NCBI RefSeq assembly: GCF_006715785.1
Contig: NZ_VFNX01000001.1
Span: 2,308,501-2,372,500, forward strand
DNA: 64,000 nt
Direction of reading: 5' to 3'
DNA from: Streptomyces puniciscabiei
Lineage (GTDB): Bacteria; Actinomycetota; Actinomycetes; Streptomycetales; Streptomycetaceae
Program-made: the position numbers and the translations under genes
Shown: one piece after another, positions 1 through 64,000 of the stretch
Layout: each line of letters starts with the position of its first letter
Position numbering within the stretch: the stretch's first letter is position 1
The notes under the pieces: generated by a model
What the model was told of the DNA's origin: nothing
Databases searched by the model: none
Seen by the model: only the letters and a program-made list of their open reading frames with translations

Positions 1-1029
1 CACGGCCACGGGCGCCGCGGTGCTGCTGCGGACGACGAGGCTGGTCGCCAGCTCCACCCGGGTCGCCGTCCGCTCCTCCGGCTCGCGCCCCAGCTCCAGC
101 ACCAGGCGGGCCGCCGCCTCGGCCATCTCGGTCAGCGGCTGCCGTACGGTCGTCAGCGGCGGGCCGACCCAGCGGGCCACCGGCAGATCGTCGAAGCCGA
201 CGACGCTGAGGTCCTCCGGGATGCGCAGCCCCAGCTCACGGGCGGCCTCGTACAGGCCGAGCGCCTGCAGGTCGTTGCCCGCGAAGACGGCCGTCGGCCG
301 GTCGGGGCGGCGCAGCAGCTCCAGGCCCAGGCGGTAGCCGGCGTCGTGGTGGAAGTCGCCGGCCACGATCAGCGAGGGGTCGACGGGCAGGCCGGCCGTC
401 TCCAGGGCGGCGCGGTAGCCGTCGACGCGCGCCCGGCTGCACATCATCCGGGACGGGCCGCTGATCGCGCCGATGCGGGTGTGGCCGAGCTCGACCAGAT
501 GGCGGGTGGCGGCGAGTCCGCCCTGCCAGTTGGTGGCGCCGATGGACGGCACGTCCGGGCCCGGGTCGCCGGCCGGGTCCATCACCACGAACGGGATGGA
601 GCGGCTGGTCAGCAGCGCCCGCTGGGACTCGTCGAGCCCGGACAGCACCAGCACCACGCCGTGCGGACGGCGCGCGGCCACCTGGTCGGCCCAGGTCCGG
701 CCGGGGGTGAGCCGGCCGGCCGACTCGGACAGCACCACGCTCAGCCCGGCGTCCCGGGCCACGTTCTCCACGCCCCGGATGACCTCCAGCGCCCAGGCGC
801 TCTCCAGCTCGTGGAAGACCAGGTCGAGCAGCGGGGAGCGGGACGCCTCGGCGCGGCGGCGGCGGTAGCCGTGGGCGCGCAGCAGCTCCTCGACCCGGGT
901 GCGGGTCGCGGGCGCCACGTCGGCACGGCCGTTGAGCACCTTCGAAACAGTCGGAGCCGACACCCCGGCCTCACGGGCGATCTCGGCGAGGGTCGCCGTC
1001 TGCGCTTCTGCGGACTTCGAAGGCTTCAT
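1..1029 (-). CDS. LacI-family transcriptional repressor (3' end outside window)
   Basis: The ATG is at 1029 and the frame stays open to the left edge, so the C-terminus is missing. Residues 12-34 form a LacI helix-turn-helix (TLAEIAREAGVSAPTVSKVL), followed by the hinge and a periplasmic-binding-protein-like sugar domain with blocks such as DLVFHELESAWALEVIRG and PEDLSVVGFDDLPVARW. The family binds palindromic operators and releases on binding a sugar ligand. The gene is divergent from a GH3 hydrolase with about 130 bp between starts, and that spacer carries three AACATTCG repeats. I infer that it represses the hydrolase in response to an oligosaccharide; the ligand cannot be told from sequence. 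Confidence 0.93.
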   Translation of the reverse strand, partial: MKPSKSAEAQTATLAEIAREAGVSAPTVSKVLNGRADVAPATRTRVEELLRAHGYRRRRAEASRSPLLDLVFHELESAWALEVIRGVENVARDAGLSVVLSESAGRLTPGRTWADQVAARRPHGVVLVLSGLDESQRALLTSRSIPFVVMDPAGDPGPDVPSIGATNWQGGLAATRHLVELGHTRIGAISGPSRMMCSRARVDGYRAALETAGLPVDPSLIVAGDFHHDAGYRLGLELLRRPDRPTAVFAGNDLQALGLYEAARELGLRIPEDLSVVGFDDLPVARWVGPPLTTVRQPLTEMAEAAARLVLELGREPEERTATRVELATSLVVRSSTAAPVAV

Positions 1030-1092
1030 GCCCGCGATCGTATCGTCGCGGGCCCCCTTGACGAAGGCCCGCGCGCGCCATAGGTTCCCCGG

Positions 1093-1131
1093 AACATTCG
1101 ATATCTTCTCCGAAACATTCGAGAACATTCG
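1093..1131. promoter_or_regulatory. Repeated AACATTCG sites, possible LacI-type operators
   Basis: AACATTCG occurs at 1093-1100, 1114-1121 and 1124-1131, spaced 21 and 10 bp, that is on one face of the helix. The middle copy lies in CGAAACATTCG, an imperfect palindrome. The array sits between the divergent lacI-type gene and the GH3 gene, where an autoregulating repressor would bind. The operator function is inferred. Confidence 0.4.
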
Positions 1132-1160
1132 TGAGCGACAGTCAGAGTGACGGGAGTTCC

Positions 1161-3470
1161 ATGACCACCGCTCCTTGGCGCGACCCCACCCTGCCCGCCG
1201 ACGCCCGCGTGTCCGACCTGCTCGCCCGGATGACCCTTCAGGAGAAGGCCGCCCAGCTGTACGGCGTGTGGGTGGGTGCCGCCACGGACGGCGACGGGGT
1301 CGCCCCCCTGCAGCGCGAGATGACCGCCGACGTCGACTGGGACGAGCTGATCAGCCACGGCCTCGGCCAGCTGACCCGCTCCTTCGGCACCGCCCCCGTC
1401 GACCCGGCGCTCGGCGCACAGGCCCTGGCCCGCGCCCAGCGCCGGATCGCCGCCGCCGGCCGCTTCGGCATCCCGGCCGTCGCCCACGAGGAGTGCCTGG
1501 CCGGTTTCACCGCCTGGCGCGCGACGGCCTACCCGGTGCCGCTGGCCTGGGGGGCGGCCTTCGACCCGGCGCTGGTGGCCCGGATGGGCCGGCGCATCGG
1601 CCTCGACCTGCGCGCCTCCGGCGTCCACCAGGGCCTCGCCCCCGTCCTGGACGTGGTCCGCGACCCGCGCTGGGGACGGGTCGAGGAAACCATCGGCGAG
1701 GACCCGTACCTGGTCGGCACCATCGGCACGGCCTACGTACGGGGCCTGGAGTCGGCCGGGGTCGTCGCCACGCTCAAGCACTTCGCCGGGTACGCGTCCT
1801 CGGCCGGCGCCCGGAACCTGGCGCCGGTGCGGGCGGGCGTACGGGAGTTCGCGGACGTCACCCTTCCCCCCTTCGAGATGGCGCTGCGCGAGGGCGGGGC
1901 CCGCTCGGTGATGGCGGCCTACACCGAGACCGACGGCGTGCCCGCCTCCGCCGACCCGCGCCTGCTGACCGGGCTGCTGCGCGAGGAGTGGGGCTTCACC
2001 GGCACGGTGGTCGCCGACTACTTCGGCATCGGGTTCCTCCAGACCCTGCACCGGGTGGCGGCGGACGAGGAGGAGGCGGCGCACCGGGCGCTGGCGGCGG
2101 GCATCGACGTCGAGCTGCCGACCGTGAAGTGCTACGGCACCCCGCTCGTCACCGCCGTGCGCGAGGGCCGCATCCCTCAGGCGCTGGTGGACCGGGCGGC
2201 CCGGCGTGTGCTGCTGCAGAAGTGCGAGCTGGGCCTGCTCGATCCGGACTGGCGGCCGGAGCCGGAGGGCCCGGTGGACCTGGACTCGGCGGAGAACCGG
2301 GCCGTGGCCCGGCGGCTGGCCGAGGAGTCGGTGGTCCTGCTGGACAACCCCGACGGGCTGCTGCCCCTGGCCCCCGACGCCCGGATCGCGGTGGTCGGGC
2401 CGCGCGCGGCGGACGCGCTCGCCATGCTCGGCTGCTACTCCTTCCCCTCCCATGTCCTCACCCACCACCCCGAGGTCCCGCTCGGCATCGAGATCCCCAC
2501 GGTCCTGGACGCCCTGCGCGCCGAACTCCCGGACGCCAAGGTCACGTTCGCTTCAGGCTGCGGCGTCCTGGACCCGGACACGGCCGGCTTCGAGGAGGCG
2601 GTGGCCCGGGCGGCGGAGGCGGACGTGTGCGTGGCGGTGCTCGGCGACCGGGCGGGACTGTTCGGCCGGGGCACCTCCGGCGAGGGCTGTGACGTGGCTG
2701 ATCTCCAACTGCCGGGTGTACAGGCGGAGTTGCTGGACCGGCTGGTGGCGACCGGCGTCCCGGTGGTGCTGGTCCTGCTCACCGGGCGGCCGTACGCCCT
2801 GGGCCGCTGGCACGGCCGGCTCGGCGCGGTCGTCCAGGCCTTCTTCCCCGGCGAGGAGGGAGGACCCGCGGTGGCCGGGGTGCTGTCCGGCCGGGTGAAC
2901 CCCTCCGGGCACCTCCCGGTGAGCGTGCCGCGCGTGCCCGGCGGCCAGCCCTGGACCTATCTCCAGCCCCCGCTGGGCCTGGCCGGCGAGGTCAGCAACC
3001 TGGACCCGACCCCGCTGTACCCGTTCGGGCACGGCCTCTCCTACACGACGTTCGCCTGGGAGGACGTCCACGCCCCCGAGGCCGGGATCCCGACCGACGG
3101 CTCCTGCGACCTCTCCCTCACCGTCCGCAACACCGGCGACCGCGCCGGGGCCGAGGTGGTCCAGCTGTATCTGCACGACCCGGTGGCGAGCGTGACCCGG
3201 CCCGACGTACGGCTGATCGGGTACCAGCGGGTGGAGCTGGACCCGGGCGCGTCCCGCCGCCTCACCTTCCGCTTCCACGCCGACCTGTCCTCCTTCACGG
3301 ACCGCACGGGCGCACGGGTGGTGGAGCCGGGCGCGCTGGAGCTGCGGCTGGCCGCGTCGAGCACGGAGGTACGGCACCGGGTGCGGCTACGGCTGACGGG
3401 GCCGGTCCGGGTGGTCGGCCCGGAGCGGCGACTGCGGTGCGATGTGGAGGTGTCCCAGGGAACCGATTGA
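1161..3470 (+). CDS. Glycoside hydrolase family 3 beta-glycosidase
   Basis: A 769-residue GH3 enzyme, expected to release terminal beta-linked sugars such as glucose or xylose by a retaining mechanism. The N-terminal TIM barrel carries EETIGEDPYLVG and LKHFAGYA, and the nucleophile is Asp286 in VVADYFG. A sandwich domain and a C-terminal fibronectin-III-like domain follow (PFGHGLSYTTF about residue 625). No signal peptide is visible, so it is probably cytoplasmic and works on imported oligosaccharides. The ATG at 1161 is preferred because GGGAG lies 6-7 bases upstream. A GTG at 1131 in frame would add ten residues but lacks a ribosome site and overlaps the putative operator. The glycone specificity is not decided by the sequence. 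Confidence 0.9.
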   Translation: MTTAPWRDPTLPADARVSDLLARMTLQEKAAQLYGVWVGAATDGDGVAPLQREMTADVDWDELISHGLGQLTRSFGTAPVDPALGAQALARAQRRIAAAGRFGIPAVAHEECLAGFTAWRATAYPVPLAWGAAFDPALVARMGRRIGLDLRASGVHQGLAPVLDVVRDPRWGRVEETIGEDPYLVGTIGTAYVRGLESAGVVATLKHFAGYASSAGARNLAPVRAGVREFADVTLPPFEMALREGGARSVMAAYTETDGVPASADPRLLTGLLREEWGFTGTVVADYFGIGFLQTLHRVAADEEEAAHRALAAGIDVELPTVKCYGTPLVTAVREGRIPQALVDRAARRVLLQKCELGLLDPDWRPEPEGPVDLDSAENRAVARRLAEESVVLLDNPDGLLPLAPDARIAVVGPRAADALAMLGCYSFPSHVLTHHPEVPLGIEIPTVLDALRAELPDAKVTFASGCGVLDPDTAGFEEAVARAAEADVCVAVLGDRAGLFGRGTSGEGCDVADLQLPGVQAELLDRLVATGVPVVLVLLTGRPYALGRWHGRLGAVVQAFFPGEEGGPAVAGVLSGRVNPSGHLPVSVPRVPGGQPWTYLQPPLGLAGEVSNLDPTPLYPFGHGLSYTTFAWEDVHAPEAGIPTDGSCDLSLTVRNTGDRAGAEVVQLYLHDPVASVTRPDVRLIGYQRVELDPGASRRLTFRFHADLSSFTDRTGARVVEPGALELRLAASSTEVRHRVRLRLTGPVRVVGPERRLRCDVEVSQGTD

Positions 3471-3619
3471 ACGTCAGGGGCCGGGTGGAACGTATTGAGC
3501 CACGGCGGAAGCACACCGAACGCGCTTCCGCAAGACCCCTGACACGGGCGTTCAGGATGCTTTCAGGTTGCCCCTGACAGGGTCGTTGATCACCTGACAC
3601 CCCCACACAGGAGCACCAC

Positions 3620-4510
3620 TTGACGCTCTCGACGACACCCTCCACGACGAAGTCCGTCATGAAGAAACTGCCCGAGGTCACCCTCGCTTTCTGGATCATG
3701 AAGATCGCGGCGACGACCCTGGGCGAGACCGCGGGCGACCTGTTCGCCCAGACCCTCAAGCTGGGCTACTTCCTCACCACCGTCGCCCTGTTCCTGGTCT
3801 TCGTGGTGACGCTGGTGGTCCAGCTGCGCTCCGCGCGCTACAACCCGTTCTTCTACTGGACCGTGATCCTGTCGACCTCCATGGCCGGCACCACCATGTC
3901 CGACTTCATGAACCGGGACGCCAGCGCCAAGTACCTTTCGAACGGCGCGACGAAGCTGGGCTGGGGCCCGCAGGGTCTCGGCCTCGGCTACCCGGAGGGC
4001 GCCGCGATCCTGATCTCGATCCTGCTGCTGATCTTCCTCGGCTGGAAGCTGAGCGGGATGACCTTCCAGATCACCGAGATCGTCACCTTCCGGGGCGAGG
4101 CCCTGTTCTGGTCGGCGATCCTGGTCTCCAACACCCTCGGCACCTCGATGGGCGACTTCCTGTCCGACAGCTCGGGTCTGGGCTATCTGGGCGGCGCTGC
4201 CCTGGTGACCGGCGTGCTGCTCGTCCTGGTCGCCCTGATGAAGGTCCCGGCGGTGCCGAACGTCCTGCTCTTCTGGATCGCGTTCGTGCTGACCCGCCCG
4301 CTCGGCGCCACGGCCGGCGACCTCCTCACCAAGCCGGTCGCCAAGGGCGGCCTGGACCTCGGCACGGCCGGTTCTTCGGCGGTGCTGCTCGCGGTGCTGT
4401 TCGGCCTGATGGGGTACGCCCAGGTCAAGGAGCGGCGGGCGGCCACGGCCCGGGAGTTCGCGGCCGTCGAGACGGAGGCGGGCCGGCGGCAGGAGGAGGC
4501 GCGCCGGTAA
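3620..4510 (+). CDS. DUF347 (COG4705) four-repeat membrane protein
   Basis: An integral membrane protein of 296 residues built from four copies of a roughly 60-residue unit. Each unit has an aromatic/Trp helix start and a Gly-Asp or Ser-Asp pair: LAFWIMKIAATTLGETAGD, FFYWTVILSTSMAGTTMSD, LFWSAILVSNTLGTSMGD and LLFWIAFVLTRPLGATAGD. This is the DUF347 repeat pattern. Eight transmembrane helices are likely, with the conserved acidic residues facing one another, which suggests an ion or small-solute path. The function is not established. The start is TTG, supported by AGGAG at 3609-3613, six bases upstream. A strong hairpin follows the stop. Confidence 0.85.
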   Translation: MTLSTTPSTTKSVMKKLPEVTLAFWIMKIAATTLGETAGDLFAQTLKLGYFLTTVALFLVFVVTLVVQLRSARYNPFFYWTVILSTSMAGTTMSDFMNRDASAKYLSNGATKLGWGPQGLGLGYPEGAAILISILLLIFLGWKLSGMTFQITEIVTFRGEALFWSAILVSNTLGTSMGDFLSDSSGLGYLGGAALVTGVLLVLVALMKVPAVPNVLLFWIAFVLTRPLGATAGDLLTKPVAKGGLDLGTAGSSAVLLAVLFGLMGYAQVKERRAATAREFAAVETEAGRRQEEARR

Positions 4511-4515
4511 CGCGA

Positions 4516-4548
4516 AACCCCGCCTCCGGGAGATCCGGGGGCGGGGTT
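4516..4548. terminator. Bidirectional hairpin terminator
   Basis: A 14-bp stem (AACCCCGCCTCCGG against CCGGGGGCGGGGTT, one wobble pair) with a five-base loop. It lies five bases after the DUF347 stop and four bases beyond the tRNA-Gly 3' end on the other strand, so it can serve both. Confidence 0.8.
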
Positions 4549-4552
4549 CCTG

Positions 4553-4625
4553 TGGAGCGCCGGGCAGGCCTTGCACCTGCATCTCCCCGCAGGAAGCGGG
4601 GCGTCTTTCCTTGGACCACCAACGC
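4553..4625 (-). tRNA. tRNA-Gly(UCC) with non-canonical T-loop
   Basis: Read on the minus strand from 4625. The acceptor stem GCGTTGG pairs with CCGGCGC over 7 bp including two G-U pairs. The D-arm is GTC/GAC with loop CAAGGAAA. The anticodon stem CCCCG/CGGGG carries loop CTTCCTG, so the anticodon is UCC and the identity is glycine. The T-stem GCAGG/CCTGC has loop TGCAAGG. The discriminator is U, and CCA is encoded at 4555-4553. The T-loop has G where nearly all tRNAs have U55, and the D-stem is only three pairs, so automatic tools may miss or down-score it. See findings for a possible role in cell-wall glycine transfer. Confidence 0.8.
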
Positions 4626-4711
4626 ACTGCGTCCGAGTCGTCTTCCGACTTCCGGGTTCCGGCCGTTCGCTGTGTGATGATCATAGCCCAGGTCGGGGGG
4701 ATCTTGGCAAC

Positions 4712-4969
4712 TCAGCCGTCCGCGACCGGCTCGAACCGCCAGCGGTGCACGGCCCGCGTCACCAACTCGTCCGCCGGCTCGGGCAGTTCGGGCAGTGCGG
4801 CGTCGTACGGCGCGTCCCACCAGGTGATGACCAGCACCCGGTCCTGCGGCGCACGGAAGGTCTCGCGCCTGAGCGGCTCCTCCGTCAGGCGCTGTCCGCG
4901 CACCCAGGCCAGCAGCTCCTCGCCCCGGCCCGCGGCGGCCCGGGCCTCCCACATCAGCGCGACGGTCAC
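4712..4969 (-). CDS. Small protein, possible dimeric alpha/beta-barrel fold
   Basis: An 85-residue protein starting at a GTG that overlaps the tsaD stop by four bases (GTGA), so it is translated by coupling as the last gene of the tsaB-rimI-tsaD operon. The pattern is a beta strand ([11 protein letters not shown]), an amphipathic helix ([12 protein letters not shown]), then strands [10 protein letters not shown] and VHRWRFEPV. This resembles ABM/YciI-type ferredoxin-like barrels. The tryptophan-rich second strand may line a pocket. The family is not recognised with certainty and no enzymatic role can be assigned. Confidence 0.75.
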
Positions 4970-6054
4970 GAGTACAGGTTCTCCTTGCTGACCTCGTGCA
5001 CATGGTCGTGGTTGCCCGGCACGTGCGGGTCCGTGACCGGCAGGGAGGAGTCGGCGGACAGGTCCCAGCCGGAGGCGGCCCGGTTGCGTGCGACCATCTC
5101 GGCGCCGAGCGCGGCGACCATCGCGCCGTTGTCCGTGCACAGCTTGGGGCGCGGCACGCGCAGCCGGATGCCGGCCGCCTCGCAGCGCTCCTCGGCGAGC
5201 GCGCGCAGCCGGGAGTTGGCCGCGACACCGCCGCCGATCATCAGGTGGTCGACGCCCTCGTCCTTGCAGGCGCGGACGGCCTTGCGGGTCAGGACGTCCA
5301 CGACGGCCTCCTGGAAGGAGGCGGCCACGTCCCGCACCGGGACCTCCTCACCGGCCGCGCGCCTGGCCTCGATCCAGCGGGCCACGGCCGTCTTCAGGCC
5401 GGAGAAGGAGAAGTCGTAGGCGGGGTCGCGCGGGCCGGTCAGGCCGCGCGGGAAGGCGATCGCCTCCGGGTCGCCCTCGCGCGCGTAGCGGTCGATGACC
5501 GGGCCGCCGGGGAAGCCCAGGTTCAGCACCCGGGCGATCTTGTCGAAGGCCTCGCCGGCCGCGTCGTCGATCGTCGAGCCCATCGGGCGGACGTCGGAGG
5601 TGATGTCCGCGGACAGCAGCAGGGAGGAGTGCCCGCCGGAGACCAGCAGGGCCATCGTCGGCTCGGGCAGCGGGCCGTGCTCCAGCTGGTCGACGCAGAT
5701 GTGCGAGGCGAGGTGGTTGACGCCGTACAGGGGCTTGCCGAGGGCGTAGGCGTACGCCTTGGCCGCCGAGACGCCGACGAGCAGGGCGCCCGCGAGACCG
5801 GGACCGGCGGTGACGGCGATGCCGTCGAGGTCCTTGGCGCTGACCCCCGCCTCCTTCAGCGCACGGTCGATGGTCGGGACCATCGCCTCCAGGTGCGCCC
5901 GGGACGCCACCTCCGGCACGACACCGCCGAAGCGGGCGTGCTCGTCCACGCTGGAGGCGACGGCGTCCGCCAGCAGGGTGGTGCCGCGGACGATGCCGAC
6001 GCCGGTCTCGTCGCAGGAGGTCTCGATGCCGAGGACGAGAGGTTCGTCAGTCAT
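4966..6054 (-). CDS. tsaD: tRNA N6-adenosine threonylcarbamoyltransferase TsaD
   Basis: 362 residues. TsaD transfers the threonylcarbamoyl group from TC-AMP to A37 of ANN-decoding tRNAs, working with TsaB and TsaE. The ASKHA ATPase start [16 protein letters not shown] is intact. The metal-binding histidines are His114 and His118 in NHLASH, and LVSGGHSSL and [13 protein letters not shown] are the nucleotide-binding loops. The ATG overlaps the rimI stop by eight bases, and the stop overlaps the next gene's GTG. All of t6A synthesis except TsaC is therefore within 4 kb here. Confidence 0.97.
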
Positions 6055-6562
6055 TGATCTCGGTTCCTTGTGCTGATGGACCCGCGGCGGAGCCGCTGTC
6101 GGGTTCTGTCGTCAGGCGCATGACCAGGGCGTCCACGTTGCCCGGCTGGTAGTAGCCGCGTCTGAAGCCGATGGGCTCGAAGCCGAAGCGCTCGTAGAGC
6201 TTCTGGGCGCGGACGTTGTCGACCCGGCATTCGAGCATCACCTCGTGGCACTCGAACGCGGTCGCCGCCCGCAGCAGCTCGGCCAGCAGCCGCGCGCCGA
6301 GGCCGGTGCCCTGGTGGTCCCGCGCCACGGCGATGGTCTGGACATCGCCCTGCTCACCGGCGGCGACCAGTCCGGCGTAGCCGACGATCCGGCCGTCGGT
6401 CTCGGCCACGAGATAACGCCGGGTCGCCTCGGCGCCCCGGGAGTGCGCCAGCTCGGACCAGAACATGCCCCGGGACCAGGCGTCCTCGGGGAACAGGTCC
6501 TTCTCCAGCTCCAGGACCGGGTCGATGTCCCACCAGCGCATCTCGCGCAGTCGTACGGTCAC
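6047..6562 (-). CDS. rimI: Ribosomal protein S18-alanine N-acetyltransferase RimI (GNAT)
   Basis: 171 residues from a GTG overlapping the tsaB stop by four bases. It is a GNAT acetyltransferase with the acetyl-CoA loop [18 protein letters not shown] and the C-terminal motif [23 protein letters not shown] typical of RimI. RimI acetylates the N-terminal alanine of ribosomal protein S18 in E. coli; the target in actinobacteria is inferred. Its place between tsaB and tsaD is the common bacterial arrangement. Confidence 0.93.
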
Positions 6563-7215
6563 TTCGGGGTGACCACCTTGTAGTTCTTGGGCACCTGGGC
6601 GTCCGGGCGGCGCAGATACAGCGGCCGGGGTGCCGCCAGTTCCTCGCCGGCGGCCAGCCTCGCCACGGCCAGCGAGGCGAGGGCGGCGGCGGAGACGTGC
6701 TCGGGCTCGTGGGCGCTCGGGAACGTGTCCGGGTAGAGCAGCGCGCCCGCGCCCACCGCCGGGAGCCCCGCGACCTGCTCGGCGATGTCGGCCGGCCGGT
6801 CCACCGCCGGGTCGGTCAGCCGGGTGCGGGAGTCGGCGTACTTCGCCCAGTAGACCTCCTTGCGCCGGGCGTCGGTCGCCACGACGAAGGGACCCTTCTC
6901 GATGTCGGCGGCGTAGGCGAGAGCGTCCAGCGTGCACACGCCGTGGACGGGGACGCCCAGCGCCAGGCCGAAGGTGTCGGCGGTCATCAGGCCGACCCGC
7001 AGGCCGGTGTACGGCCCCGGGCCGATGCCGACGGCGATGCCGGTGACGGCCTCCAGCTTGAGCCCGGCCTCGGCGAGCACACGGTCGACGGCCGGCAGCA
7101 GCAGCTCTCCGTGCCGGCGCGCGTCCACCTGACTCGACGAGGCGATGACGTCCGTGCCGTCGTGCAGCGCGACGGTGACAGCGGGGGTTGCGGTATCCAG
7201 AGCGAGCAAGAGCAC
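6559..7215 (-). CDS. tsaB: tRNA threonylcarbamoyladenosine biosynthesis protein TsaB
   Basis: 218 residues, the non-catalytic TsaD paralogue that forms the TsaB-TsaD-TsaE complex. It begins LLLALDTATPAVTVAL and carries ITGIAVGIGPGPYTGLRVG-type motifs (GIGPGPYTGLR near residue 68). It lacks the TsaD metal histidines, as expected for TsaB. It is the first gene of the tsaB-rimI-tsaD-small-protein operon, all joined by 4-8 nt overlaps. Confidence 0.95.
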   Translation of the reverse strand: MLLLALDTATPAVTVALHDGTDVIASSSQVDARRHGELLLPAVDRVLAEAGLKLEAVTGIAVGIGPGPYTGLRVGLMTADTFGLALGVPVHGVCTLDALAYAADIEKGPFVVATDARRKEVYWAKYADSRTRLTDPAVDRPADIAEQVAGLPAVGAGALLYPDTFPSAHEPEHVSAAALASLAVARLAAGEELAAPRPLYLRRPDAQVPKNYKVVTPK

Positions 7216-7338
7216 GCGAACAGCCTACGGCGCCCGCGCCGCGCGCACGGCCGTCCGGGGCAGACCGTCACTGACTGCTACGGTCTGTACGAAGTACTGA
7301 CATATCGCATGAGGAACACGAGGAAGAGGTGAGCGCAC

Positions 7339-7890
7339 ATGGCAGGGACCAGCTCGCTGATCGTGGCCGGCCTCACCGCGGCGGCCCTCGGAGCCGTCGG
7401 CTTCCTCGGTTACGAGGCCCGGACGACCGCGCCGGCGCACCTGAGCGGCAGCCCCGGCCCGAACGCCTCGGCGAGCGCGGGCACGGTCCCCGGGGGCCGG
7501 CACAGCCCGTCCTCCGTGCCGCGCGGGTCCGGTACGGGTGAACGGGTCGTGTACTCGGTGGACGACGACCGGGTCTGGCTGGTCGACGGCACCAACCGGC
7601 TGGAACGCTCCTTCAAGGTCGCCCCCGGCACGGTCGACCCCCCTCCGGGCATCTACTGGGTCACGTCCCGGTCGAGCGCGACCACCGGCACGGACGGTGT
7701 GCCCGTCGAGCACGTCGTCCGCTTCACCAGCGTGAACGGGCTGACGATCGGGTTCAGCGCGGCGGTCGCCCAGCGGGCGGCCGCCGCCGATCCGAGCGGG
7801 CGGACGGGAGGGATCCGGGAGACCCGGGCCGATGGCGATGCGATGTGGATGTTCGCGACCGTCGGGGTGAAGGTGGTGGTGATTCGTTAG
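7339..7890 (+). CDS. Exported L,D-transpeptidase-like protein lacking catalytic Cys
   Basis: 183 residues. An N-terminal hydrophobic segment (residues 5-25) is followed by a Ser/Pro/Gly-rich linker and a YkuD-like beta domain (DRVWLVDGTNRLERSFKVAPGTVDPPPG). The C-terminal part GGIRETRADGDAMWMFATVG lines up with the active-site strand of L,D-transpeptidases, normally SHGCIR followed by a DA.xLW.F.xxG pattern. The catalytic Cys is Gly (position 157-158), and the usual His is not present. I therefore call it a catalytically dead relative, perhaps a peptidoglycan-binding or scaffolding protein. The ATG is preceded by GAAGAGGTG at a plausible distance. Its last bases overlap the stop of the convergent small gene. 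Confidence 0.75.
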   Translation: MAGTSSLIVAGLTAAALGAVGFLGYEARTTAPAHLSGSPGPNASASAGTVPGGRHSPSSVPRGSGTGERVVYSVDDDRVWLVDGTNRLERSFKVAPGTVDPPPGIYWVTSRSSATTGTDGVPVEHVVRFTSVNGLTIGFSAAVAQRAAAADPSGRTGGIRETRADGDAMWMFATVGVKVVVIR

Positions 7891-8060
7891 GCGGCGTCGG
7901 GGTGCCGTGCCGGATCGTCGTCGTTCGGCTGCGGGTCCGTCGCGGCTGCCCCTTCGGGGCGCTCCTCAGGTGCCCTCGGGGGTGTGGAGATCGCGTCTGC
8001 CGCCTCGCACGACGCCAGCAGGTCGTGCATGGACACCCCGATGGGGCCGGCTGCGGTCAT
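7887..8060 (-). CDS. 57-residue protein behind an iron-box-like palindrome
   Basis: A short gene with a good ribosome site (AGGAGG six bases before the ATG at 8060). It encodes MTAAGPIGVSMHDLLASCEA followed by a Pro/Asp/Ala-rich acidic tail ending in DPARHPDAA. The N-terminal 25 residues look like a folded or helix-forming segment. Much of the tail is encoded by a dispersed GC-rich repeat (7920-7964). A perfect palindrome at 8086-8107 sits 26 bp upstream of the ATG. I recognise no family. Its reality rests on the ribosome site, the codon pattern and the upstream operator. Confidence 0.6.
   Translation of the reverse strand: MTAAGPIGVSMHDLLASCEAADAISTPPRAPEERPEGAAATDPQPNDDDPARHPDAA
7920..7964. 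repeat. Short copy of a dispersed GC-rich repeat
   Basis: The two ends, GTCGTTCGGCTGCGGGT (7920-7936) and GCCCCTTCGGGGCGCTC (7948-7964), match the ends of the longer element at 12422-12509 in 16/17 and 17/17 positions, but the middle is missing here. The right end is a self-complementary hairpin. It lies inside the coding sequence of the 57-residue protein. Confidence 0.6.
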
Positions 8061-8085
8061 GGCGCCTCCTGAAGAGCGGGGGCGG

Positions 8086-8107
8086 GTAGTTAGGCATGCC
8101 TAACTAC
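8086..8107. promoter_or_regulatory. Perfect 22-bp palindrome resembling a DtxR/IdeR/DmdR iron box
   Basis: A perfect inverted repeat with core TTAGGCATGCCTAA flanked by GTAG and CTAC. Iron boxes of DtxR-type repressors read roughly TTAGGTTAGGCTAACCTAA, so the outer TTAGG...CCTAA matches well. It lies immediately upstream of the 57-residue gene (minus strand) and about 76 bp beyond the end of tsaE. Iron control of the small gene is inferred. Confidence 0.6.
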
Positions 8108-8183
8108 GGGCTGGGTACCATGTGACCACGCCCGGGACGTCCTGCGCAACATGTTGCCGACGGCTTGTCGGAATCCCGGCCGC

Positions 8184-8696
8184 TCAGGCCGTGAGCGTCT
8201 CCAGACCCGCGTCCGACCAGCGCTCCCCCAGCCCCGTCACGGTGACGTGCCGCACCTCGTCGGTGGTGTCCCCCACCGCGCGGTGGATGACGACCTGGAG
8301 GCGGTCCTCGGTCAGCTCCTCGACCTTGCCCTCGCCCCATTCCACGACGATCACCGAGTCGGGCAGGTTGACGTCGAGGTCCAGGTCCTCCATCTCGTCC
8401 AGGCCGCCGCCGAGCCGGTAGGCGTCCACGTGGACGAGGGGCGGGCCGTCGCCCAGGGACGGGTGCACCCGGGCGATCACGAAGGTCGGCGAGGTGACCG
8501 CGCCGCGCACCCCGAGTCCCTCGCCGAGCCCGCGGGTCAGCGTGGTCTTGCCAGCGCCGAGCTCGCCGCTGAGCATCACCAGGTCGCCGGCGCGCAGCAG
8601 TTTGGCCAGCCTGCGGCCCAGCTCCCGCATCTGCTCGGGCGAGGTGATCGTCAGCCGGGTCTCAGTGGGGTCCTGCGGTGCTGCTGGTGCTTCCAT
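8184..8696 (-). CDS. tsaE: tRNA threonylcarbamoyladenosine biosynthesis ATPase TsaE
   Basis: 170 residues. TsaE is the small P-loop ATPase that resets the TsaB-TsaD complex during t6A synthesis. The Walker A is GELGAGKTTLTRGL, followed by SPTFVIARVH and HVDAYRL, both typical of the family, and VEWGEGKVEEL near the C-terminus. The ATG at 8696 overlaps the upstream hydrolase gene by about 35 bases, implying coupled translation. An earlier in-frame start at 8729 is possible but has no better ribosome site. Confidence 0.94.
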   Translation of the reverse strand: MEAPAAPQDPTETRLTITSPEQMRELGRRLAKLLRAGDLVMLSGELGAGKTTLTRGLGEGLGVRGAVTSPTFVIARVHPSLGDGPPLVHVDAYRLGGGLDEMEDLDLDVNLPDSVIVVEWGEGKVEELTEDRLQVVIHRAVGDTTDEVRHVTVTGLGERWSDAGLETLTA

Positions 8697-9918
8697 AGCC
8701 CATAACCGTAGCCCCTGCGGGCACCGCACCCGCGCGGGTGAGCAGGTCGGCGAGGCGGTCGGTGACCACTTCCGGGTGTTCCAGCATCACCAGGTGCCCG
8801 GCGTCCGGGACGAGGACCAGCTCGGCGTCGGGCAGCAGGTCGGCTATGGCCTCGCTGTGCTCGCTCGGTGTGACCAGGTCCTGGACGCCGGCCAGGACCA
8901 GCACCGGCATGTCCCGGAAGCAGGCGAGCGCCTCGGTCTTGTCGTGGTCGGTGAAGGCGGGGTAGAACTCGGCGACCACGTCGATCGGCGTGGACTCGAT
9001 CATCCGCTCCGCGAACCGCTCGACGGCCGGGTCGATGTCCCGCCCCGCGAACGAGTACCGCTTGATGATCCCGGCGAACAGGTCGGCGGTGGCCCGGCGC
9101 CCCTTCTCCACCAGCTCCGCCTGCTGTCCGAGCGCCTTCAGCACGCCGGGCAGGATCCGGCGCACCGCGTTGACGCCGGCGACCGGCAGCCCGAAGTTGA
9201 CCTCGCCCAGCCGCCCGGACGACGTACCGACGAGGGCGGTGGCGACCACCCGCTCCTCGATCAGCTCGGGGAACTGGGCGGCGAGCGCCATGATCGTCAT
9301 CCCGCCCATGGAATGGCCGACCAGCACGATCGGGCCCTGGGGTACGGCGGCGTCGAGGACGGCCTTGAGGTCGCGGCCGAGCTGGTCGATGGTGACCGGC
9401 ACCCGGTCCCGGGTCTGGGCCACGCCCCGCCCGGAGCGGCCGTGGCTGCGCTGGTCCCAGTGCACGGTCCGTACGACCCCGCGCAGGGCCGCGCGCTGGA
9501 AGTGCCAGGAGTCCTGGCTGAGGCAGTAGCCGTGACAGAAGACGACGGTCACGGGTGCGGGGGCCTTGCGGCCGAACAGGCGGCGTCGGCGCGGGGAGAC
9601 GTTCGGTCCCGGGTCGGGCTCGACCTCGTCGACCTCGTAGTACAGCTCGGTGCCGTCGTCGGCGACCGCCTTGCCCGGGATGCCGCGCAGGGTGCCGTAG
9701 GGGCCCGCGGAGTCCAGCGCCAGCCGGGCCTTCCGGCGCATCCCGCGCCCCACCGTCATCCGCTCTATGGCGACACCGGCCGCCGCTCCCGCGGCGAGCA
9801 CGCCTATCGCGGCACCGGCGAGGCCGGTCGCCCTGCGCCAGCTTCCGGCCGCTCCCGCGGCGGAGGCGGAGGCCGAGGCGACGACGTCCGCCACGGCCTC
9901 CGCACTGCTCTCGCTCAC
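8662..9918 (-). CDS. Membrane-anchored alpha/beta hydrolase
   Basis: 418 residues. An alanine-rich N-terminus with one transmembrane segment (about residues 29-50) is followed by an alpha/beta-hydrolase domain. The nucleophile elbow is GHSMGG, the oxyanion-side motif is FCHGYCLSQDSW, the acid region is LVLAGVQDLVTP, and the catalytic His lies in DAGHLVMLEHPE. Family members hydrolyse esters, lipids or amides; the substrate is unknown. The gene sits between alr and tsaE and is co-transcribed with tsaE by overlap. Confidence 0.88.
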   Translation of the reverse strand: MSESSAEAVADVVASASASAAGAAGSWRRATGLAGAAIGVLAAGAAAGVAIERMTVGRGMRRKARLALDSAGPYGTLRGIPGKAVADDGTELYYEVDEVEPDPGPNVSPRRRRLFGRKAPAPVTVVFCHGYCLSQDSWHFQRAALRGVVRTVHWDQRSHGRSGRGVAQTRDRVPVTIDQLGRDLKAVLDAAVPQGPIVLVGHSMGGMTIMALAAQFPELIEERVVATALVGTSSGRLGEVNFGLPVAGVNAVRRILPGVLKALGQQAELVEKGRRATADLFAGIIKRYSFAGRDIDPAVERFAERMIESTPIDVVAEFYPAFTDHDKTEALACFRDMPVLVLAGVQDLVTPSEHSEAIADLLPDAELVLVPDAGHLVMLEHPEVVTDRLADLLTRAGAVPAGATVMGYGSTSSTAGPH

Positions 9919-10073
9919 GTACCGCTCCTCTTCGCCGTACTGCAGTTCGCCAGGTGGGTGCGACGATGGTGCCTGTGCTGCCGCCGCAACGGGTATGACC
10001 GGAGTTACACGTGATCCGGATCGCGGCTCTCGAACGGGTTACCGAAGTCCTTCCCCGTTCACATGAACTCGGT

Positions 10074-10129
10074 CACACGGATGCATTTACACGGACGCAC
10101 TTACGCAGACGCATTTACGCAGACGCATT
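10074..10129. repeat. Four 14-bp tandem repeats across the alr stop codon
   Basis: Read on the minus strand, the units are AATGCGTCTGCGTA (10129-10116), an identical copy (10115-10102), AGTGCGTCCGTGTA (10101-10088) and AATGCATCCGTGTG (10087-10074). The alr TAA is formed at the junction of units 1 and 2. Because the stop lies in the first unit, changes in copy number alter only the 3' untranslated region. Confidence 0.85.
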
Positions 10130-11278
10130 CACATAGACGCGTGGAACCCGGGTTCCGATCCGCGTGACGATCTCGTACGCGATCGTGCCGCAGGCCTGCG
10201 CCCAGTCCTCGGCGGTGGGCTCACCGCGGTCGCCGGGACCGAACAACACCGCCTCGCTGCCCACCTCGGGGGCGTCGCCGCCGAGGTCCACCACGAACTG
10301 GTCCATGGCCACCCGGCCGGCGACCGTGCGCCACTTGCCGTCGACCAGCACCGGACCGGTGCCGGAGGCGTGCCGGGGGATGCCGTCGCCGTAGCCGATG
10401 GGGACGAGGCCGAGCGTGGTCTCGCCGGGGGTGACGTAGTGGTGGCCGTAACTGACCCCGTGCCCGCCCGGGACGTGCTTGACCAGCGCCAGCGAGGCGC
10501 TGAGCGTCATCACCGGGCGCAGCCCGAAGTCGGCCGGGGTGCCCAGCTCCGGGCTGGGCGAGATGCCGTACATGGCGATGCCGGGGCGGACGAGGTCGAA
10601 GTGGGTCTCGGGCAGGGTGAGCGTGGCGGGCGAGTTGGCGATGTGCCGCACCTCGGGGCGCACGCCCTGTTCCTCGGCGTACGCCAGCATCTCGCGGAAG
10701 CGGTCGAGCTGGGCGGCGATGGAGGGGTGGCCGGGCTCGTCGGCGCAGGCGAAGTGCGACCACAGCCCGGTGACCTTCACCAGTCCCTCGGCCTCGGCGC
10801 GCAGGGACTCGGCGACCAGCTCGGCCCAGTCCGCCCCGGGCTGGCAGCCGTTGCGGCCGAGCCCGGTGTCGGCCTTGAGCTGCACGCGCGCGTGCCGCCC
10901 GGCCTCCCTGGCGGCCGCGACGACCTCCCGCAGCGCCCACATGCCGCTCACCGACACGTCGATGCCGGCCTCGACGGCCTGCCGCCAGGGGCCGCCCGGC
11001 ACCCACAGCCAGCACAGAACGGGGCCCGGCAGTCCGGCCGCGCGCAGCGCGAGGGCCTCCTCGGGCGTGGCCGTGCCGAGCCAGGTCGCGCCCGCCGCGA
11101 GGGCCTCGCGGGCACAGGGCACCGCCCCGTGGCCGTACCCGTCGGACTTGACGACGGCCATCAGGGCCGCGCCCTTCGCCCGGGCACGCAGGGCACGCAC
11201 ATTGGCCCGCAGGGCGCCCAGGTCGATCTCGGCACGGGCGCGCAGGGGGGCGGTCGGCACAGTCGCAGTCTCACTCAT
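10115..11278 (-). CDS. alr: Alanine racemase
   Basis: 387 residues, a PLP-dependent fold-type III enzyme converting L- to D-alanine for peptidoglycan. The PLP lysine is Lys44 in AVVKSDGYGHG. The second catalytic Tyr region is in the C-terminal barrel (VSYGHHYVTPGETTLGLVPIGYGDG), followed by VAGRVAMDQFVVD. Its neighbour downstream on the same strand is the hydrolase-tsaE pair, 196 bp away. Its last codons are part of a tandem repeat. Confidence 0.96.
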   Translation of the reverse strand: MSETATVPTAPLRARAEIDLGALRANVRALRARAKGAALMAVVKSDGYGHGAVPCAREALAAGATWLGTATPEEALALRAAGLPGPVLCWLWVPGGPWRQAVEAGIDVSVSGMWALREVVAAAREAGRHARVQLKADTGLGRNGCQPGADWAELVAESLRAEAEGLVKVTGLWSHFACADEPGHPSIAAQLDRFREMLAYAEEQGVRPEVRHIANSPATLTLPETHFDLVRPGIAMYGISPSPELGTPADFGLRPVMTLSASLALVKHVPGGHGVSYGHHYVTPGETTLGLVPIGYGDGIPRHASGTGPVLVDGKWRTVAGRVAMDQFVVDLGGDAPEVGSEAVLFGPGDRGEPTAEDWAQACGTIAYEIVTRIGTRVPRVYVNASA

Positions 11279-11332
11279 CGCGCCCCCAGTGTCTCAGAGG
11301 GCCGTCACGGCCCCGGCCGCAGTCTCCGGACC

Positions 11333-12274
11333 TCAGGTACCCGGCCGCCTCCCCCATACGTAGACGTGGTCGCCCTTCTTCAGCACGTCCCACAGGGTGC
11401 GCGCGTCGGAGAGCTTCAGGTTCACGCATCCCATGGAGCCGACGGTCGTGTAAATGCTGCCGTAGACGGCGTGGAAGGCCTGGCCGCCGTCGAAGAACTG
11501 GGCGTACGGCATGGGCTGGTTGTAGAGGGTCGAGACGTGGTTCTTGTGCCGCCAGTAGATGGTGTGCCAGCCCTTGCGGGTGACGTACCCCTTGCGTCCG
11601 CTGCGCATGGGCACCGGCCCGAACACCACCTTGGAGCCCTGCTGCACCCAGGTGAGCTGCCGGTCCAGATCGACGCAGGCCACCTTGTACGAGCGGACGG
11701 GGCACTTCTTGGCGGCGTTCGGGTTCTTCCTCGCGGCGACGAGCATCATGGTCGACCAGGTGACGGGCCCGGCGAACCCGATGGCGGGCTTGATCTTGTA
11801 CTTCAGCTGGAAGGCGCGGATGGCCTCGCAGTCGGCGGTGGACTGCCTCCCGTCGACCTTCAGCTTCAGCCACGCCTCGACCTGCCGCTGATAGGGCCCG
11901 GCCTGCTTGCTGCACGTCGTCTTGCCGACCGCGTCGGACAGCGGCACGTACTCGATGAGGTCGTACGTCCCCGGCGCCGCGGCCCTCGGCTCCACGGCGT
12001 CCTCGGCCTTGGTCGGCGTGTACACCCGCGGCGGCAACGCCTGGTCGGGCGTGTCGATCTGCCACGGCTGGGCAGGCCCGGGGGCGACACCGGGCACCAG
12101 CTCGGGGGCGGCGGCGGGCGGTACGGGGGCGGCGGCCGCGTGCACGCTCGCCGCTGGGGCCCCGGCCGCGGGGGAGGCCATGGCGGTGCCGGTCGCCGGG
12201 AGGGCCGTCGCGGTGGCGAGCAGCACGGCGACGCCTCTGGACGCGATTCGTCTGCTGATCATGCGATCAGCCAA
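11333..12274 (-). CDS. Secreted L,D-transpeptidase with peptidoglycan-binding domain
   Basis: 313 residues. A signal peptide (basic start, hydrophobic stretch 12-31, cleavage near AMA-SPAA) precedes a Pro/Ala-rich linker. A peptidoglycan-binding-type helical region follows (about 125-180, AFQLKYKIKPAIGFAGPVTW). The YkuD catalytic domain carries His268 and Cys283 in HAVYGS and GSMGCVNLKLSDA. The enzyme forms 3-3 crosslinks or attaches proteins to peptidoglycan outside the membrane. ATGs at 12274 and 12262 are both usable. This active enzyme contrasts with the Cys-less relative at 7339-7890. Confidence 0.92.
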   Translation of the reverse strand: MADRMISRRIASRGVAVLLATATALPATGTAMASPAAGAPAASVHAAAAPVPPAAAPELVPGVAPGPAQPWQIDTPDQALPPRVYTPTKAEDAVEPRAAAPGTYDLIEYVPLSDAVGKTTCSKQAGPYQRQVEAWLKLKVDGRQSTADCEAIRAFQLKYKIKPAIGFAGPVTWSTMMLVAARKNPNAAKKCPVRSYKVACVDLDRQLTWVQQGSKVVFGPVPMRSGRKGYVTRKGWHTIYWRHKNHVSTLYNQPMPYAQFFDGGQAFHAVYGSIYTTVGSMGCVNLKLSDARTLWDVLKKGDHVYVWGRRPGT

Positions 12275-12573
12275 GCGCGCGGCTCCGCCGGATCAGGGGT
12301 GCCGCGCGGGGGAGGTCACCCGGGGGATGGAGCTGGGTACGTCGGTCGTCGGCCGGGTGCGGGTGCGGGTGCGGGTGCGGGTGCGTCGGCGGGTCGGATT
12401 CGGTGGGGGCGGGGAACCGCTGTCGTCCGGCTGCGGGTGCGTAGGGGCTGGTCGCGCCCACGCGGCGGAGCCGCATATCGACACAGCCCCGCGCCCCTTC
12501 GGGGCGCTCATCGGCGGCACCCCGCCGGCGCGGGCAAGCGACACCCACGCCCGCCCAGCCGAAGCACGGCCGG
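12275..12573. other. Intergenic region with GGGTGC run and dispersed repeat
   Basis: No credible gene. It contains five head-to-tail GGGTGC hexamers at 12355-12384 and the dispersed repeat at 12422-12509. It separates the L,D-transpeptidase start from the end of nnrD. Confidence 0.7.
12422..12509. repeat. Dispersed intergenic repeat, long form
   Basis: An 88-bp element whose ends are shared with the 45-bp copy at 7920-7964. The extra internal segment contains GCGGCGGAGCCGC, a self-complementary hairpin, and the right end GCCCCTTCGGGGC forms another. Very similar GC-rich sequences with these hairpins are, as I recall, scattered between genes of streptomycetes. It may act as a transcript end or be a non-autonomous mobile relic. 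Confidence 0.6.
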
Positions 12574-14007
12574 CTACAGCGCACGCACGTCCCGCCACGC
12601 CTCCGGAATGTGCGCGGCGACGTCGTGCGCTCCCACCGGCGCACCGTTCGCCGCGAAGCGGCCGGCGAGGCCGTGCAGGTAGGCCGCCGCGCTCCCGGCG
12701 TCCAGCGCGGACAGCCCCGCCGCCAGCAGCGACCCGCCGAGCCCTGACAACACGTCACCGCTGCCCGCGGTGGCCAGCCAAGGGGTCCCCGTGGCGTTGA
12801 CCCGCACGGCCCCGCCCCCGGCGTCGGCGACCAGGGTGGTGGACCCCTTCAGCAGCACCGTCGCCCGGTACGCCGCCGCCAGCTCCCGCACCGCGCCCAG
12901 CCGGGCCTCCTCGACCTCCTCCCGGCGTACGCCCAGCAGCGCGGCGGCCTCCCCGGCATGAGGCGTCATCAGGGTCGGCGCCGTACGCCCGCGCACCGCG
13001 TCCCGCTCGGCCAGCCGCAGCCCGTCCGCGTCGAGCAGCACCGGCACGTCCGCCGCGAGCACCTCGGCCACGGTCGCGGCGTCCTCCCCGGCGCCCGGCC
13101 CGACCACCCAGGCCTGTACCCGCCCCGCCTTCGCCGGTCCACGGTCGGACACCAGTGTCTCCGGGAAGCGGGCGATGACCGCCTCCCCGGCCGGTCCGAC
13201 GTACCGCACGGCGCCCGCCCCGCCCCGCAGCGCGCCGGAGACGGCGAGCACGGCGGCGCCGGGATAGCGCGCGGACCCGGCGGCGATGCCGACGACCCCG
13301 CGCCGGTACTTGTCGCTCTCCCCGGCGGGCACCGGCAACAGCCGCGCCACGTCGACGTGTTGCAGAGCCTGGAGCTCGGGCCCGGCGGGAGGTTCCAGGC
13401 CGATGTCGACGAGCCGGACGACCCCGGCGTACTCCCGCGCCGGATCGATCAGCAGGCCCGGCTTGTACGTCCCGAAGGTCACCGTCAGATCGGCCCGGAC
13501 CGCGGCCCCCCGCACTTCTCCGGTGTCCGCCTCCACCCCGCTCGGCAGGTCCACGGCCACCACGGCGGCCCGGGACCGCTCGGCGGCACCGGCCAGGGCC
13601 TCCGCCTCGGGCCGCAGCCCGCCCTTGCCGCCGATCCCGACGATCCCGTCCACGACGAGGTCGGCCCGCTCGATCAGCCCGTCGGCGGAACCGGCCCCGG
13701 CGACCGCGCCTCCTGCCCGCCGCAGAGCGGCCAGCCCGCCCGCGTGCGCCCGCTCGGGCGTCAGGAGCACGGCCGTGACCCCGGCCCCGCGCCGGGCCAG
13801 CCGTGCCCCGGCGTACAGCGCGTCCCCGCCGTTGTCACCGCTGCCGACGAGCAGCACCACCCGGCTGCCGTACACCCGGCCGAGCAACTCGGCACAGGCG
13901 GCGGCCAGCCCCGCGGCCGCCCGCTGCATCAGGGCACCCTCCGGCAGCCGCGCCATCAGCGCCCGTTCGGCCGCCCTTACCGTCTCCACGCCGTACGCAT
14001 TCCGCAT
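12574..14007 (-). CDS. nnrD: Bifunctional NAD(P)HX epimerase/dehydratase
   Basis: 477 residues, repairing hydrated NADH and NADPH. The N-terminal YjeF/epimerase domain (1 to about 210) carries VLLVGSGDNGGDALYAGARL and VVDGIVGIGGKGG. The C-terminal ribokinase-like ADP/ATP-dependent dehydratase domain carries LLDADGLRL, LMTPHAGEAAALLG, VLLKGSTTLVAD and the catalytic-loop motif ATAGSGDVLSGLGGSLLA. The fused arrangement is usual in bacteria (Nnr). The ATG at 14007 (MRNAYGVETVRAAE) is chosen because the epimerase domain begins there; an upstream in-frame start adds a non-homologous tail. acpS is 44 bp upstream on the same strand. Confidence 0.94.
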   Translation of the reverse strand: MRNAYGVETVRAAERALMARLPEGALMQRAAAGLAAACAELLGRVYGSRVVLLVGSGDNGGDALYAGARLARRGAGVTAVLLTPERAHAGGLAALRRAGGAVAGAGSADGLIERADLVVDGIVGIGGKGGLRPEAEALAGAAERSRAAVVAVDLPSGVEADTGEVRGAAVRADLTVTFGTYKPGLLIDPAREYAGVVRLVDIGLEPPAGPELQALQHVDVARLLPVPAGESDKYRRGVVGIAAGSARYPGAAVLAVSGALRGGAGAVRYVGPAGEAVIARFPETLVSDRGPAKAGRVQAWVVGPGAGEDAATVAEVLAADVPVLLDADGLRLAERDAVRGRTAPTLMTPHAGEAAALLGVRREEVEEARLGAVRELAAAYRATVLLKGSTTLVADAGGGAVRVNATGTPWLATAGSGDVLSGLGGSLLAAGLSALDAGSAAAYLHGLAGRFAANGAPVGAHDVAAHIPEAWRDVRAL

Positions 14008-14051
14008 GGCACCGAGTCTGCCCCGCAACGGCCGTCACCCACACCCGGGAC

Positions 14052-14423
14052 TCAGCCCTCGGCGACCACCACGGCCGAGGCGACGCCCGCGTCATGACTG
14101 AGCGACACATGCCAGGACCGCACGCCCAGCTCGGCGGCCCGCGCCGCCACGGTGCCCGTCACCCGCAGCTGGGGCTGCCCGCTGTCCTCGACGTACACCT
14201 CGGCGTCCGTCCAGTGCAGCCCGGGCGGCGCCCCCAGCGCCTTCGCCAGGGCCTCCTTGGCGGCGAACCGGGCCGCGAGCGAGGCGATCCCGCGCCGTTC
14301 CCCGCTGGGCAGCAGCAGTTCCCGCGCCACGAACAGCCGGTCGGCCAGCCCGGGCGTCCGCTCCAGCGACGCGCGGAACCGGTCGATCTCGGCGACGTCG
14401 ATCCCGACTCCGATGATGCTCAT
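14052..14423 (-). CDS. acpS: Holo-[acyl-carrier-protein] synthase
   Basis: 123 residues, the normal length. AcpS transfers phosphopantetheine from CoA to acyl carrier proteins. The metal ligands are Asp9 in [13 protein letters not shown] and Glu57 in [14 protein letters not shown], and the C-terminal [17 protein letters not shown] is typical. It is upstream of nnrD in the same direction, a common actinobacterial pairing. Confidence 0.96.
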
Positions 14424-14529
14424 GCCGGGCAGCCTACGGTCGCGGCCCCGGCGGCACCCGCCCACCCGCCACCTGCCCGCCTGTCGAAACCCAACTGCCG
14501 TCCGCGCGCGTGCGGTCTAGGCTCCGCCC

Positions 14530-15309
14530 ATGACGTCCCAGGACTACCTCTCCGACCTGTTCTCGCTGGACGGCCGTGTCGCCGTGGTGACCGGAGGCAG
14601 TTCCGGCATCGGCCGGGCCATCGCCGGGGCGCTGGCCCGGGCCGGCGCGAGCGTGGTGGCCGTGGCCCGCTCCAAGGGTCAACTGGAGGAAGCCATGGGC
14701 GAGTTGACGGCCTCGGGCTGCCGGGCCGCCTGGGTCGCCGCCGATCTGGGGACCCGCGACGGCGTCCGCGCGGCGGCCGAGGAGGCAGCCGCCGTCTTCG
14801 GTGAGCCGGACATCCTCGTCAACTCCGCCGGGATCAACCTGCGCCCGCCGATGGGCGAGCTGGGCGAGGACGTGTGGGACGCCACCATGTCCGTGAACCT
14901 GGAGGCGCCTTTCCTGCTGGGGCAGCGCTTCGGGCCGGGCATGGCGGAACGCGGCTTCGGCCGCATCATCCACATCACCTCCCAGCAGGCCCACCGCGCC
15001 TTCGTGCAGAGCGGGGCCTACGGCGTCTCCAAGGGCGCGCTGGAGTCGCTGGCCCGCTCGCAGGCCGAGGCCTGGTCGCCGTACGGCGTCACCGTCAACA
15101 CCCTGGTGCCGGGCTTCGTGATGACACCGCTCAACCGGCGCCTGTCCGCCGACCCGGACAAGGTGGCCGCCCTCGCCGCCCGCACCCTGACCGGCCGCAA
15201 CGGCCTCGCCGAGGACTTCGAAGGCGCGGCCGTCTTCCTGGCGAGCCGCGCCTCCGCCTACGTCACCGGCCAGTCGCTCTTCGTGGACGGCGGCCTGTCG
15301 GTCCACTGA
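14530..15309 (+). CDS. Short-chain dehydrogenase/reductase
   Basis: 259 residues, classical SDR. The Rossmann motif is VVTGGSSGIGRAIAGALA, followed by ILVNSAGINLRPP (NxAG) and the catalytic Tyr-Lys pair in SGAYGVSKGALESL. The C-terminal ASAYVTGQSLFVDGGLS is standard. The shape resembles gluconate 5-dehydrogenase and related polyol or ketoacyl reductases, but the substrate is open. It is divergent from acpS with about 105 bp between starts, and convergent with glmS. Confidence 0.9.
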   Translation: MTSQDYLSDLFSLDGRVAVVTGGSSGIGRAIAGALARAGASVVAVARSKGQLEEAMGELTASGCRAAWVAADLGTRDGVRAAAEEAAAVFGEPDILVNSAGINLRPPMGELGEDVWDATMSVNLEAPFLLGQRFGPGMAERGFGRIIHITSQQAHRAFVQSGAYGVSKGALESLARSQAEAWSPYGVTVNTLVPGFVMTPLNRRLSADPDKVAALAARTLTGRNGLAEDFEGAAVFLASRASAYVTGQSLFVDGGLSVH

Positions 15310-15340
15310 GCAGCCGCGTGGCCGCTGCCGGTGTCCGGCC

Positions 15341-17188
15341 CTACTCCACCGTCACCGACTTCGCCAGATTCCGCGGCTGATCCACCTCGTTCCCCCTGGC
15401 GGTGGCCAACTCGCACGCGAAGACCTGCAGCGGCACCGTGGCCACCAGCGGCTGCAGCAGGGTCGGGGTGGCCGGGATGCGGATCAGGTGGTCGGCGTAC
15501 GGGACCACCGCCTCGTCCCCCTCCTCGGCGATGACGATCGTGCGGGCTCCGCGCGCCCGGATCTCCTGGATGTTGGAGACGATCTTGTCGTGCAGGACCG
15601 AGCGGCCGCGCGGGGACGGGACGACGACCACGACCGGCACGTCCTCCTCGATCAGCGCGATCGGGCCGTGCTTCAGCTCGCCCGCCGCGAAGCCCTCGGC
15701 GTGCATGTAGGCGAGTTCCTTGAGCTTCAGGGCGCCTTCGAGGGCGACCGGGTAACCCACGTGCCGGCCCAGGAACAGCACCGTGTTCTTCGCGGCCAGG
15801 CTCCGGGCCAGCTCGCGGACCGGCTCCATCGTCTCCAGGACCCGCTCGACCTCCACCGAGATGCGGGACAGGTCCTTGATCACGGCCTGGATCTCGTCGC
15901 CCCACTTGGTGCCGCGCACCTGGCCGAGGTACAGCGCCACCAGGTAGCAGGCGACCAGCTGGGTCAGGAACGCCTTGGTGGAGGCGACCGCGACCTCCGG
16001 GCCGGCGTGCGTGTACAGCACCGCGTCCGACTCGCGCGGGATCGTCGAGCCGTTGGTGTTGCAGATCGCCAGCACCTTGGAGCCCTGCTCGCGGGCGTGG
16101 CGCAGCGCCATCAGGGTGTCCATGGTCTCGCCGGACTGGGAGATGGCGATGACCAGGGAGCGGCCGTCCAGGATGGGGTCCCGGTACCGGAACTCGCTGG
16201 CGAGCTCCACCTCGCACGGGATCCGCGTCCAGTGCTCGATGGCGTACTTGGCGATCAGGCCGGCGTGGAAGGCCGTACCGCACGCGACGATGACGACCTT
16301 GTCGATCTCCCGCAGCTCGGAGGGCGAGATACGGACCTCGTCCAGGGTCAGCGAACCCGACGGGTCGATGCGGCCCAGCAGCGTGTCGGCGACCGCCTTG
16401 GGCTGCTCGGCGATCTCCTTGAGCATGAAATAGTCATAGCCCCCCTTTTCCGCGGCGGAGGCGTCCCAGTCCACGTGGTAGCGGCGGACCTCGGCCGGGC
16501 GGCCGTCGAAGCCCATGACCGTGACGCCGTCACGGCGCAGCTCCACGACCTGGTCCTGGCCGAGCTCGATCGCGGAGCGCGTGTGGGCGATGAACGCGGC
16601 GACGTCCGAGGCCAGGAACGCCTCACCCTCTCCGACGCCCACCACCAGCGGCGAGTTCCGCCGCGCGCCGACGACCACGTCCGGCTCGTCGGCGTGCACC
16701 GCGACCAGCGTGAACGCGCCCTCCAGCCGCCGGCACACCAGCCGCATGGCCTCCGCGAGGTCCGCGCAGGAGGAGAACTCCTCGGCCAGCAGGTGGGCGA
16801 CGACCTCGGTGTCCGTCTCGGAGTTCAGTTCGTGGCCGCGCTCGGCGAGTTCGGCCCGCAGGACCGCGAAGTTCTCGATGATGCCGTTGTGGACGACGGC
16901 GACCCGGCCCGCGTTGTCGAGATGCGGGTGGGCGTTGGCGTCCGTGGGTCCGCCGTGCGTGGCCCAACGGGTGTGGCCGATGCCCGTCGCGCCCGTCGGC
17001 AGCGGCCGCTCGGCCAGTTCCTTCTCCAGATTGACCAGTTTCCCCGCCTTCTTCGCCGCGGCCAGCCCGCCGTCGGCCAGCACGGCGACACCCGCCGAGT
17101 CGTAACCCCGGTACTCCAGCCGCTTCAGCCCGGTCATCACGACCTCGAGCGCCGACTGTGACCCTACGTATCCAACGATTCCGCACAT
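15341..17188 (-). CDS. glmS: Glutamine-fructose-6-phosphate aminotransferase (isomerizing)
   Basis: 615 residues, the full family length. It makes glucosamine-6-phosphate from fructose-6-phosphate and glutamine, the first step to UDP-GlcNAc. The N-terminal glutaminase has the catalytic Cys2 exposed after Met removal (MCGIVGYVGSQSAL). Two SIS sugar-isomerase domains follow (IVACGTAFHAGLIAKYAIE, SQSGETMDTLMAL), and the C-terminus NLAKSVTVE is conserved. The ATG at 17188 is required for Cys2; longer in-frame starts would bury it. With glmM at 20-21 kb, two steps of the pathway lie in the window. Confidence 0.97.
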   Translation of the reverse strand: MCGIVGYVGSQSALEVVMTGLKRLEYRGYDSAGVAVLADGGLAAAKKAGKLVNLEKELAERPLPTGATGIGHTRWATHGGPTDANAHPHLDNAGRVAVVHNGIIENFAVLRAELAERGHELNSETDTEVVAHLLAEEFSSCADLAEAMRLVCRRLEGAFTLVAVHADEPDVVVGARRNSPLVVGVGEGEAFLASDVAAFIAHTRSAIELGQDQVVELRRDGVTVMGFDGRPAEVRRYHVDWDASAAEKGGYDYFMLKEIAEQPKAVADTLLGRIDPSGSLTLDEVRISPSELREIDKVVIVACGTAFHAGLIAKYAIEHWTRIPCEVELASEFRYRDPILDGRSLVIAISQSGETMDTLMALRHAREQGSKVLAICNTNGSTIPRESDAVLYTHAGPEVAVASTKAFLTQLVACYLVALYLGQVRGTKWGDEIQAVIKDLSRISVEVERVLETMEPVRELARSLAAKNTVLFLGRHVGYPVALEGALKLKELAYMHAEGFAAGELKHGPIALIEEDVPVVVVVPSPRGRSVLHDKIVSNIQEIRARGARTIVIAEEGDEAVVPYADHLIRIPATPTLLQPLVATVPLQVFACELATARGNEVDQPRNLAKSVTVE

Positions 17189-17389
17189 GGGCCGCAGCCT
17201 ACGACCCGGGAACGGCCAGAACTGGCCTCCGTCTGCCCGAAATCGGAAATTCCCGCCGCCGTACGAGAGCTGTTTCGGGCTCGAATGCTCCGGTGAGCAA
17301 GCGTCACCGTCCCGCCGAGGGGCCACGGGGACCGGCGGGCGTGACGGACCCCACCCGCCGCGCTGTTCAAACTCCGTTAACAATGGACT

Positions 17390-18379
17390 GTGATCTCACC
17401 GGTCTCCTCGATGCCCCGGAGCGCCCACCGGCACAGGCCGGAGGCGACTCCCTACGTCGACCTCACCCGCGCCGAGTGGAGTGCGCTGCGCGACAAGACG
17501 CCGCTGCCGCTCACCGCCGAGGAGGTGGAGAGGCTGCGCGGCCTGGGCGATGTGATCGACCTGGACGAGGTGCGGGACATCTACCTCCCGCTCTCCCGGC
17601 TCCTCAACCTCTACGTCGGCGCCACGGACGGCCTGCGCGGCGCGCTGAACACCTTCCTCGGCGAGCAGGGCTCCCAGTCCGGTACCCCGTTCGTGATAGG
17701 GATCGCCGGTTCCGTGGCCTGCGGCAAGTCGACCGTCGCCCGTCTCCTTCAGGCCCTCCTCTCCCGCTGGCCCGAGCACCCGCGCGTGGAGCGGGTGACC
17801 ACCGACGGCTTCCTGCTGCCGACCAAGGAGCTGCAGGCCCGCGGCCTGATGTCGCGGAAGGGTTTCCCCGAGTCCTACGACCGCCGGGCCCTGACCCGTT
17901 TCGTCGCCGACATCAAGGCGGGGAAGGACGAGGTCACCGCGCCCGTCTACTCCCACCTGATCTACGACATCGTCCCGGGCGAGAAGCTCGTCGTGCGCCG
18001 CCCCGACATACTGATCGTCGAGGGCCTGAACGTCCTGCAGCCCGCCCTGCCCGGCAAGGACGGCCGTACCCGCGTCGGTCTCGCCGACTACTTCGACTTC
18101 AGCGTGTACGTCGACGCGAACGCCGAGGACGTCGAGCGCTGGTACCTCAACCGCTTCAGGAAGCTGCGCCAGACCGCCTTCCAGGACCCGAACTCGTACT
18201 TCCGCAAGTACACCCAGGTGTCCGAGGAGGAGGCCCTCGACTACGCCCGCACACAGTGGCGGACGATCAACAAGCCCAACCTGGTCGAGAACATCGCCCC
18301 CACCCGCGGCCGGGCCACCCTGGTGGTCCGCAAGGGCCCGGACCACAAGGTGCAGCGGCTGAGGCTGCGCAAGCTGTGA
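17390..18379 (+). CDS. coaA: Type I pantothenate kinase
   Basis: 329 residues, phosphorylating pantothenate in CoA synthesis. Blocks typical of bacterial type I PanK are present: P-loop [38 protein letters not shown] and [12 protein letters not shown]. The P-loop has Cys where most relatives have Val (SVAVGKST). The start is taken as GTG 17390; an ATG at 17411 is also possible, and neither has a strong ribosome site. It is divergent from glmS with a 200-bp spacer. Confidence 0.95.
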
Positions 18380-18401
18380 CACCCCCTGTTGGATGGGCGG
18401 C

Positions 18402-19349
18402 ATGCTGCATCTGCGCCTGATCACCCCCGCCGAGAAGACGGACGAGGTGGTGCGGCTGATCGAGAAGACGGTCGGCACCACCCACCTCGTGGTAATGCCA
18501 GGGACCGCCCGCAATCCCGTCGGGGACGTCGTCATGTGCGACGTGGCCCGTGAGGCGGGCGACGAACTCATCCACGGTCTGCGCCGGATGGGGCTCGACG
18601 AGACCGGCTCGATCGCCGTGGAGGACATCGACCTCATGCTCTCCCGGCGCGCCGACAAGGCCGAGGAGGAGGCGCCGGGCGAGGGCGCGGACGCGGTCCT
18701 GTGGGAGGGGCTGACCGAGGCGACCCACGAGGAGTCGACGCTGTCGGTCACCTATCTCGCGTTCATCACCCTGGCCACGATGATCGCGGCCTGTGGTGTC
18801 GTGCTGGACAACGCCGTCCTGATCGTCGGCGCGATGGCGGTGGGCCCGGAGTTCGGTCCGCTGGCGGGGGTGTGCACCGCCCTGGTGCGACGGCATCCGC
18901 GCCTCGCCCTGCGGTCACTGACCGCGCTGCTGGTGGGCTTCGGGGTGGCGATGGCGGTGACGGTCGGCTTCAGCCTCTTCATGGACGCCATCGGCCTCTT
19001 CGACAGGTCCCAGCTGGAGGGCAAGCGGCCCAACACGGCCTTCGTCTACGCCCCGGACGCCTTCTCGTTCATCGTCGCCGTCCTGGCCGGCATCGCCGGC
19101 ACCCTGTCCCTGACCTCCGCCAAGTCGGGCGCCCTGGTGGGCGTGGCCATCTCGGTGACCACGGTCCCGGCAGCCGCCAACGCGGCCGTGGCCCTCGCCT
19201 ACGGCGACACCGGCCAGACACTCGGCTCCACCGACCAGCTCCTGCTGAACCTGCTGGGCATCGTCCTGGCCGGCACGCTCACGCTGCTGGCCCAGAAGTG
19301 GCTGTGGGCGAGACAGCGCGAGCGCACGGCGCAGGCGGGCGGTTTCTAG
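18402..19349 (+). CDS. DUF389 membrane protein
   Basis: 315 residues. A soluble N-terminal domain of about 110 residues (LHLRLITPAEKTDEVVRLIEK) with a ferredoxin-like strand-helix pattern precedes the DUF389 membrane core. The core has about six helices with LTEATHEESTLSVTYLAFITLATMIAACG and GAMAVGPEFGPLAG, both characteristic. The function is unknown; a transporter-like role is often guessed. GGATGGGCGG before the ATG at 18402 favours that start over ATG 18393. The stop overlaps the convergent gene's stop by four bases (CTAG). Confidence 0.88.
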   Translation: MLHLRLITPAEKTDEVVRLIEKTVGTTHLVVMPGTARNPVGDVVMCDVAREAGDELIHGLRRMGLDETGSIAVEDIDLMLSRRADKAEEEAPGEGADAVLWEGLTEATHEESTLSVTYLAFITLATMIAACGVVLDNAVLIVGAMAVGPEFGPLAGVCTALVRRHPRLALRSLTALLVGFGVAMAVTVGFSLFMDAIGLFDRSQLEGKRPNTAFVYAPDAFSFIVAVLAGIAGTLSLTSAKSGALVGVAISVTTVPAAANAAVALAYGDTGQTLGSTDQLLLNLLGIVLAGTLTLLAQKWLWARQRERTAQAGGF

Positions 19350-19888
19350 AACACTCTTTCGCAGTTGACGACGACGTCGCCGTTGTCGCGGTACACCGTG
19401 TCAGAGTCGCCGGTCGGCGGCCGGCTGCCGCAGTCCACGAAGTCGCCAGGGGCGTTGTCCTGCACGCCAACCGTGTCGTTGCCGGCACCGGTCGTCACCA
19501 TGTCGATGCCCGTACCGGCGTCGACGGTGGTGTTGATCGGAGCCGCGGAACCGTCGAACTTGTCGTTCCCGTCGCCGAGTTGGGCGGCGAAACTGGTGGC
19601 GACGCCGCAGTCGGCGGTGTTGGGGGACAGCCGAGTACAGCCCGGACCGACCGCCAAGCCCGTGCTGTCGGTGACGTACAGATGGTGGGTCACAGGGTCC
19701 ACCGTCGCCGTGACATTGTTCGCCACGCCGGCTCGCGCCTGGAGCACAGCGAGGCTGCCGAAGAGGCGGAACACCGTGGAACCCGGTGGTGTCTGGGCGG
19801 CGGCCGGGGTGGCGGCCGAGGTGACGAGAAGACCCGCCACCAGGGCCGGTCCGACCGCTCGCTTCAGGGTACTGCTCACGATCTTCAT
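19346..19888 (-). CDS. Secreted protein with RTX-like Gly-Asp repeats
   Basis: 180 residues. A signal peptide ([20 protein letters not shown], cleavage near AAA-QTPP at 31-32) is followed by a beta-rich segment. Two RTX-type calcium-binding turns follow (LGDGNDKFDGS and GTGIDMVTTGAGNDTVGVQ). Cys pairs (GPGCTRL, TADCGVA, VDCGSR, VNCERVF) suggest disulfides in the mature protein. Too few repeats are present for a long RTX beta-roll, so it may be a short cell-surface or extracellular protein. The start at ATG 19888 was chosen for the signal peptide; an upstream GTG at 19903 is an alternative. Confidence 0.75.
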   Translation of the reverse strand: MKIVSSTLKRAVGPALVAGLLVTSAATPAAAQTPPGSTVFRLFGSLAVLQARAGVANNVTATVDPVTHHLYVTDSTGLAVGPGCTRLSPNTADCGVATSFAAQLGDGNDKFDGSAAPINTTVDAGTGIDMVTTGAGNDTVGVQDNAPGDFVDCGSRPPTGDSDTVYRDNGDVVVNCERVF

Positions 19889-20036
19889 GCTGCGTTTTCT
19901 CACTTCCGTCGAGGGGGGCTCGCCACACGGGACGGCCTCGTCGGAAGGCATACCGACAGCGATCGATTACGCATCCTTTATTACGTTCATAGGGTGAGCC
20001 GCGTCGCACGAAAGGGTGCACACGTGGCCCGCTGGG

Positions 20037-21395
20037 CTAACCCAGCGCCGACTTCACCGCGTCGGCCAGCCGCCCGGCCACCGAGCGGGCCTGGTCGATG
20101 TCGGCCGCCTCGACCATCACCCGCACCAACGGCTCGGTGCCGGACGGCCTGAGCAGCACCCGCCCGGTCTCCCCCAGCTCCCGCTCCGCCTCGGCGACGG
20201 CGGCCGCGAGGTCGGCCGAGGTCTTCACCCGCGCCTTGTCCACGTCCGGCACGTTGATCAGCACCTGCGGCAGCCGCTCCATGACGGACGCCAGCTCCCG
20301 CAGCGAACGCCCGGTCTCGGCGACCCGCGCCGCCAGCAGCAGCCCGGTCAGCGTGCCGTCACCGGTGGTCGCGTGGTCGAGGATGATGACGTGCCCGGAC
20401 TGCTCGCCGCCCAGGGCGAACCCGTGCTCCTTCATCTCCTCCAGCACATACCGGTCGCCGACGGCGGTCTGCACCAGGTTGATCCCGGCCTTCTCCATCG
20501 CCAGCTTGAAGCCCAGGTTGGACATCACGGTGGCGACGACCGTGTCGGCCCGCAGCGCGGAGCGCTCCCGCATGGCCAGCGCCAGCACGGAGAGGATCTG
20601 GTCGCCGTCGACCTCCTCGCCGGTGTGGTCCACGGCCAGGCACCGGTCGGCGTCGCCGTCGTGGGCGATGCCGAGGTCCGCGCGGTGCTCGACGACCGCG
20701 GCCTTCAGCCGGTCCAGATGCGTGGAACCGCAGCCGTCGTTGATGTTGAGCCCGTCCGGCTCCGCGCCGATCGTGACGACCTCGGCGCCCGCCCGGGAGA
20801 ACGCCTCCGGCGAGACCCCCGAGGCCGCGCCGTGCGCTTCGTCCAGGACGATCTTCAGCCCGTCGAGCCGGTTCGGGAGGACGGACAGCAGGTGGACGAC
20901 GTAGCTCTCGAAGCCCTCGTCGTAGGACCGCACGCGGCCCACGCCCGCGCCCGTCGGCCGCTCCCACGGCTCGCCGTGACGGTGCGAGTCGTAGACCGCC
21001 TCGATCCGGTCCTCCAGCTCGTCGGCGAGTTTGTGGCCGCCGCGGGCGAAGAACTTGATGCCGTTGTCCGGCATGGCGTTGTGGCTGGCGGAGAGCATCA
21101 CGCCCAGGTCGGCGCCGAGGGCGCCGGTCAGATGGGCCACCGCGGGTGTCGGCAGCACGCCGACGCGCAGGACGTCCACGCCCGCGCTCGCGAGGCCCGC
21201 GACCACGGCCGCCTCCAGGAACTCCCCGGACGCCCGCGGGTCCCGACCGACCACCGCCGTCGGCTTGTGGCCCTCGAAGGTGCCCGCCTCGGCCAGCACG
21301 TGGGCCGCCGCGACGGACAGGCCGAGCGCCATCTCGGCGGTCAGGTCCGCGTTGGCGACACCGCGCACGCCGTCCGTGCCGAAGAGTCGTCCCAC
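20037..21395 (-). CDS. glmM: Phosphoglucosamine mutase
   Basis: 452 residues. It interconverts glucosamine-6-phosphate and glucosamine-1-phosphate, after GlmS. The start [14 protein letters not shown] and the phosphoserine loop SASHN (Ser104) are intact. The metal loop DGDADRC and the C-terminal phosphate-binding [15 protein letters not shown] also match. The GTG at 21395 has a perfect AGGAGG seven bases upstream, so the longer frame from 21422 is rejected. It follows rpsI on the same strand, separated by a strong terminator. Confidence 0.97.
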
Positions 21396-21479
21396 TTGTC
21401 CTCCTGAGGAAACTGCGATCACACAAGCCGAAGAGCGGCTGAGCGTCTCGTGTCGTTATACGCCCTTGCCTGGGGTAAA

Positions 21480-21522
21480 CGAACGCCCCGACGGCACAGG
21501 TGGCGTGCCGCCGGGGCGTTCG
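21480..21522 (-). terminator. Terminator after rpsI
   Basis: An 18-bp stem with one G-U pair: CGAACGCCCCGACGGCAC against GTGCCGCCGGGGCGTTCG, seven-base loop. It lies about 24 bases beyond the rpsI stop and before glmM. Confidence 0.8.
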
Positions 21523-21545
21523 GAGTACGAGCAGGCAGCTGCTGA

Positions 21546-22058
21546 TTAGCGCTTGCTGTACTGCGGAGCCTTGCGGGCCTTCTTCAGACCGGCCTTCTTC
21601 CGCTCGACCGCGCGGTCGTCGCGCTTGAGGAAGCCGGCCTTCTTCAGCGGGCCACGGTTGTTGTCGACGTCGGCCTCGTTCAGGGCGCGGGCCACACCGA
21701 GGCGGAGGGCACCGGCCTGACCGGAGACACCGCCACCCGCGATGCGGGCGATGACGTCGTAACGGCCGTCGAGCTCGAGCACCTTGAAGGGCTCGTTGAC
21801 TTCCTGCTGGTGCACCTTGTTCGGGAAGTAGTCCTCGAGGGTGCGACCGTTGATCTTCCACTTGCCGGTGCCCGGAACGATCCGGACACGGGCGATGGCG
21901 TTCTTGCGGCGGCCCAGGCCGGCGGCCGGCTGGGGCTCACCGAAGCGCGAGGCGAGGGACTCGGAGGTGTACTCACCCTCCACCGGAACCTCGGACTCGG
22001 TGGTGTAGCTGTCGATGTCAAGCTCTTCGAGCGGCTGCTCGGCAGTGGTCTCGGCCAC
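21546..22058 (-). CDS. rpsI: 30S ribosomal protein S9
   Basis: 170 residues. The conserved S9 core starts at about residue 45 ([22 protein letters not shown]) and ends with the basic tail [12 protein letters not shown] that reaches the P-site tRNA. The N-terminal 40 residues are the acidic extension common in actinobacteria. It is co-transcribed with rplM, 42 bp upstream. Confidence 0.97.
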
Positions 22059-22100
22059 GATTCTCCTCAGATTCTGTTCAGTCTTAGGGGGTGGCCGGAC

Positions 22101-22544
22101 TTACTGCGCGACCTGGGTGATCTCGTACGGCTGCGGCTGCTGCGCGCCGTGCGGGTGCTGGTCACCCTTGTAGACCTTCAGCTTCGAGAGCATCTGACGG
22201 CCCAGGGAGTTCTTCGGGAGCATGCCCTTGACGGCCTTCTCGATGGCCTTCTCGGGGTTCTTGTCGAGGAGCTCGTCGTAACGGACGGAGCGCAGACCAC
22301 CCGGGTAGCCGGAGTGGCGGTACGCCATCTTCTGGGTCCGCTTGTTGCCGGACAGGTGCACCTTGTCGGCGTTGATGATGATGACGAAGTCACCAGCGTC
22401 GACGTGCGGCGCGTAGATCGGCTTGTGCTTGCCCCTCAGAAGGGTCGCTGCGGTGGTGGCGAGACGGCCCAGGACAACGTCCTGAGCGTCGATGACGTGC
22501 CACTGGCGCGTCACATCGCCGGGCTTGGGGCTGTACGTACGCAC
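22101..22544 (-). CDS. rplM: 50S ribosomal protein L13
   Basis: 147 residues, the usual length ([49 protein letters not shown]). An early-assembly protein of the large subunit. The GTG at 22544 gives the family N-terminus. It is the first gene of rplM-rpsI, behind the promoter at 22723-22751. Confidence 0.97.
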
Positions 22545-22722
22545 GGTTCGTAGCCTTCGCTTCGAGTGAATGGTCCTGAACAGGTCACCGAAACGATCAC
22601 GACAGCCTGTACCGCACGGCGGCGACGCATACCGCGTAGTGGGGTCGCTGGTCATCGGCCCGGTGGACCGGTGTAAGGGCCCGTCCCGTGAGAATGAGCA
22701 AGCCAATACACAACGAACAAGC

Positions 22723-22751
22723 AGGATACCGGGGTCGCCGGTGAGGGTCAA
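22723..22751 (-). promoter_or_regulatory. rplM-rpsI promoter
   Basis: On the minus strand, TTGACC and TATCCT are separated by 17 bases, a good vegetative sigma-factor promoter about 180 bases upstream of the rplM start. The -35 context GTTTTGACC is the same as in the rpsL promoter at 58537-58565. Confidence 0.65.
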
Positions 22752-22800
22752 AACGAGCGATCGGCGTGCTCACCCTCGCCCCCCGTCTAAGATGCGCCCC

Positions 22801-23676
22801 ATGAGTTACGGGCAGGGGGGACCCCAGTCTCAGTGGGATCCCTGGAAACCGCATTCCCAGCAGTCCTGGAACACCGGCGGTGACGACGGGACCCCGGACT
22901 GGGCCGCGCTCGCCGAGGCCTCCGAGACCCGCAACAAGCGCCGCAAGCTGCTGTTCATCGGCGCCGGCGCGGTCGCCACGGTCGCGGTCGGCACGGCCGT
23001 GGCCATGGCCGTCGTCTCCGCGAACAGCGGCAACGACGCCCACGGCACGCCCACCAACCTGCCCGCCAGCGCCGCCGTGCCCAGCGGCTCGGCCACCCCC
23101 TCCTTCGCGCCCACCAGCGCCCCGCCGCCGCTGGACCCGAAGGACTTCATAGCCAGCGCCAAGAAGGACACGGCCCCGCTCAGCGCCGACACCCTCTTCC
23201 CGGGGACCCAGCTGACCATGGGCGACACCGTGTACAAGAAGGGCGCCACGGCCGACACCACGAACTGCGCCTCGGCCGCCAGCGCGAACCTGCCCAAGAT
23301 CCTCACCGCGGGCGGCTGCACCCGCCTGATCCGCGCGACCTACACCAACGGCGGCGTCGCGATCACGGTCGGCGTCGCGGTCTTCGACGACCAGGCGCAC
23401 GCCACCAAGGTCCGGCAGCAGGCCAAGAAGAACGCCGTGGTGCGCTCCCTGCCCGGCAAGGGCGTGAAGAACTTCTGCGACTCCGCGGTCTGCCTGACGA
23501 CCACGAACTCCGTCGGCCGCTACGTCTACTTCACCACCGGCGGCTTCCTCAACGGCAAGAACGTCACCAACAAGGACACGAAGGTCTTCTCCGCCGGCAA
23601 CGACCTGCAGCAGTTCATCTTCAACCAGATCTACCGCCGCGGCCAGGCCCAGGCGTCGGCGGCGGCGAACGGCTGA
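22801..23676 (+). CDS. Single-pass membrane protein, extracellular C-terminal domain
   Basis: 291 residues. A Gly/Gln/Trp-rich cytoplasmic head is followed by the basic NKRRK stop signal and one transmembrane helix (about 49-73). A Ser/Pro/Thr linker (78-110) precedes an outer domain of about 180 residues with five Cys residues (TTNCASA, GGCTRL, KNFCDSAVCLTTT). No family is recognised. It is divergent from rplM, in a position where streptomycetes usually have a related secreted protein. A sensor or cell-wall role is only a guess. Confidence 0.78.
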   Translation: MSYGQGGPQSQWDPWKPHSQQSWNTGGDDGTPDWAALAEASETRNKRRKLLFIGAGAVATVAVGTAVAMAVVSANSGNDAHGTPTNLPASAAVPSGSATPSFAPTSAPPPLDPKDFIASAKKDTAPLSADTLFPGTQLTMGDTVYKKGATADTTNCASAASANLPKILTAGGCTRLIRATYTNGGVAITVGVAVFDDQAHATKVRQQAKKNAVVRSLPGKGVKNFCDSAVCLTTTNSVGRYVYFTTGGFLNGKNVTNKDTKVFSAGNDLQQFIFNQIYRRGQAQASAAANG

Positions 23677-23740
23677 CACCGGCAACGACCGGCCGCGCTC
23701 ATGTGAGACGCTCCGCCTGATCACCGGCCAGGGGGGACAG

Positions 23741-25114
23741 ATGCGGATGCGCGGGCGGGTTCGGCTCATCGGGGCCGGGGTCTCGGCCGCCCTGCTCGGC
23801 CCCGTGGCGTGGTGGGCCACCCGGCCCGGGGCCGCCGGGAGCGGCCCCCGCCCGGTCCCCACGGACCTGCGCGAGCGGGACCCGGCGGCGACCGCCGAGG
23901 CCCGCCGGGTGTACGCGCTGCTGGCGGGCCTGGAGAACCGGGCGCGGCGCGGCGAGGCGTCCCGGACGGTGATCGGGCAGCACGTCGAGCTGCACAACGA
24001 GCGCTACAACCCGGAGTACGGCGACTACCGGGGCACCAAGCAGCCCGGCTACTACTACAAGAAGGCCCGTGACATCACCGGGCGGCTGCCGGGGTTCGTG
24101 GAGGTGGACCTGGGGCCCGGGTACGGGCAGCCGGGGTGGGCGGTGGGCGAGCCGCGTTCGTACTCGGGCTCCTCGTGGCCGAGCTGCCGCAGGTGCTGGG
24201 GGTACGTGGAGGACGCGGTGGACCTGGCGCTCGGGGTGTGGGCGGGGCTGCCGCGCGCGGCGGACGGCTCGTACCGCCCCTCGGGTACGCACGTCGACTG
24301 CGCCTCCGGGACGCGGGTGAGCCTGCCGTACAACGGGGGCGGCCCGGCGGGCATCGTCGGCTTCTCCTTCCACCAGCCCTACCCGGGCAGCACCGTCAAG
24401 GGCTTCGAGCAGACCCGCTACGAGAACTCTCCGGCGGTCCGTGACAGCGGCTGGTTCGGCCGGGTGGTCACCGAGGGCACGGACGAGCACCGGGCGCTGC
24501 TGCACGACCTCGGTTACCTGGCCGACCACCTGGGCTACCTGGCCGGCCACGGCGTACCGGTGCTGCTGCGGCCGTACCACGAGATGAACACCCGGCCCGG
24601 CCACGGTTTCTGGTGGGCCGGGCAGGATCCGGCCGCCTACCGGAAGCTGTGGCGGATCACGTACGACTACCTGGTGGGCAGCCGCGGTCTGCACAATCTG
24701 CTCTTCGTGTGGTCGCCCAGCGCCTGGGAGGGCACCTTCGCGCGGGAGCCCGGCGACTACTACCCGGGCGGGCGCCACGTCGACCTCGTGGGCGTCGACG
24801 ACTACAGCGACACCCCGCAGCGGCCGTACCGGGGCGAGCGCTGGACCGAGGTCTGGTACCGGGGCCTGGAGGGATACGACCGGCCCCGCGTCATGGCCGA
24901 GTCCTTTCACGTCCCGCTCGGTTCCGCTCAGCCGGGAACACTTTCCGACACGCCGTGGGTGCTGTGGACGGTGTGGGGTCAGGCACTCACCTACGACAAC
25001 GTTTCCGAGCCCCGGTACCGGAACACGGTGGCCGACGTGAAACAGACCTATGGATCCGACCGAGTGATCACCGCCGGCGACTGGAGATCTCCGGACAAGA
25101 TTCCACTTGGTTAA
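23741..25114 (+). CDS. GH26-like exported glycoside hydrolase (beta-mannanase type)
   Basis: 457 residues. An N-terminal signal or anchor segment (residues 8-27) leads to a GH26-type barrel. VIGQHVELHNE starts the domain. The acid/base Glu281 lies in LLRPYHEMNTRPGHGFWW, followed by NLLFVWSPS and DLVGVDDYSDTPQ, and the nucleophile is Glu387 in RVMAESFHV. GH26 enzymes cleave beta-1,4-mannan or related beta-1,3/1,4 glycans. A Cys pair (CRRC, 149-152) lies in an inserted segment. GGGGGGAC precedes the ATG. It is the first gene of the five-gene polysaccharide island, so it may trim or release a self-made polymer rather than feed on plant mannan. Confidence 0.82.
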   Translation: MRMRGRVRLIGAGVSAALLGPVAWWATRPGAAGSGPRPVPTDLRERDPAATAEARRVYALLAGLENRARRGEASRTVIGQHVELHNERYNPEYGDYRGTKQPGYYYKKARDITGRLPGFVEVDLGPGYGQPGWAVGEPRSYSGSSWPSCRRCWGYVEDAVDLALGVWAGLPRAADGSYRPSGTHVDCASGTRVSLPYNGGGPAGIVGFSFHQPYPGSTVKGFEQTRYENSPAVRDSGWFGRVVTEGTDEHRALLHDLGYLADHLGYLAGHGVPVLLRPYHEMNTRPGHGFWWAGQDPAAYRKLWRITYDYLVGSRGLHNLLFVWSPSAWEGTFAREPGDYYPGGRHVDLVGVDDYSDTPQRPYRGERWTEVWYRGLEGYDRPRVMAESFHVPLGSAQPGTLSDTPWVLWTVWGQALTYDNVSEPRYRNTVADVKQTYGSDRVITAGDWRSPDKIPLG

Positions 25115-25362
25115 ATTTTGAACACATCACCCTCACACAACTTCCTTACTTCGATCATACGTGTAAGGATCAGCTTTCTGTTCGGCCAGTGGTCTGGGCG
25201 CCTGGGGGGGCTTCTGAGAACGCAGTGGCCGAGACGCCGAAGAAGGCGTCGGGGGGCAGGGAACCCTGAGTAGAGAGTGCCGTGGTGCGCCTTCGCATCA
25301 CGGCCGAGATCTGCTGCCGCCTCGACGCGCCCACCGATCTCACGGGGAGTTCCGCAGTCGTC

Positions 25363-26814
25363 ATGGCATCGACACTGGTCGACGGGGGGATGCAGCATTC
25401 GCGGCACAACTCCAAGCTGGCGAAACGTACCGCCGCGTGGAAGCCCGGCCTCCTGCCCTTCCTGATCCCGCTGGTCCTCCTGACCCTCTTCAGCCTGTGG
25501 TCGTACACGCCCAGCGACTCGCCGCTGGCCTGGCTGGTCACCATCTGCTGGGCCCTTCCGGTCCCGGGTGTGCTGGTGTCGGTCCAGGGCTTCTTCCTCA
25601 TCCGGCGCCGGCTGCGCAAGGCGCATCTGATGACCCCGCCCGCCCCGGTCGAGCAGGACTTCCTGATCGTGCTGGTGCCGACCATCGGGCGCCACGACAC
25701 CTACCCGGCCCTGGAGCGCTCCGTCCTGTCGTACGTGGAGCACCTGCCGGAGTGGTTCCCGTACATGCGCGTGGACGTGCTCACCGAGGAGGGCTGCGAG
25801 GCCGCCGCGCGGATCGACGCCCTGGCGGCGAACAGCCCGCTGATCCGCGTGGTCACGGTCCCGAAGGCCTACCAGACCAAGAACGGCACCCGCTTCAAGG
25901 CCCGCGCCAACAACTACGCCCACGAGCTGCGCATCGCGGAGGGCGAGGCCCTGGAGAACGTCTGGGTGCTGCACATGGACGACGACACCGGTGTCGGCCC
26001 CGACACCTCGTCGGCCCTCGCCCAGTTCATCAACCGCCAGCGCCGCGCGACCCCGGAAGAGGTCAAGCACATGGCGCAGGGCATCCTGACCTACCCGCGC
26101 GAGAACGCGGTGAGCCTGGTCACCTGGTTCGCCGACGCCATCCGCCCCGCCGACGACATCGCCCGGTTCCGCGCCTTCACCGGCCTCGGCACCCCGGCCG
26201 CCGGCGTGCACGGCGAGCTGCTCGTCATCCGCGCCTCCATCGAGGCCGAGATCGGCTGGGACTTCGGGCCCAAGGAGATCGTCGAGGACGCCCGGCTGGC
26301 GCTGACCTTCTGCCGGCTCTACCCGGGCCGCAGCGACTGGTTCAACGGCCGCTGCTACGGCGCCTCGCCGGCCAACACCAAGGACTTCGTCAAGCAGCGC
26401 GAGCGCTGGGCCTGGGGCCTGGTCGCCCTCTGCTTCAACCGCAAGGTGCCGCTGCGCTACCGCTGGTTCCTCACCATCTGCGTGACGAGCTGGATCCTCG
26501 GCCCGCTGCAGCACGTCGGCACGATCCTGTTCGTGGCCTGGTTCATCGGCGACATGAACACCTCACCCGTGACCCAGTCCGTGGTCATCCTGTGGTCGCT
26601 CAGCTTCGCCTATGTGATCTGGGCGTACTGGGAAGGGCTGCGGCTCAACGCGATCGCCTCGGTGAACGGCAGACGCAAGTGGTGGGAGCCCCTGGCCGTC
26701 CTCGTCCTGCTGCCCTACTTCTCCCTCATCGAGGGGCTCGGCGGCATCAGGGGCCTGTGGAAGTTCATCCGCCGCGAGGAGAACAAGTTCGTCGTCATCG
26801 CCAAGCCCGCCTGA
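25363..26814 (+). CDS. Processive GT2 glycosyltransferase, Egghead-like
   Basis: 483 residues from ATG 25363 (in-frame starts at 25282 and 25390 are alternatives). Two N-terminal helices are followed by a GT-A domain with the nucleotide/metal triad HMDDDTG (206-208), the catalytic IVEDARLA and the processivity motif QRERW (345-349). Several C-terminal helices follow. The segments VPKAYQTKNGTRFKARANNY, GILTYPRENAV and the C-terminal ENKFVVIAKP resemble animal Egghead, a GDP-mannose-dependent beta-1,4-mannosyltransferase, as I remember it. I infer a membrane synthase that polymerises beta-1,4-mannose and exports the chain. A GDP-mannose-type pyrophosphorylase is two genes downstream. Confidence 0.8.
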   Translation: MASTLVDGGMQHSRHNSKLAKRTAAWKPGLLPFLIPLVLLTLFSLWSYTPSDSPLAWLVTICWALPVPGVLVSVQGFFLIRRRLRKAHLMTPPAPVEQDFLIVLVPTIGRHDTYPALERSVLSYVEHLPEWFPYMRVDVLTEEGCEAAARIDALAANSPLIRVVTVPKAYQTKNGTRFKARANNYAHELRIAEGEALENVWVLHMDDDTGVGPDTSSALAQFINRQRRATPEEVKHMAQGILTYPRENAVSLVTWFADAIRPADDIARFRAFTGLGTPAAGVHGELLVIRASIEAEIGWDFGPKEIVEDARLALTFCRLYPGRSDWFNGRCYGASPANTKDFVKQRERWAWGLVALCFNRKVPLRYRWFLTICVTSWILGPLQHVGTILFVAWFIGDMNTSPVTQSVVILWSLSFAYVIWAYWEGLRLNAIASVNGRRKWWEPLAVLVLLPYFSLIEGLGGIRGLWKFIRREENKFVVIAKPA

Positions 26815-26835
26815 CCCGGAAGAGACCACACACCC

Positions 26836-28062
26836 ATGAAGCGCGCACGCCTGCCCATGCTCGCCGTGCTCCCCGTCACCGTCATCTCCTTCGTGGTCGC
26901 GGTCCCCTTCGTGCTCGGCGACCACCCGCTGCAGTGGTCGTCCGGCTCACCCGTGCCCCACCTGGTGCTCGACGGCAAGGAACAGACCCGGCCGGCCGGC
27001 CCCACGGACGGCGACGGCAGGACCTCCGGGGCGCCCTCGACGACCCCCGAGCTCGCCAAGGTGGACAAGGAGTGGAAGAAGGGCATGCCCCAGTGGGGCG
27101 CCCAGATCTACTGGGAGGACAACCCCCGGCACTCCCTCGCCTACGTCGAGAAGCAGGCCCGGCTGCACGCGAACTACCTGGTCGGCCTGCACGCCAACTC
27201 CGTCAGCGTGTCCTTCCCCTTCTTCAACGGGAACCGTTCCTCGACACGGATCACCCGCGGCGCCAGTACGCCGACGCCGGACCGGCTCGCCCGCATCCTG
27301 GAGATCTTCCACGAGGCCGGACTGCGCACCACCATCCGGCCGCTCATGGACGAGCACTCCCTGAAGGCCGAGCACGGCTGGCGCGGCAGCATCAAGCCGG
27401 CCGACCGCAGCGCCTGGTTCGCGTCGTACGAGAAGTTCGTCACCCCGTATCTGAAGGCGGCTCAGAGCGAGAAGGCGGCCACCTTCGTCATCGGCACCGA
27501 GCTGAACTCCCTGGAGGGCGACCCCCGCTGGGAGACCGTCGTGAACGACGCCGAGAAACTGTTCAGCGGCGAGGTCGCCTACGACGCGAACTGGGACAAC
27601 TACGTCCGGGGCCCGGTGGTCATGCCGGTCAGCCACCTCGGCGTCGACGCCTACTTCCCGGTCAAGGTCGGCGACGGCGCCTCGGTGGACACCCTGGCCG
27701 CCGGCTGGAACCGGTGGCTGGACAGGAAGGCCACCGGCCCCCTGCCCAAGATCACCGTCACCGAGGCCGGCATCGGCGCCATGAAAGGCGCCTACCACGC
27801 CCCCGGCGACTTCTCCACCAAGCGGGCCGTCGACCCCCAGGTGCAGGCCAACTGGTACACGGCCGTCTGCAAGGTCGTCCAGGAACGGAAGATGAGCGGC
27901 GTCTACTGGTGGTCGATCTACTTCGACGACGACCCGAACACCAAGCCCGACGACAAGGTCGCCTCCCGGCTCGACTTCGCCGGCCGTCCCCTCACCGAGA
28001 AGGCGATCATGGCCTGCTTCACCTCCGACTACGCGGGACCCGGGCCCCAGACCACCAGCTGA
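26836..28062 (+). CDS. Exported GH113-like TIM-barrel hydrolase
   Basis: 408 residues. An N-terminal signal anchor (7-28) and a Gly/Thr/Pro linker precede a clan-A barrel. The acid/base is Glu222 in FVIGTELNSLEG and the nucleophile Glu310 in ITVTEAGIGAMKG. Other landmarks are TTIRPLMDEHS and GVYWWSIYF. The layout fits GH113 beta-mannanases. It lies 21 bp after the synthase, with GGAAGAG before the ATG, and is followed at 15 bp by the nucleotidyltransferase. A synthase-associated hydrolase is common in polysaccharide export loci such as cellulose. Assignment to GH113 is by motif only. Confidence 0.75.
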   Translation: MKRARLPMLAVLPVTVISFVVAVPFVLGDHPLQWSSGSPVPHLVLDGKEQTRPAGPTDGDGRTSGAPSTTPELAKVDKEWKKGMPQWGAQIYWEDNPRHSLAYVEKQARLHANYLVGLHANSVSVSFPFFNGNRSSTRITRGASTPTPDRLARILEIFHEAGLRTTIRPLMDEHSLKAEHGWRGSIKPADRSAWFASYEKFVTPYLKAAQSEKAATFVIGTELNSLEGDPRWETVVNDAEKLFSGEVAYDANWDNYVRGPVVMPVSHLGVDAYFPVKVGDGASVDTLAAGWNRWLDRKATGPLPKITVTEAGIGAMKGAYHAPGDFSTKRAVDPQVQANWYTAVCKVVQERKMSGVYWWSIYFDDDPNTKPDDKVASRLDFAGRPLTEKAIMACFTSDYAGPGPQTTS

Positions 28063-28077
28063 CCGAGCGAGGCACTC

Positions 28078-29175
28078 ATGCAGGAAGCCATCATTCTCGT
28101 GGGCGGCAAGGGAACCCGCCTGCGCCCCCTGACCAACCACACCCCCAAGCCGCTCCTGAAGGTCGCCGGCTCCTCCTTCATCCGGCACCAGGTGGCCAAG
28201 CTGATGGACGCGGGCGTCGAGCACCTGGTGTTCGCCACGTCCTATCTGGCCGGTCTCTTCGAGGACGAGTTCCGGGGCTTCTCCCAGGACCTGGAGATCT
28301 CCTACGCCGTCGAGGAGGTCCCGCTCGGCACGGGCGGGGCGATCCGCAACGCCGGACGGCTGCTGCGCGGCGGGCCCGAGGCGCGGGTCCTGATCCTCAA
28401 CGGCGACATCCTCTCCGGCGTGGACCTGCGCGGCATCCTGGCCCGCCACGAGGCCGCGGAGGCGGACGTGACGCTGCACCTCACCCGCGTCGCCGACCCC
28501 CGCGCCTTCGGCCTCGTCCCCACCGACGACAGCGGCCGGGTGCTGGCCTTCCTGGAGAAGCCCAGGACCCAGGAGGAGATCGTCACCGACCAGATCAACG
28601 CCGGCTGCTACGTCTTCCGCCGCTCGGTCCTGGACGCCATCCCGGGCGAACGGGAGGTCTCCGTCGAGCAGGAGACGTTCCCACAGCTCGTCGCCGGGGG
28701 CGGGCGCGTCCTCGGCCATGTCACCGACGACTACTGGCGTGACCTCGGCACCCCGCTCGCGTTCGTGCACGGGTCCGCCGACCTGGTCACCGGCCGGGCG
28801 ACCTCGCCGCTGGTGGGGCCGCCGGCCGAGGCCCTGATCCATCCCACGGCCACCGTCGACGCGACCGCCCGCGTCACCGGCGGCTCGACGATCGGGCCGC
28901 ACGCCGTGATCGGCCCGCACGTGGTCGTCGACCGCTCCATCGTCGGCGCGAACGTCACCGTGGCCGAGGGCGCCCGGATCCGCGAGTCCGTGGTCGACCA
29001 CGACTCCTCGATCGGCAGCGAATCGTTCCTGCACGAGGTCGTGGTCGGCTGCCACTCGCATGTCGGCGCGCAGAACGAGCTGCCCGCCCAGCTGCGGCTG
29101 TCGTGCGGCATCCGCATTCCCGCCCAAGGGGTGCGCGTCAGCGGTACGGCTGCCGCCTGCCCGACGGCCCACTGA
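28078..29175 (+). CDS. Sugar-1-phosphate nucleotidyltransferase (GDP-mannose pyrophosphorylase type)
   Basis: 365 residues. The nucleotidyltransferase domain begins EAIILVGGKGTRLRPLTNHT with the signature GxGTRLRPLT. It continues with PKPLLKVAG, the metal Asp in LNGDILSG and VLAFLEKP. A C-terminal left-handed beta-helix follows (hexapeptides such as IGPHAVIGPHVVVDRSIVGANVTV). This arrangement matches eukaryote-like GDP-mannose pyrophosphorylases. It would make GDP-mannose from mannose-1-phosphate and GTP. Other nucleotide specificities cannot be excluded, but the Egghead-like synthase next door fits GDP-mannose. Confidence 0.8.
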   Translation: MQEAIILVGGKGTRLRPLTNHTPKPLLKVAGSSFIRHQVAKLMDAGVEHLVFATSYLAGLFEDEFRGFSQDLEISYAVEEVPLGTGGAIRNAGRLLRGGPEARVLILNGDILSGVDLRGILARHEAAEADVTLHLTRVADPRAFGLVPTDDSGRVLAFLEKPRTQEEIVTDQINAGCYVFRRSVLDAIPGEREVSVEQETFPQLVAGGGRVLGHVTDDYWRDLGTPLAFVHGSADLVTGRATSPLVGPPAEALIHPTATVDATARVTGGSTIGPHAVIGPHVVVDRSIVGANVTVAEGARIRESVVDHDSSIGSESFLHEVVVGCHSHVGAQNELPAQLRLSCGIRIPAQGVRVSGTAAACPTAH

Positions 29176-29210
29176 AGTCGCCGGCCCGACCGGACAGTTA
29201 CTGGAGAACC

Positions 29211-31238
29211 GTGACCCGCCATCGCTCAACGGCCGCGCAGACCGGGCGTCTGCGCAAGTACCGGCCGGACATCCAGGGCCTGCGTGCCGTAGCCATCATG
29301 ATGGTGGTCACCATGCACGCCGGCATCCTCGACATCCACGGCGGCGTGGACGTCAGCTTCGTGCTGAGCGGCTTCCTCATCGGCAGCCAGCTCCTCGCCG
29401 AGATCGACAAGACCGGCAAGGTGTCACTGAGCAAGTTCTGGGCGCGCCGGATGCGGCGGCTCGCCCCCGGCATGGCCGTCGTCGTCATCACCACGGCCGC
29501 CGTGGCCTGGCTCTACGCCAGCCCGCTCAGGTTCCGCACCACCATGAAGGACGGTCTCAGCGCGGCGCTCAGCTTCATGAACTGGCGCCTGGTCGAGACC
29601 GGCACGGACTACTTCGCCAACGACGGCACGCAGTCCCCGTACCAGCACTTCTGGTCGCTGGGCATCGAGGAGCAGTTCTACCTGGCCGCCCCGGTCGTCC
29701 TCGTCGTCACGGTGTGGCTGTCCCGCAGGATCTTCCGCAACCGGGTCCTGGTGGGCCTGTTCCTGACGGCCGTGGTCGGCGGGTCGCTGTATCTGTCGGT
29801 CGAGCAGACCGCCTCGAACCAGCCCCTCGCCTACTTCGGCACCCAGACCCGCATCTGGGAACTCGCCTCCGGCATCCTGCTCGCCCTGGGGGCGCCCCTG
29901 CTGTCCCGCATGCACCAGGGCCTGGCCGCCGTCATCACCTGGGCGGGCCTGGCGACCACGATCGGCACCGCACTGCTCATCACCAAGGAAACCCCGCTGC
30001 CGGGCTACGCGGTGGCCGGTCCCGTGCTCGGCGCCTGCATGATCATCGCCGGCGGCTGCGCCCACCCCCGCCTCGGCGTCGAGACGATCCTGCACAACCC
30101 GGTGACCGACTACATCGGGAACGTCAGCTACGGCTGGTACCTGTGGCACTGGCCGATCCTGGTCCTGTGGCCGGACGTCGTGGGCCGGGACATGACCTAC
30201 TCGGACCGCTTCCGGGTGCTGTCCCTGTCCTTCATCCTGGCCGTCGTCATGTACTACGTCGTCGAGCTGCGGTTCCGGAACAACGCCCAGCTGGTGGCGA
30301 CCCCCTGGAAGGGCATCTTCGCCGGCGGCACCGCCACCGCGGGCGCGGCGGCGGCCACCGCCTGCGCCATGTTCGTCCCGCTCAACCTCGCCACCTCCGC
30401 CTCCGCCGCGAGCGGCGACGCCGCCGGTTACTCCGGTGCGGGCTCGGTGAAGCAGGCCGTGCTGCAGAAGGAGCTCCCGGCGACCGCCCAGAGCGCCCTC
30501 CCGGGGGCTCCCAAGGACATGACCCACTACGGCTGTATCGACAACACCGATGTCAAGACGTTCGTCCTGCGCGAGAACTGCGTCATCGGTGACCGCTCGG
30601 GCAAGAAGACCATCGTGGTCATCGGCGACTCCCACGCCTGGCAGTGGGGCGACGCCTTCAACGCCCTCGGCACGTCGCTGCACGCCAAGGTGGTGACCAT
30701 GGCGAAGGGCGGCTGCTCCCCCGAGGTCTACGCCATCAAGAACCCCGAGCTGAACCGCGAGTACTCGGAGTGCGACAGCTGGCGGGAATCGGCGTTCAAG
30801 AGCATCGACGACCTCAAGCCCGACGTCATCGTCGTCTCCAGCCGCATCCGCCGCGAGGTGACCGAGAAGGGCGCCGAGGAGGCCTTCAAGGAGTTCGAGG
30901 CCTCCGGTGCCAAGCTCCTGTACATCACGGACACCCCGCAGCCCGGCCGGAACGTCCCGGACTGCCTCGCCACCCACCTCCACGACGTCTCCGCCTGCAA
31001 CCCCACCCAGGACCAGGCCATCGAGTACCGCGAGCACCGGGCCACGGAGCAGCGGGTGGCGGAGGCCCACGGTGCCGAGGTCATCGACACACTTCCCGCG
31101 TTCTGCGCGAGCGGCGTGTGCCCGACGGTGATCTCGGACCAGATCGTCTACTTCGACGCCAGCCACATCACGGCGGGCTACGCGAAGTCGCTGGTCCCCT
31201 TCCTCAAGCCGACGGTCCGAAAGGCCCTGGCCGGCTGA
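29211..31238 (+). CDS. OafA/YrhL-type O-acyltransferase with C-terminal SGNH domain
   Basis: 675 residues from GTG 29211 (TGGAGAACC just upstream; the longer frame from 29103 overlaps the previous gene). The N-terminal acyltransferase-3 domain has about ten helices with IQGLRAVAIMMVVTMHAG, FWSLGIEEQFYL and YGWYLWHWPIL. An SGNH hydrolase-like domain follows, with block I VVIGDSHAWQWGD and a C-terminal FDASHITAGYA (Asp-x-x-His). Such proteins move acetyl groups across the membrane onto surface polysaccharides. It ends the island; truA is convergent nine bases away. I infer acetylation of the mannose polymer. Confidence 0.88.
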   Translation: MTRHRSTAAQTGRLRKYRPDIQGLRAVAIMMVVTMHAGILDIHGGVDVSFVLSGFLIGSQLLAEIDKTGKVSLSKFWARRMRRLAPGMAVVVITTAAVAWLYASPLRFRTTMKDGLSAALSFMNWRLVETGTDYFANDGTQSPYQHFWSLGIEEQFYLAAPVVLVVTVWLSRRIFRNRVLVGLFLTAVVGGSLYLSVEQTASNQPLAYFGTQTRIWELASGILLALGAPLLSRMHQGLAAVITWAGLATTIGTALLITKETPLPGYAVAGPVLGACMIIAGGCAHPRLGVETILHNPVTDYIGNVSYGWYLWHWPILVLWPDVVGRDMTYSDRFRVLSLSFILAVVMYYVVELRFRNNAQLVATPWKGIFAGGTATAGAAAATACAMFVPLNLATSASAASGDAAGYSGAGSVKQAVLQKELPATAQSALPGAPKDMTHYGCIDNTDVKTFVLRENCVIGDRSGKKTIVVIGDSHAWQWGDAFNALGTSLHAKVVTMAKGGCSPEVYAIKNPELNREYSECDSWRESAFKSIDDLKPDVIVVSSRIRREVTEKGAEEAFKEFEASGAKLLYITDTPQPGRNVPDCLATHLHDVSACNPTQDQAIEYREHRATEQRVAEAHGAEVIDTLPAFCASGVCPTVISDQIVYFDASHITAGYAKSLVPFLKPTVRKALAG

Positions 31239-31247
31239 CCCGCAGGC

Positions 31248-32102
31248 TCAGCAGCACCCCGCCGACGGCAGCGTGCGCTTGTTCCGCGCCTCCTTGTTGC
31301 GCGCGGCCAGCAGCTCGTCGGCGGGGTAGCCGACCTCCTCCAGCGTCAGCCCGTGCGGCCGTACGACATGCACGGCGGAGTCCCGGACGCCCGCGGCCAG
31401 CACCTTCGCGGGCCACTCCGGCCCCCGGTGCCCGTCCCCGACGAACAGCAGCGCGCCGATCAGCGAGCGCACCATGTTGTGGCAGAACGCGTCGGCGCGC
31501 ACGGTGGCGGTGATGATCCCGTCGGCGCCCTTTTCCAGGCTCAGCTCCTGCAGGGTCCGGATGGTCGTGGCCCCTTCCCGCTTCTTGCAGTACGCGGCGA
31601 AGTCGTGCTCGCCGAGCAGCGCCCGCGCGGCCTCGTTCATGGCGTCCACGTCGAGCGGCCAGTCGTGCCAGAGCACGTGGCCCCGCAGCAGGGGGTCCAC
31701 TCCCCCGGGGTTGTCCGTCACCCGGTAGGCATAGCGCCGCCAGATCGCGGAGAACCGGGCGTTGAAACCCCTGGGCGCCTCCCTGAGCGCCCACACCCGC
31801 ACATCCTTCGGCAGCCGCCCGGCGAGCCGCTTGAGCAGCTTTCCGCTCTGCTCCGCCCAGACCTCACGGGGCAGATCGACATGGGCGACCTGACCGCGTG
31901 CGTGCACACCGGCGTCGGTCCGTCCGGCCACGGTCAGGTCGTACGTCTCCTTCGACCGCGTCACCGTGCGCAGGGCGTCCTCGATCTCGCCCTGCACGGT
32001 CCGCTTGCCGCCGGCCTGCTTGGCCCAGCCGTGGAAGTCGGTGCCGTCGTAGGAGAGGTCGAGGCGGATGCGTACGAAACCGGGCTGTACTTCGTCAGTC
32101 AC
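31248..32102 (-). CDS. truA: tRNA pseudouridine(38-40) synthase
   Basis: 284 residues. TruA modifies positions 38-40 of many tRNAs. The catalytic Asp lies in [28 protein letters not shown] and [15 protein letters not shown] are further family motifs. It follows rplQ, as in many actinobacteria, past a good terminator, so read-through or its own promoter is needed. Confidence 0.96.
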
Positions 32103-32130
32103 ACGCGAATTCTTTCAGGGCGGTGTCATG

Positions 32131-32179
32131 GGAAAAAACGGGAAAGCGGGCCCGCCCCGAAGGACGGACCCGCTTCCCG
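32131..32179 (-). terminator. Intrinsic terminator after rplQ
   Basis: On the minus strand, a GC-rich stem (CGGGAAGCGGGTCCGTCC pairing with GGCGGGCCCGCTTTCCCG with one bulge) is followed by TTTTTTCCC. A T-run is rare in this genome and makes this a classical rho-independent terminator for the alpha operon. Confidence 0.85.
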
Positions 32180-32193
32180 CGTCAGGCAGAGAC

Positions 32194-32673
32194 TCAGGCC
32201 TCCGTCGACTCCTCGGCCGGAGCCTCGGTGGTCTCCGCAGCCTTGGCCTCGTCGGCCTCCTTGACCGCGCGCTTGGTGGCGGCCTCGGCCTCACCCACGG
32301 CGTTCTGCTGCACCGTCAGCGCCTCGACCAGCTCGATGACGGCCATGGGCGCGTTGTCGCCACGGCGGTTACCGATCTTGGTGATGCGGGTGTAGCCACC
32401 GGGACGGTTCTCGTAGCGCGGGCCGATCTCGGTGAAGAGCGTGTGGACGACGCTCTTGTCCGTGATGACCTGGAGCACCTGACGGCGGTTGTGAAGGTCG
32501 CCCTTCTTCGCCTTGGTGATCAGACGCTCGGCGTACGGGCGCAGGCGGCGGGCCTTCGCCTCGGTGGTGGTGATACGGCCGTGCTCGAAGAGGCTCTTCG
32601 CGAGGTTCGCGAGGAGGAGCTTCTCGTGCGCGGCACTGCCGCCCAGACGGGCACCCTTGGTGGGCTTCGGCAT
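32194..32673 (-). CDS. rplQ: 50S ribosomal protein L17
   Basis: 159 residues. The L17 core ([40 protein letters not shown]) is followed by a Glu/Ala-rich tail of about 40 residues ending EEST EA, an extension common in actinobacteria. It lies at the polypeptide exit tunnel. It is 95 bp after rpoA. Confidence 0.96.
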
Positions 32674-32768
32674 TGTTCTTCTCCTGTGTGTCTGCCCCGG
32701 CCGTGTCAGGTACCGGGGTCAGGAACCCGATGAGCGGATGCTCACCGGCAACGACCGGTCAGTACGGC

Positions 32769-33791
32769 TCAGTACTGCTCGGTCTCCACGAAACCCGCGT
32801 CCGCGTCGTCGTCGGCGCCGAAGGCGTCGGCAGCGGCCGTGGGGTCGAATCCGGGCGGGCTGTCCTTCAGGGCCAGGCCCATGCCGGCCAGCTTCGCCTT
32901 GACCTCGTCGATGGACTTCGCACCGAAGTTGCGGATGTCCAGGAGGTCGGCCTCCGAGCGCGCCACGAGCTCACCCACGGAGTGGATGCCCTCACGCTTG
33001 AGGCAGTTGTAGGAGCGGACCGTGAGCTCCAGCTCCTCGATCGGCAGCGCGAGGTCGGCGGCCAGGGCGGCGTCCGTGGGGGACGGGCCCATGTCGATGC
33101 CCTCGGCGTCGATGTTGAGCTCGCGGGCCAGACCGAACAGCTCGACCAGGGTCTTGCCGGCCGACGCCATGGCGTCACGCGGACGCATGGCCTGCTTGGT
33201 CTCGACGTCGACGATCAGCTTGTCGAAGTCGGTGCGCTGCTCGACACGCGTGGCCTCGACCTTGTACGTGACCTTCAGCACCGGCGAGTAGATGGAGTCG
33301 ACCGGGATACGGCCGATCTCCTGGCCCACCTGCTTGTTCTGCACGGCGGAGACGTAACCGCGGCCACGCTCGACCGTCAGCTCCATCTCCAGCTTGCCCT
33401 TGCCGTTGAGCGTGGCGAGGACGAGGTCGGGGTTGTGCACCTCGACACCGGCCGGGGGCGCGATGTCGGCGGCGGTGACCAGACCCGGGCCCTGCTTGCG
33501 CAGGTACATCACGACCGGCTCGTCGTGCTCCGAGGAGACGACCAGCTGCTTGATGTTGAGGATCAGGTCGGTGACGTCCTCCTTGACGCCCGGCACGGTG
33601 GTGAACTCGTGCAGGACGCCGTCGATCCGGATCGAGGTGACGGCGGCACCCGGGATCGAGGACAGGAGCGTACGGCGCAGGGAGTTGCCGAGGGTGTAGC
33701 CGAAGCCCGGCTCCAGCGGCTCGATCACGAACCGGGAGCGGAACTCGTCGACGACCTCTTCGGTCAACGAGGGACGCTGAGCGATCAGCAT
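32769..33791 (-). CDS. rpoA: RNA polymerase alpha subunit
   Basis: 340 residues. The N-terminal assembly domain ([33 protein letters not shown] block, residues 19-47) and the C-terminal domain are complete. The latter carries [19 protein letters not shown] and [17 protein letters not shown], the part that touches UP elements and activators. The acidic tail [14 protein letters not shown] is typical of streptomycetes. rpsK is directly upstream; rpsD is absent from this operon. Confidence 0.97.
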
Positions 33792-33936
33792 GTGTGGATC
33801 AGATCCTTCATTCGTGGACGCCCGCTATTTGACGTCCGACGGAAACCGCACCCGTGAAAAGTGCGGGTACTGCAAGGGTACGGGCGGTAGGACCCCTAGG
33901 GAGCCATACCGCCCGGACGCTTGGGTCAACCGTGCG

Positions 33937-34341
33937 TCAGACGCGACGACGCTTCGGCGGACGGCAGCCGTTGTGCGGGGTCGGGGTGACGTCCTGGATG
34001 GAGCCGACCTCGAGGCCCGTGGCCTGCAGGGAGCGGATCGCGGTCTCACGACCGGAGCCCGGGCCCTTGACGAACACGTCGACCTTGCGCATGCCGTGCT
34101 CCTGGGCACGGCGGGCGGCCGACTCGGCGGCCATCTGCGCGGCGAACGGCGTGGACTTCCGGGAGCCCTTGAAGCCGACGTGGCCGGCGGAGGCCCAGGA
34201 GATCACGTTGCCGGACGGGTCCGTGATGGAGACGATCGTGTTGTTGAACGTGCTCTTGATGTGCGCGTGGCCGTGAGCGACGTTCTTCTTTTCCTTGCGG
34301 CGCACCTTCTTGGCAGCGCCCTGACGTCCCTTGGGGGGCAT
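33937..34341 (-). CDS. rpsK: 30S ribosomal protein S11
   Basis: 134 residues. Platform protein of the small subunit, with [32 protein letters not shown] and [16 protein letters not shown] at the C-terminus. It is preceded by rpsM (65 bp) and followed by rpoA (145 bp). Confidence 0.97.
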
Positions 34342-34406
34342 CTACTAACTCCTACGGGAGGTGGTCGGTCCTACAGCGAAGACCGTGGACAGGTGTCCGC
34401 TGCGGA

Positions 34407-34787
34407 CTACTTCTTGCCCGGCTTCTTCTTGCCGGCGATGGCGCGACGCGGGCCCTTGCGGGTGCGGGCGTTGGTGCTGGTGCGCTGACCGCGGACGGGC
34501 AGACCGCGACGGTGACGGAGACCCTGGTAGCAGCCGATCTCGACCTTGCGGCGGATGTCGGCCTGGATCTCGCGACGGAGGTCACCCTCGGTCTTGATGT
34601 TGTTGTCGACGTACTCGCGAATCGCGACGAGCTGCTCCTCGGAGAGGTCGCGAACGCGGGTGTTCGGGTCGACGCCGGTCGCAGCCAGCGTCTCCTTCGA
34701 GAGGGTCCGGCCGATGCCGAACACGTAGGTCAGGGCGACCTCCACGCGCTTTTCGCGCGGGATGTCAACACCGGAAACGCGTGCCAT
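34407..34787 (-). CDS. rpsM: 30S ribosomal protein S13
   Basis: 126 residues. Head protein contacting the A- and P-site tRNAs and L5. Family blocks are [38 protein letters not shown] and the lysine tail AGKKKPGKK. The gap to rpmJ holds a short hairpin (about 34887-34908) and may contain an extra promoter. Confidence 0.97.
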
Positions 34788-34982
34788 TCAATGGCTCCTG
34801 GTGATCTTCGGAGGTCTTCCGCAGAACCGGATCCCGGCCGCCGTACCAGGTACGAACCGGGTCCCCGGCCTCCGAACCGGGGGTGTCAAACCGCTTGCGA
34901 CGGTTTGGGTCCTGCGTATGAACATATTCAGCTCGCGTCGCGCGAATCTCTGCGATGGAGGTGCAGAGGGTGAGGTCGTGCG

Positions 34983-35096
34983 TCAGCCCTGGCGCTGCTT
35001 GTGGCGCGGGTTCTCGCAGATGACCATGACCCGGCCGTGACGGCGGATCACCCTGCACTTGTCGCAGATCTTCTTGACGCTCGGCTTGACCTTCAT
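34983..35096 (-). CDS. rpmJ: 50S ribosomal protein L36 (zinc-binding form)
   Basis: 37 residues, reading [20 protein letters not shown] and ending NPRHKQRQG. The zinc ligands Cys11, Cys14, Cys27 and His32 are all present, so this is the C+ form. It is between infA and rpsM, the standard place. Confidence 0.96.
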
Positions 35097-35155
35097 GGGA
35101 TTGAGGTTCTCCGGGTCAGTGCCACCACCCCGCGGAAGCGGGATGCGGGCAAGAT

Positions 35156-35377
35156 CTACTTGTAGCGGTAGACGATCCGGCCACGCGTCAGGTCGTACGG
35201 AGACAGCTCCACCACGACCCGGTCGTCAGGGAGGATGCGGATGTAGTGCATACGCATCTTGCCGCTGATGTGTGCCAGGACCTGGTGGCCGTTCTGGAGC
35301 TCGACCTTGAACATGGCGTTCGGCAGAGACTCGACGACAGTGCCCTCGATCTCGATGGCACCTTGCTTCTTGGCCAC
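35156..35377 (-). CDS. infA: Translation initiation factor IF-1
   Basis: 73 residues from GTG 35377. The S1-like OB fold [20 protein letters not shown] and [21 protein letters not shown] sequence (here LPDDRV) ends [17 protein letters not shown]-1 blocks the A site during initiation. It starts the infA-rpmJ-rpsM-rpsK-rpoA-rplQ run; the 147-bp gap to map is wide enough for a promoter. Confidence 0.97.
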
Positions 35378-35524
35378 GCTTCGCCCTTCGAATCGACTAC
35401 CTTGATCGGCTTTCGTCCTACCACCACGCACGCAGGCATGAGGGTGCACGAGAGCCGACGAGTCAGTCTACGTCGGCATACCGGGAAAGGCGAATCGAGG
35501 AAGTCTGCCCCACGCGGGAGATCA

Positions 35525-36361
35525 CTAACCGAGCGGATCGGGGGCGGCCGTGATGCCGTACTCGGCCAGCTTCGCCTTGCCCCCGTCGGGTGCCGTCAGG
35601 ACCAGTGGGCCCTCGGCCGTCAGGGCGACCGAGTGCTCCCAGTGGGAGGACCAGGTGCCGTCGGTGGTGATGACCGTCCAGTCGTCCGAGAGGACCTCGG
35701 TCTTCGGGGTGCCGAGGGAGACCATCGGCTCGATCGCGAGGCAGAAGCCGGGCACCAGCTTGGGGCCCTTGCCGCGGCGGCGGTCGACGTAGTTCAGCAG
35801 ATGCGGGTCCATGTGCATCTCGGTACCGATGCCGTGGCCGCCGTAGTCCTCGATGATCCCGTACCTGCCGCCGCCCGGCTTCGGCTGGCGGCGGATGTAC
35901 GTCTCGATCGCGCGGGAGACGTCGACGAGCCGGTTGCCCTGCTTCATAGCCGCGATACCGGCCCACATCGACTCCTCCGTCACCCGGGAGAGCTCGATCA
36001 GCTCCGGGGCATGACCGGAACCCACGAACGCCGTGTAGGCGGCGTCGCCGTGCCAGCCGTCGACGATCGCGCCGCAGTCGATGGAGATGATGTCGCCGTC
36101 CTTGAGGACGACCTCGTCGGAGGGGATGCCGTGCACGACGACGTCGTTCACGGAGGTGCAGATGGTCGCGGGGAAGCCGCCGTACCCCAGGAAGTTCGAC
36201 TTGGCGCCGTGCTCGGCCAGCACCTTGCGGGCGACCTCGTCCAGGTCCTTGGTGGAGGCGCCGGGCACCGCGGCCTCGCGGGTGGCCGCGTGGATGGCGG
36301 CGACGACCAGGCCCGCCGCACGCATCTTCGCGATCTGCTCGGGCGTCTTGATCTGCACCAT
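35525..36361 (-). CDS. map: Type I methionine aminopeptidase
   Basis: 278 residues from ATG 36361. It removes the initiator Met from nascent chains. The five metal ligands of the pita-bread fold are recognisable: Asp in IISIDCGAIVDGWHGDAAYT (two), His in YGGHGIGTEMHMDP, Glu in LAIEPMVSLG and Glu in SSHWEHSVAL. A GTG 14 codons upstream is a weaker alternative start. It is 101 bp after adk. Confidence 0.95.
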   Translation of the reverse strand: MVQIKTPEQIAKMRAAGLVVAAIHAATREAAVPGASTKDLDEVARKVLAEHGAKSNFLGYGGFPATICTSVNDVVVHGIPSDEVVLKDGDIISIDCGAIVDGWHGDAAYTAFVGSGHAPELIELSRVTEESMWAGIAAMKQGNRLVDVSRAIETYIRRQPKPGGGRYGIIEDYGGHGIGTEMHMDPHLLNYVDRRRGKGPKLVPGFCLAIEPMVSLGTPKTEVLSDDWTVITTDGTWSSHWEHSVALTAEGPLVLTAPDGGKAKLAEYGITAAPDPLG

Positions 36362-36462
36362 GGGGGGCCTGCGCTCTCCGTCACTCACATCGGCTGGGGT
36401 ATCTGTACAACAGTACGGCCGCGGCACCCGGGGAGGGCACCGCGGCCGGAAGAGCCGGGCTG

Positions 36463-37125
36463 TTACTGCTCGTCCTTCTCACGCTTGAGGGCTTCCAGCG
36501 CCCGCTGCGTGACCTCGTCCACGGGGCCCAGGGAGGAGATCGTCACGACCAGGCCCTGCGCCTTGTAGTAGTCGATGATCGGCTCGGTCTGCGTGTGGTA
36601 GACCTCCAGCCGCTTGCGGACGGTGTCCTCGGAGTCGTCGTCGCGCTGGTACAGCTCACCGCCGCAGACGTCGCACACGCCCTCCTTCTTCGGCGGGCTG
36701 TACGTCACGTGGAAGACGTGCGAGGGCTCGTTGCGGCAGATGCGCCGGCCGGCGATCCGCTTGACGACCTCTTCCTCCGGGACCTCCAGGTCCAGGACGG
36801 CGTCAAGCTTGAAGTCCTCGGTCTCCAGCAGCTCGTCCAGCGCCTCGGCCTGCTGCACATTGCGCGGGAAGCCGTCCAGCAGGAAGCCGCCCTCGGCGTC
36901 CTTCTGCTCCATGCGGTCCTTGGCCATCGCGATGGTGACCTCGTCCGGGACAAGGTTGCCCGCGGCCATGTAGGACTTCGCGAGCTTGCCGAGCTCGGTC
37001 TCCTGGTTGATGTTGGCCCGGAACAGGTCGCCCGTGGAGATGTGCGGGATGGCCAGCTCCTTGGCGAGCCGGACGGCCTGCGTTCCCTTACCGGCACCCG
37101 GCGGCCCGACGAGGACGATACGCAT
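36463..37125 (-). CDS. adk: Adenylate kinase
   Basis: 220 residues. It equilibrates AMP and ATP with ADP. P-loop VGPPGAGKGTQAVRLA, then HISTGDLFRA and DGFPRNVQQAEAL. The LID domain has a metal-site pattern Cys-His-Cys-Cys (ICRNEPSHVF and GVCDVCGGELYQRDDD). The ATG shares one base with the secY stop, so the two are translationally coupled. Confidence 0.97.
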   Translation of the reverse strand: MRIVLVGPPGAGKGTQAVRLAKELAIPHISTGDLFRANINQETELGKLAKSYMAAGNLVPDEVTIAMAKDRMEQKDAEGGFLLDGFPRNVQQAEALDELLETEDFKLDAVLDLEVPEEEVVKRIAGRRICRNEPSHVFHVTYSPPKKEGVCDVCGGELYQRDDDSEDTVRKRLEVYHTQTEPIIDYYKAQGLVVTISSLGPVDEVTQRALEALKREKDEQ

Positions 37126-38438
37126 CAGCGGAGGAACCCTTCGTAATTGCGCTGCTGGAGCTGGCTCTCGATCTGCTTCACCGTCTCGAGACCGACACCC
37201 ACGATGATCAGGATGCTGGTTCCACCGAACGGGAAGTTGTTCGTCGCCCCGAACCCGACCAACGCCATTGTTGGCACGAGAGCAATCAGACCCAGATACA
37301 GCGAACCCGGCCAGGTGATCCGGTTGAGCACGTAGCTGAGGTACTCAGCGGTCGGTCGGCCAGCCCGGATGCCCGGGATGAAGCCACCATACTTCTTCAT
37401 GTTGTCGGCGACTTCCTCGGGGTTGAAGGAGATCGCCACGTAGAAGAACGCGAAGAAAACGATGAGCAAGAAGTACAGAGTGATGTAAATCGGGTGATCG
37501 CCCTTGGTGAGGTTCTGCTCGACCCAGGTCTTCCAGCCCGACTTGCCCCCCGCGAACTGCGCCACGAGCGCCGGGATGTAGAGCAGCGAGGAGGCGAAGA
37601 TGACCGGAATCACACCCGCCTGGTTCACCTTGAGCGGGATGTACGTGGACGTACCACCGTAGGAACGGCGGCCGATCATGCGCTTCGCGTACTGCACCGG
37701 GATGCGGCGCTGGGCCTGCTCGACGAAGACGACGAGCGCGACCATGACCAGGCCGACCAGGATGACGGTGCCGAACTCGATCCAGCCGCCGGCCAGGGTG
37801 CCCTGCTTCTTGATGGCCCACAGCGCGGACGGGAAGGTCGCGGCGATCGAGATGAACATCAGGATCGACATGCCGTTGCCGATGCCGCGGTCGGTGATCA
37901 GCTCACCGAGCCACATCACGACACACGTACCGGCGGTCATGCAGACGACCATCGTGATCGTCGTGAAGATCGCCTGGTCCGGGACGATGCTCGTGGCGAC
38001 CGAGCAGCCGTTGAACAGCCGGCCGGTGCGGGCGGTGGCGACCAGGCCGGTGCCCTGCAGGATGGCGAGGGCCACCGTCAGGTAACGGGTGTACTGCGTG
38101 ATCTTCGCCGTACCGGCCTGGCCCTCCTTCTTGAGGGCTTCCAGGCGCGGGATGACCACGGTCAGCAGCTGAAGGATGATGCTGGCCGTGATGTACGGCA
38201 TGATGCCGAGCGCGAAGACCGTGATCTGCAGCAGCGCACCGCCGCTGAACATGTTCACGAGGCCGAACAGGCCCTGGTTGGCCCCGGCCTCGGTGACACA
38301 CTGCTGGACGGCCTTGTAGTTGACGCCGGGGATCGGAATGTGGGTACCGACCCGGTAGACCACGATGATGCCCAGCGTGAAGAGCAGCTTCTTGCGCAGG
38401 TCGGGCGTCCTGAACGCCCGGGCGAACGCGGTGAGCAC
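37125..38438 (-). CDS. secY: Protein translocase subunit SecY
   Basis: 437 residues with ten transmembrane helices; the channel of the Sec translocon. The N-terminus is AFARAFRTPDLRKKLLFTLG. The plug region follows IPIPGVN, and the cytoplasmic loop YAKRMIGRRSYGGTSTYIPL is the ribosome/SecA contact. The start is GTG. The gap to rplO (244 bp) carries a strong hairpin, so secY-adk-map may have separate control. Confidence 0.97.
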   Translation of the reverse strand: MLTAFARAFRTPDLRKKLLFTLGIIVVYRVGTHIPIPGVNYKAVQQCVTEAGANQGLFGLVNMFSGGALLQITVFALGIMPYITASIILQLLTVVIPRLEALKKEGQAGTAKITQYTRYLTVALAILQGTGLVATARTGRLFNGCSVATSIVPDQAIFTTITMVVCMTAGTCVVMWLGELITDRGIGNGMSILMFISIAATFPSALWAIKKQGTLAGGWIEFGTVILVGLVMVALVVFVEQAQRRIPVQYAKRMIGRRSYGGTSTYIPLKVNQAGVIPVIFASSLLYIPALVAQFAGGKSGWKTWVEQNLTKGDHPIYITLYFLLIVFFAFFYVAISFNPEEVADNMKKYGGFIPGIRAGRPTAEYLSYVLNRITWPGSLYLGLIALVPTMALVGFGATNNFPFGGTSILIIVGVGLETVKQIESQLQQRNYEGFLR

Positions 38439-38611
38439 GGTGCCTCCTGCGACCCCCGCGCAACTGCGTCAAGGGTGACGGTCTTGAGGTTCGACGGATA
38501 CAGACGAATTACTAACGGTCAACTGCCGCCCAGGGTGCCCCATGGGAAGCATCCATTGAAAGTAGGCAGTGCTGGCCACCTTACCGGCGAGAGCACCCCC
38601 CTTGGAACGAC

Positions 38612-38649
38612 CGACCGGGGATACCCCTTTTGTGGAGTATCCCCGGTCG
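38612..38649 (-). terminator. Hairpin between rplO and secY
   Basis: A perfect 13-bp stem, CGACCGGGGATAC against GTATCCCCGGTCG, with a 12-base loop, 34 bases after the rplO stop. No T-run follows on the minus strand, so it may attenuate rather than fully stop transcription into secY, or stabilise the upstream mRNA. Confidence 0.65.
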
Positions 38650-38682
38650 GGATCGTTCACGTCATCGAGGGACCTGAGGAAC

Positions 38683-39138
38683 TCAGACCAGCTCGGTGAC
38701 CGTACCGCCGGCGGCGGTGATCTTCTCCTTGGCGGAGCCGGAGACGGCGTCGACCGTCACCTGCAGCGCCACGGAGACCTCGCCCTGGCCCAGGACCTTG
38801 ACGAGGCTGTTCTTGCGAACGGCACCCTTGGCCACCAGACCCTCGACGGTGACCTCGCCACCCTCGGGGTAGAGCGCGGCCAGCTTGTCGAGGTTCACGA
38901 CCTGGTACTCGGTCTTGAACGGGTTCTTGAAGCCCTTCAGCTTCGGGAGGCGCATGTGGAGCGGCATCTGGCCACCCTCGAAGCGCTCCGGAACCTGGTA
39001 GCGGGCCTTGGTGCCCTTGGTACCACGACCGGCCGTCTTACCCTTCGACGCCTCACCACGACCCACACGGGTCTTGGCGGTCTTGGCGCCGGGGGCCGGA
39101 CGGAGGTTGTGGATCTTCAGCGGGTTCTGCTCCGCCAT
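38683..39138 (-). CDS. rplO: 50S ribosomal protein L15
   Basis: 151 residues. The N-terminal basic extension ([30 protein letters not shown]) threads into 23S rRNA and the C-terminal domain is compact. It is the last gene before the rplO-secY hairpin and sits three bases after rpmD. Confidence 0.97.
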
Positions 39139-39140
39139 GA

Positions 39141-39323
39141 TCAGTCGACCTCCTCGACCGTCACGAGGTGGCGGACGGTGTGCACCATGCCGCGGAACTC
39201 GGGGCGGTCCTCCTTGACGACCACGGTGTTGATCCCCTTGAGACCAAGCGACCGCAGGGTGTCACGGTGGTTCTGCTTGCTGCCGATGTAGGACTTGACC
39301 TGCGTGATCTTGAGCTGCGCCAT
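39141..39323 (-). CDS. rpmD: 50S ribosomal protein L30
   Basis: 60 residues ([20 protein letters not shown]...[15 protein letters not shown]). Small ferredoxin-like protein of the large subunit. It is tightly packed between rpsE and rplO with 2-base gaps. The ATG at 39323 gives the usual length. Confidence 0.97.
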
Positions 39324-39325
39324 GA

Positions 39326-39931
39326 TTACGCACCCGCCCCGGCACGCGCACGAAGGAGAGCCGCGGGAGCGACGTCCTCGAGCGGCAGACCACGGCGGGC
39401 CGCGATCTCCTCGGGACGCTGCAGGCCCTTGAGGGCCTCCACGGTCGCGTGCACGATGTTGATGGCGTTGTCGGAGCCGAGCGACTTCGACAGCACGTCG
39501 TGGATACCGGCGCACTCGAGCACGGCGCGCACCGGACCACCGGCGATAACACCGGTACCGGGGGACGCGGGCTTGAGCAGCACGACGCCGGCAGCCTTCT
39601 CACCCTGGATCGGGTGCGGGATGGTGCCCTGGATCCGGGGGACCTTGAAGAAGTGCTTCTTGGCCTCCTCAACGCCCTTGGCGATGGCGGCCGGCACCTC
39701 CTTGGCCTTGCCGTATCCGACACCCACGGTGCCGTCACCGTCGCCCACCACGACCAGCGCGGTGAAGCTGAAGCGACGACCACCCTTCACAACCTTGGCG
39801 ACGCGGTTGATCGCGACGACGCGCTCAACGTACGCGGTCTTCTCGGCGGCAGCAGCGCCGCCGTCACGGCCCTTCCGGTCCCGCCGCTCGCCGCCACCGG
39901 CACCGCTTCCGCGGCGCTGGGGTCCAGCCAT
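39326..39931 (-). CDS. rpsE: 30S ribosomal protein S5
   Basis: 201 residues. The S5 double-stranded-RNA-binding-like domain ([40 protein letters not shown]) and the S5 C-terminal fold ([20 protein letters not shown]) are complete. Gly/Arg-rich N-terminal and Ala/Arg C-terminal extensions are typical of streptomycetes. It takes part in decoding accuracy. Confidence 0.97.
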
Positions 39932-39967
39932 TGGATTACCTCTCTCTTTCCGCTAGCTACAAGCGGC

Positions 39968-40351
39968 TCAGAACTTGAGCCCGGCCTCGCGGGCGGCGTC
40001 CGCCAGGGCGGCGATGCGCCCGGCGTACTGGTTGCCACCACGGTCGAACACCACGGCCTCGACACCGGCGGCCTTGGCACGCTCGGCGACCAGGGCACCG
40101 ACCTGCTTGGCCTGCGCGGACTTGTCGGCCTCGCCACCACGGATCGACGCGTCCAGGGTGGACGCCGACGCCAGCGTGTGGCCCTTCAGGTCGTCGATCA
40201 CCTGCGCCACGATGTGGCGGTTGGAGCGGGTCACGACCAGACGGGGACGCTCCGCCGTACCGGAGATCCGCTTGCGGATCCGGATGTGACGGCGCTTGAT
40301 CGCGGCGCGCTTGTAGGCGTCGCCCTTGAGGATCTTCTGCCCGTATGCCAT
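39968..40351 (-). CDS. rplR: 50S ribosomal protein L18
   Basis: 127 residues; binds 5S rRNA. Blocks include [20 protein letters not shown] and the C-terminal [20 protein letters not shown] and AREAGLKF. It is three bases after rplF. Confidence 0.97.
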
Positions 40352-40354
40352 GGC

Positions 40355-40894
40355 TTACTTACCCGCCTTTCCGACCTTGCGGCGGATGACTTCGCCCTCG
40401 TACTTGACGCCCTTGGCCTTGTACGGGTCGGGCTTGCGCAGCTTGCGGATGTTGGCCGCAACCTCGCCGACCTTCTGCTTGTCGATGCCCTCGACCGAGA
40501 AACGGGTCGGGGACTCCACCTTGAAGGTGATGCCCTCGGGGGCCTCGACGAGGATCGGGTGGCTGTAACCGAGAGCGAACTCCAGGTTCGAACCCTTGGC
40601 GGTCACTCGGTAACCGACACCGCTGATCTCGAGCTTCTTCACGTAACCCTGGGTCACGCCGGTGATCATGTTCGCCACCAGCGTGCGGGAGAGGCCGTGC
40701 AGGGCCTTGCTCTGACGCTCGTCGTTCGGGCGGGTCACCTGCAGGGTGCCGTCCTCGCCCTTAGCGATGTCGATCGGAGCCGCGACGGTGTGGGACAACG
40801 AGCCCTTGGGGCCCTTGACCGAGACCGTACGGCCGTCGATGGTGACGTCCACGCCGGCGGGAACCGCGATGGGGAGCTTGCCGATGCGCGACAT
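40355..40894 (-). CDS. rplF: 50S ribosomal protein L6
   Basis: 179 residues, two tandem homologous domains ([40 protein letters not shown]). The C-terminal signature [22 protein letters not shown] is intact. It lies at the factor-binding side of the large subunit. Confidence 0.97.
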
Positions 40895-40918
40895 AGCTGT
40901 TTCCTCCGTTCCCTTCTG

Positions 40919-41317
40919 CTACCAGACGTAGGCGAGGACTTCCCCACCCACGCCCTTCTTGCCGGCCTGCTTGTCGGTGAGGAGCCCGTGCGACGTGGAG
41001 ATGATCGCCACGCCGAGGCCGCCCAGCACCTTCGGCAGGTTGGTGGACTTCGCGTACACCCGGAGACCGGGCTTGGAGATCCGCTTGATGCCCGCGATGG
41101 AGCGCTCACGGTTCGGGCCGAACTTCAGCTCGAGGACGAGGTTCTTGCCGACCTCGGCGTCCTCGACACGCCAGCCCGTGATGAAGCCCTCCTGCTGGAG
41201 GATCTCCGCGATGTGAGACTTGATCTTGGAGTGCGGCATCGACACCGAGTCGTGGTACGCCGAGTTCGCGTTCCGCAGACGCGTCAGCATGTCTGCGATC
41301 GGATCAGTCATGGTCAT
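40919..41317 (-). CDS. rpsH: 30S ribosomal protein S8
   Basis: 132 residues ([21 protein letters not shown]-terminal [20 protein letters not shown] and GGEVLAYVW). Binds the central domain of 16S rRNA and in E. coli represses the spc operon. Starts at 41317 (MTMTDP) or 41311 are both possible. The 214-bp gap to rpsZ is unusually long inside this operon and contains a hairpin. Confidence 0.97.
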
Positions 41318-41433
41318 GAATTGGCCTGTGGCCTTTCTCGCCGGGGTTTCCTATATGCGCCATCCCTCTCCCCGTACTTCTGCAGACGGGACGGGTGCGG
41401 TGCGGGGACCTACGGCGTAGTAAGTCGTACGGG

Positions 41434-41485
41434 CGGCAGAGGCCCAACCCTCCTAGCCTAAGGCATGTGAAGGAGGGCCCCTGCC
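41434..41485 (-). other. Hairpin in the rpsZ-rpsH gap
   Basis: GGCAGAGGCCC/CCCTCCT on the left can pair with AGGAGGGCCCCTGCC on the right with small bulges, enclosing CCTAAGGC. It lies between rpsZ and rpsH, where other spc genes are only a few bases apart. It could be a processing site or attenuator. Confidence 0.45.
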
Positions 41486-41531
41486 GTTCCGGTTGCTTAC
41501 CGAGAGGTCCAGGAATCCCTAAAAGTCGGGA

Positions 41532-41717
41532 TTACCAGGAGCTCTTGGTCACGCCCGGCAGCTCGCCACGGTGAGCCATCTCACGAAGGCACACGCGGCA
41601 CAGGCCGAACTTGCGGTACACGGAGTGCGGACGGCCGCAGCGCTGGCAGCGGGTGTAGCCACGCACACCGAACTTGGGCTTGCGAGCAGCCTTAGCGATC
41701 AGAGCCTTCTTCGCCAT
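41532..41717 (-). CDS. rpsZ: 30S ribosomal protein S14 type Z (zinc form)
   Basis: 61 residues from ATG 41717. The zinc ribbon [20 protein letters not shown] has both CxxC pairs, so this is the C+ form. Streptomycetes usually carry a Zur-controlled cysteine-free paralogue elsewhere, not seen in this window. It is six bases from rplE. Confidence 0.97.
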
Positions 41718-41722
41718 CTCGC

Positions 41723-42280
41723 TCACGCCTCCTTGAACGGGAAGCCGAGGTGACGAAGGAGCGCGCGGCCCTCAGCGTCGTTGGTCGCCGTGGTGACCAC
41801 GGTGATGTCCATACCCCGGACGCGGTCGATCTTGTCCTGGTCGATCTCGTGGAACATGACCTGCTCCGTGAGACCGAAGGTGTAGTTGCCACGGCCGTCG
41901 AACTGCTTGGGGGACAGGCCGCGGAAGTCGCGGATGCGCGGCAGCGCGAGCGACAGGGTGCGGTCCAGGAACTCCCACATGCGGTCGCCACGGAGCGTGA
42001 CGTGGGCACCGATCGGCTGGCCCTCACGCAGCTTGAACTGCGCGATGGACTTGCGGGCCTTGGTGACGGCCGGCTTCTGACCGGTGATCGTGGTGAGGTC
42101 GCGGATGGCGCCCTCGATCAGCTTGGAGTCGCGGGCGGCGTCGCCCACACCCATGTTGACCACGATCTTGACGAGGCCGGGAACCTGCATGACGTTCTCG
42201 TACTTGAACTCGTCACGCAGCTTGCCCGCGATCTCCTCGCGGTACTTCTGCTTCAGACGCGGAGTGGTGGTGGTAGCCAT
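41723..42280 (-). CDS. rplE: 50S ribosomal protein L5
   Basis: 185 residues, 5S rRNA-binding protein. Blocks are [40 protein letters not shown] and [20 protein letters not shown]. The ATG shares one base with the rplX stop. Confidence 0.97.
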
Positions 42281-42603
42281 CAGATGTCCTCACCCGTCCG
42301 CTTGGCAACGCGGATCTTGTTGCCCTCTTCGTCGAAGCGGTAACCGACACGCGTGACGACCTTCTGCCCGTCCTTCTCAACGACCAGCTGGACGTTGGAG
42401 ACGTGGATCGGCGCCTCGGTCGTGACGATGCCGCCGGCCTGGGAACCGCGAGCGGTCGGACCGGCCTTGGTGTGCTTCTTGACCCGGTTGACACCCTCGA
42501 CCAGGACACGCTCCTCGCGCGGGTAAGCGGCAATGACCTTGCCCTGCTTGCCCTTGTCCTTGCCGGTGATGACCTGGACCAGGTCGCCCTTCTTGATCTT
42601 CAT
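42280..42603 (-). CDS. rplX: 50S ribosomal protein L24
   Basis: 107 residues. The KOW motif [20 protein letters not shown] at the start initiates large-subunit assembly. [20 protein letters not shown] is the conserved middle. It is two bases after rplN and overlaps rplE by one. Confidence 0.97.
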
Positions 42604-42605
42604 GC

Positions 42606-42974
42606 TTACAGCACCTCCGGCGCGAGCGAGATGATCTTCATGAACTTCTTCTCGCGCAGCTCACGGCCGACGGGGCCGAAGATACGGGTGCCGCGAGGGT
42701 CGCCGTCGTTCTTCAGAATGACGGCGGCGTTCTCGTCGAAGCGGATGTACGAGCCGTCCGGACGGCGGCGCTCCTTGACGGTGCGAACGATGACCGCCTT
42801 GACGACGTCACCCTTCTTCACGTTGCCACCGGGGATCGCGTCCTTGACGGTGGCGACGATGACGTCACCGATGCCCGCGTAGCGGCGACCGGAGCCACCG
42901 AGCACACGGATGCAAAGGATCTCCTTCGCACCAGTGTTGTCGGCGACACGCAGTCGCGACTCCTGCTGGATCAC
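42606..42974 (-). CDS. rplN: 50S ribosomal protein L14
   Basis: 122 residues, the constant family length. [20 protein letters not shown] opens it, and the end is [15 protein letters not shown]. It forms intersubunit bridges and the RsfS binding site. It begins the spc part after a double hairpin. Confidence 0.97.
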
Positions 42975-43002
42975 GTCTATCTCCTGATCGTCTGCCGGTT
43001 CC

Positions 43003-43068
43003 CCGGGGGCCGTCTCTCAACGGCCCCCGGAGCCTGGCGGAACTGACCTGCGGGGTTTGCCCCGCAGG
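43003..43068 (-). terminator. Tandem hairpins between rpsQ and rplN
   Basis: Two perfect hairpins lie in the 96-bp gap. The first is CCGGGGGCCGT/ACGGCCCCCGG (43003-43030, six-base loop) and the second CCTGCGGGG/CCCCGCAGG (43047-43068, four-base loop). On the minus strand the second begins two bases after the rpsQ stop. They mark the S10/spc boundary and probably act as an attenuator or partial terminator. Confidence 0.7.
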
Positions 43069-43070
43069 AA

Positions 43071-43358
43071 TTACTTGGCCTTCTCGAGGATCTCGACGAC
43101 GCGCCAGCGCTTCGTCGCGGACAGCGGCCGGGTCTCCATCAGGAGGACGCGGTCGCCGACACCCGCGGCGTTCTGCTCGTCGTGCGCCTTGAGCTTGTTG
43201 GTACGGCGGATGACCTTGCCGTACAGCGCGTGCTTGACGCGGTCCTCGACGGCGACGACGACGGTCTTGTCCATCTTGTCGCTGACGACGAGGCCCTCAC
43301 GGGTCTTGCGGAAACCGCGCGCCTCAGTGTTCTGCTCAGTCACGTTCTTCTCGCTCAT
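43071..43358 (-). CDS. rpsQ: 30S ribosomal protein S17
   Basis: 95 residues, OB-fold primary binder of 16S r[23 protein letters not shown] and [20 protein letters not shown] are family blocks. The ATG overlaps the rpmC stop by one base. Confidence 0.97.
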
Positions 43359-43582
43359 CAGGCGTTCTCCACCGTCTCGATGCCGAGCTCACGCTCACGC
43401 ATGAGGGTGTAGATCCGGGCGATGTCCTTGCGGACCGCCTTGAGACGGCCGTGGTTCTCGAGCTGGCCCGTCGCCGCCTGGAAGCGGAGGTTGAACAGCT
43501 CTTCCTTGGCCTCGCGGAGCTTCGCCAGAAGCTCCTCGTTGCCCAGCTCGCGCAGCTCGGACGCCTTGGTACCGGCCGACAT
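43358..43582 (-). CDS. rpmC: 50S ribosomal protein L29
   Basis: 74 residues from ATG 43582 (a GTG one codon upstream is possible). [20 protein letters not shown] and [20 protein letters not shown] are typical two-helix L29. Lies at the tunnel exit where the signal recognition particle and trigger factor dock. Overlaps its neighbours by one base on each side. Confidence 0.97.
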
Positions 43583-44001
43583 CACGCTTCACCTGCCTCG
43601 CGCTTGACGATCCGGCACTTCATCGGCAGCTTGTGGGCCGCACGGGTCAGCGCCTCACGGGCGATCTTCTCGTTGGGGTACGACAGCTCGAACATCACAC
43701 GTCCGGGCTTGACGTTCGCGATCCACCACTCCGGCGAACCCTTACCGGAACCCATGCGGGTCTCGGCAGGCTTCTTGGTGAGGGGACGGTCCGGGTAGAT
43801 GTTGATCCAGACCTTGCCGCCACGCTTGATGTGACGGGTCATCGCGATACGGGCCGCCTCGATCTGGCGGTTCGTGACGTAGGCCGGGGTCAGCGCCTGG
43901 ATGCCGTACTCGCCGAACGCAACCTGCGTGCCACCCTTGGACATACCGTTGCGCTTCGGGTGGTGCTGCTTGCGGTGCTTGACCCTACGGGGGATCAGCA
44001 T
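43582..44001 (-). CDS. rplP: 50S ribosomal protein L16
   Basis: 139 residues ([60 protein letters not shown]). It organises the A-site region of 23S rRNA. rpsC ends five bases upstream. Confidence 0.97.
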
Positions 44002-44006
44002 GTCGG

Positions 44007-44825
44007 TCAGGCCTCCGTTCCGGTGCTCTCAGCCGGAGCGGCGGGGGCCTCGGCCTTGGGGGCCTCGGCGCCGGCAGCCTGCTGCGGCTTGCGACCGCGC
44101 CGCTCGCCACCGCGGCCACCACGGGCCGGGCGGTCGGCGCCACCGCGGGCCGGGCGGTTACCCGCACGGGCGGCAGCGTTCTCGGCGCGGACCTCGGCGA
44201 TGTTCTTGACGTCGCCCTTGTAGATCCAGACCTTCACACCGATGCGGCCGAAGGTCGTCTTGGCCTCGAAGAAGCCGTAGTCCACGTTCGCACGGAGCGT
44301 GTGCAGGGGCACACGGCCCTCGCGGTAGAACTCCGAGCGGGACATCTCGGCGCCGCCGAGGCGGCCACCGCACTGGATCTTGATGCCCTTGGCGCCGGCC
44401 TTCATCGCCGACTGCATGCTCTTGCGCATGGCACGGCGGAAGGAGACGCGGGAGGAGAGCTGCTCGGCGACGGCCTGGGCAACCAGCTGAGCGTCGGTCT
44501 CGGGGTTCTTGACCTCGAGGATGTTCAGCTGGACCTGCTTGCCCGTGAGCTTCTCGAGGTCGCCGCGGATGCGGTCGGCCTCGGCGCCACGGCGGCCGAT
44601 GACGATGCCCGGACGAGCGGTGTGGATGTCCACACGCACGCGGTCACGGGTGCGCTCGATCTCCACCTTCGAGATGCCGGCGCGCTCCATGCCGGACGTC
44701 ATCATCCGACGGATGGCGACGTCTTCCTTGACGTAGTCCTTGTACAGCTTGTCGGCGTACCACCGGGACTTGAAGTCCGTGGTGACACCGAGCCGGAACC
44801 CATGCGGGTTAACCTTCTGGCCCAT
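44007..44825 (-). CDS. rpsC: 30S ribosomal protein S3
   Basis: 272 residues. The KH domain ([20 protein letters not shown]) and C-terminal S3 domain ([20 protein letters not shown]) are complete. A long Ala/Arg/Gly/Pro tail from about residue 218 ([20 protein letters not shown]) is a streptomycete feature with no known role. S3 is part of the mRNA entry helicase. Confidence 0.97.
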
Positions 44826-45172
44826 TACCGGGTTCCTTCCTTGCTGCTGACGACCACGGTGATGTGGCTGGTCCGCTTGCGGATCCGGTAGGCACGGCCC
44901 TGGGCGCGCGGCCGGAACCGCTTCAGGGTCGGGCCCTCGTCGACGTACGCCTCGGAGATGTAGAGGCTGTCGGCGTCGGTGTGGTCGTAGTTGTGCGCGG
45001 CGTTGGCGATGGCGCTGTCGAGCACCTTGCCGACCGGCACGGAGGCTGCCTGCGGAGCGAATCGCAGAACAGCCTGGGCCTCCGTGGCGTCCATGCCACG
45101 GATGAGGTCCACCACGCGGCGGGCCTTCATGGGCGTGACGCGGATGTACCGCGCCTGGGCCCTGGCTTCCAT
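44825..45172 (-). CDS. rplV: 50S ribosomal protein L22
   Basis: 115 residues. [20 protein letters not shown] opens it, and the tunnel-lining hairpin includes [20 protein letters not shown] (macrolide-contact region). It overlaps rpsC by one base. Confidence 0.97.
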
Positions 45173-45215
45173 GGTTGTCCCTTCAGTTACTTACGTGTCT
45201 GAATGCGATCCGCTG

Positions 45216-45497
45216 CTAGCGGCGCTTCGACTTCCGGTCTTCCTTGACGTGACCCCGGAAGGTGCGCGTCGGCGAGAACTCGCCGAGCTTGTGGCCGACC
45301 ATCGACTCGGTGACGAACACCGGGATGTGGGTCTTGCCGTTGTGCACCGCGATCGTGTGGCCGAGCATGGCCGGGACGATCATCGAGCGACGGGACCAGG
45401 TCTTGATGACGTTCTTGGTGCCCGCTTCGTTCTGGGCGTCCACCTTCTTGATCAGGTGGTCGTCGACGAAGGGCCCCTTCTTCAAGCTACGAGGCAT
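45216..45497 (-). CDS. rpsS: 30S ribosomal protein S19
   Basis: 93 residues ([60 protein letters not shown]). Head protein that contacts tRNA and the B1a bridge. It lies 12 bases after rplB. Confidence 0.97.
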
Positions 45498-45509
45498 CTC
45501 AACCCGTCC

Positions 45510-46346
45510 TTAGCGCTTCTTGTTCGTCTTGCGGCGGCGGACGATGTACTTGTTCGACGCCTTCTTGGGCGAACGAGTACGGCCTTCCTTCTTGCCCCAC
45601 GGGGACACAGGGTGGCGACCACCGGAGGTCCGGCCCTCACCACCACCGTGCGGGTGGTCAACCGGGTTCATGACCACACCACGGACGGTCGGGCGAACGC
45701 CCAGCCACCGCTTGCGGCCCGCCTTGCCCCAGTTGATGTTGCTCTGCTCGGCGTTGCCGACCTCGCCGACGGTGGCGCGGCAGCGCACGTCGACCAGGCG
45801 GATCTCACCGGAGGGCATGCGCAGGTGGGCGTAGGCGCCCTCCTTCGCGAGCAGCTGCACGGAGGCGCCGGCGGAGCGGGCGAACTTGGCGCCGCCGCCC
45901 GGACGCAGCTCGATGGCGTGCAGGGTCGTACCGACCGGGATGTTGCGAATGGCCAGGTTGTTGCCCGGCTTGATGTCGGCCCCGGGACCGTTCTCGACGC
46001 GGTCGCCCTGGCTGAGGCCACGCGGCGCGAGGATGTAGCGCTTCTCGCCGTCCGCGTAGTGCAGGAGCGCGATGCGCGCGGTGCGGTTGGGGTCGTACTC
46101 GATGTGCGCGACCTTCGCCGGCACGCCGTCCTTGTCGTGACGACGGAAGTCGATCACTCGGTAGGCGCGCTTGTGTCCGCCACCCTGGTGGCGAACGGTC
46201 ACACGACCGGCGTTGTTACGGCCGCCCTTGCTGTGCAGGGGGCGGACCAGCGACTTCTCCGGCGTGGACCGCGTGACCTCGACGAAGTCGGCGACGCTGG
46301 CGCCACGACGGCCCGGCGTAGTCGGCTTGTACTTGCGGATTCCCAT
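45510..46346 (-). CDS. rplB: 50S ribosomal protein L2
   Basis: 278 residues. The peptidyl-transferase-proximal loop [20 protein letters not shown] contains the conserved His. The start [20 protein letters not shown] and the end [17 protein letters not shown] are typical. Confidence 0.97.
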
Positions 46347-46384
46347 TTCTCAGTCCTCGTCCGATATCGGACGATCCGACCCGC

Positions 46385-46804
46385 TTACGCGGTCGGACCG
46401 CCGAAGATGTCGATACGGTCGCCCTCGGCGAGGGTCACGATCGCGCGCTTGGTCGCGGCACGCTGGCCGAAACCGGTGCGGGTCCGCTTGCGCTTGCCCT
46501 GGCGGTTGATCGTGTTGACCCCGGTGACCTTGACGTCGAAGACCGCCTGGACGGCCTGCTTGATCTGGGTCTTGTTGGCGCCCGGGGCGACGACGAACGT
46601 GTACTTGTTCTCGTCGAGGAGCGCGTAGCTCTTCTCGGAGACGACCGGCTTGAGCAGCACGTCACGGGGGTCCGTGAAGGACTTGCTCAGCGGAGTCTCG
46701 ACGGTGTTCTTGCCCTCGGCGGCGTGACGGCGCGCCTTGGCGACGCGCGCGGCCTTGGCGGCCTTGGCGGCCTTCGAGGCGATAGCGGGGTGACGGATGG
46801 CCAT
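46385..46804 (-). CDS. rplW: 50S ribosomal protein L23
   Basis: 139 residues. The L23 core ([40 protein letters not shown]) is preceded by a 40-residue Ala/Lys-rich extension not found in E. coli but usual in streptomycetes. Docks SRP and trigger factor at the exit. The ATG overlaps the rplD stop. Confidence 0.96.
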
Positions 46805-47454
46805 CAGACCTCGCTCCCTTCGGTGTCGTTGGCCTTCGGGCCGGCGACGAAGGACTCGAAAGCGGCCTGGGTGAAGACCACGTCGTCCGAGACGAGAACG
46901 TCGTACGTGTTCAGCTGGCCCGGCTCCAGGATGTGGACCTGGGGCAGGTTACGGGCGGACAGCCACGCGGCCTCGTCGGAGCGCTCGGCGACCAGGAGCA
47001 GGTTCTTGCGCTCGCTGATCTTGCCGAACAGGCTCTTGGCGGCCTTCGTGGAGATCTGGCCCTCGACCACGCCGGAGACGACGTGGATGCGGTTGTGACG
47101 CGCCCGGTCGGTGAGGGCACCGCGCAGGGCGGCGGCCTTCATCTTCTTCGGGGTCCGCTGCGAGTAGTCACGCGGCACGGGACCGTGCACGACGCCACCA
47201 CCGGCGAACTGCGGCGCGCGGGTCGAACCCTGGCGGGCGCGACCGGTGCCCTTCTGGCGGTACGGCTTCTTGCCACCACCACGGACTTCACCGCGGGTCT
47301 TGGTCTTGTGCGTGCCCTGGCGGGCAGCGGCCAGCTGCGCGACGACGACCTGGTGGATCAGCGGGACGCTGACCTTGGCGTCGAAGATCTCCGCGGGGAG
47401 CTCGACGGAACCGGCCTTGTCGCCCGCCGGCGAAAGGATGTCAACAGTGCTCAT
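46804..47454 (-). CDS. rplD: 50S ribosomal protein L4
   Basis: 216 residues. The tunnel loop ([40 protein letters not shown]) is intact. In E. coli L4 also represses the S10 operon through its leader; no comparable E. coli-like leader is evident here. It is eight bases after rplC. Confidence 0.97.
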
Positions 47455-47462
47455 CGGTTACC

Positions 47463-48107
47463 TCAGGCCCCCTTGGCCGCGGTGCGGACCAGGACGAGGC
47501 CGCCGTTCGGACCGGGAACCGCGCCCTTGATGAGCAGCAGACCCTTCTCCGCGTCAACGGCGTGGACGGTCAGGTTCTGGGTGGTGACCCGCTCGTTGCC
47601 CATGCGACCCGCCATGCGGAGGCCCTTGAACACGCGGCCCGGGGTGGCGCAGCCACCGATGGAACCGGGCGAGCGGTGCTTGCGCTGGGTGCCGTGTCCG
47701 GCGCCGAGGCCACGGAAGTTGTGGCGCTTCATGACACCGGCGAAGCCCTTGCCCTTGCTCTTGCCGGTGACGTCGACCTTCACACCGGCCTCGAACACCT
47801 CGGCGGTGATCTCCTGGCCCAGCGTGTACTCGGAGGCGTCCGCGGTGCGGATCTCGACGAGGTGACGACGGGGGGTGACGTCGGCCTTGGCGAAGTGGCC
47901 CTTGAGGGGCTTGTTCACCTTGCGCGGGTCGATCTCGCCGAAGGCGATCTGAACGGACTCGTAGCCGTCGACGTCGTTCGTACGAACCTGGGTCACGACG
48001 TTGGGGCCGGCCTTGACGACGGTGACCGGAACAACACGGTTGTTCTCGTCCCACACCTGCGTCATGCCGAGCTTCTCGCCCAGGATGCCCTTGATCTGCT
48101 TAGCCAT
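47463..48107 (-). CDS. rplC: 50S ribosomal protein L3
   Basis: 214 residues from ATG 48107 ([20 protein letters not shown]). The central [20 protein letters not shown] and [20 protein letters not shown] reach the peptidyl-transferase centre. A longer frame to 48149 overlaps rpsJ and is rejected. Confidence 0.97.
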
Positions 48108-48123
48108 TCTCAGCCCACCAGCC

Positions 48124-48432
48124 TCAGAGCTTGATCTCGATGTCGACACCGGCCGGGAGGTCGAGTCGCATCAGAGAGTCAACGGTCTTGGGGGTCGGGT
48201 CGAGGATGTCGATCAGGCGCTTGTGCGTGCGCATCTCGAAGTGCTCGCGCGAGTCCTTGTACTTGTGCGGCGACTTGATGACGCAGTACACGTTCTTCTC
48301 AGTGGGCAGCGGCACCGGGCCCGCGACCGACGCACCAGTGCGGGTCACCGTCTCGACGATCTTCTTCGCCGAGGAGTCGATGACCTCGTGGTCGTAGGCC
48401 TTGAGCCGGATGCGGATCTTCTGTCCCGCCAT
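48124..48432 (-). CDS. rpsJ: 30S ribosomal protein S10
   Basis: 102 residues ([60 protein letters not shown]). First gene of the S10 operon. Its start is 70-350 bases from the conserved leader hairpin and the candidate promoters. NusE in antitermination. Confidence 0.97.
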
Positions 48433-48501
48433 GGCTACTCAGTAGTCCTGTCTCTCTTACGCTCTGACACCCGGCGGATTCCTTCTGCTGCCGTCGTTTC
48501 T

Positions 48502-48526
48502 CCGACCCACGCGGTCGGGCGTGTCG
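48502..48526 (-). promoter_or_regulatory. Leader hairpin shared with rpsL (rpsJ copy)
   Basis: CCGACC-CACGC-GGTCGG forms a perfect 6-bp stem with five-base loop and is followed on the plus strand by GCGTGTCG. The whole 25-nt element matches 58393-58417, upstream of rpsL, in 24 of 25 positions. In the mRNA it lies about 70-95 bases before the rpsJ start. Confidence 0.65.
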
Positions 48527-48780
48527 CGCTCCCGCTGACACAGATGCCCCTTGTTCGAACATCCCTGCGGGGATTACGACGGCCCTTCCGGAACCGCGGA
48601 CCGGGGACCTCGGGCCCACCGGGCGCCTGGCCGGTGCCGCGCCCACGCTTCCCGGAAGATTCCCGTACGTCCGCCCCAGTGCTGCCCGAGGGCAGTTAGG
48701 ACGACGAGTACTGTGGGACTCGCTTCCGGTCCTCCCGGCGGGAGGCGCGCAGCATCAACACTCGACCGAGCAACTCGGAC

Positions 48781-48850
48781 AGTCTGCCATATGGGGCGGG
48801 GCGGATGCCAATCGGGGCGGAGAGAATACCCCCGGGGTGACGTAGGTCAA
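48781..48850 (-). promoter_or_regulatory. Candidate S10 operon promoters
   Basis: On the minus strand, TTGACC and TATTCT with 16-base spacing (48850-48823). Further in is TTGGCA and CAGACT with 19-base spacing (48811-48781). Both are about 350-420 bases before rpsJ, leaving a long leader that includes the conserved hairpin. Confidence 0.45.
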
Positions 48851-49113
48851 ACCGGGGGGCGGCAGGCGGGCCTGCACCGGTCGGCCGGGGATCCGGATCT
48901 CCGTCCTTCTGCTGGGCCGTGAACACGACGCAGCCATGGCGGCACTTTGCGTACACCACGGCGAGCGCGGGTGAACAGGCGCCGGCCGTGTCGCGCCGGC
49001 CGTCGGCCGTGATGCCGGGCCCGGTGGATGACTCCAGCCCGGCAAAGGCCGCGGCCCAGGCCGTCCCGCCGAACCGTCTCCAGTCGCTACTGGGTTGACG
49101 GTCCGCGCCTGCT

Positions 49114-50241
49114 TCAGGTGCGGGTGACCGTGCCGCAGCCCTTGTGATGGTCGTCCGACAGGGATTTGCTGCGGTCGTAGGGGTCCGCGGCGGGGCCCGT
49201 GGCCGGGGCGCCGGTGGGGGTGCCGTCCGGGAAGATCGGGTGGTAGTAGCCGTCGTGGACGCCGCACTCGCTGTTGTAGGACTCGCTGTCGGACGACCGG
49301 ACGTTGAGCTTGCCCTCGGTCGCGATCCACTTGTGCGGGTCGAGCAGGACCATCGTCAGGTCGCGGCGGATGATCGTCCGGGCCACGACATCGCGGTCTC
49401 CCTTTCCGCCGGCCCGGACCAGCGGGTAGACGAAGGTGTAGTCCGCGTGTACCCGCACCTCGCCCGCGGCACCGGCGGAGAACGTCATATGACCGCGCAC
49501 CTTGACCACCTCACCGGCGAGGGCCACCTCCGTCGGGTCGAAGCGGGTCACCAGGTGCAGGGGGTCGTGGCCCCGGTCCGGGGTGCGCAGCGAGCGCCGC
49601 AGGTCGGGCAGTGTGTGGGGCTGCCGCGGGTCGAGCAGGGCCAGCGCCGCGTCGGGCTGCCCGCCGCGCAGCACGGCCGGGTCCAGGTTGGCGCCGACCA
49701 GGAACTCCTTGGTACGGCGCAGGGCGAGGGCCACGTCCTGCCGGCTCATCCCGCCCACGGCCTTCGCGGCCGGCACCTCGATGGCGTCCGCCCCCTCGGC
49801 CCATCGCCGGGCGGGCGAGCCACGGAAGGGGTCCTTACGGGTGGGCGGTCCGGCCTGGTCGATCCCACCCGGGGCACTCGAGGGCAGCGCCGTCTCGGCG
49901 GGCAGCGGTGCGGAGGAGGTGTGGTGACCACCCGGAAACCGGTCCAGCAGCAGCGACGGCCGTACGGCTACGACGGCGAGCCCCACCGCCAGCAACACAC
50001 CGATCGCCGAGCCCACGGTGCGGCGTCGGCGCCACCGTCGGCGACCGCCGCCCTCGATCACCTGGAACCGCGTCGCCTCGTCCTGCTCCTTCAGCCGACG
50101 GGTCACCATCCGCGCCCGCGCGGACGGCTCCTTCGGTGCGTTCCTGCCACCGTCCGCCACGGCCTCGCGCAGGAACGCCTCCCACTGCTCGTCGGGTATG
50201 GAGGACTCATCGGGGTGCTCGGAGGGCGGGACGGTGCTCAC
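49114..50241 (-). CDS. Single-pass membrane protein of unknown function
   Basis: 375 residues from GTG 50241. The head (VSTVPPSEHPDESSIPDEQW, then EAFLREAVADG) and a basic segment RRRWRRRR precede one transmembrane helix (VGSAIGVLLAVGLAVVAV). The outer part has a Pro/Ser linker, GMSRQDVALALRRTKEFLVG, and beta-rich sequence with HADYTFVYPLVRAG. The C-terminus carries ECGVHDGYYHPIFPDGTPT and a final CGTV, suggesting a disulfide. No enzyme motif is seen. Proteins of this shape with the DVALALRRTKEFLVGANLDP block recur in streptomycetes, as I recall. Confidence 0.75.
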   Translation of the reverse strand: MSTVPPSEHPDESSIPDEQWEAFLREAVADGGRNAPKEPSARARMVTRRLKEQDEATRFQVIEGGGRRRWRRRRTVGSAIGVLLAVGLAVVAVRPSLLLDRFPGGHHTSSAPLPAETALPSSAPGGIDQAGPPTRKDPFRGSPARRWAEGADAIEVPAAKAVGGMSRQDVALALRRTKEFLVGANLDPAVLRGGQPDAALALLDPRQPHTLPDLRRSLRTPDRGHDPLHLVTRFDPTEVALAGEVVKVRGHMTFSAGAAGEVRVHADYTFVYPLVRAGGKGDRDVVARTIIRRDLTMVLLDPHKWIATEGKLNVRSSDSESYNSECGVHDGYYHPIFPDGTPTGAPATGPAADPYDRSKSLSDDHHKGCGTVTRT

Positions 50242-50470
50242 GGGTTCGCTTTCGGTCGGGTCGGAGCGTGCGGACGTTGGAGCCGCGGATGTGGAGGGTG
50301 GTGGGGGCTTCGGCCACCTCGACGCAGTCGTTGCCGTTGCTGCTGTCCGTGGTGCACCGCATCTGCACCACGGGCTCGATCTCGTCACGCCCGTCCGGCC
50401 CGGCTCCTCGTCACCGAGCAACTCCGCGTGCGGGGACTCCCGTTGGACGCGGCGCAGCAGAGGCGTTGGC
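50207..50470 (-). pseudogene. DUF397-like gene fragment
   Basis: The minus-strand frame from GTG 50371 to the stop at 50207 reads VVQMRCTTDSSNGNDCVEVA and continues EAPTTLHIRGSNVRTLR, the hallmark of DUF397 proteins (small partners of XRE regulators). The normal C-terminal part after the VxxR block is replaced by an unrelated basic tail that runs into the next gene. Upstream, a recognisable LRRVQRESPHAELLGDEEPG lies in a different frame, suggesting one frameshift. It is either a decayed gene or a much-shortened one. Confidence 0.5.
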
Positions 50471-50498
50471 GGACCGTTGGGGTGTCACACGCGACGCG

Positions 50499-51179
50499 CT
50501 AGGACACCGGTCCGGCCGGAGGCCACGGCGCGGGGCCGGAGGGCGGTGGGCCCCACTGGGGTGGAGGCGCCCACGTCGCGGTGAGTCGGCGGCGGTGGCG
50601 GTGGCGGCGGACTGCGGTGACGACGGTGATCGTCGCGGTCGCGACGAACGCGGCGACGAAGCAGCCGATCCCAGCGAAGACGTTGCCGACGAACGCCCCC
50701 ACCCGGGGCTTGTCCCCCAGCGCGAACTCGGCGGGCAGCTCCGAGGTGCAGGTGAGCGTGTAGGTGCCGGTGCTGCCGGGCTTCACCTCGAAGACGCGCT
50801 CCCAGGCGCGGGAGCCGGCGGTGACCCGGAAGGTGCTGGACGGCTGGGTCATCGAGCCGGACCGCATGCCCGGGATCCGGCAGTCGACGTGGCCCGGCCC
50901 GGACTGGGAGACGTAGATCGCCTTGGTCTTGCCCTGGACGAAGCCGAACGTCCGCGAGTCGCCGCTGGAGAAGCTGTGGGCGGTGTCGACCAGGCTGACG
51001 GTGTTCTTCACCGTCACCGCGATGAAGGCGACACCGGCACCGGCCAGGACGAGCCCCAGCAGTCCGGCCACCACGTACCAGAGGCGCCGGGGCCGCAGGT
51101 CCTTCGCCGGGATGTGCGGCGGCGGAGGCGGCGGGCCGCCGTAAGGAGGGCCCCACGGGTACGGGTTCTGTATCGCCAC
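50499..51179 (-). CDS. Membrane protein with proline-rich N-terminus
   Basis: 226 residues from GTG 51179. A Pro/Tyr/Gly-rich head (NPYPWGPPYGGPPPPPPHIP) is followed by a first helix (about 33-53, LWYVVAGLLGLVLAGAGVAF). An external beta-rich domain follows (GKTKAIYVSQSGPGHVDCRI; STGTYTLTCTSELPAEFALG), then a second helix (VGNVFAGIGCFVAAFVATAT) and a Pro-rich tail. Two Cys in the outer domain could pair. No family is assigned. Confidence 0.75.
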   Translation of the reverse strand: MAIQNPYPWGPPYGGPPPPPPHIPAKDLRPRRLWYVVAGLLGLVLAGAGVAFIAVTVKNTVSLVDTAHSFSSGDSRTFGFVQGKTKAIYVSQSGPGHVDCRIPGMRSGSMTQPSSTFRVTAGSRAWERVFEVKPGSTGTYTLTCTSELPAEFALGDKPRVGAFVGNVFAGIGCFVAAFVATATITVVTAVRRHRHRRRLTATWAPPPQWGPPPSGPAPWPPAGPVS

Positions 51180-51357
51180 AGTGGCGCATGGTACGGCAGT
51201 CGCCGCGGTCGGCCCGGTCCGGCTCGTGTTCGTTTCGAGATCCCTAACCCCTTGTAAACGGTATGGAAAATGTGTGAATACTGTATGACTGCCCTGCGGA
51301 CCGTCTGTACCCGCCCAGTCGGCGGCCCCCACCCATGCCACAAAGCAGGAGAGCTGC

Positions 51358-53406
51358 GTGAAGATCTCGTTCCTCATCCACAATGTGTATGGCCTGGGTG
51401 GGACAAACCGGACGACGATCAATCTCGCCACGGCCCTGGCCGAGCGCCATGAGGTGGAGATCGTGTCGGTGTTCCAGAGCATCGACACACCGCTGTTCTC
51501 CATGGACCCGCGGATCAAGCTGACCAGCCTCATCGACACGCGCGAGGTCCCCGAGAAGGACCGGTCCGTACCGGCCCGGGTCTTCCCCGCCGCCGAGGCC
51601 CGCTACCACCAGTACAGCACGGTGACGGACGAGCGGGCCGCCGCACACTTCCGCCGGAACAGCCCGGACGTGCTCATCGGGACGCGCCCCGGCCTGAACG
51701 TGTATGTCGCGCGCTTCGGCGGCGACCGGACGCTGCGCATCGGCCAGGAGCACATCACGCTCGCATCGCACTCGGAGGCCCTGCGTTCGGATCTGAAGAA
51801 GGCCTACGCGCGCCTGAACGCCTTCGTCACGGTGTCCGAGGCCGACGCGGCCAACTACCGCAGTGACATGCCCGTTCCGGGGCTGCCGATCGTCTCCATA
51901 CCCAACAGCGTCCCCGCGCCGTCGGTCTCCCCGGCCGACCCTGCCGCCAAGACGATCGTCGCCGCGGGTCGCCTCGCGGTCATCAAACGGTACGACCTGC
52001 TCGTCCAGGCCTTCGCGAAGGTCGCCGCCAAGCACCCCGACTGGCGCTTGCGGATCTACGGAGACGGCGGCCAGCGCGGGAAGCTGCGCTCTCTGATCAA
52101 TGACCTCGGTCTGTACGACCAGGTCCATCTGATGGGGCTCGCCTCGCCGATCGAGGCCGAGTGGGTCAAGGGTTCGATCGCCGCGGTGACCTCGGACAGC
52201 GAGTCCTTCGGCATGACCATCGTGGAAGCGATGCGCTGCGGAGTGCCGGTCGTGAGCACCGACTGCCCGCTCGGCCCGCGTGAGATCATCCGCGACGGCG
52301 AGGACGGTCTGCTGGTCAGGCCGGGAGACGTCGACTCCATCGCCGAGGGCCTGCTGCGGTTGATCGACGACGAGGGCGCGCGGGCCGCGATGGGTGCCGC
52401 CGCTCGCCGCAACGCCGAGCGGTTCGACCCCGCCGCGATCGCCGTGCGCTACGAGGAGCTGTTCCGTGAGCTCGGTGCCGGCCGCTCCGCCGCCGCACTC
52501 GCCCGCACCACCTCGCTGTGGGGCCGTCTGCTGCGCACCCGCGCCGGCCGGGCGGCCGAGACGCAGGCGGCGGCATCGCAGCCGTCCGCCTCGTCGGCGC
52601 CGGCTCCGATGAGCGGGTCCGTCCAGGCCGAAGCGGACGGCTCGCTGCGCGTGGTGACGGCGCCCACCGCGCCGGTCGACAGGGGTGAGGTGCTGCTCAT
52701 CAGACGCGGCGGCGAGGACCGTACGACCCTGCGCGTGCCGCTCGTCCGTGACGACAGCGGCCGGCTCTCGGCCCCCGTCGAGCGCACGCTGCCCCTGGGG
52801 AACGCGGTGTGGGACCTGTGGATCGCTCCGGCGAAGGGGCCGCGCAAGCGGCTGCGCAGCGAGCTGCTCGACCTGCGGGGCCTGATGGACTTCCGGCCCG
52901 AGCCCCGACTGTCCCCGGTGCGGGCCCTGCTGCCGTACACGACCGTGGACGGGTTCATCGCGCTGAGCACCCGTGAGGCCGACGTGCACGCCGAGGTGCA
53001 GGGCATCGACATCGACGGCGGCGAGATCGGCGTGACGGTGCGCCTGTTCGGGACCGACGCCGACGTCGAGGGTGTCGAGTTGCGGCACCGCGGCCGCGCC
53101 GACGCCCCGGTCCTGGAGCCGTCCTGGCACCGGGACGGGGACGGGCTGCTGCACGCCCGCGTCAGCTGCGCGGACGTCGCCCGGCACCACCACGACGAGC
53201 AGGACCTGTGGGACCTGTCGGTCCGCGTCGCCGGCCGGGCCCGACCGGTGCGCGTCGGCGGCTGGTTCGGCGACGTCAAGGACCGCAAGAAGGTGTACGT
53301 GTACCCCGTCACGGTGTTCGAGGACACCCCGCGCGGACGCGCCCGGGTACGGCCGTACTACACGGTCGACAACGGCCTGTCCGTCAACGCCGTCGACCTG
53401 CCGTAG
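51358..53406 (+). CDS. GT4 glycosyltransferase with extra C-terminal domain
   Basis: 682 residues from GTG 51358 (CAGGAGAG six bases upstream). The GT-B fold runs over the first 380 residues: the glycine loop NVYGLGGTNRTTINLATALA, then VAAGRLAVIKRYDLLVQAFA, and the EX7E motif in SDSESFGMTIVEAMRCGVPV. After an Ala/Ser-rich linker (about 390-420) comes a separate beta-rich domain of about 250 residues (GEVLLIRRGGEDRTTLRVPL; LPLGNAVWDLWIAPAKGPRK). Such extended GT4 proteins are found in wall teichoic or other anionic polymer clusters. Acceptor and donor are unknown. The region upstream is AT-richer than its surroundings. Confidence 0.88.
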   Translation: MKISFLIHNVYGLGGTNRTTINLATALAERHEVEIVSVFQSIDTPLFSMDPRIKLTSLIDTREVPEKDRSVPARVFPAAEARYHQYSTVTDERAAAHFRRNSPDVLIGTRPGLNVYVARFGGDRTLRIGQEHITLASHSEALRSDLKKAYARLNAFVTVSEADAANYRSDMPVPGLPIVSIPNSVPAPSVSPADPAAKTIVAAGRLAVIKRYDLLVQAFAKVAAKHPDWRLRIYGDGGQRGKLRSLINDLGLYDQVHLMGLASPIEAEWVKGSIAAVTSDSESFGMTIVEAMRCGVPVVSTDCPLGPREIIRDGEDGLLVRPGDVDSIAEGLLRLIDDEGARAAMGAAARRNAERFDPAAIAVRYEELFRELGAGRSAAALARTTSLWGRLLRTRAGRAAETQAAASQPSASSAPAPMSGSVQAEADGSLRVVTAPTAPVDRGEVLLIRRGGEDRTTLRVPLVRDDSGRLSAPVERTLPLGNAVWDLWIAPAKGPRKRLRSELLDLRGLMDFRPEPRLSPVRALLPYTTVDGFIALSTREADVHAEVQGIDIDGGEIGVTVRLFGTDADVEGVELRHRGRADAPVLEPSWHRDGDGLLHARVSCADVARHHHDEQDLWDLSVRVAGRARPVRVGGWFGDVKDRKKVYVYPVTVFEDTPRGRARVRPYYTVDNGLSVNAVDLP

Positions 53407-53408
53407 CG

Positions 53409-53881
53409 GCCCCGGACACCGCTCCGGCAATCTCGGGCGGCGCCTGCTGCGGGAGGCCTGGGCGCGGCCGCGTGCCGAGGGCGCCGAGCTGCTGACCGAC
53501 GAGGATCATGCGCTCGTCGACCGTGGGGCCAAGGCGCACCGGAGAACCCTGGCCGGGTCGGTGCCGCTGGTGCCGGTCGCCCGGATACGCGCCGATGTGC
53601 CCGCACTGCCCCGGCCCGACGGCACCGATCTGCTGCAGGCGCTGTGGTGCGCCTTCGACCATCCCGAGGACGGGTACGTACCGGTGGTCGAGCTGCACCG
53701 GCGCCGGTCCGCCGATGTCGTCAGCGGCAGCCGGCGGCCGGTGGAGCACGCCGAATACACGGGCCACCACTGTGACGGCCCCGCGCGCGACACGCAGATC
53801 TCCATCCGCCGGGGCTGCGGCCTCCAGGTGTACGTGTGCGAGGCCTCGTACGGCCATCCGCCGGTGCGGAACATGCAGTGA
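53409..53881 (+). pseudogene. 5'-truncated remnant of an unidentified gene
   Basis: The frame ending at TGA 53881 has a sensible protein-like sequence from about 53450. It includes DRGAKAHRRTLAGSVPLVPV, LPRPDGTDLLQALWCAFDHP and a C-terminus RRGCGLQVYVCEASYGHPPV ending RNMQ. No plausible start exists between the end of the glycosyltransferase and this block; the frame just runs back inside the upstream gene out of register. The pattern LLQ.LWCxFDH and LQ.YVC...HP....MQ recurs in intact streptomycete proteins, as I recall. This looks like a gene whose 5' part was lost when the glycosyltransferase region was inserted or rearranged. Confidence 0.6.
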
Positions 53882-53900
53882 CCGGCCGCCGGGAAAGCGA

Positions 53901-53934
53901 AGAGGCCCGTACGACCGGAGTCGTACGGGCCTCT
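53901..53934. terminator. Strong bidirectional terminator after tuf
   Basis: A perfect 15-bp stem, AGAGGCCCGTACGAC against GTCGTACGGGCCTCT, with loop CGGA. It lies 48 bases beyond the tuf stop on the minus strand and 20 bases after the plus-strand remnant. Confidence 0.85.
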
Positions 53935-53981
53935 CCCAGGTCAGAGACCTTCAGGTCGGATGACCCTCAAGCAAGCGGAAC

Positions 53982-55175
<1,194 letters not shown>

Positions 55176-55254
55176 TGGGGTCCTCCTGTGGAGTGGTTCT
55201 GTACGCCTTACTTCATCGGCGCCAGGTGATCTTTGCTGTAAAGGCCCGGAACCG

Positions 55255-55288
55255 GGGGCAAACATCCGGGTTTACGGCTGTTTGCCCC
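55255..55288 (-). other. Hairpin in the fusA-tuf gap
   Basis: GGGGCAAACA and TGTTTGCCCC form a perfect 10-bp stem around a 14-base loop. The 156-bp gap is known in streptomycetes to carry a tuf promoter, so the hairpin may partly terminate fusA transcripts or act as a tuf leader. Confidence 0.5.
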
Positions 55289-55331
55289 TTGAGGCTCCGG
55301 AGTCAAGCCTACGGCGTGTGAACGCGGTGCG

Positions 55332-57458
55332 TTACTCGCCCTTGGCCTTCGCGATGATCTCCTCGGCGACGTTCCGCGGAACCTCGGCGTAGGAGTCGAA
55401 CTGCATGGAGTAGCTGGCGCGGCCGGACGTCTTGCTGCGCAGGTCGCCGACGTAACCGAACATCTCCGAAAGGGGCACGAGGCCCTTCACGACGCGGGCA
55501 CCGGCCCGCTCCTCCATGGCCTGGATCTGGCCACGGCGGGAGTTGATGTCGCCGATGACCTCACCCATGTAGTCCTCGGGCGTGGTGACCTCGACGGCCA
55601 TCATCGGCTCGAGCAGCACGGGGCTGGCCTTGCGCGCGGCCTCCTTGAAGGCCTGCGAACCGGCGATCTTGAAGGCGAGCTCGGAGGAGTCGACCTCGTG
55701 GTAGGCACCGTCGTGCAGGATCACGCGGACACCGGTCATCTCGTAACCGGCGAGGATGCCGAACTGCATGGCCTCCTGCGCACCGGCGTCCACCGAAGGG
55801 ATGTACTCCTTCGGGATGCGGCCACCGGTCACCTTGTTCACGAACTCGTACGAGGTGTCGCCACCCTCGAGCGGCTCGATGCCGATCTGCACCTTCGCGA
55901 ACTGACCGGTACCACCGGTCTGCTTCTTGTGGGTGTAGTCGACGCGCTCGACGGCCTTGCGGATCGTCTCGCGGTACGCCACCTGCGGCTTGCCGACGTT
56001 GGCCTCGACCTTGAACTCACGGCGCATACGGTCGACCAGCACCTCGAGGTGCAGCTCGCCCATACCACCGATGATGGTCTGGCCGGTCTCCTCGTCCGAG
56101 TGGACCTGGAAGGACGGGTCCTCCTCGGCCAGGCGCTGGATCGCGACGCCGAGCTTCTCCTGGTCGCCCTTCGACTTGGGCTCGATGGCGACCTGGATGA
56201 CCGGCGCCGGGAAGTCCATGGACTCCAGGATGACCGGGTTCTTGTCGTCGGACAGCGTCTCACCGGTGGTGGTCTGCTTCAGGCCCATGACGGCGACGAT
56301 GTCGCCGGCGCCCACCGAGTCGATCTCCTCACGCTTGTTCGCGTGCATGCGGTAGATCTTGCCGATGCGCTCCTTCTTGCCCTTGACGGAGTTCAGCACC
56401 GAGGTGCCGGACTCCAGGCGGCCCGAGTAGACCCGGACGAAGGTGAGCTTGCCGAGGTGCGGGTCGCTCATGATCTTGAACGCCAGCGCGGACAGCGGCT
56501 CGTCGTCGGAGGGCTTGCGCTTGACGACCTCCTCCGGGTTGTTGACCGCGTGGCCCTCGATGGCCTCGATGTCAACCGGGGAAGGCAGGTAGCGCACGAC
56601 CGCGTCGAGCAGGGGCTGGACGCCCTTGTTCTTGAACGCGGTGCCGCAGAACACCGGGGTGACCGTGGTGCCCTTGCCCTTGCCGGACGCGATGGTGATA
56701 CGACGGATCGCGGCGTACAGCTGCTCCTCGGAAGGCTCCTCGCCCTCCAGGTACAGCTCCATGATCTCTTCGTCGTTCTCGGCGACGGCCTCGACCAGCT
56801 TGCCGCGCCACTCCTCGGCCGCCTCGGTGTGCGTGGCCGGGATGTCGACGACGTCGTACATCTCGCCCTTGGTCGCCTCGGCGGACCACACGAGCGCCTT
56901 CATGCGGACCAGGTCCACGACGCCCTTGAAGTCGGCCTCGGCACCGATCGGCAGCTGCATCACGATCGGCTGAGCGCCCAGGCGGTCAGAGATCATGTCG
57001 ACGCAGCGGTGGAACTCGGCACCGGTCCGGTCGAGCTTGTTGACGAAGCAGATACGCGGAACGCCGTAGCGGTCCGCCTGACGCCACACCGTCTCGGACT
57101 GGGGCTCGACGCCGGCGACGCCGTCGAACACCGTCACGGCACCGTCGAGCACGCGCAGGGAGCGCTCCACCTCGACGGTGAAGTCGACGTGACCCGGGGT
57201 GTCGATGATGTTGATGGTGTGGTCGACGTTCTCCAGCGGCCAGTGGCAGGTGGTGGCAGCAGAGGTGATCGTGATGCCACGCTCCTGCTCCTGCTCCATC
57301 CAGTCCATGGTGGCAGCGCCGTCGTGGACCTCACCGATCTTGTACGACACACCGGTGTAGAACAGGATCCGCTCGGTGGTGGTCGTCTTGCCCGCGTCGA
57401 TGTGGGCCATGATCCCAATGTTGCGGACCTTGGCCAGGTCAAGTGAAGTGGTAGCCAT
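55332..57458 (-). CDS. fusA: Elongation factor G
   Basis: 708 residues. GTPase motifs [28 protein letters not shown] and [10 protein letters not shown]; all five domains present, with domain [22 protein letters not shown] and C-terminal [20 protein letters not shown]. It drives translocation. It lies 39 bases after rpsG. Confidence 0.97.
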
Positions 57459-57497
57459 AAGGCTTCAGTCTTCTCTCGGTCTCGATGTGGGTAGCGA

Positions 57498-57968
57498 CTA
57501 CCAGCGGTAGTGCGCGAAGGCCTTGTTGGACTCGGCCATCTTGTGCGTGTCCTCGCGCTTCTTCACGGCCGCACCGAGGCCGTTGGAGGCGTCGAGAAGC
57601 TCGTTGAGGAGACGCTCGGTCATGGTCTTCTCGCGACGGGCGCGGGAGTAACCGACCAGCCAGCGCAGCGCCAGCGTGTTGGCACGGCCGGGCTTGACCT
57701 CGACCGGGACCTGGTAGGTGGCGCCACCGACACGGCGGGACTTGACCTCGAGGGTCGGCTTGATGTTCTCGAGAGCGCGCTTGAGCGTGACGACCGGGTC
57801 GTTGCCGGTCTTCTCGCGCAGGCCCTCCATGGCGCCGTAGACGATGCGCTCGGCGGTGGAGCGCTTGCCGTTCAGCAGCACCTTGTTGATCAGGGAGGTC
57901 ACCAGAGGAGAACCGTAGACCGGGTCGATGATGACCGGGCGCTTCGGGGCGGGGCCCTTACGAGGCAT
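57498..57968 (-). CDS. rpsG: 30S ribosomal protein S7
   Basis: 156 residues ([41 protein letters not shown]-terminal [11 protein letters not shown]). Head assembly initiator; represses the str operon in E. coli. Two bases separate it from rpsL. Confidence 0.97.
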
Positions 57969-57970
57969 TC

Positions 57971-58342
57971 TTACTTCTCCTTCTTGGCGCCGTAACGGCT
58001 GCGAGCCTGCTTGCGGTTCTTGACACCCTGGGTGTCGAGCGAGCCGCGGATGATCTTGTAGCGAACACCCGGCAGGTCCTTCACACGGCCGCCGCGCACG
58101 AGCACGATGGAGTGCTCCTGCAGGTTGTGTCCCTCACCCGGAATGTAAGCGGTGACCTCGATGCCGCTGGTCAGACGCACACGCGCGACCTTGCGGAGGG
58201 CCGAGTTCGGCTTCTTCGGGGTGGTCGTGAACACACGCGTGCAGACGCCACGACGCTGAGGGGAACCCTCGAGTGCGGGCGTCTTGTTCTTCTCGACCTT
58301 GTCCTGCCGGCCCTTGCGGACCAGCTGCTGGATCGTAGGCAC
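57971..58342 (-). CDS. rpsL: 30S ribosomal protein S12
   Basis: 123 residues from GTG 58342. Lys43 ([12 protein letters not shown]) and Lys88 ([14 protein letters not shown]) are both wild-type, so no common streptomycin-resistance change is present. The longer frame to 58528 is a read-through of the leader. First gene of rpsL-rpsG-fusA-tuf. Confidence 0.97.
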
Positions 58343-58392
58343 TACTTCTCCGGTTTCTGTGTGCCGATGGGTACAGCTAACCTGGAACGTCG

Positions 58393-58417
58393 CCGACCCA
58401 CGCGGTCGGGTGTGTCG
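58393..58417 (-). promoter_or_regulatory. Leader hairpin shared with rpsJ (rpsL copy)
   Basis: CCGACC-CACGC-GGTCGG with the adjoining GTGTGTCG; 24 of 25 positions match the rpsJ leader element. It lies about 50-75 bases upstream of the rpsL start and about 120 bases downstream of the promoter. Confidence 0.65.
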
Positions 58418-58536
58418 AATCCGGCGGACTCCCGCCGCTAGGCGAAAAGAGCACAGATTACGGTGGCCGCTCAGGGCTCGCCGTGCGGTCTGAAGGCACG
58501 CACGAGAGCCAGGGCACACCCCAGGCACAAGGTCTG

Positions 58537-58565
58537 AGCGTACCTACCTCACGGACTTCGGTCAA
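58537..58565 (-). promoter_or_regulatory. rpsL (str operon) promoter
   Basis: On the minus strand, TTGACC and TACGCT with 17-base spacing, about 195 bases upstream of rpsL. The -35 flank GTTTTGACC is shared with the rplM promoter. Confidence 0.65.
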
Positions 58566-58798
58566 AACAAATGGAGCGAGCACCGACACGCCGGTCGTCC
58601 CACCTCGTCGGCCAGGTTTGGTCCCAGTTGTCCAGTGCCCGGCGTGGGGCCGCCGCGGAAGGGCGTCACACCTGGTCGGAGGGCCGGAAAGCGCCCTTCG
58701 GCCGCGCCTGGCCGGTTTCCGCTCTTGCCGGGGATATGCCCGTTGCGCTTTCAGTACGTTGATCCGTCCGCTGCGGGTGAACAATTCGGGGGGCCGGC

Positions 58799-59575
58799 AT
58801 GGCGAGCACGTGGACGACCGCGTCTGCACGGGACGACGGCGGTCTGGACGACCGGGTGCCCTTCCTCGCCCGGCTGGAAACCGAGGACCGGGAGGTGCTG
58901 CTCGCCCTCGGCCGGGAGCTGGCCTTCACCGCCCGCACGGTGCTGATCCACCAGCACGAGCCGTCCTCCCACGTGCTCTTTCTCGTGCAGGGCTGGACCA
59001 AGGTGACCGCGGCGGCCGCCAACGGCTATGAGGCGCTGCTCGCGCTGCGCGGCCCCGGTGACATCGTCGGCGAGTCGGCGGCGCTGACCGGGCGGCCGCG
59101 CTCGGCCACCGTGACCGCGCTGGAGCCGGTGCGCTCGCTGGCCGTGGAGCACGAGCGGTTCCGGGACTTCCTGCGCCGCTCCCCCGCCGCCTCCTTCGCC
59201 CTGCTGGGCCTCACCGCCGACCGCACCCGCGCGGCCGACCGGCGCCGGCTGGAGTTCGCCTCCATGAACGTGCGCGAGCGGCTCGCCGTCCTGCTGCTGG
59301 ACCTGGCCCGCACGCACGGCCGCCGCACCGAGGAGGGCATCGAGGTCTCCGTCCCCCTGAGCAAACAGGAGCTGGCGGGCTCGGTGGGGGCCTCACGCGA
59401 GATGGTCCAGCGCCTGCTGAAGGAGCTGCGCGACAAACACGCGGTCACCACGGGCCGCCGGGCCCTGCTCATCCACCGCCCCGACGTTCTGCGCCGAATA
59501 GCTGCCGCAACCTCCGCCTCCACCCCGGGCACCCCGTGGATCCCGTCTCCGCCGGGGCCGCCGGACGGGGAGTGA
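58799..59575 (+). CDS. Crp/Fnr-family transcriptional regulator
   Basis: 258 residues. A cyclic-nucleotide-binding domain (residues 20-130) carries the phosphate-binding cassette GESAALTGRPRSATVTA with Glu92 and Arg101-Ser102 retained, so it may bind a cyclic nucleotide. A winged HTH follows at 188-210 (SKQELAGSVGASREMVQRLL). A Pro-rich tail ends it. GGGGGGCC precedes the ATG. It is the first gene after the str operon, divergent from rpsL, and lies upstream of a cyclase-like gene across a repeat-filled gap. Confidence 0.88.
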   Translation: MASTWTTASARDDGGLDDRVPFLARLETEDREVLLALGRELAFTARTVLIHQHEPSSHVLFLVQGWTKVTAAAANGYEALLALRGPGDIVGESAALTGRPRSATVTALEPVRSLAVEHERFRDFLRRSPAASFALLGLTADRTRAADRRRLEFASMNVRERLAVLLLDLARTHGRRTEEGIEVSVPLSKQELAGSVGASREMVQRLLKELRDKHAVTTGRRALLIHRPDVLRRIAAATSASTPGTPWIPSPPGPPDGE

Positions 59576-60708
59576 CGGGGCGAGGGCGCCGGGGGCGTGG
59601 GGGGACGGCCGGCATCGGGGCCGCAGAGGATGCGGGCGGGCCTCGAGGCCGTACGGGGGAACGGCCGGCGCCAGGACCAGGTGACGAGGGGCGCCGGGGC
59701 GTGGAAGGCCTGCTGGCATCGGGGCCGGAGAGGATGACGGCGGGCATCGAGGCCATACGGGGGAACGGCCGGCACCAGGACCGTAGAAGGCGCTGGCAGG
59801 CACCGAGACCGCACAGCGGGACGGCCGGCACCAGAACCGTAAAAGGTGACGACCGGCACCGAGACCGCGCAGTGGGAACGGCTCGCACCAGGACCAGGTG
59901 ACGAGGGGCGTCGGGGCGTGGAAGGCCTGCTGGCATCGGGGCCGGAGAGGATGACGGCCGGCACCAGGACCGTAGAAGGCGCTGGCAGGCACCGAGACCG
60001 CACAGCGGGACGGCCGGCACCAGAACCGTAAAAGGTGACGACCGGCACCGAGACCGCGCAGTGGGAACGGCTCGCACCAGGACCAGGTGACGAGGGGCGT
60101 CGGGGCGTGGAAGGCCTGCTGGCATCGGGGCCGGAGAGGATGACGGCCGGCACCGAGACCGCACAAAGGGACGGCCGGCGCCAGGGCCGGCGGGAGCCGG
60201 CATCGGTGTCGCCGGAGGTGACAAAGGTCATCGGGGCGCTGGGAGGGTGACCACCGCAGGACCGTGACCGCAGTCACCCGGGCCGGCGGGAGGGCGACAG
60301 CGTTCGTCGGGGCGGCCTCGAGAGGGTGACAACCGCGGGACGGTGCCCGCGCCCACCAGGTCTGCAGGGGCGACACCGCTGACTGCCGCAGGGGCGACGG
60401 TCACACAGTCACCGGCCGCCAGATGGGTGACAGGCGCGGCGCCGGCCGCTCGCGGGCACCGGGGCCGCCCCGGGGAAGGACCGCAGCCGGCAGTCACCAG
60501 GGCCGTCCGTGCAGCGGCGCCGGCCATCACTGCTACCCCCCGTCCCGAAGAGTGACGCCGGCCATCACGGCCACTCGAACGGTGACCTCGGCCCCCGGGG
60601 TCACTCTGTGCACACGGTCACACTTCGACTGCGTCATCCGCCCTCACGGCCGCCGCCGAAGCGCAGCCACTCTGCTGCCCTGCACGGCGAACCCTCCGAG
60701 AGGCGACG
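59576..60708. other. Repeat-filled gap without a credible gene
   Basis: About 1.1 kb. The first 0.6 kb is the nested repeat at 59640-60200. The rest is looser sequence rich in GGTGAC and GGGCGAC boxes that look like decayed copies of the same units. Long frames on the minus strand exist only because the repeat length is a multiple of three. Confidence 0.75.
59640..60200. repeat. Nested minisatellite, about 28-bp units in a 189-bp higher-order repeat
   Basis: The box GTGACGAGGGGCG begins at 59681, 59898 and 60087, giving blocks of 217 and 189 bp and a partial third. The 189-bp blocks are nearly identical. Inside are variants of a roughly 28-bp unit, for example CCGGCACCGAGACCGCACAG and CCGGCACCAGAACCGTAAAA, differing at a few positions. 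Near-identity of blocks implies recent duplication. Confidence 0.85.
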
Positions 60709-61578
60709 ATGACCGACCCCGTGAGCCGTACGATCCTGCTGCTGGACATCGAGAGGTTCAGCGACCGGGACGACGTGGAGCAGGCCTATCTGCGGCGCAT
60801 GCTCTACGACATCACCGACCGCACCCTGGAACGCGCCGGCATCGACGAGACCCAGCGGTTGCGCGCCGACCGCGGGGACGCGGTCCTGGCACTCATCGAT
60901 GCGAACGCTTCGGTCACGACGCTGCTGCGGGTCCTGCTCAAGGAGGTTCCCGCCGAGCTGCACGCCGTCAACCGCATGGCGTCCCGCTCCGCCCAGATCC
61001 GGCTGCGCGGTGTCGTCGCCACCGGCTATGTCGCCGTGGACGAACTCGACGGCTGGGTCGGCTCCGATCTCAACCACGCCTGCCGCCTGCTCGACGCCGG
61101 TCTGCTGCGCGACGCCCTGCGCGAGCGGTCCGACGACTTCGCGCTGTGCGTCTCGGACGCCCTGTACGCGGGCGTGGTGCGCCACGACCACCCCGGCATT
61201 CCCGCGGCCGAGTTCCGCCCGGTGACGGTGGGCAGCAAGAACGGCCCGCTGAAGGCCTGGCTGCACGGGCCGCTGCCCGCCGGCCAGGACCGGCACGAGG
61301 ACCACCGTGACACGGGGGAGGGGGAGGTGCCGGGCGGTTCGGGGGACCGCTCGGCACCGCGCACACCCGCCGCCCCCGCCGGAGACGGCCCGGCGCCGGC
61401 CGGATCGGGGGGAGCCCCGGCGCCGGGCCCGGTCATCAACGTCCACGGCGGCAGCTTCACCGGCGGGCTGATCGGCGGCAGCCAGTTCGGCGGCATCAGC
61501 GGCGGCCACTTCACCGGCGACGTCGTCCTCGGCGAACCCGGCAAGGACCGCGGGCGCGGGCGGGGTGAGGGCGCGTGA
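60709..61578 (+). CDS. Class III nucleotidyl-cyclase-like protein with C-terminal amyloid-type motif
   Basis: 289 residues. A cyclase homology domain spans residues 1 to about 185. The two metal Asp residues are present (Asp13 in ILLLDIERFS and Asp57 in ADRGDAVLALI), followed by GVVATGYVAV and GWVGSDLNHACRLLDAG, which match the later strands and helix of such domains. Substrate-specificity residues are not clear. A Pro/Gly/Ala linker (191-240) leads to a glycine-rich motif at 247-275 ending GGISGGHFTGDVVLG. The same motif opens the next protein. GAGAGGCGACG precedes the ATG. The stop overlaps the next start by four bases. I infer an effector or signal-producing partner. Confidence 0.8.
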   Translation: MTDPVSRTILLLDIERFSDRDDVEQAYLRRMLYDITDRTLERAGIDETQRLRADRGDAVLALIDANASVTTLLRVLLKEVPAELHAVNRMASRSAQIRLRGVVATGYVAVDELDGWVGSDLNHACRLLDAGLLRDALRERSDDFALCVSDALYAGVVRHDHPGIPAAEFRPVTVGSKNGPLKAWLHGPLPAGQDRHEDHRDTGEGEVPGGSGDRSAPRTPAAPAGDGPAPAGSGGAPAPGPVINVHGGSFTGGLIGGSQFGGISGGHFTGDVVLGEPGKDRGRGRGEGA

Positions 61579-63770
61579 GCACACCCGAGGCGCAGGCCCC
61601 GCCCCACCCGGCGGCCGCGGCGGGGGCCGAGCCGGCCGCGGACGAGCCCAGACCGGCCGAAGGCGGCGCGGACCCGGGCGAGTCCGAGGAGCGGGACCAG
61701 CCACAGACCGCCTGGTCGGCACGGCGCGACCTGGTCGACCACAGCCCCCGCACCATGAACGTCGGCGCCCGCGCCCGCTTCAGCGGCGGTCTGCTCGGCG
61801 GCGACCAGCACGGCGGCATCAGCGGCGGCCACTTCACCGGCGACGTCTTCCTGGGCGGCAGGACGGAGGTCTACCAGCTCGCGGCGCCCGCTCCGGTCCT
61901 GGCCTCCGGAGAGGTACCGCAGGCCACCCTGGAGGAGCTGGAGCGCGGTTTCGCGGCCGACGAGCAGCTGATGTGCCGGCTGCTGGCCCGGCTGCGCGAT
62001 GAGCGCGTTCTGGTGCTGTCGGGCGGGCGCTTCACCGGCCGGCGCACGGCCGCCCTGATGCTGCTGCACCGCCTCGGCGCCCTGCCCGTGCGCACTCTGG
62101 TCCGCGACACCGGCGCGAGCGGCCTCGCCGAACAGTTCGGCGGCGAGCAGCAGGCGCGCGGTCACGTCTTGTGCGACCTGGCCCCCCGCCGGGACGAGCC
62201 CCTGCGCTGGACCCATCTGCTGGCCGCCCGCGACCGGCTCGCCGAACGGGACGCCTATCTCGTCGTCACGCTCGACCCGAACGCGGCCCTGGACGACGTC
62301 ACCGCCGAGGAGTGGCGTCCGCCGGCCGCCGCCGACGTCCTGACCGCCCAGCTGCGCGCCCGCACCGATGAGGAGACGGCCCGGAAACTGCTCGCACTGC
62401 CGCAGGTGGCGGACTTCCTCGGGCGCAGCCACCAGCCGCGCGAAGCTGCCGCGTTCGCCAGGCTGCTCGCCCGATACGCGACCGGAGAGGCCAACGAGGA
62501 CGCGGTCGGCCGGTTCTCCCTGGTGTCGCTGGAGAACCAGGTTCAGGAGTGGTTCGAAGAGGACGAGAGCCATCTCCACCTGCGTGACAAGGCGTTTCTC
62601 ATCGCACTCGCCGCCTTCGACGGCGGTTCGTATGCGCTCACCGCGGAGCTGAGTGATCTGCTCTACCGCTTCCTGCAGGAGACCCAGGACCCCGCGCGCG
62701 TCCCCGAGGTCCCCGTCTTCGGCACCCATGTCGGCAAGCGGCTGCAGCTCGCCCGCGCGGAGATGTACGTGGACGACGAGCGCACCCAGTGGGGGCCGGT
62801 CACCCAGCAGAAGGCCAGGTTCCGCGACGAACGGACCTGGACCGTGCTGCTGCGCGAGGTGTGGACCGGCCACCCCTCTGCCCGGCCCGCACTGATCCGC
62901 TGGCTGCGCCGGCTCGCCGACGACGGCCGCCCACTGGTGCGCACCCGGGCCGCGTCCGCCGTCTCCGTCCTGGCCCACACCGACCTGCCGTCGGCGATGG
63001 CGCTGGTCATCGAACCATGGGCGACCTCCAAGACGTTCCGTCAGCGACTCGCGGCCGTCAACGCCCTCACCCTCGCTCACCTCGCCGGCATGCCCAACGT
63101 CCCGCGCATCCTCGACGCCTGGTGCCAGGGCGACGACCGGCAGCTGCGCTGGGCGGCCGTACGGGCGTATGCGCTGATCGGGCCCGAGCGTCCGGAACAG
63201 GCCCTGGCCGCGCTCCGCAGCGCTGGGCGCCGTCTGTACTACGAGGGCGAGGGCCATCCGGACAGCCTCGACCACGAGATGGCGCGCGAGCTGACCGAGG
63301 CCGTGGAGCTGCTGCTGCTCTCCTCCGCCGCCGATCAGGTCCTGACCGAGTTGTGCGCCCATCTCAACGACGACTACGCCGTGCGTGACCTGACACTCGG
63401 TGGCTTCGTACGGGCCTGCGGGCACACCGAGGACGACGAGCCGTACGGCACCCCGCTGATCCTCGCCTGGTACGCCCGGGCGTCGGCCGAAGGCGGGACG
63501 GCTGCCCGCGAGATCCCGTTCCTGTGGCGTGCCGTGCTGTCCGACAAGGAATCGACGGTCGTCGCACTCGAAGCGCTGCGCACCTGGGTGCTCATCGCCG
63601 ATCGGTCACCGACCGCCGAGTGGGCCCTGGCCGCCTTGCTGCCCACTCTCGGCACCACCCGAGCGGAGTGCCAACGCCTGAGCCATCTGCTGCGCACCAT
63701 GCGAGGCGAGGACGGCGCTCCCCCGCCGCCGGTCGCGGCCCGGCTGCTGGCCACGCTTCCCACCCACTGA
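61575..63770 (+). CDS. STAND-like NTPase with N-terminal amyloid-type motif and helical repeats
   Basis: 731 residues from a GTG overlapping the previous stop. An acidic, disordered N-terminus (1-60) is followed by the glycine-rich motif at 69-94 (GGDQHGGISGGHFTGDVFLG). A linker (100-140) leads to a P-loop-like block VLVLSGGRFTGRRTAALMLL (147-166), in which Arg replaces the usual Walker A Lys. HVLCDLAP and AYLVVTLDPN suggest the Walker B region and a later strand. From about residue 330 to the end it is a run of helical hairpins of HEAT type (VRTRAASAVSVLAHTDLPSA; QRLAAVNALTLAHLAGMPNV; RWAAVRAYALIGPERPEQAL). The layout is that of an NLR-like sensor. Confidence 0.78.
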   Translation: MSTPEAQAPPHPAAAAGAEPAADEPRPAEGGADPGESEERDQPQTAWSARRDLVDHSPRTMNVGARARFSGGLLGGDQHGGISGGHFTGDVFLGGRTEVYQLAAPAPVLASGEVPQATLEELERGFAADEQLMCRLLARLRDERVLVLSGGRFTGRRTAALMLLHRLGALPVRTLVRDTGASGLAEQFGGEQQARGHVLCDLAPRRDEPLRWTHLLAARDRLAERDAYLVVTLDPNAALDDVTAEEWRPPAAADVLTAQLRARTDEETARKLLALPQVADFLGRSHQPREAAAFARLLARYATGEANEDAVGRFSLVSLENQVQEWFEEDESHLHLRDKAFLIALAAFDGGSYALTAELSDLLYRFLQETQDPARVPEVPVFGTHVGKRLQLARAEMYVDDERTQWGPVTQQKARFRDERTWTVLLREVWTGHPSARPALIRWLRRLADDGRPLVRTRAASAVSVLAHTDLPSAMALVIEPWATSKTFRQRLAAVNALTLAHLAGMPNVPRILDAWCQGDDRQLRWAAVRAYALIGPERPEQALAALRSAGRRLYYEGEGHPDSLDHEMARELTEAVELLLLSSAADQVLTELCAHLNDDYAVRDLTLGGFVRACGHTEDDEPYGTPLILAWYARASAEGGTAAREIPFLWRAVLSDKESTVVALEALRTWVLIADRSPTAEWALAALLPTLGTTRAECQRLSHLLRTMRGEDGAPPPPVAARLLATLPTH

Positions 63771-63791
63771 CCTACCCCTGGACGACACGCC

Positions 63792-64000
63792 ATGCCCTCC
63801 TTCCGGCAACCCGAGTGGCAGCAGCCCGCCGACCGGCACACCCAGCTGGTCGACCCGGTGCTCACCGTGCGGCAGCTGTCCCGCTTCGAGTTCAACTTCC
63901 GCTCCCTGGTCCGTATCGACCACGCACTCGTCTTCTCCACCCCCAAGGGTTCCTACGAGGCCTATCTGCCGCCGCAGCGGCCGACCCGCGCCGAGATCAC
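63792..64000 (+). CDS. Third gene of the cyclase/NTPase operon (cut by window end)
   Basis: Starts at ATG 63792, 21 bases after the NTPase stop, and stays open to the window end (69 full codons). It begins MPSFRQPEWQQPADRHTQLV and contains VRQLSRFEFNFRSLVRIDHA. No domain can be recognised from this part. Its spacing and direction make it a likely component of the same system. Confidence 0.7.
   Translation, partial: MPSFRQPEWQQPADRHTQLVDPVLTVRQLSRFEFNFRSLVRIDHALVFSTPKGSYEAYLPPQRPTRAEI

Follow-up and report, generated by a model that had tools for sequence, protein, structure and literature searches.

The window, a stretch of 64,000 nucleotides, is part of a 9.1 Mb genome and contains towards its end the first part of a block of six genes that continues beyond the window. 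The first gene of the block codes for a CRP/FNR-family regulator with a cyclic-nucleotide-binding domain (58799..59575, + strand; Pfam cNMP_binding 1.1e-19, HTH_Crp_2 2.5e-15), the nucleotide-binding part of which also matches the PADLOC PycTIR model (9.2e-14). It is followed by a gene for a class III nucleotidyl cyclase-fold protein of 289 aa with a proline-rich linker and a C-terminal motif (60709..61578, +), and by a gene for an NLR-like, STAND (AAA+) NTPase-like protein of 731 aa with HEAT repeats (61575..63770, +; AlphaFold2 and VIA-align), the two genes overlapping by 4 nt. The fourth gene, Band_7/SPFH-like with a coiled coil, starts at 63792 and is cut at the window end (63792..64000, +; full gene L005:5792-7462, in the numbering of the extended own locus). 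Past the window end and on the same strand are the gene for the Pycsar effector PycTM (L005:7459-8004; Pfam PF18967 3.1e-23, PADLOC PycTM 7e-15) and, as the sixth, an M48 peptidase gene (L005:8036-9310; Peptidase_M48 1.4e-19).

Homologous loci were taken as the best 80 of 111 confirmed ones, all from named Streptomyces genomes, and 61 of them have full flanks. The CRP, cyclase, STAND, Band_7-like and M48 genes are present in all of these 61 full-length loci, and PycTM in 57 (missing in 4), hence all six genes occur in 57/61; the order and strand of the genes present agree in 61/61, the CRP gene always preceding the cyclase gene in the same orientation. The block is bracketed by rpsL and rpoC in 56 of the 61, and in 52 of 60 loci the Band_7-like gene runs 4 nt into the PycTM gene. 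For the cyclase and the STAND gene alike, the named proteins within the list of the 120 best matches come from Streptomyces. The Band_7-like protein has a coiled coil and a proline-rich tail, and its label is weak: of 23 homologues, 6 match Pfam Band_7 at E up to 0.1 (best 9.3e-5), the L005 protein itself is not one of them, and a comparison with PDB sequences found nothing. The genome also has a second PycTM-like gene (L087/L130), with no STAND or Band_7 match within its 16 kb and a sole, marginal cyclase-profile match at the far edge.

The STAND protein was assigned mostly from its structure model, in which VIA-align placed the AAA+/STAND domain at residues 110-330 (61902..62564, +) and the HEAT region at about 330-731; the helical HEAT-like repeats, residues 331-731 (62565..63767, +), are the presumed sensor part and are also seen by Pfam on homologues. 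At E up to 0.1, Pfam detected nSTAND3 in 11 and HEAT_2 in 16 of 38 homologues, and neither of the two in the protein of the window itself. The Walker A segment, GGRFTGRRT (residues 150-158; 62022..62048, +), is degenerate, with arginine at the position of the lysine in 38/38 aligned homologues and in 76/76 loci, which makes ATP-driven switching doubtful.

The class III fold of the cyclase comes from structure prediction. The metal-binding aspartates D13 and D57, together with N122 and R126, are conserved in 76/76 cyclases, so that the block, like a Pycsar system, has a class III cyclase with intact catalytic residues; the enzyme is likely to be catalytically active. Its family could not be read from sequence, as no informative match came from Pfam, NCBIfam, PADLOC or PDB profiles, the PADLOC models showing zero matches at E 1 or below and the PDB sequences no match of note. 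PycC chains were not among the 50 structure matches listed, which is no evidence against kinship. The position which we take to be that of the purine-specifying lysine holds alanine in 70/76 cyclases; Arg55, which precedes D57 by two residues, never varies. At the position of Arg55, the PycC enzymes are described with K104 or Q144 (PMC11224242). For cCMP or cUMP as the product, these residues are suggestive at most. The cyclase is probably not the final effector but a source of messenger that stands between the receptor and the effectors, because the operon encodes both the PycTM effector and a cNMP-binding CRP regulator.

The cyclase and the STAND protein share a motif. Copy 1 comprises cyclase residues 250-275 (61456..61533, +) and copy 2 STAND residues 69-94 (61779..61856, +), and 21 of the 26 positions are identical. 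It can thus be confirmed that, as the sequence-only reading had it, two genes overlapping by 4 nt carry a matched motif, C-terminal in a cyclase-like protein and N-terminal in an NLR-like one with HEAT repeats; the structure models supply the class III, STAND/AAA+ and HEAT folds. In a genome search with a 12-row motif profile, two places were significant, the pair's own copies (9.3e-12 and 4.1e-9), with the next match at 0.23 and the following ones weaker (150 of 246 candidates scored). That reading had also proposed a profile check for co-occurrence in adjacent genes. Among 31 genomes, the own one included, strong motif matches occur in 3, each with exactly two, adjacent copies, and the best match elsewhere among the 31 is 0.004. 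A recognisable motif is found on both sides in 76/76 pairs, its glycine and hydrophobic spacing being kept while the flanking linkers vary. Pfam placed no domain above cut-off on 12 motif peptides, and a GLUG repeat matched weakly in 1 of the 12 (0.086, below cut-off). The monomer models of both proteins have low pLDDT and no fold at the motif, which decides nothing.

Covariation of the two copies was analysed in 76 pairs, obtained from 81 loci (L005 and the best 80 of 111) after dropping L015, L029, L038 and L078, whose fragments contain no cyclase, and L065, which was masked. Own-pair local scores average 113 and those of other pairings 82; none of 20,000 permutations reaches the own-pair sum of 8585 (mean 6285, sd 122.5, maximum 6812). 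With core-gene distance regressed out, the similarity of the cyclase motifs still follows that of the STAND motifs, with a partial Mantel r of 0.57 (5000 permutations, sd 0.076, maximum 0.33). There is no own-pair preference at core distances below 0.15, and at distances above 0.2 the other pairings score under the own one in 87 to 94% of cases. When the motifs are sorted into nine forms, both proteins are concordant in 76/76 pairs, a figure that is descriptive, since the forms were drawn up with the sequences in view; neither the score permutation nor the partial Mantel test depends on them. On the core tree, each protein needs at least 11 form changes (shuffled labels about 31), and forms c, e and f each turn up on two distinct parts of the tree, every time in both proteins. 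The motif form has therefore switched jointly in at least 11 events, and such coordinated switching across genomes is what homotypic coupling predicts and is supported by these data.

The wider taxonomic family was surveyed in 61 genomes, of which 40 have a cyclase match and 11 (own included) have one at E 1e-40 or better. In the nine foreign loci fetched from this strong group, CRP, cyclase and STAND genes are together in 9/9, and the loci of other genera again have the motif at both places, with 33 of 36 positions identical in one pair (L100). In a comparison of 10 further loci (L097-L106), the own pair scores highest in its row in five, and in 4 of 7 once three loci repeating the 76 are removed. 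Of the later additions, four are not independent: L096, L099, L105 and L106 have the same cyclase tails as L083, L072, L027 and L046, respectively.

Within the genus, an orthologous STAND gene (E below 1e-100) was found in 21 of 121 genomes, and another 12 have only a distant one. The two kinds do not co-occur among these 33 positive genomes, from which no conclusion is drawn because the expected overlap is about 2. The 12 distant, paralogous operons, as covered by the 9.5 to 11.5 kb fetched per locus, contain CRP in 12/12, the cyclase in 9/12, the Band_7-like gene in 9/12 and PycTM in 6/12, and their motifs, at the end of the cyclase and the start of the STAND protein, belong to a different Gly/Asn-rich family. 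In the three operons devoid of the cyclase (L116, L117, L119), the Band_7-like gene and PycTM are also absent, and no motif is recognisable by eye at the STAND N-terminus; the three look alike, so the co-absence may be one event. The own-pair excess among these paralogues is not significant with 6 raw pairs. With 7 automatically cut pairs, 246 of 20,000 permutations reach the own-pair score; this set includes two pairs from the orthologous group, and the stretch cut for L118 missed its motif.

Comparison with published amyloid motifs was made by scoring single peptides and their shuffles against 38 of the 152 motif copies. The fungal sigma peptide (PMC8086366) was beaten or equalled by 1 of 300 shuffles, the BASS3-like archaeal peptide from the same source by 16 of 300, and the BASS3 peptide by 143 of 300. 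The GDQN pattern printed in PMC12261475 has GDQNxVS in common with some motif forms. In the form GDQ[NH]x[VI][ST] it is present in 35/76 cyclases and 25/76 STAND proteins, in both of 21 pairs, and in 1.89 million background residues it was encountered twice (L015 and L065), in what, judged by position, would be cut-off pieces of the same genes. The motif thus resembles the fungal sigma and GDQN amyloid motifs and not the RHIM-like BASS3 peptide, the sigma likeness being measured with one published peptide and its shuffles, and the likeness to fungal motifs may possibly be convergent. With E allowed up to 10, none of the 12 motif peptides had Pfam NACHT_sigma among its listed matches, a negative of limited reach since the HMMER filters drop most matches above 0.1. 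A RHIM/PP origin, towards which the motif centre had pointed in the sequence-only reading, was not upheld by the one BASS3 peptide compared, which scored no better than shuffles. That reading had further taken the two genes as an amyloid-signalling-type pair with the cyclase as effector. The layout and the joint switching argue for the pair; the role of final effector is argued against by PycTM (E 3.1e-23) and the CRP regulator in the operon.

Bacterial amyloid signalling pairs are described as an NLR-like protein with an N-terminal motif beside a neighbour with the same motif at its C-terminus (PMC7889193). Like the BASS1-10 pairs (PMC7889193, PMC8086366), the present pair has the motif N-terminal in a STAND protein and C-terminal in the product of an adjacent or overlapping gene, in filamentous bacteria. 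Unlike the pairs as these sources present them, its partner has a nucleotidyl cyclase fold in place of BELL, CHAT or TIR, its motif is nearer to fungal sigma/GDQN than to the BASS3 peptide and its Walker A lysine is an arginine; BASS membership is withheld because the effector-side protein differs. Fungal NLR/effector pairs (PMC8086366 Table 2; PMC12261475) have the motif core, for example GGTQ...[VI]SGGNFxGxV, and GDQ[NH]x[VI][ST] in common with the operon, but the fungal GDQN partner is a SesA-domain protein and no cyclase.

As in Pycsar (PMC11224242), a class III cyclase and the membrane effector PycTM are encoded side by side in the same operon block, with a cNMP-binding domain nearby. The present operon differs in the STAND-HEAT gene and motif tail added on the input side, in the additional CRP regulator, Band_7-like and M48 genes, and in a cyclase that matches no PADLOC model. 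In the VMAP/iSTAND ternary systems (PMC7159879), as here, a signalling enzyme (cNMP cyclases included) is coupled to a core NTPase by duplicated adaptors, and inactive STAND modules, Band_7 domains and multicellular bacteria recur. MoxR and vWA genes, which those systems have, are not among the six genes of the block, which judged by these six does not belong to the MoxR-vWA systems; a short Gly-rich motif replaces the small globular domain, and the effector is PycTM. No description of the operon was found in the literature searched by title and abstract start, a coverage outside which most subscription papers lie.

Taken together, the conserved operon looks like a complete alarm circuit, and its best explanation, to which we attach an even chance, is a second-messenger module, Pycsar-like and NLR-gated. 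Through its HEAT repeats, the STAND-HEAT protein would sense a triggering signal and then oligomerise, and its N-terminal motif would contact the C-terminal motif of the cyclase homotypically, in a cross-beta or beta-arch type of arrangement and in the direction from receptor to enzyme. Such a homotypic contact between the motifs is in itself likely. It would recruit and cluster the cyclase, thereby bringing the cyclase domains together, and this clustering would switch catalysis on because the active sites of PycC-type class III cyclases lie at the interface of a head-to-tail dimer (PMC11224242). The cyclic nucleotide would then bind PycTM, perturbing the membrane, and the CRP-type regulator, changing transcription; that one or the other responds to the cyclase product has a better than even prospect. 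The Band_7-like protein may act as a membrane scaffold and the M48 peptidase as an accessory.

The same mechanism could serve a physiological or developmental cassette for stress, envelope or differentiation instead of antiphage or cell-death immunity, a reading that overlaps the NLR-gated module and stands somewhat short of an even chance. The CRP-type transcriptional output, the failure of PADLOC to match the cyclase or the STAND protein and the patchy presence in 21 of 121 genus genomes are in keeping with it, and the fixed chromosomal place between rpsL and rpoC, which is not a defence island, suits such a role as well and calls for caution on immunity. PycTM is however a known membrane-disrupting immune effector (PMC11224242), and motif turnover along with presence/absence variation would suit conflict.

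The physical nature of the contact is another matter. The motif could be an ordinary folded docking tag (a short beta-arch or beta-solenoid, or a coupling adaptor in the manner of the effector-associated domains, EADs) that serves the same circuit through a stoichiometric complex and no templated amyloid, which is a credible alternative though one held at clearly less than even probability. Any homotypic contact would account for the covariation and confinement data, a short beta-solenoid would go with the weak GLUG match in one peptide and with a weak periodicity of 24 nt in the motif DNA, and EADs encoded by neighbouring genes also tend to be mutually closest (PMC7159879). Against such a tag, the motif resembles published fungal amyloid motifs, and the EADs described in that source are small, mostly alpha-helical domains unlike a Gly-rich stretch. 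An amyloid-type polymer is equally tentative. In its fullest version, prion-like templating, which is put forward as a possibility of still modest probability, the NLR-like receptor would seed cross-beta polymerisation at the class III cyclase's tail, the digital, self-propagating assembly would yield an amplified cyclic-nucleotide signal read by a pore-type effector and the CRP regulator, and lineage-specific matched motifs would insulate the circuits from one another.

Part of the match between the copies has its origin at the DNA level. At identical motif residues, the codons are identical in 78.7% of cases within genomes (1280/1626) and in 69.7% between genomes (permutation sd 1.0%), core-gene codon use predicts only 58.0 versus 57.6%, and the copies of the own genome have a 37-nt identical run in common. 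As the within-genome excess goes beyond codon bias, gene conversion or concerted evolution explains part of the match and can be a route by which matching is maintained; alone, it does not explain both copies being retained in 76/76 pairs. That repeats about 300 bp apart were homogenised neutrally, with no contact function, is accordingly improbable even with this codon excess and identical run in its favour, since direct repeats are deletion-prone and yet both motifs persist, the glycine and hydrophobic spacing is kept beside varying linkers, highly diverged forms still match, and STAND proteins from operons that lack the cyclase show no such motif.

Overall, the operon joins a BASS-like coupling on the input to a Pycsar-like output. 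If the NLR-gated module is true, it would link NLR/amyloid signalosomes with Pycsar-type cyclic-nucleotide signalling, two lines of bacterial immunity so far kept apart, and would point to a way in which cyclases of the Pycsar kind are turned on. Nature's own set of matched motif pairs, in which the form has switched jointly 11 times or more, is a panel for testing what determines specificity in homotypic or amyloid coupling, and the cassette occurs in genetically tractable Streptomyces.

The region preceding the cyclase is unusually expanded in the S. puniciscabiei window, given that the gap of 1133 bp separating the cyclase gene from the CRP gene exceeds all others among the 73 loci compared, for which the median is 165 bp. 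This gap holds a tandem repeat array (window 59584-60161), with a 189-bp unit present in 2.1 copies at 99% match, and these repeats sit inside a wider array. A weak 24-nt tandem repeat (window 61446-61519; 2.7 copies, 68% match) was also observed in the DNA encoding the cyclase motif, suggesting that an 8-residue unit was the origin from which the motif grew.

A second PycTM-family gene, above the Pfam cut-off, is carried by the same genome (G000:C1:3311852-3312100; L087, L130), where a GntR-like regulator was judged by eye to lie close by and no STAND partner was found within 16 kb.

In four homologous block loci of other Streptomyces (L067, L070, L083, L084) the PycTM gene was not detectable, while the cyclase, STAND, Band_7-like and M48 genes are kept and the motif is retained in both cyclase and STAND proteins; a different effector may replace PycTM there. 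Three of the distant, paralogous operon loci (L116, L117, L119), in which a CRP gene is followed by a STAND gene and no cyclase, Band_7-like or PycTM gene was found, are naturally reduced versions of the module.
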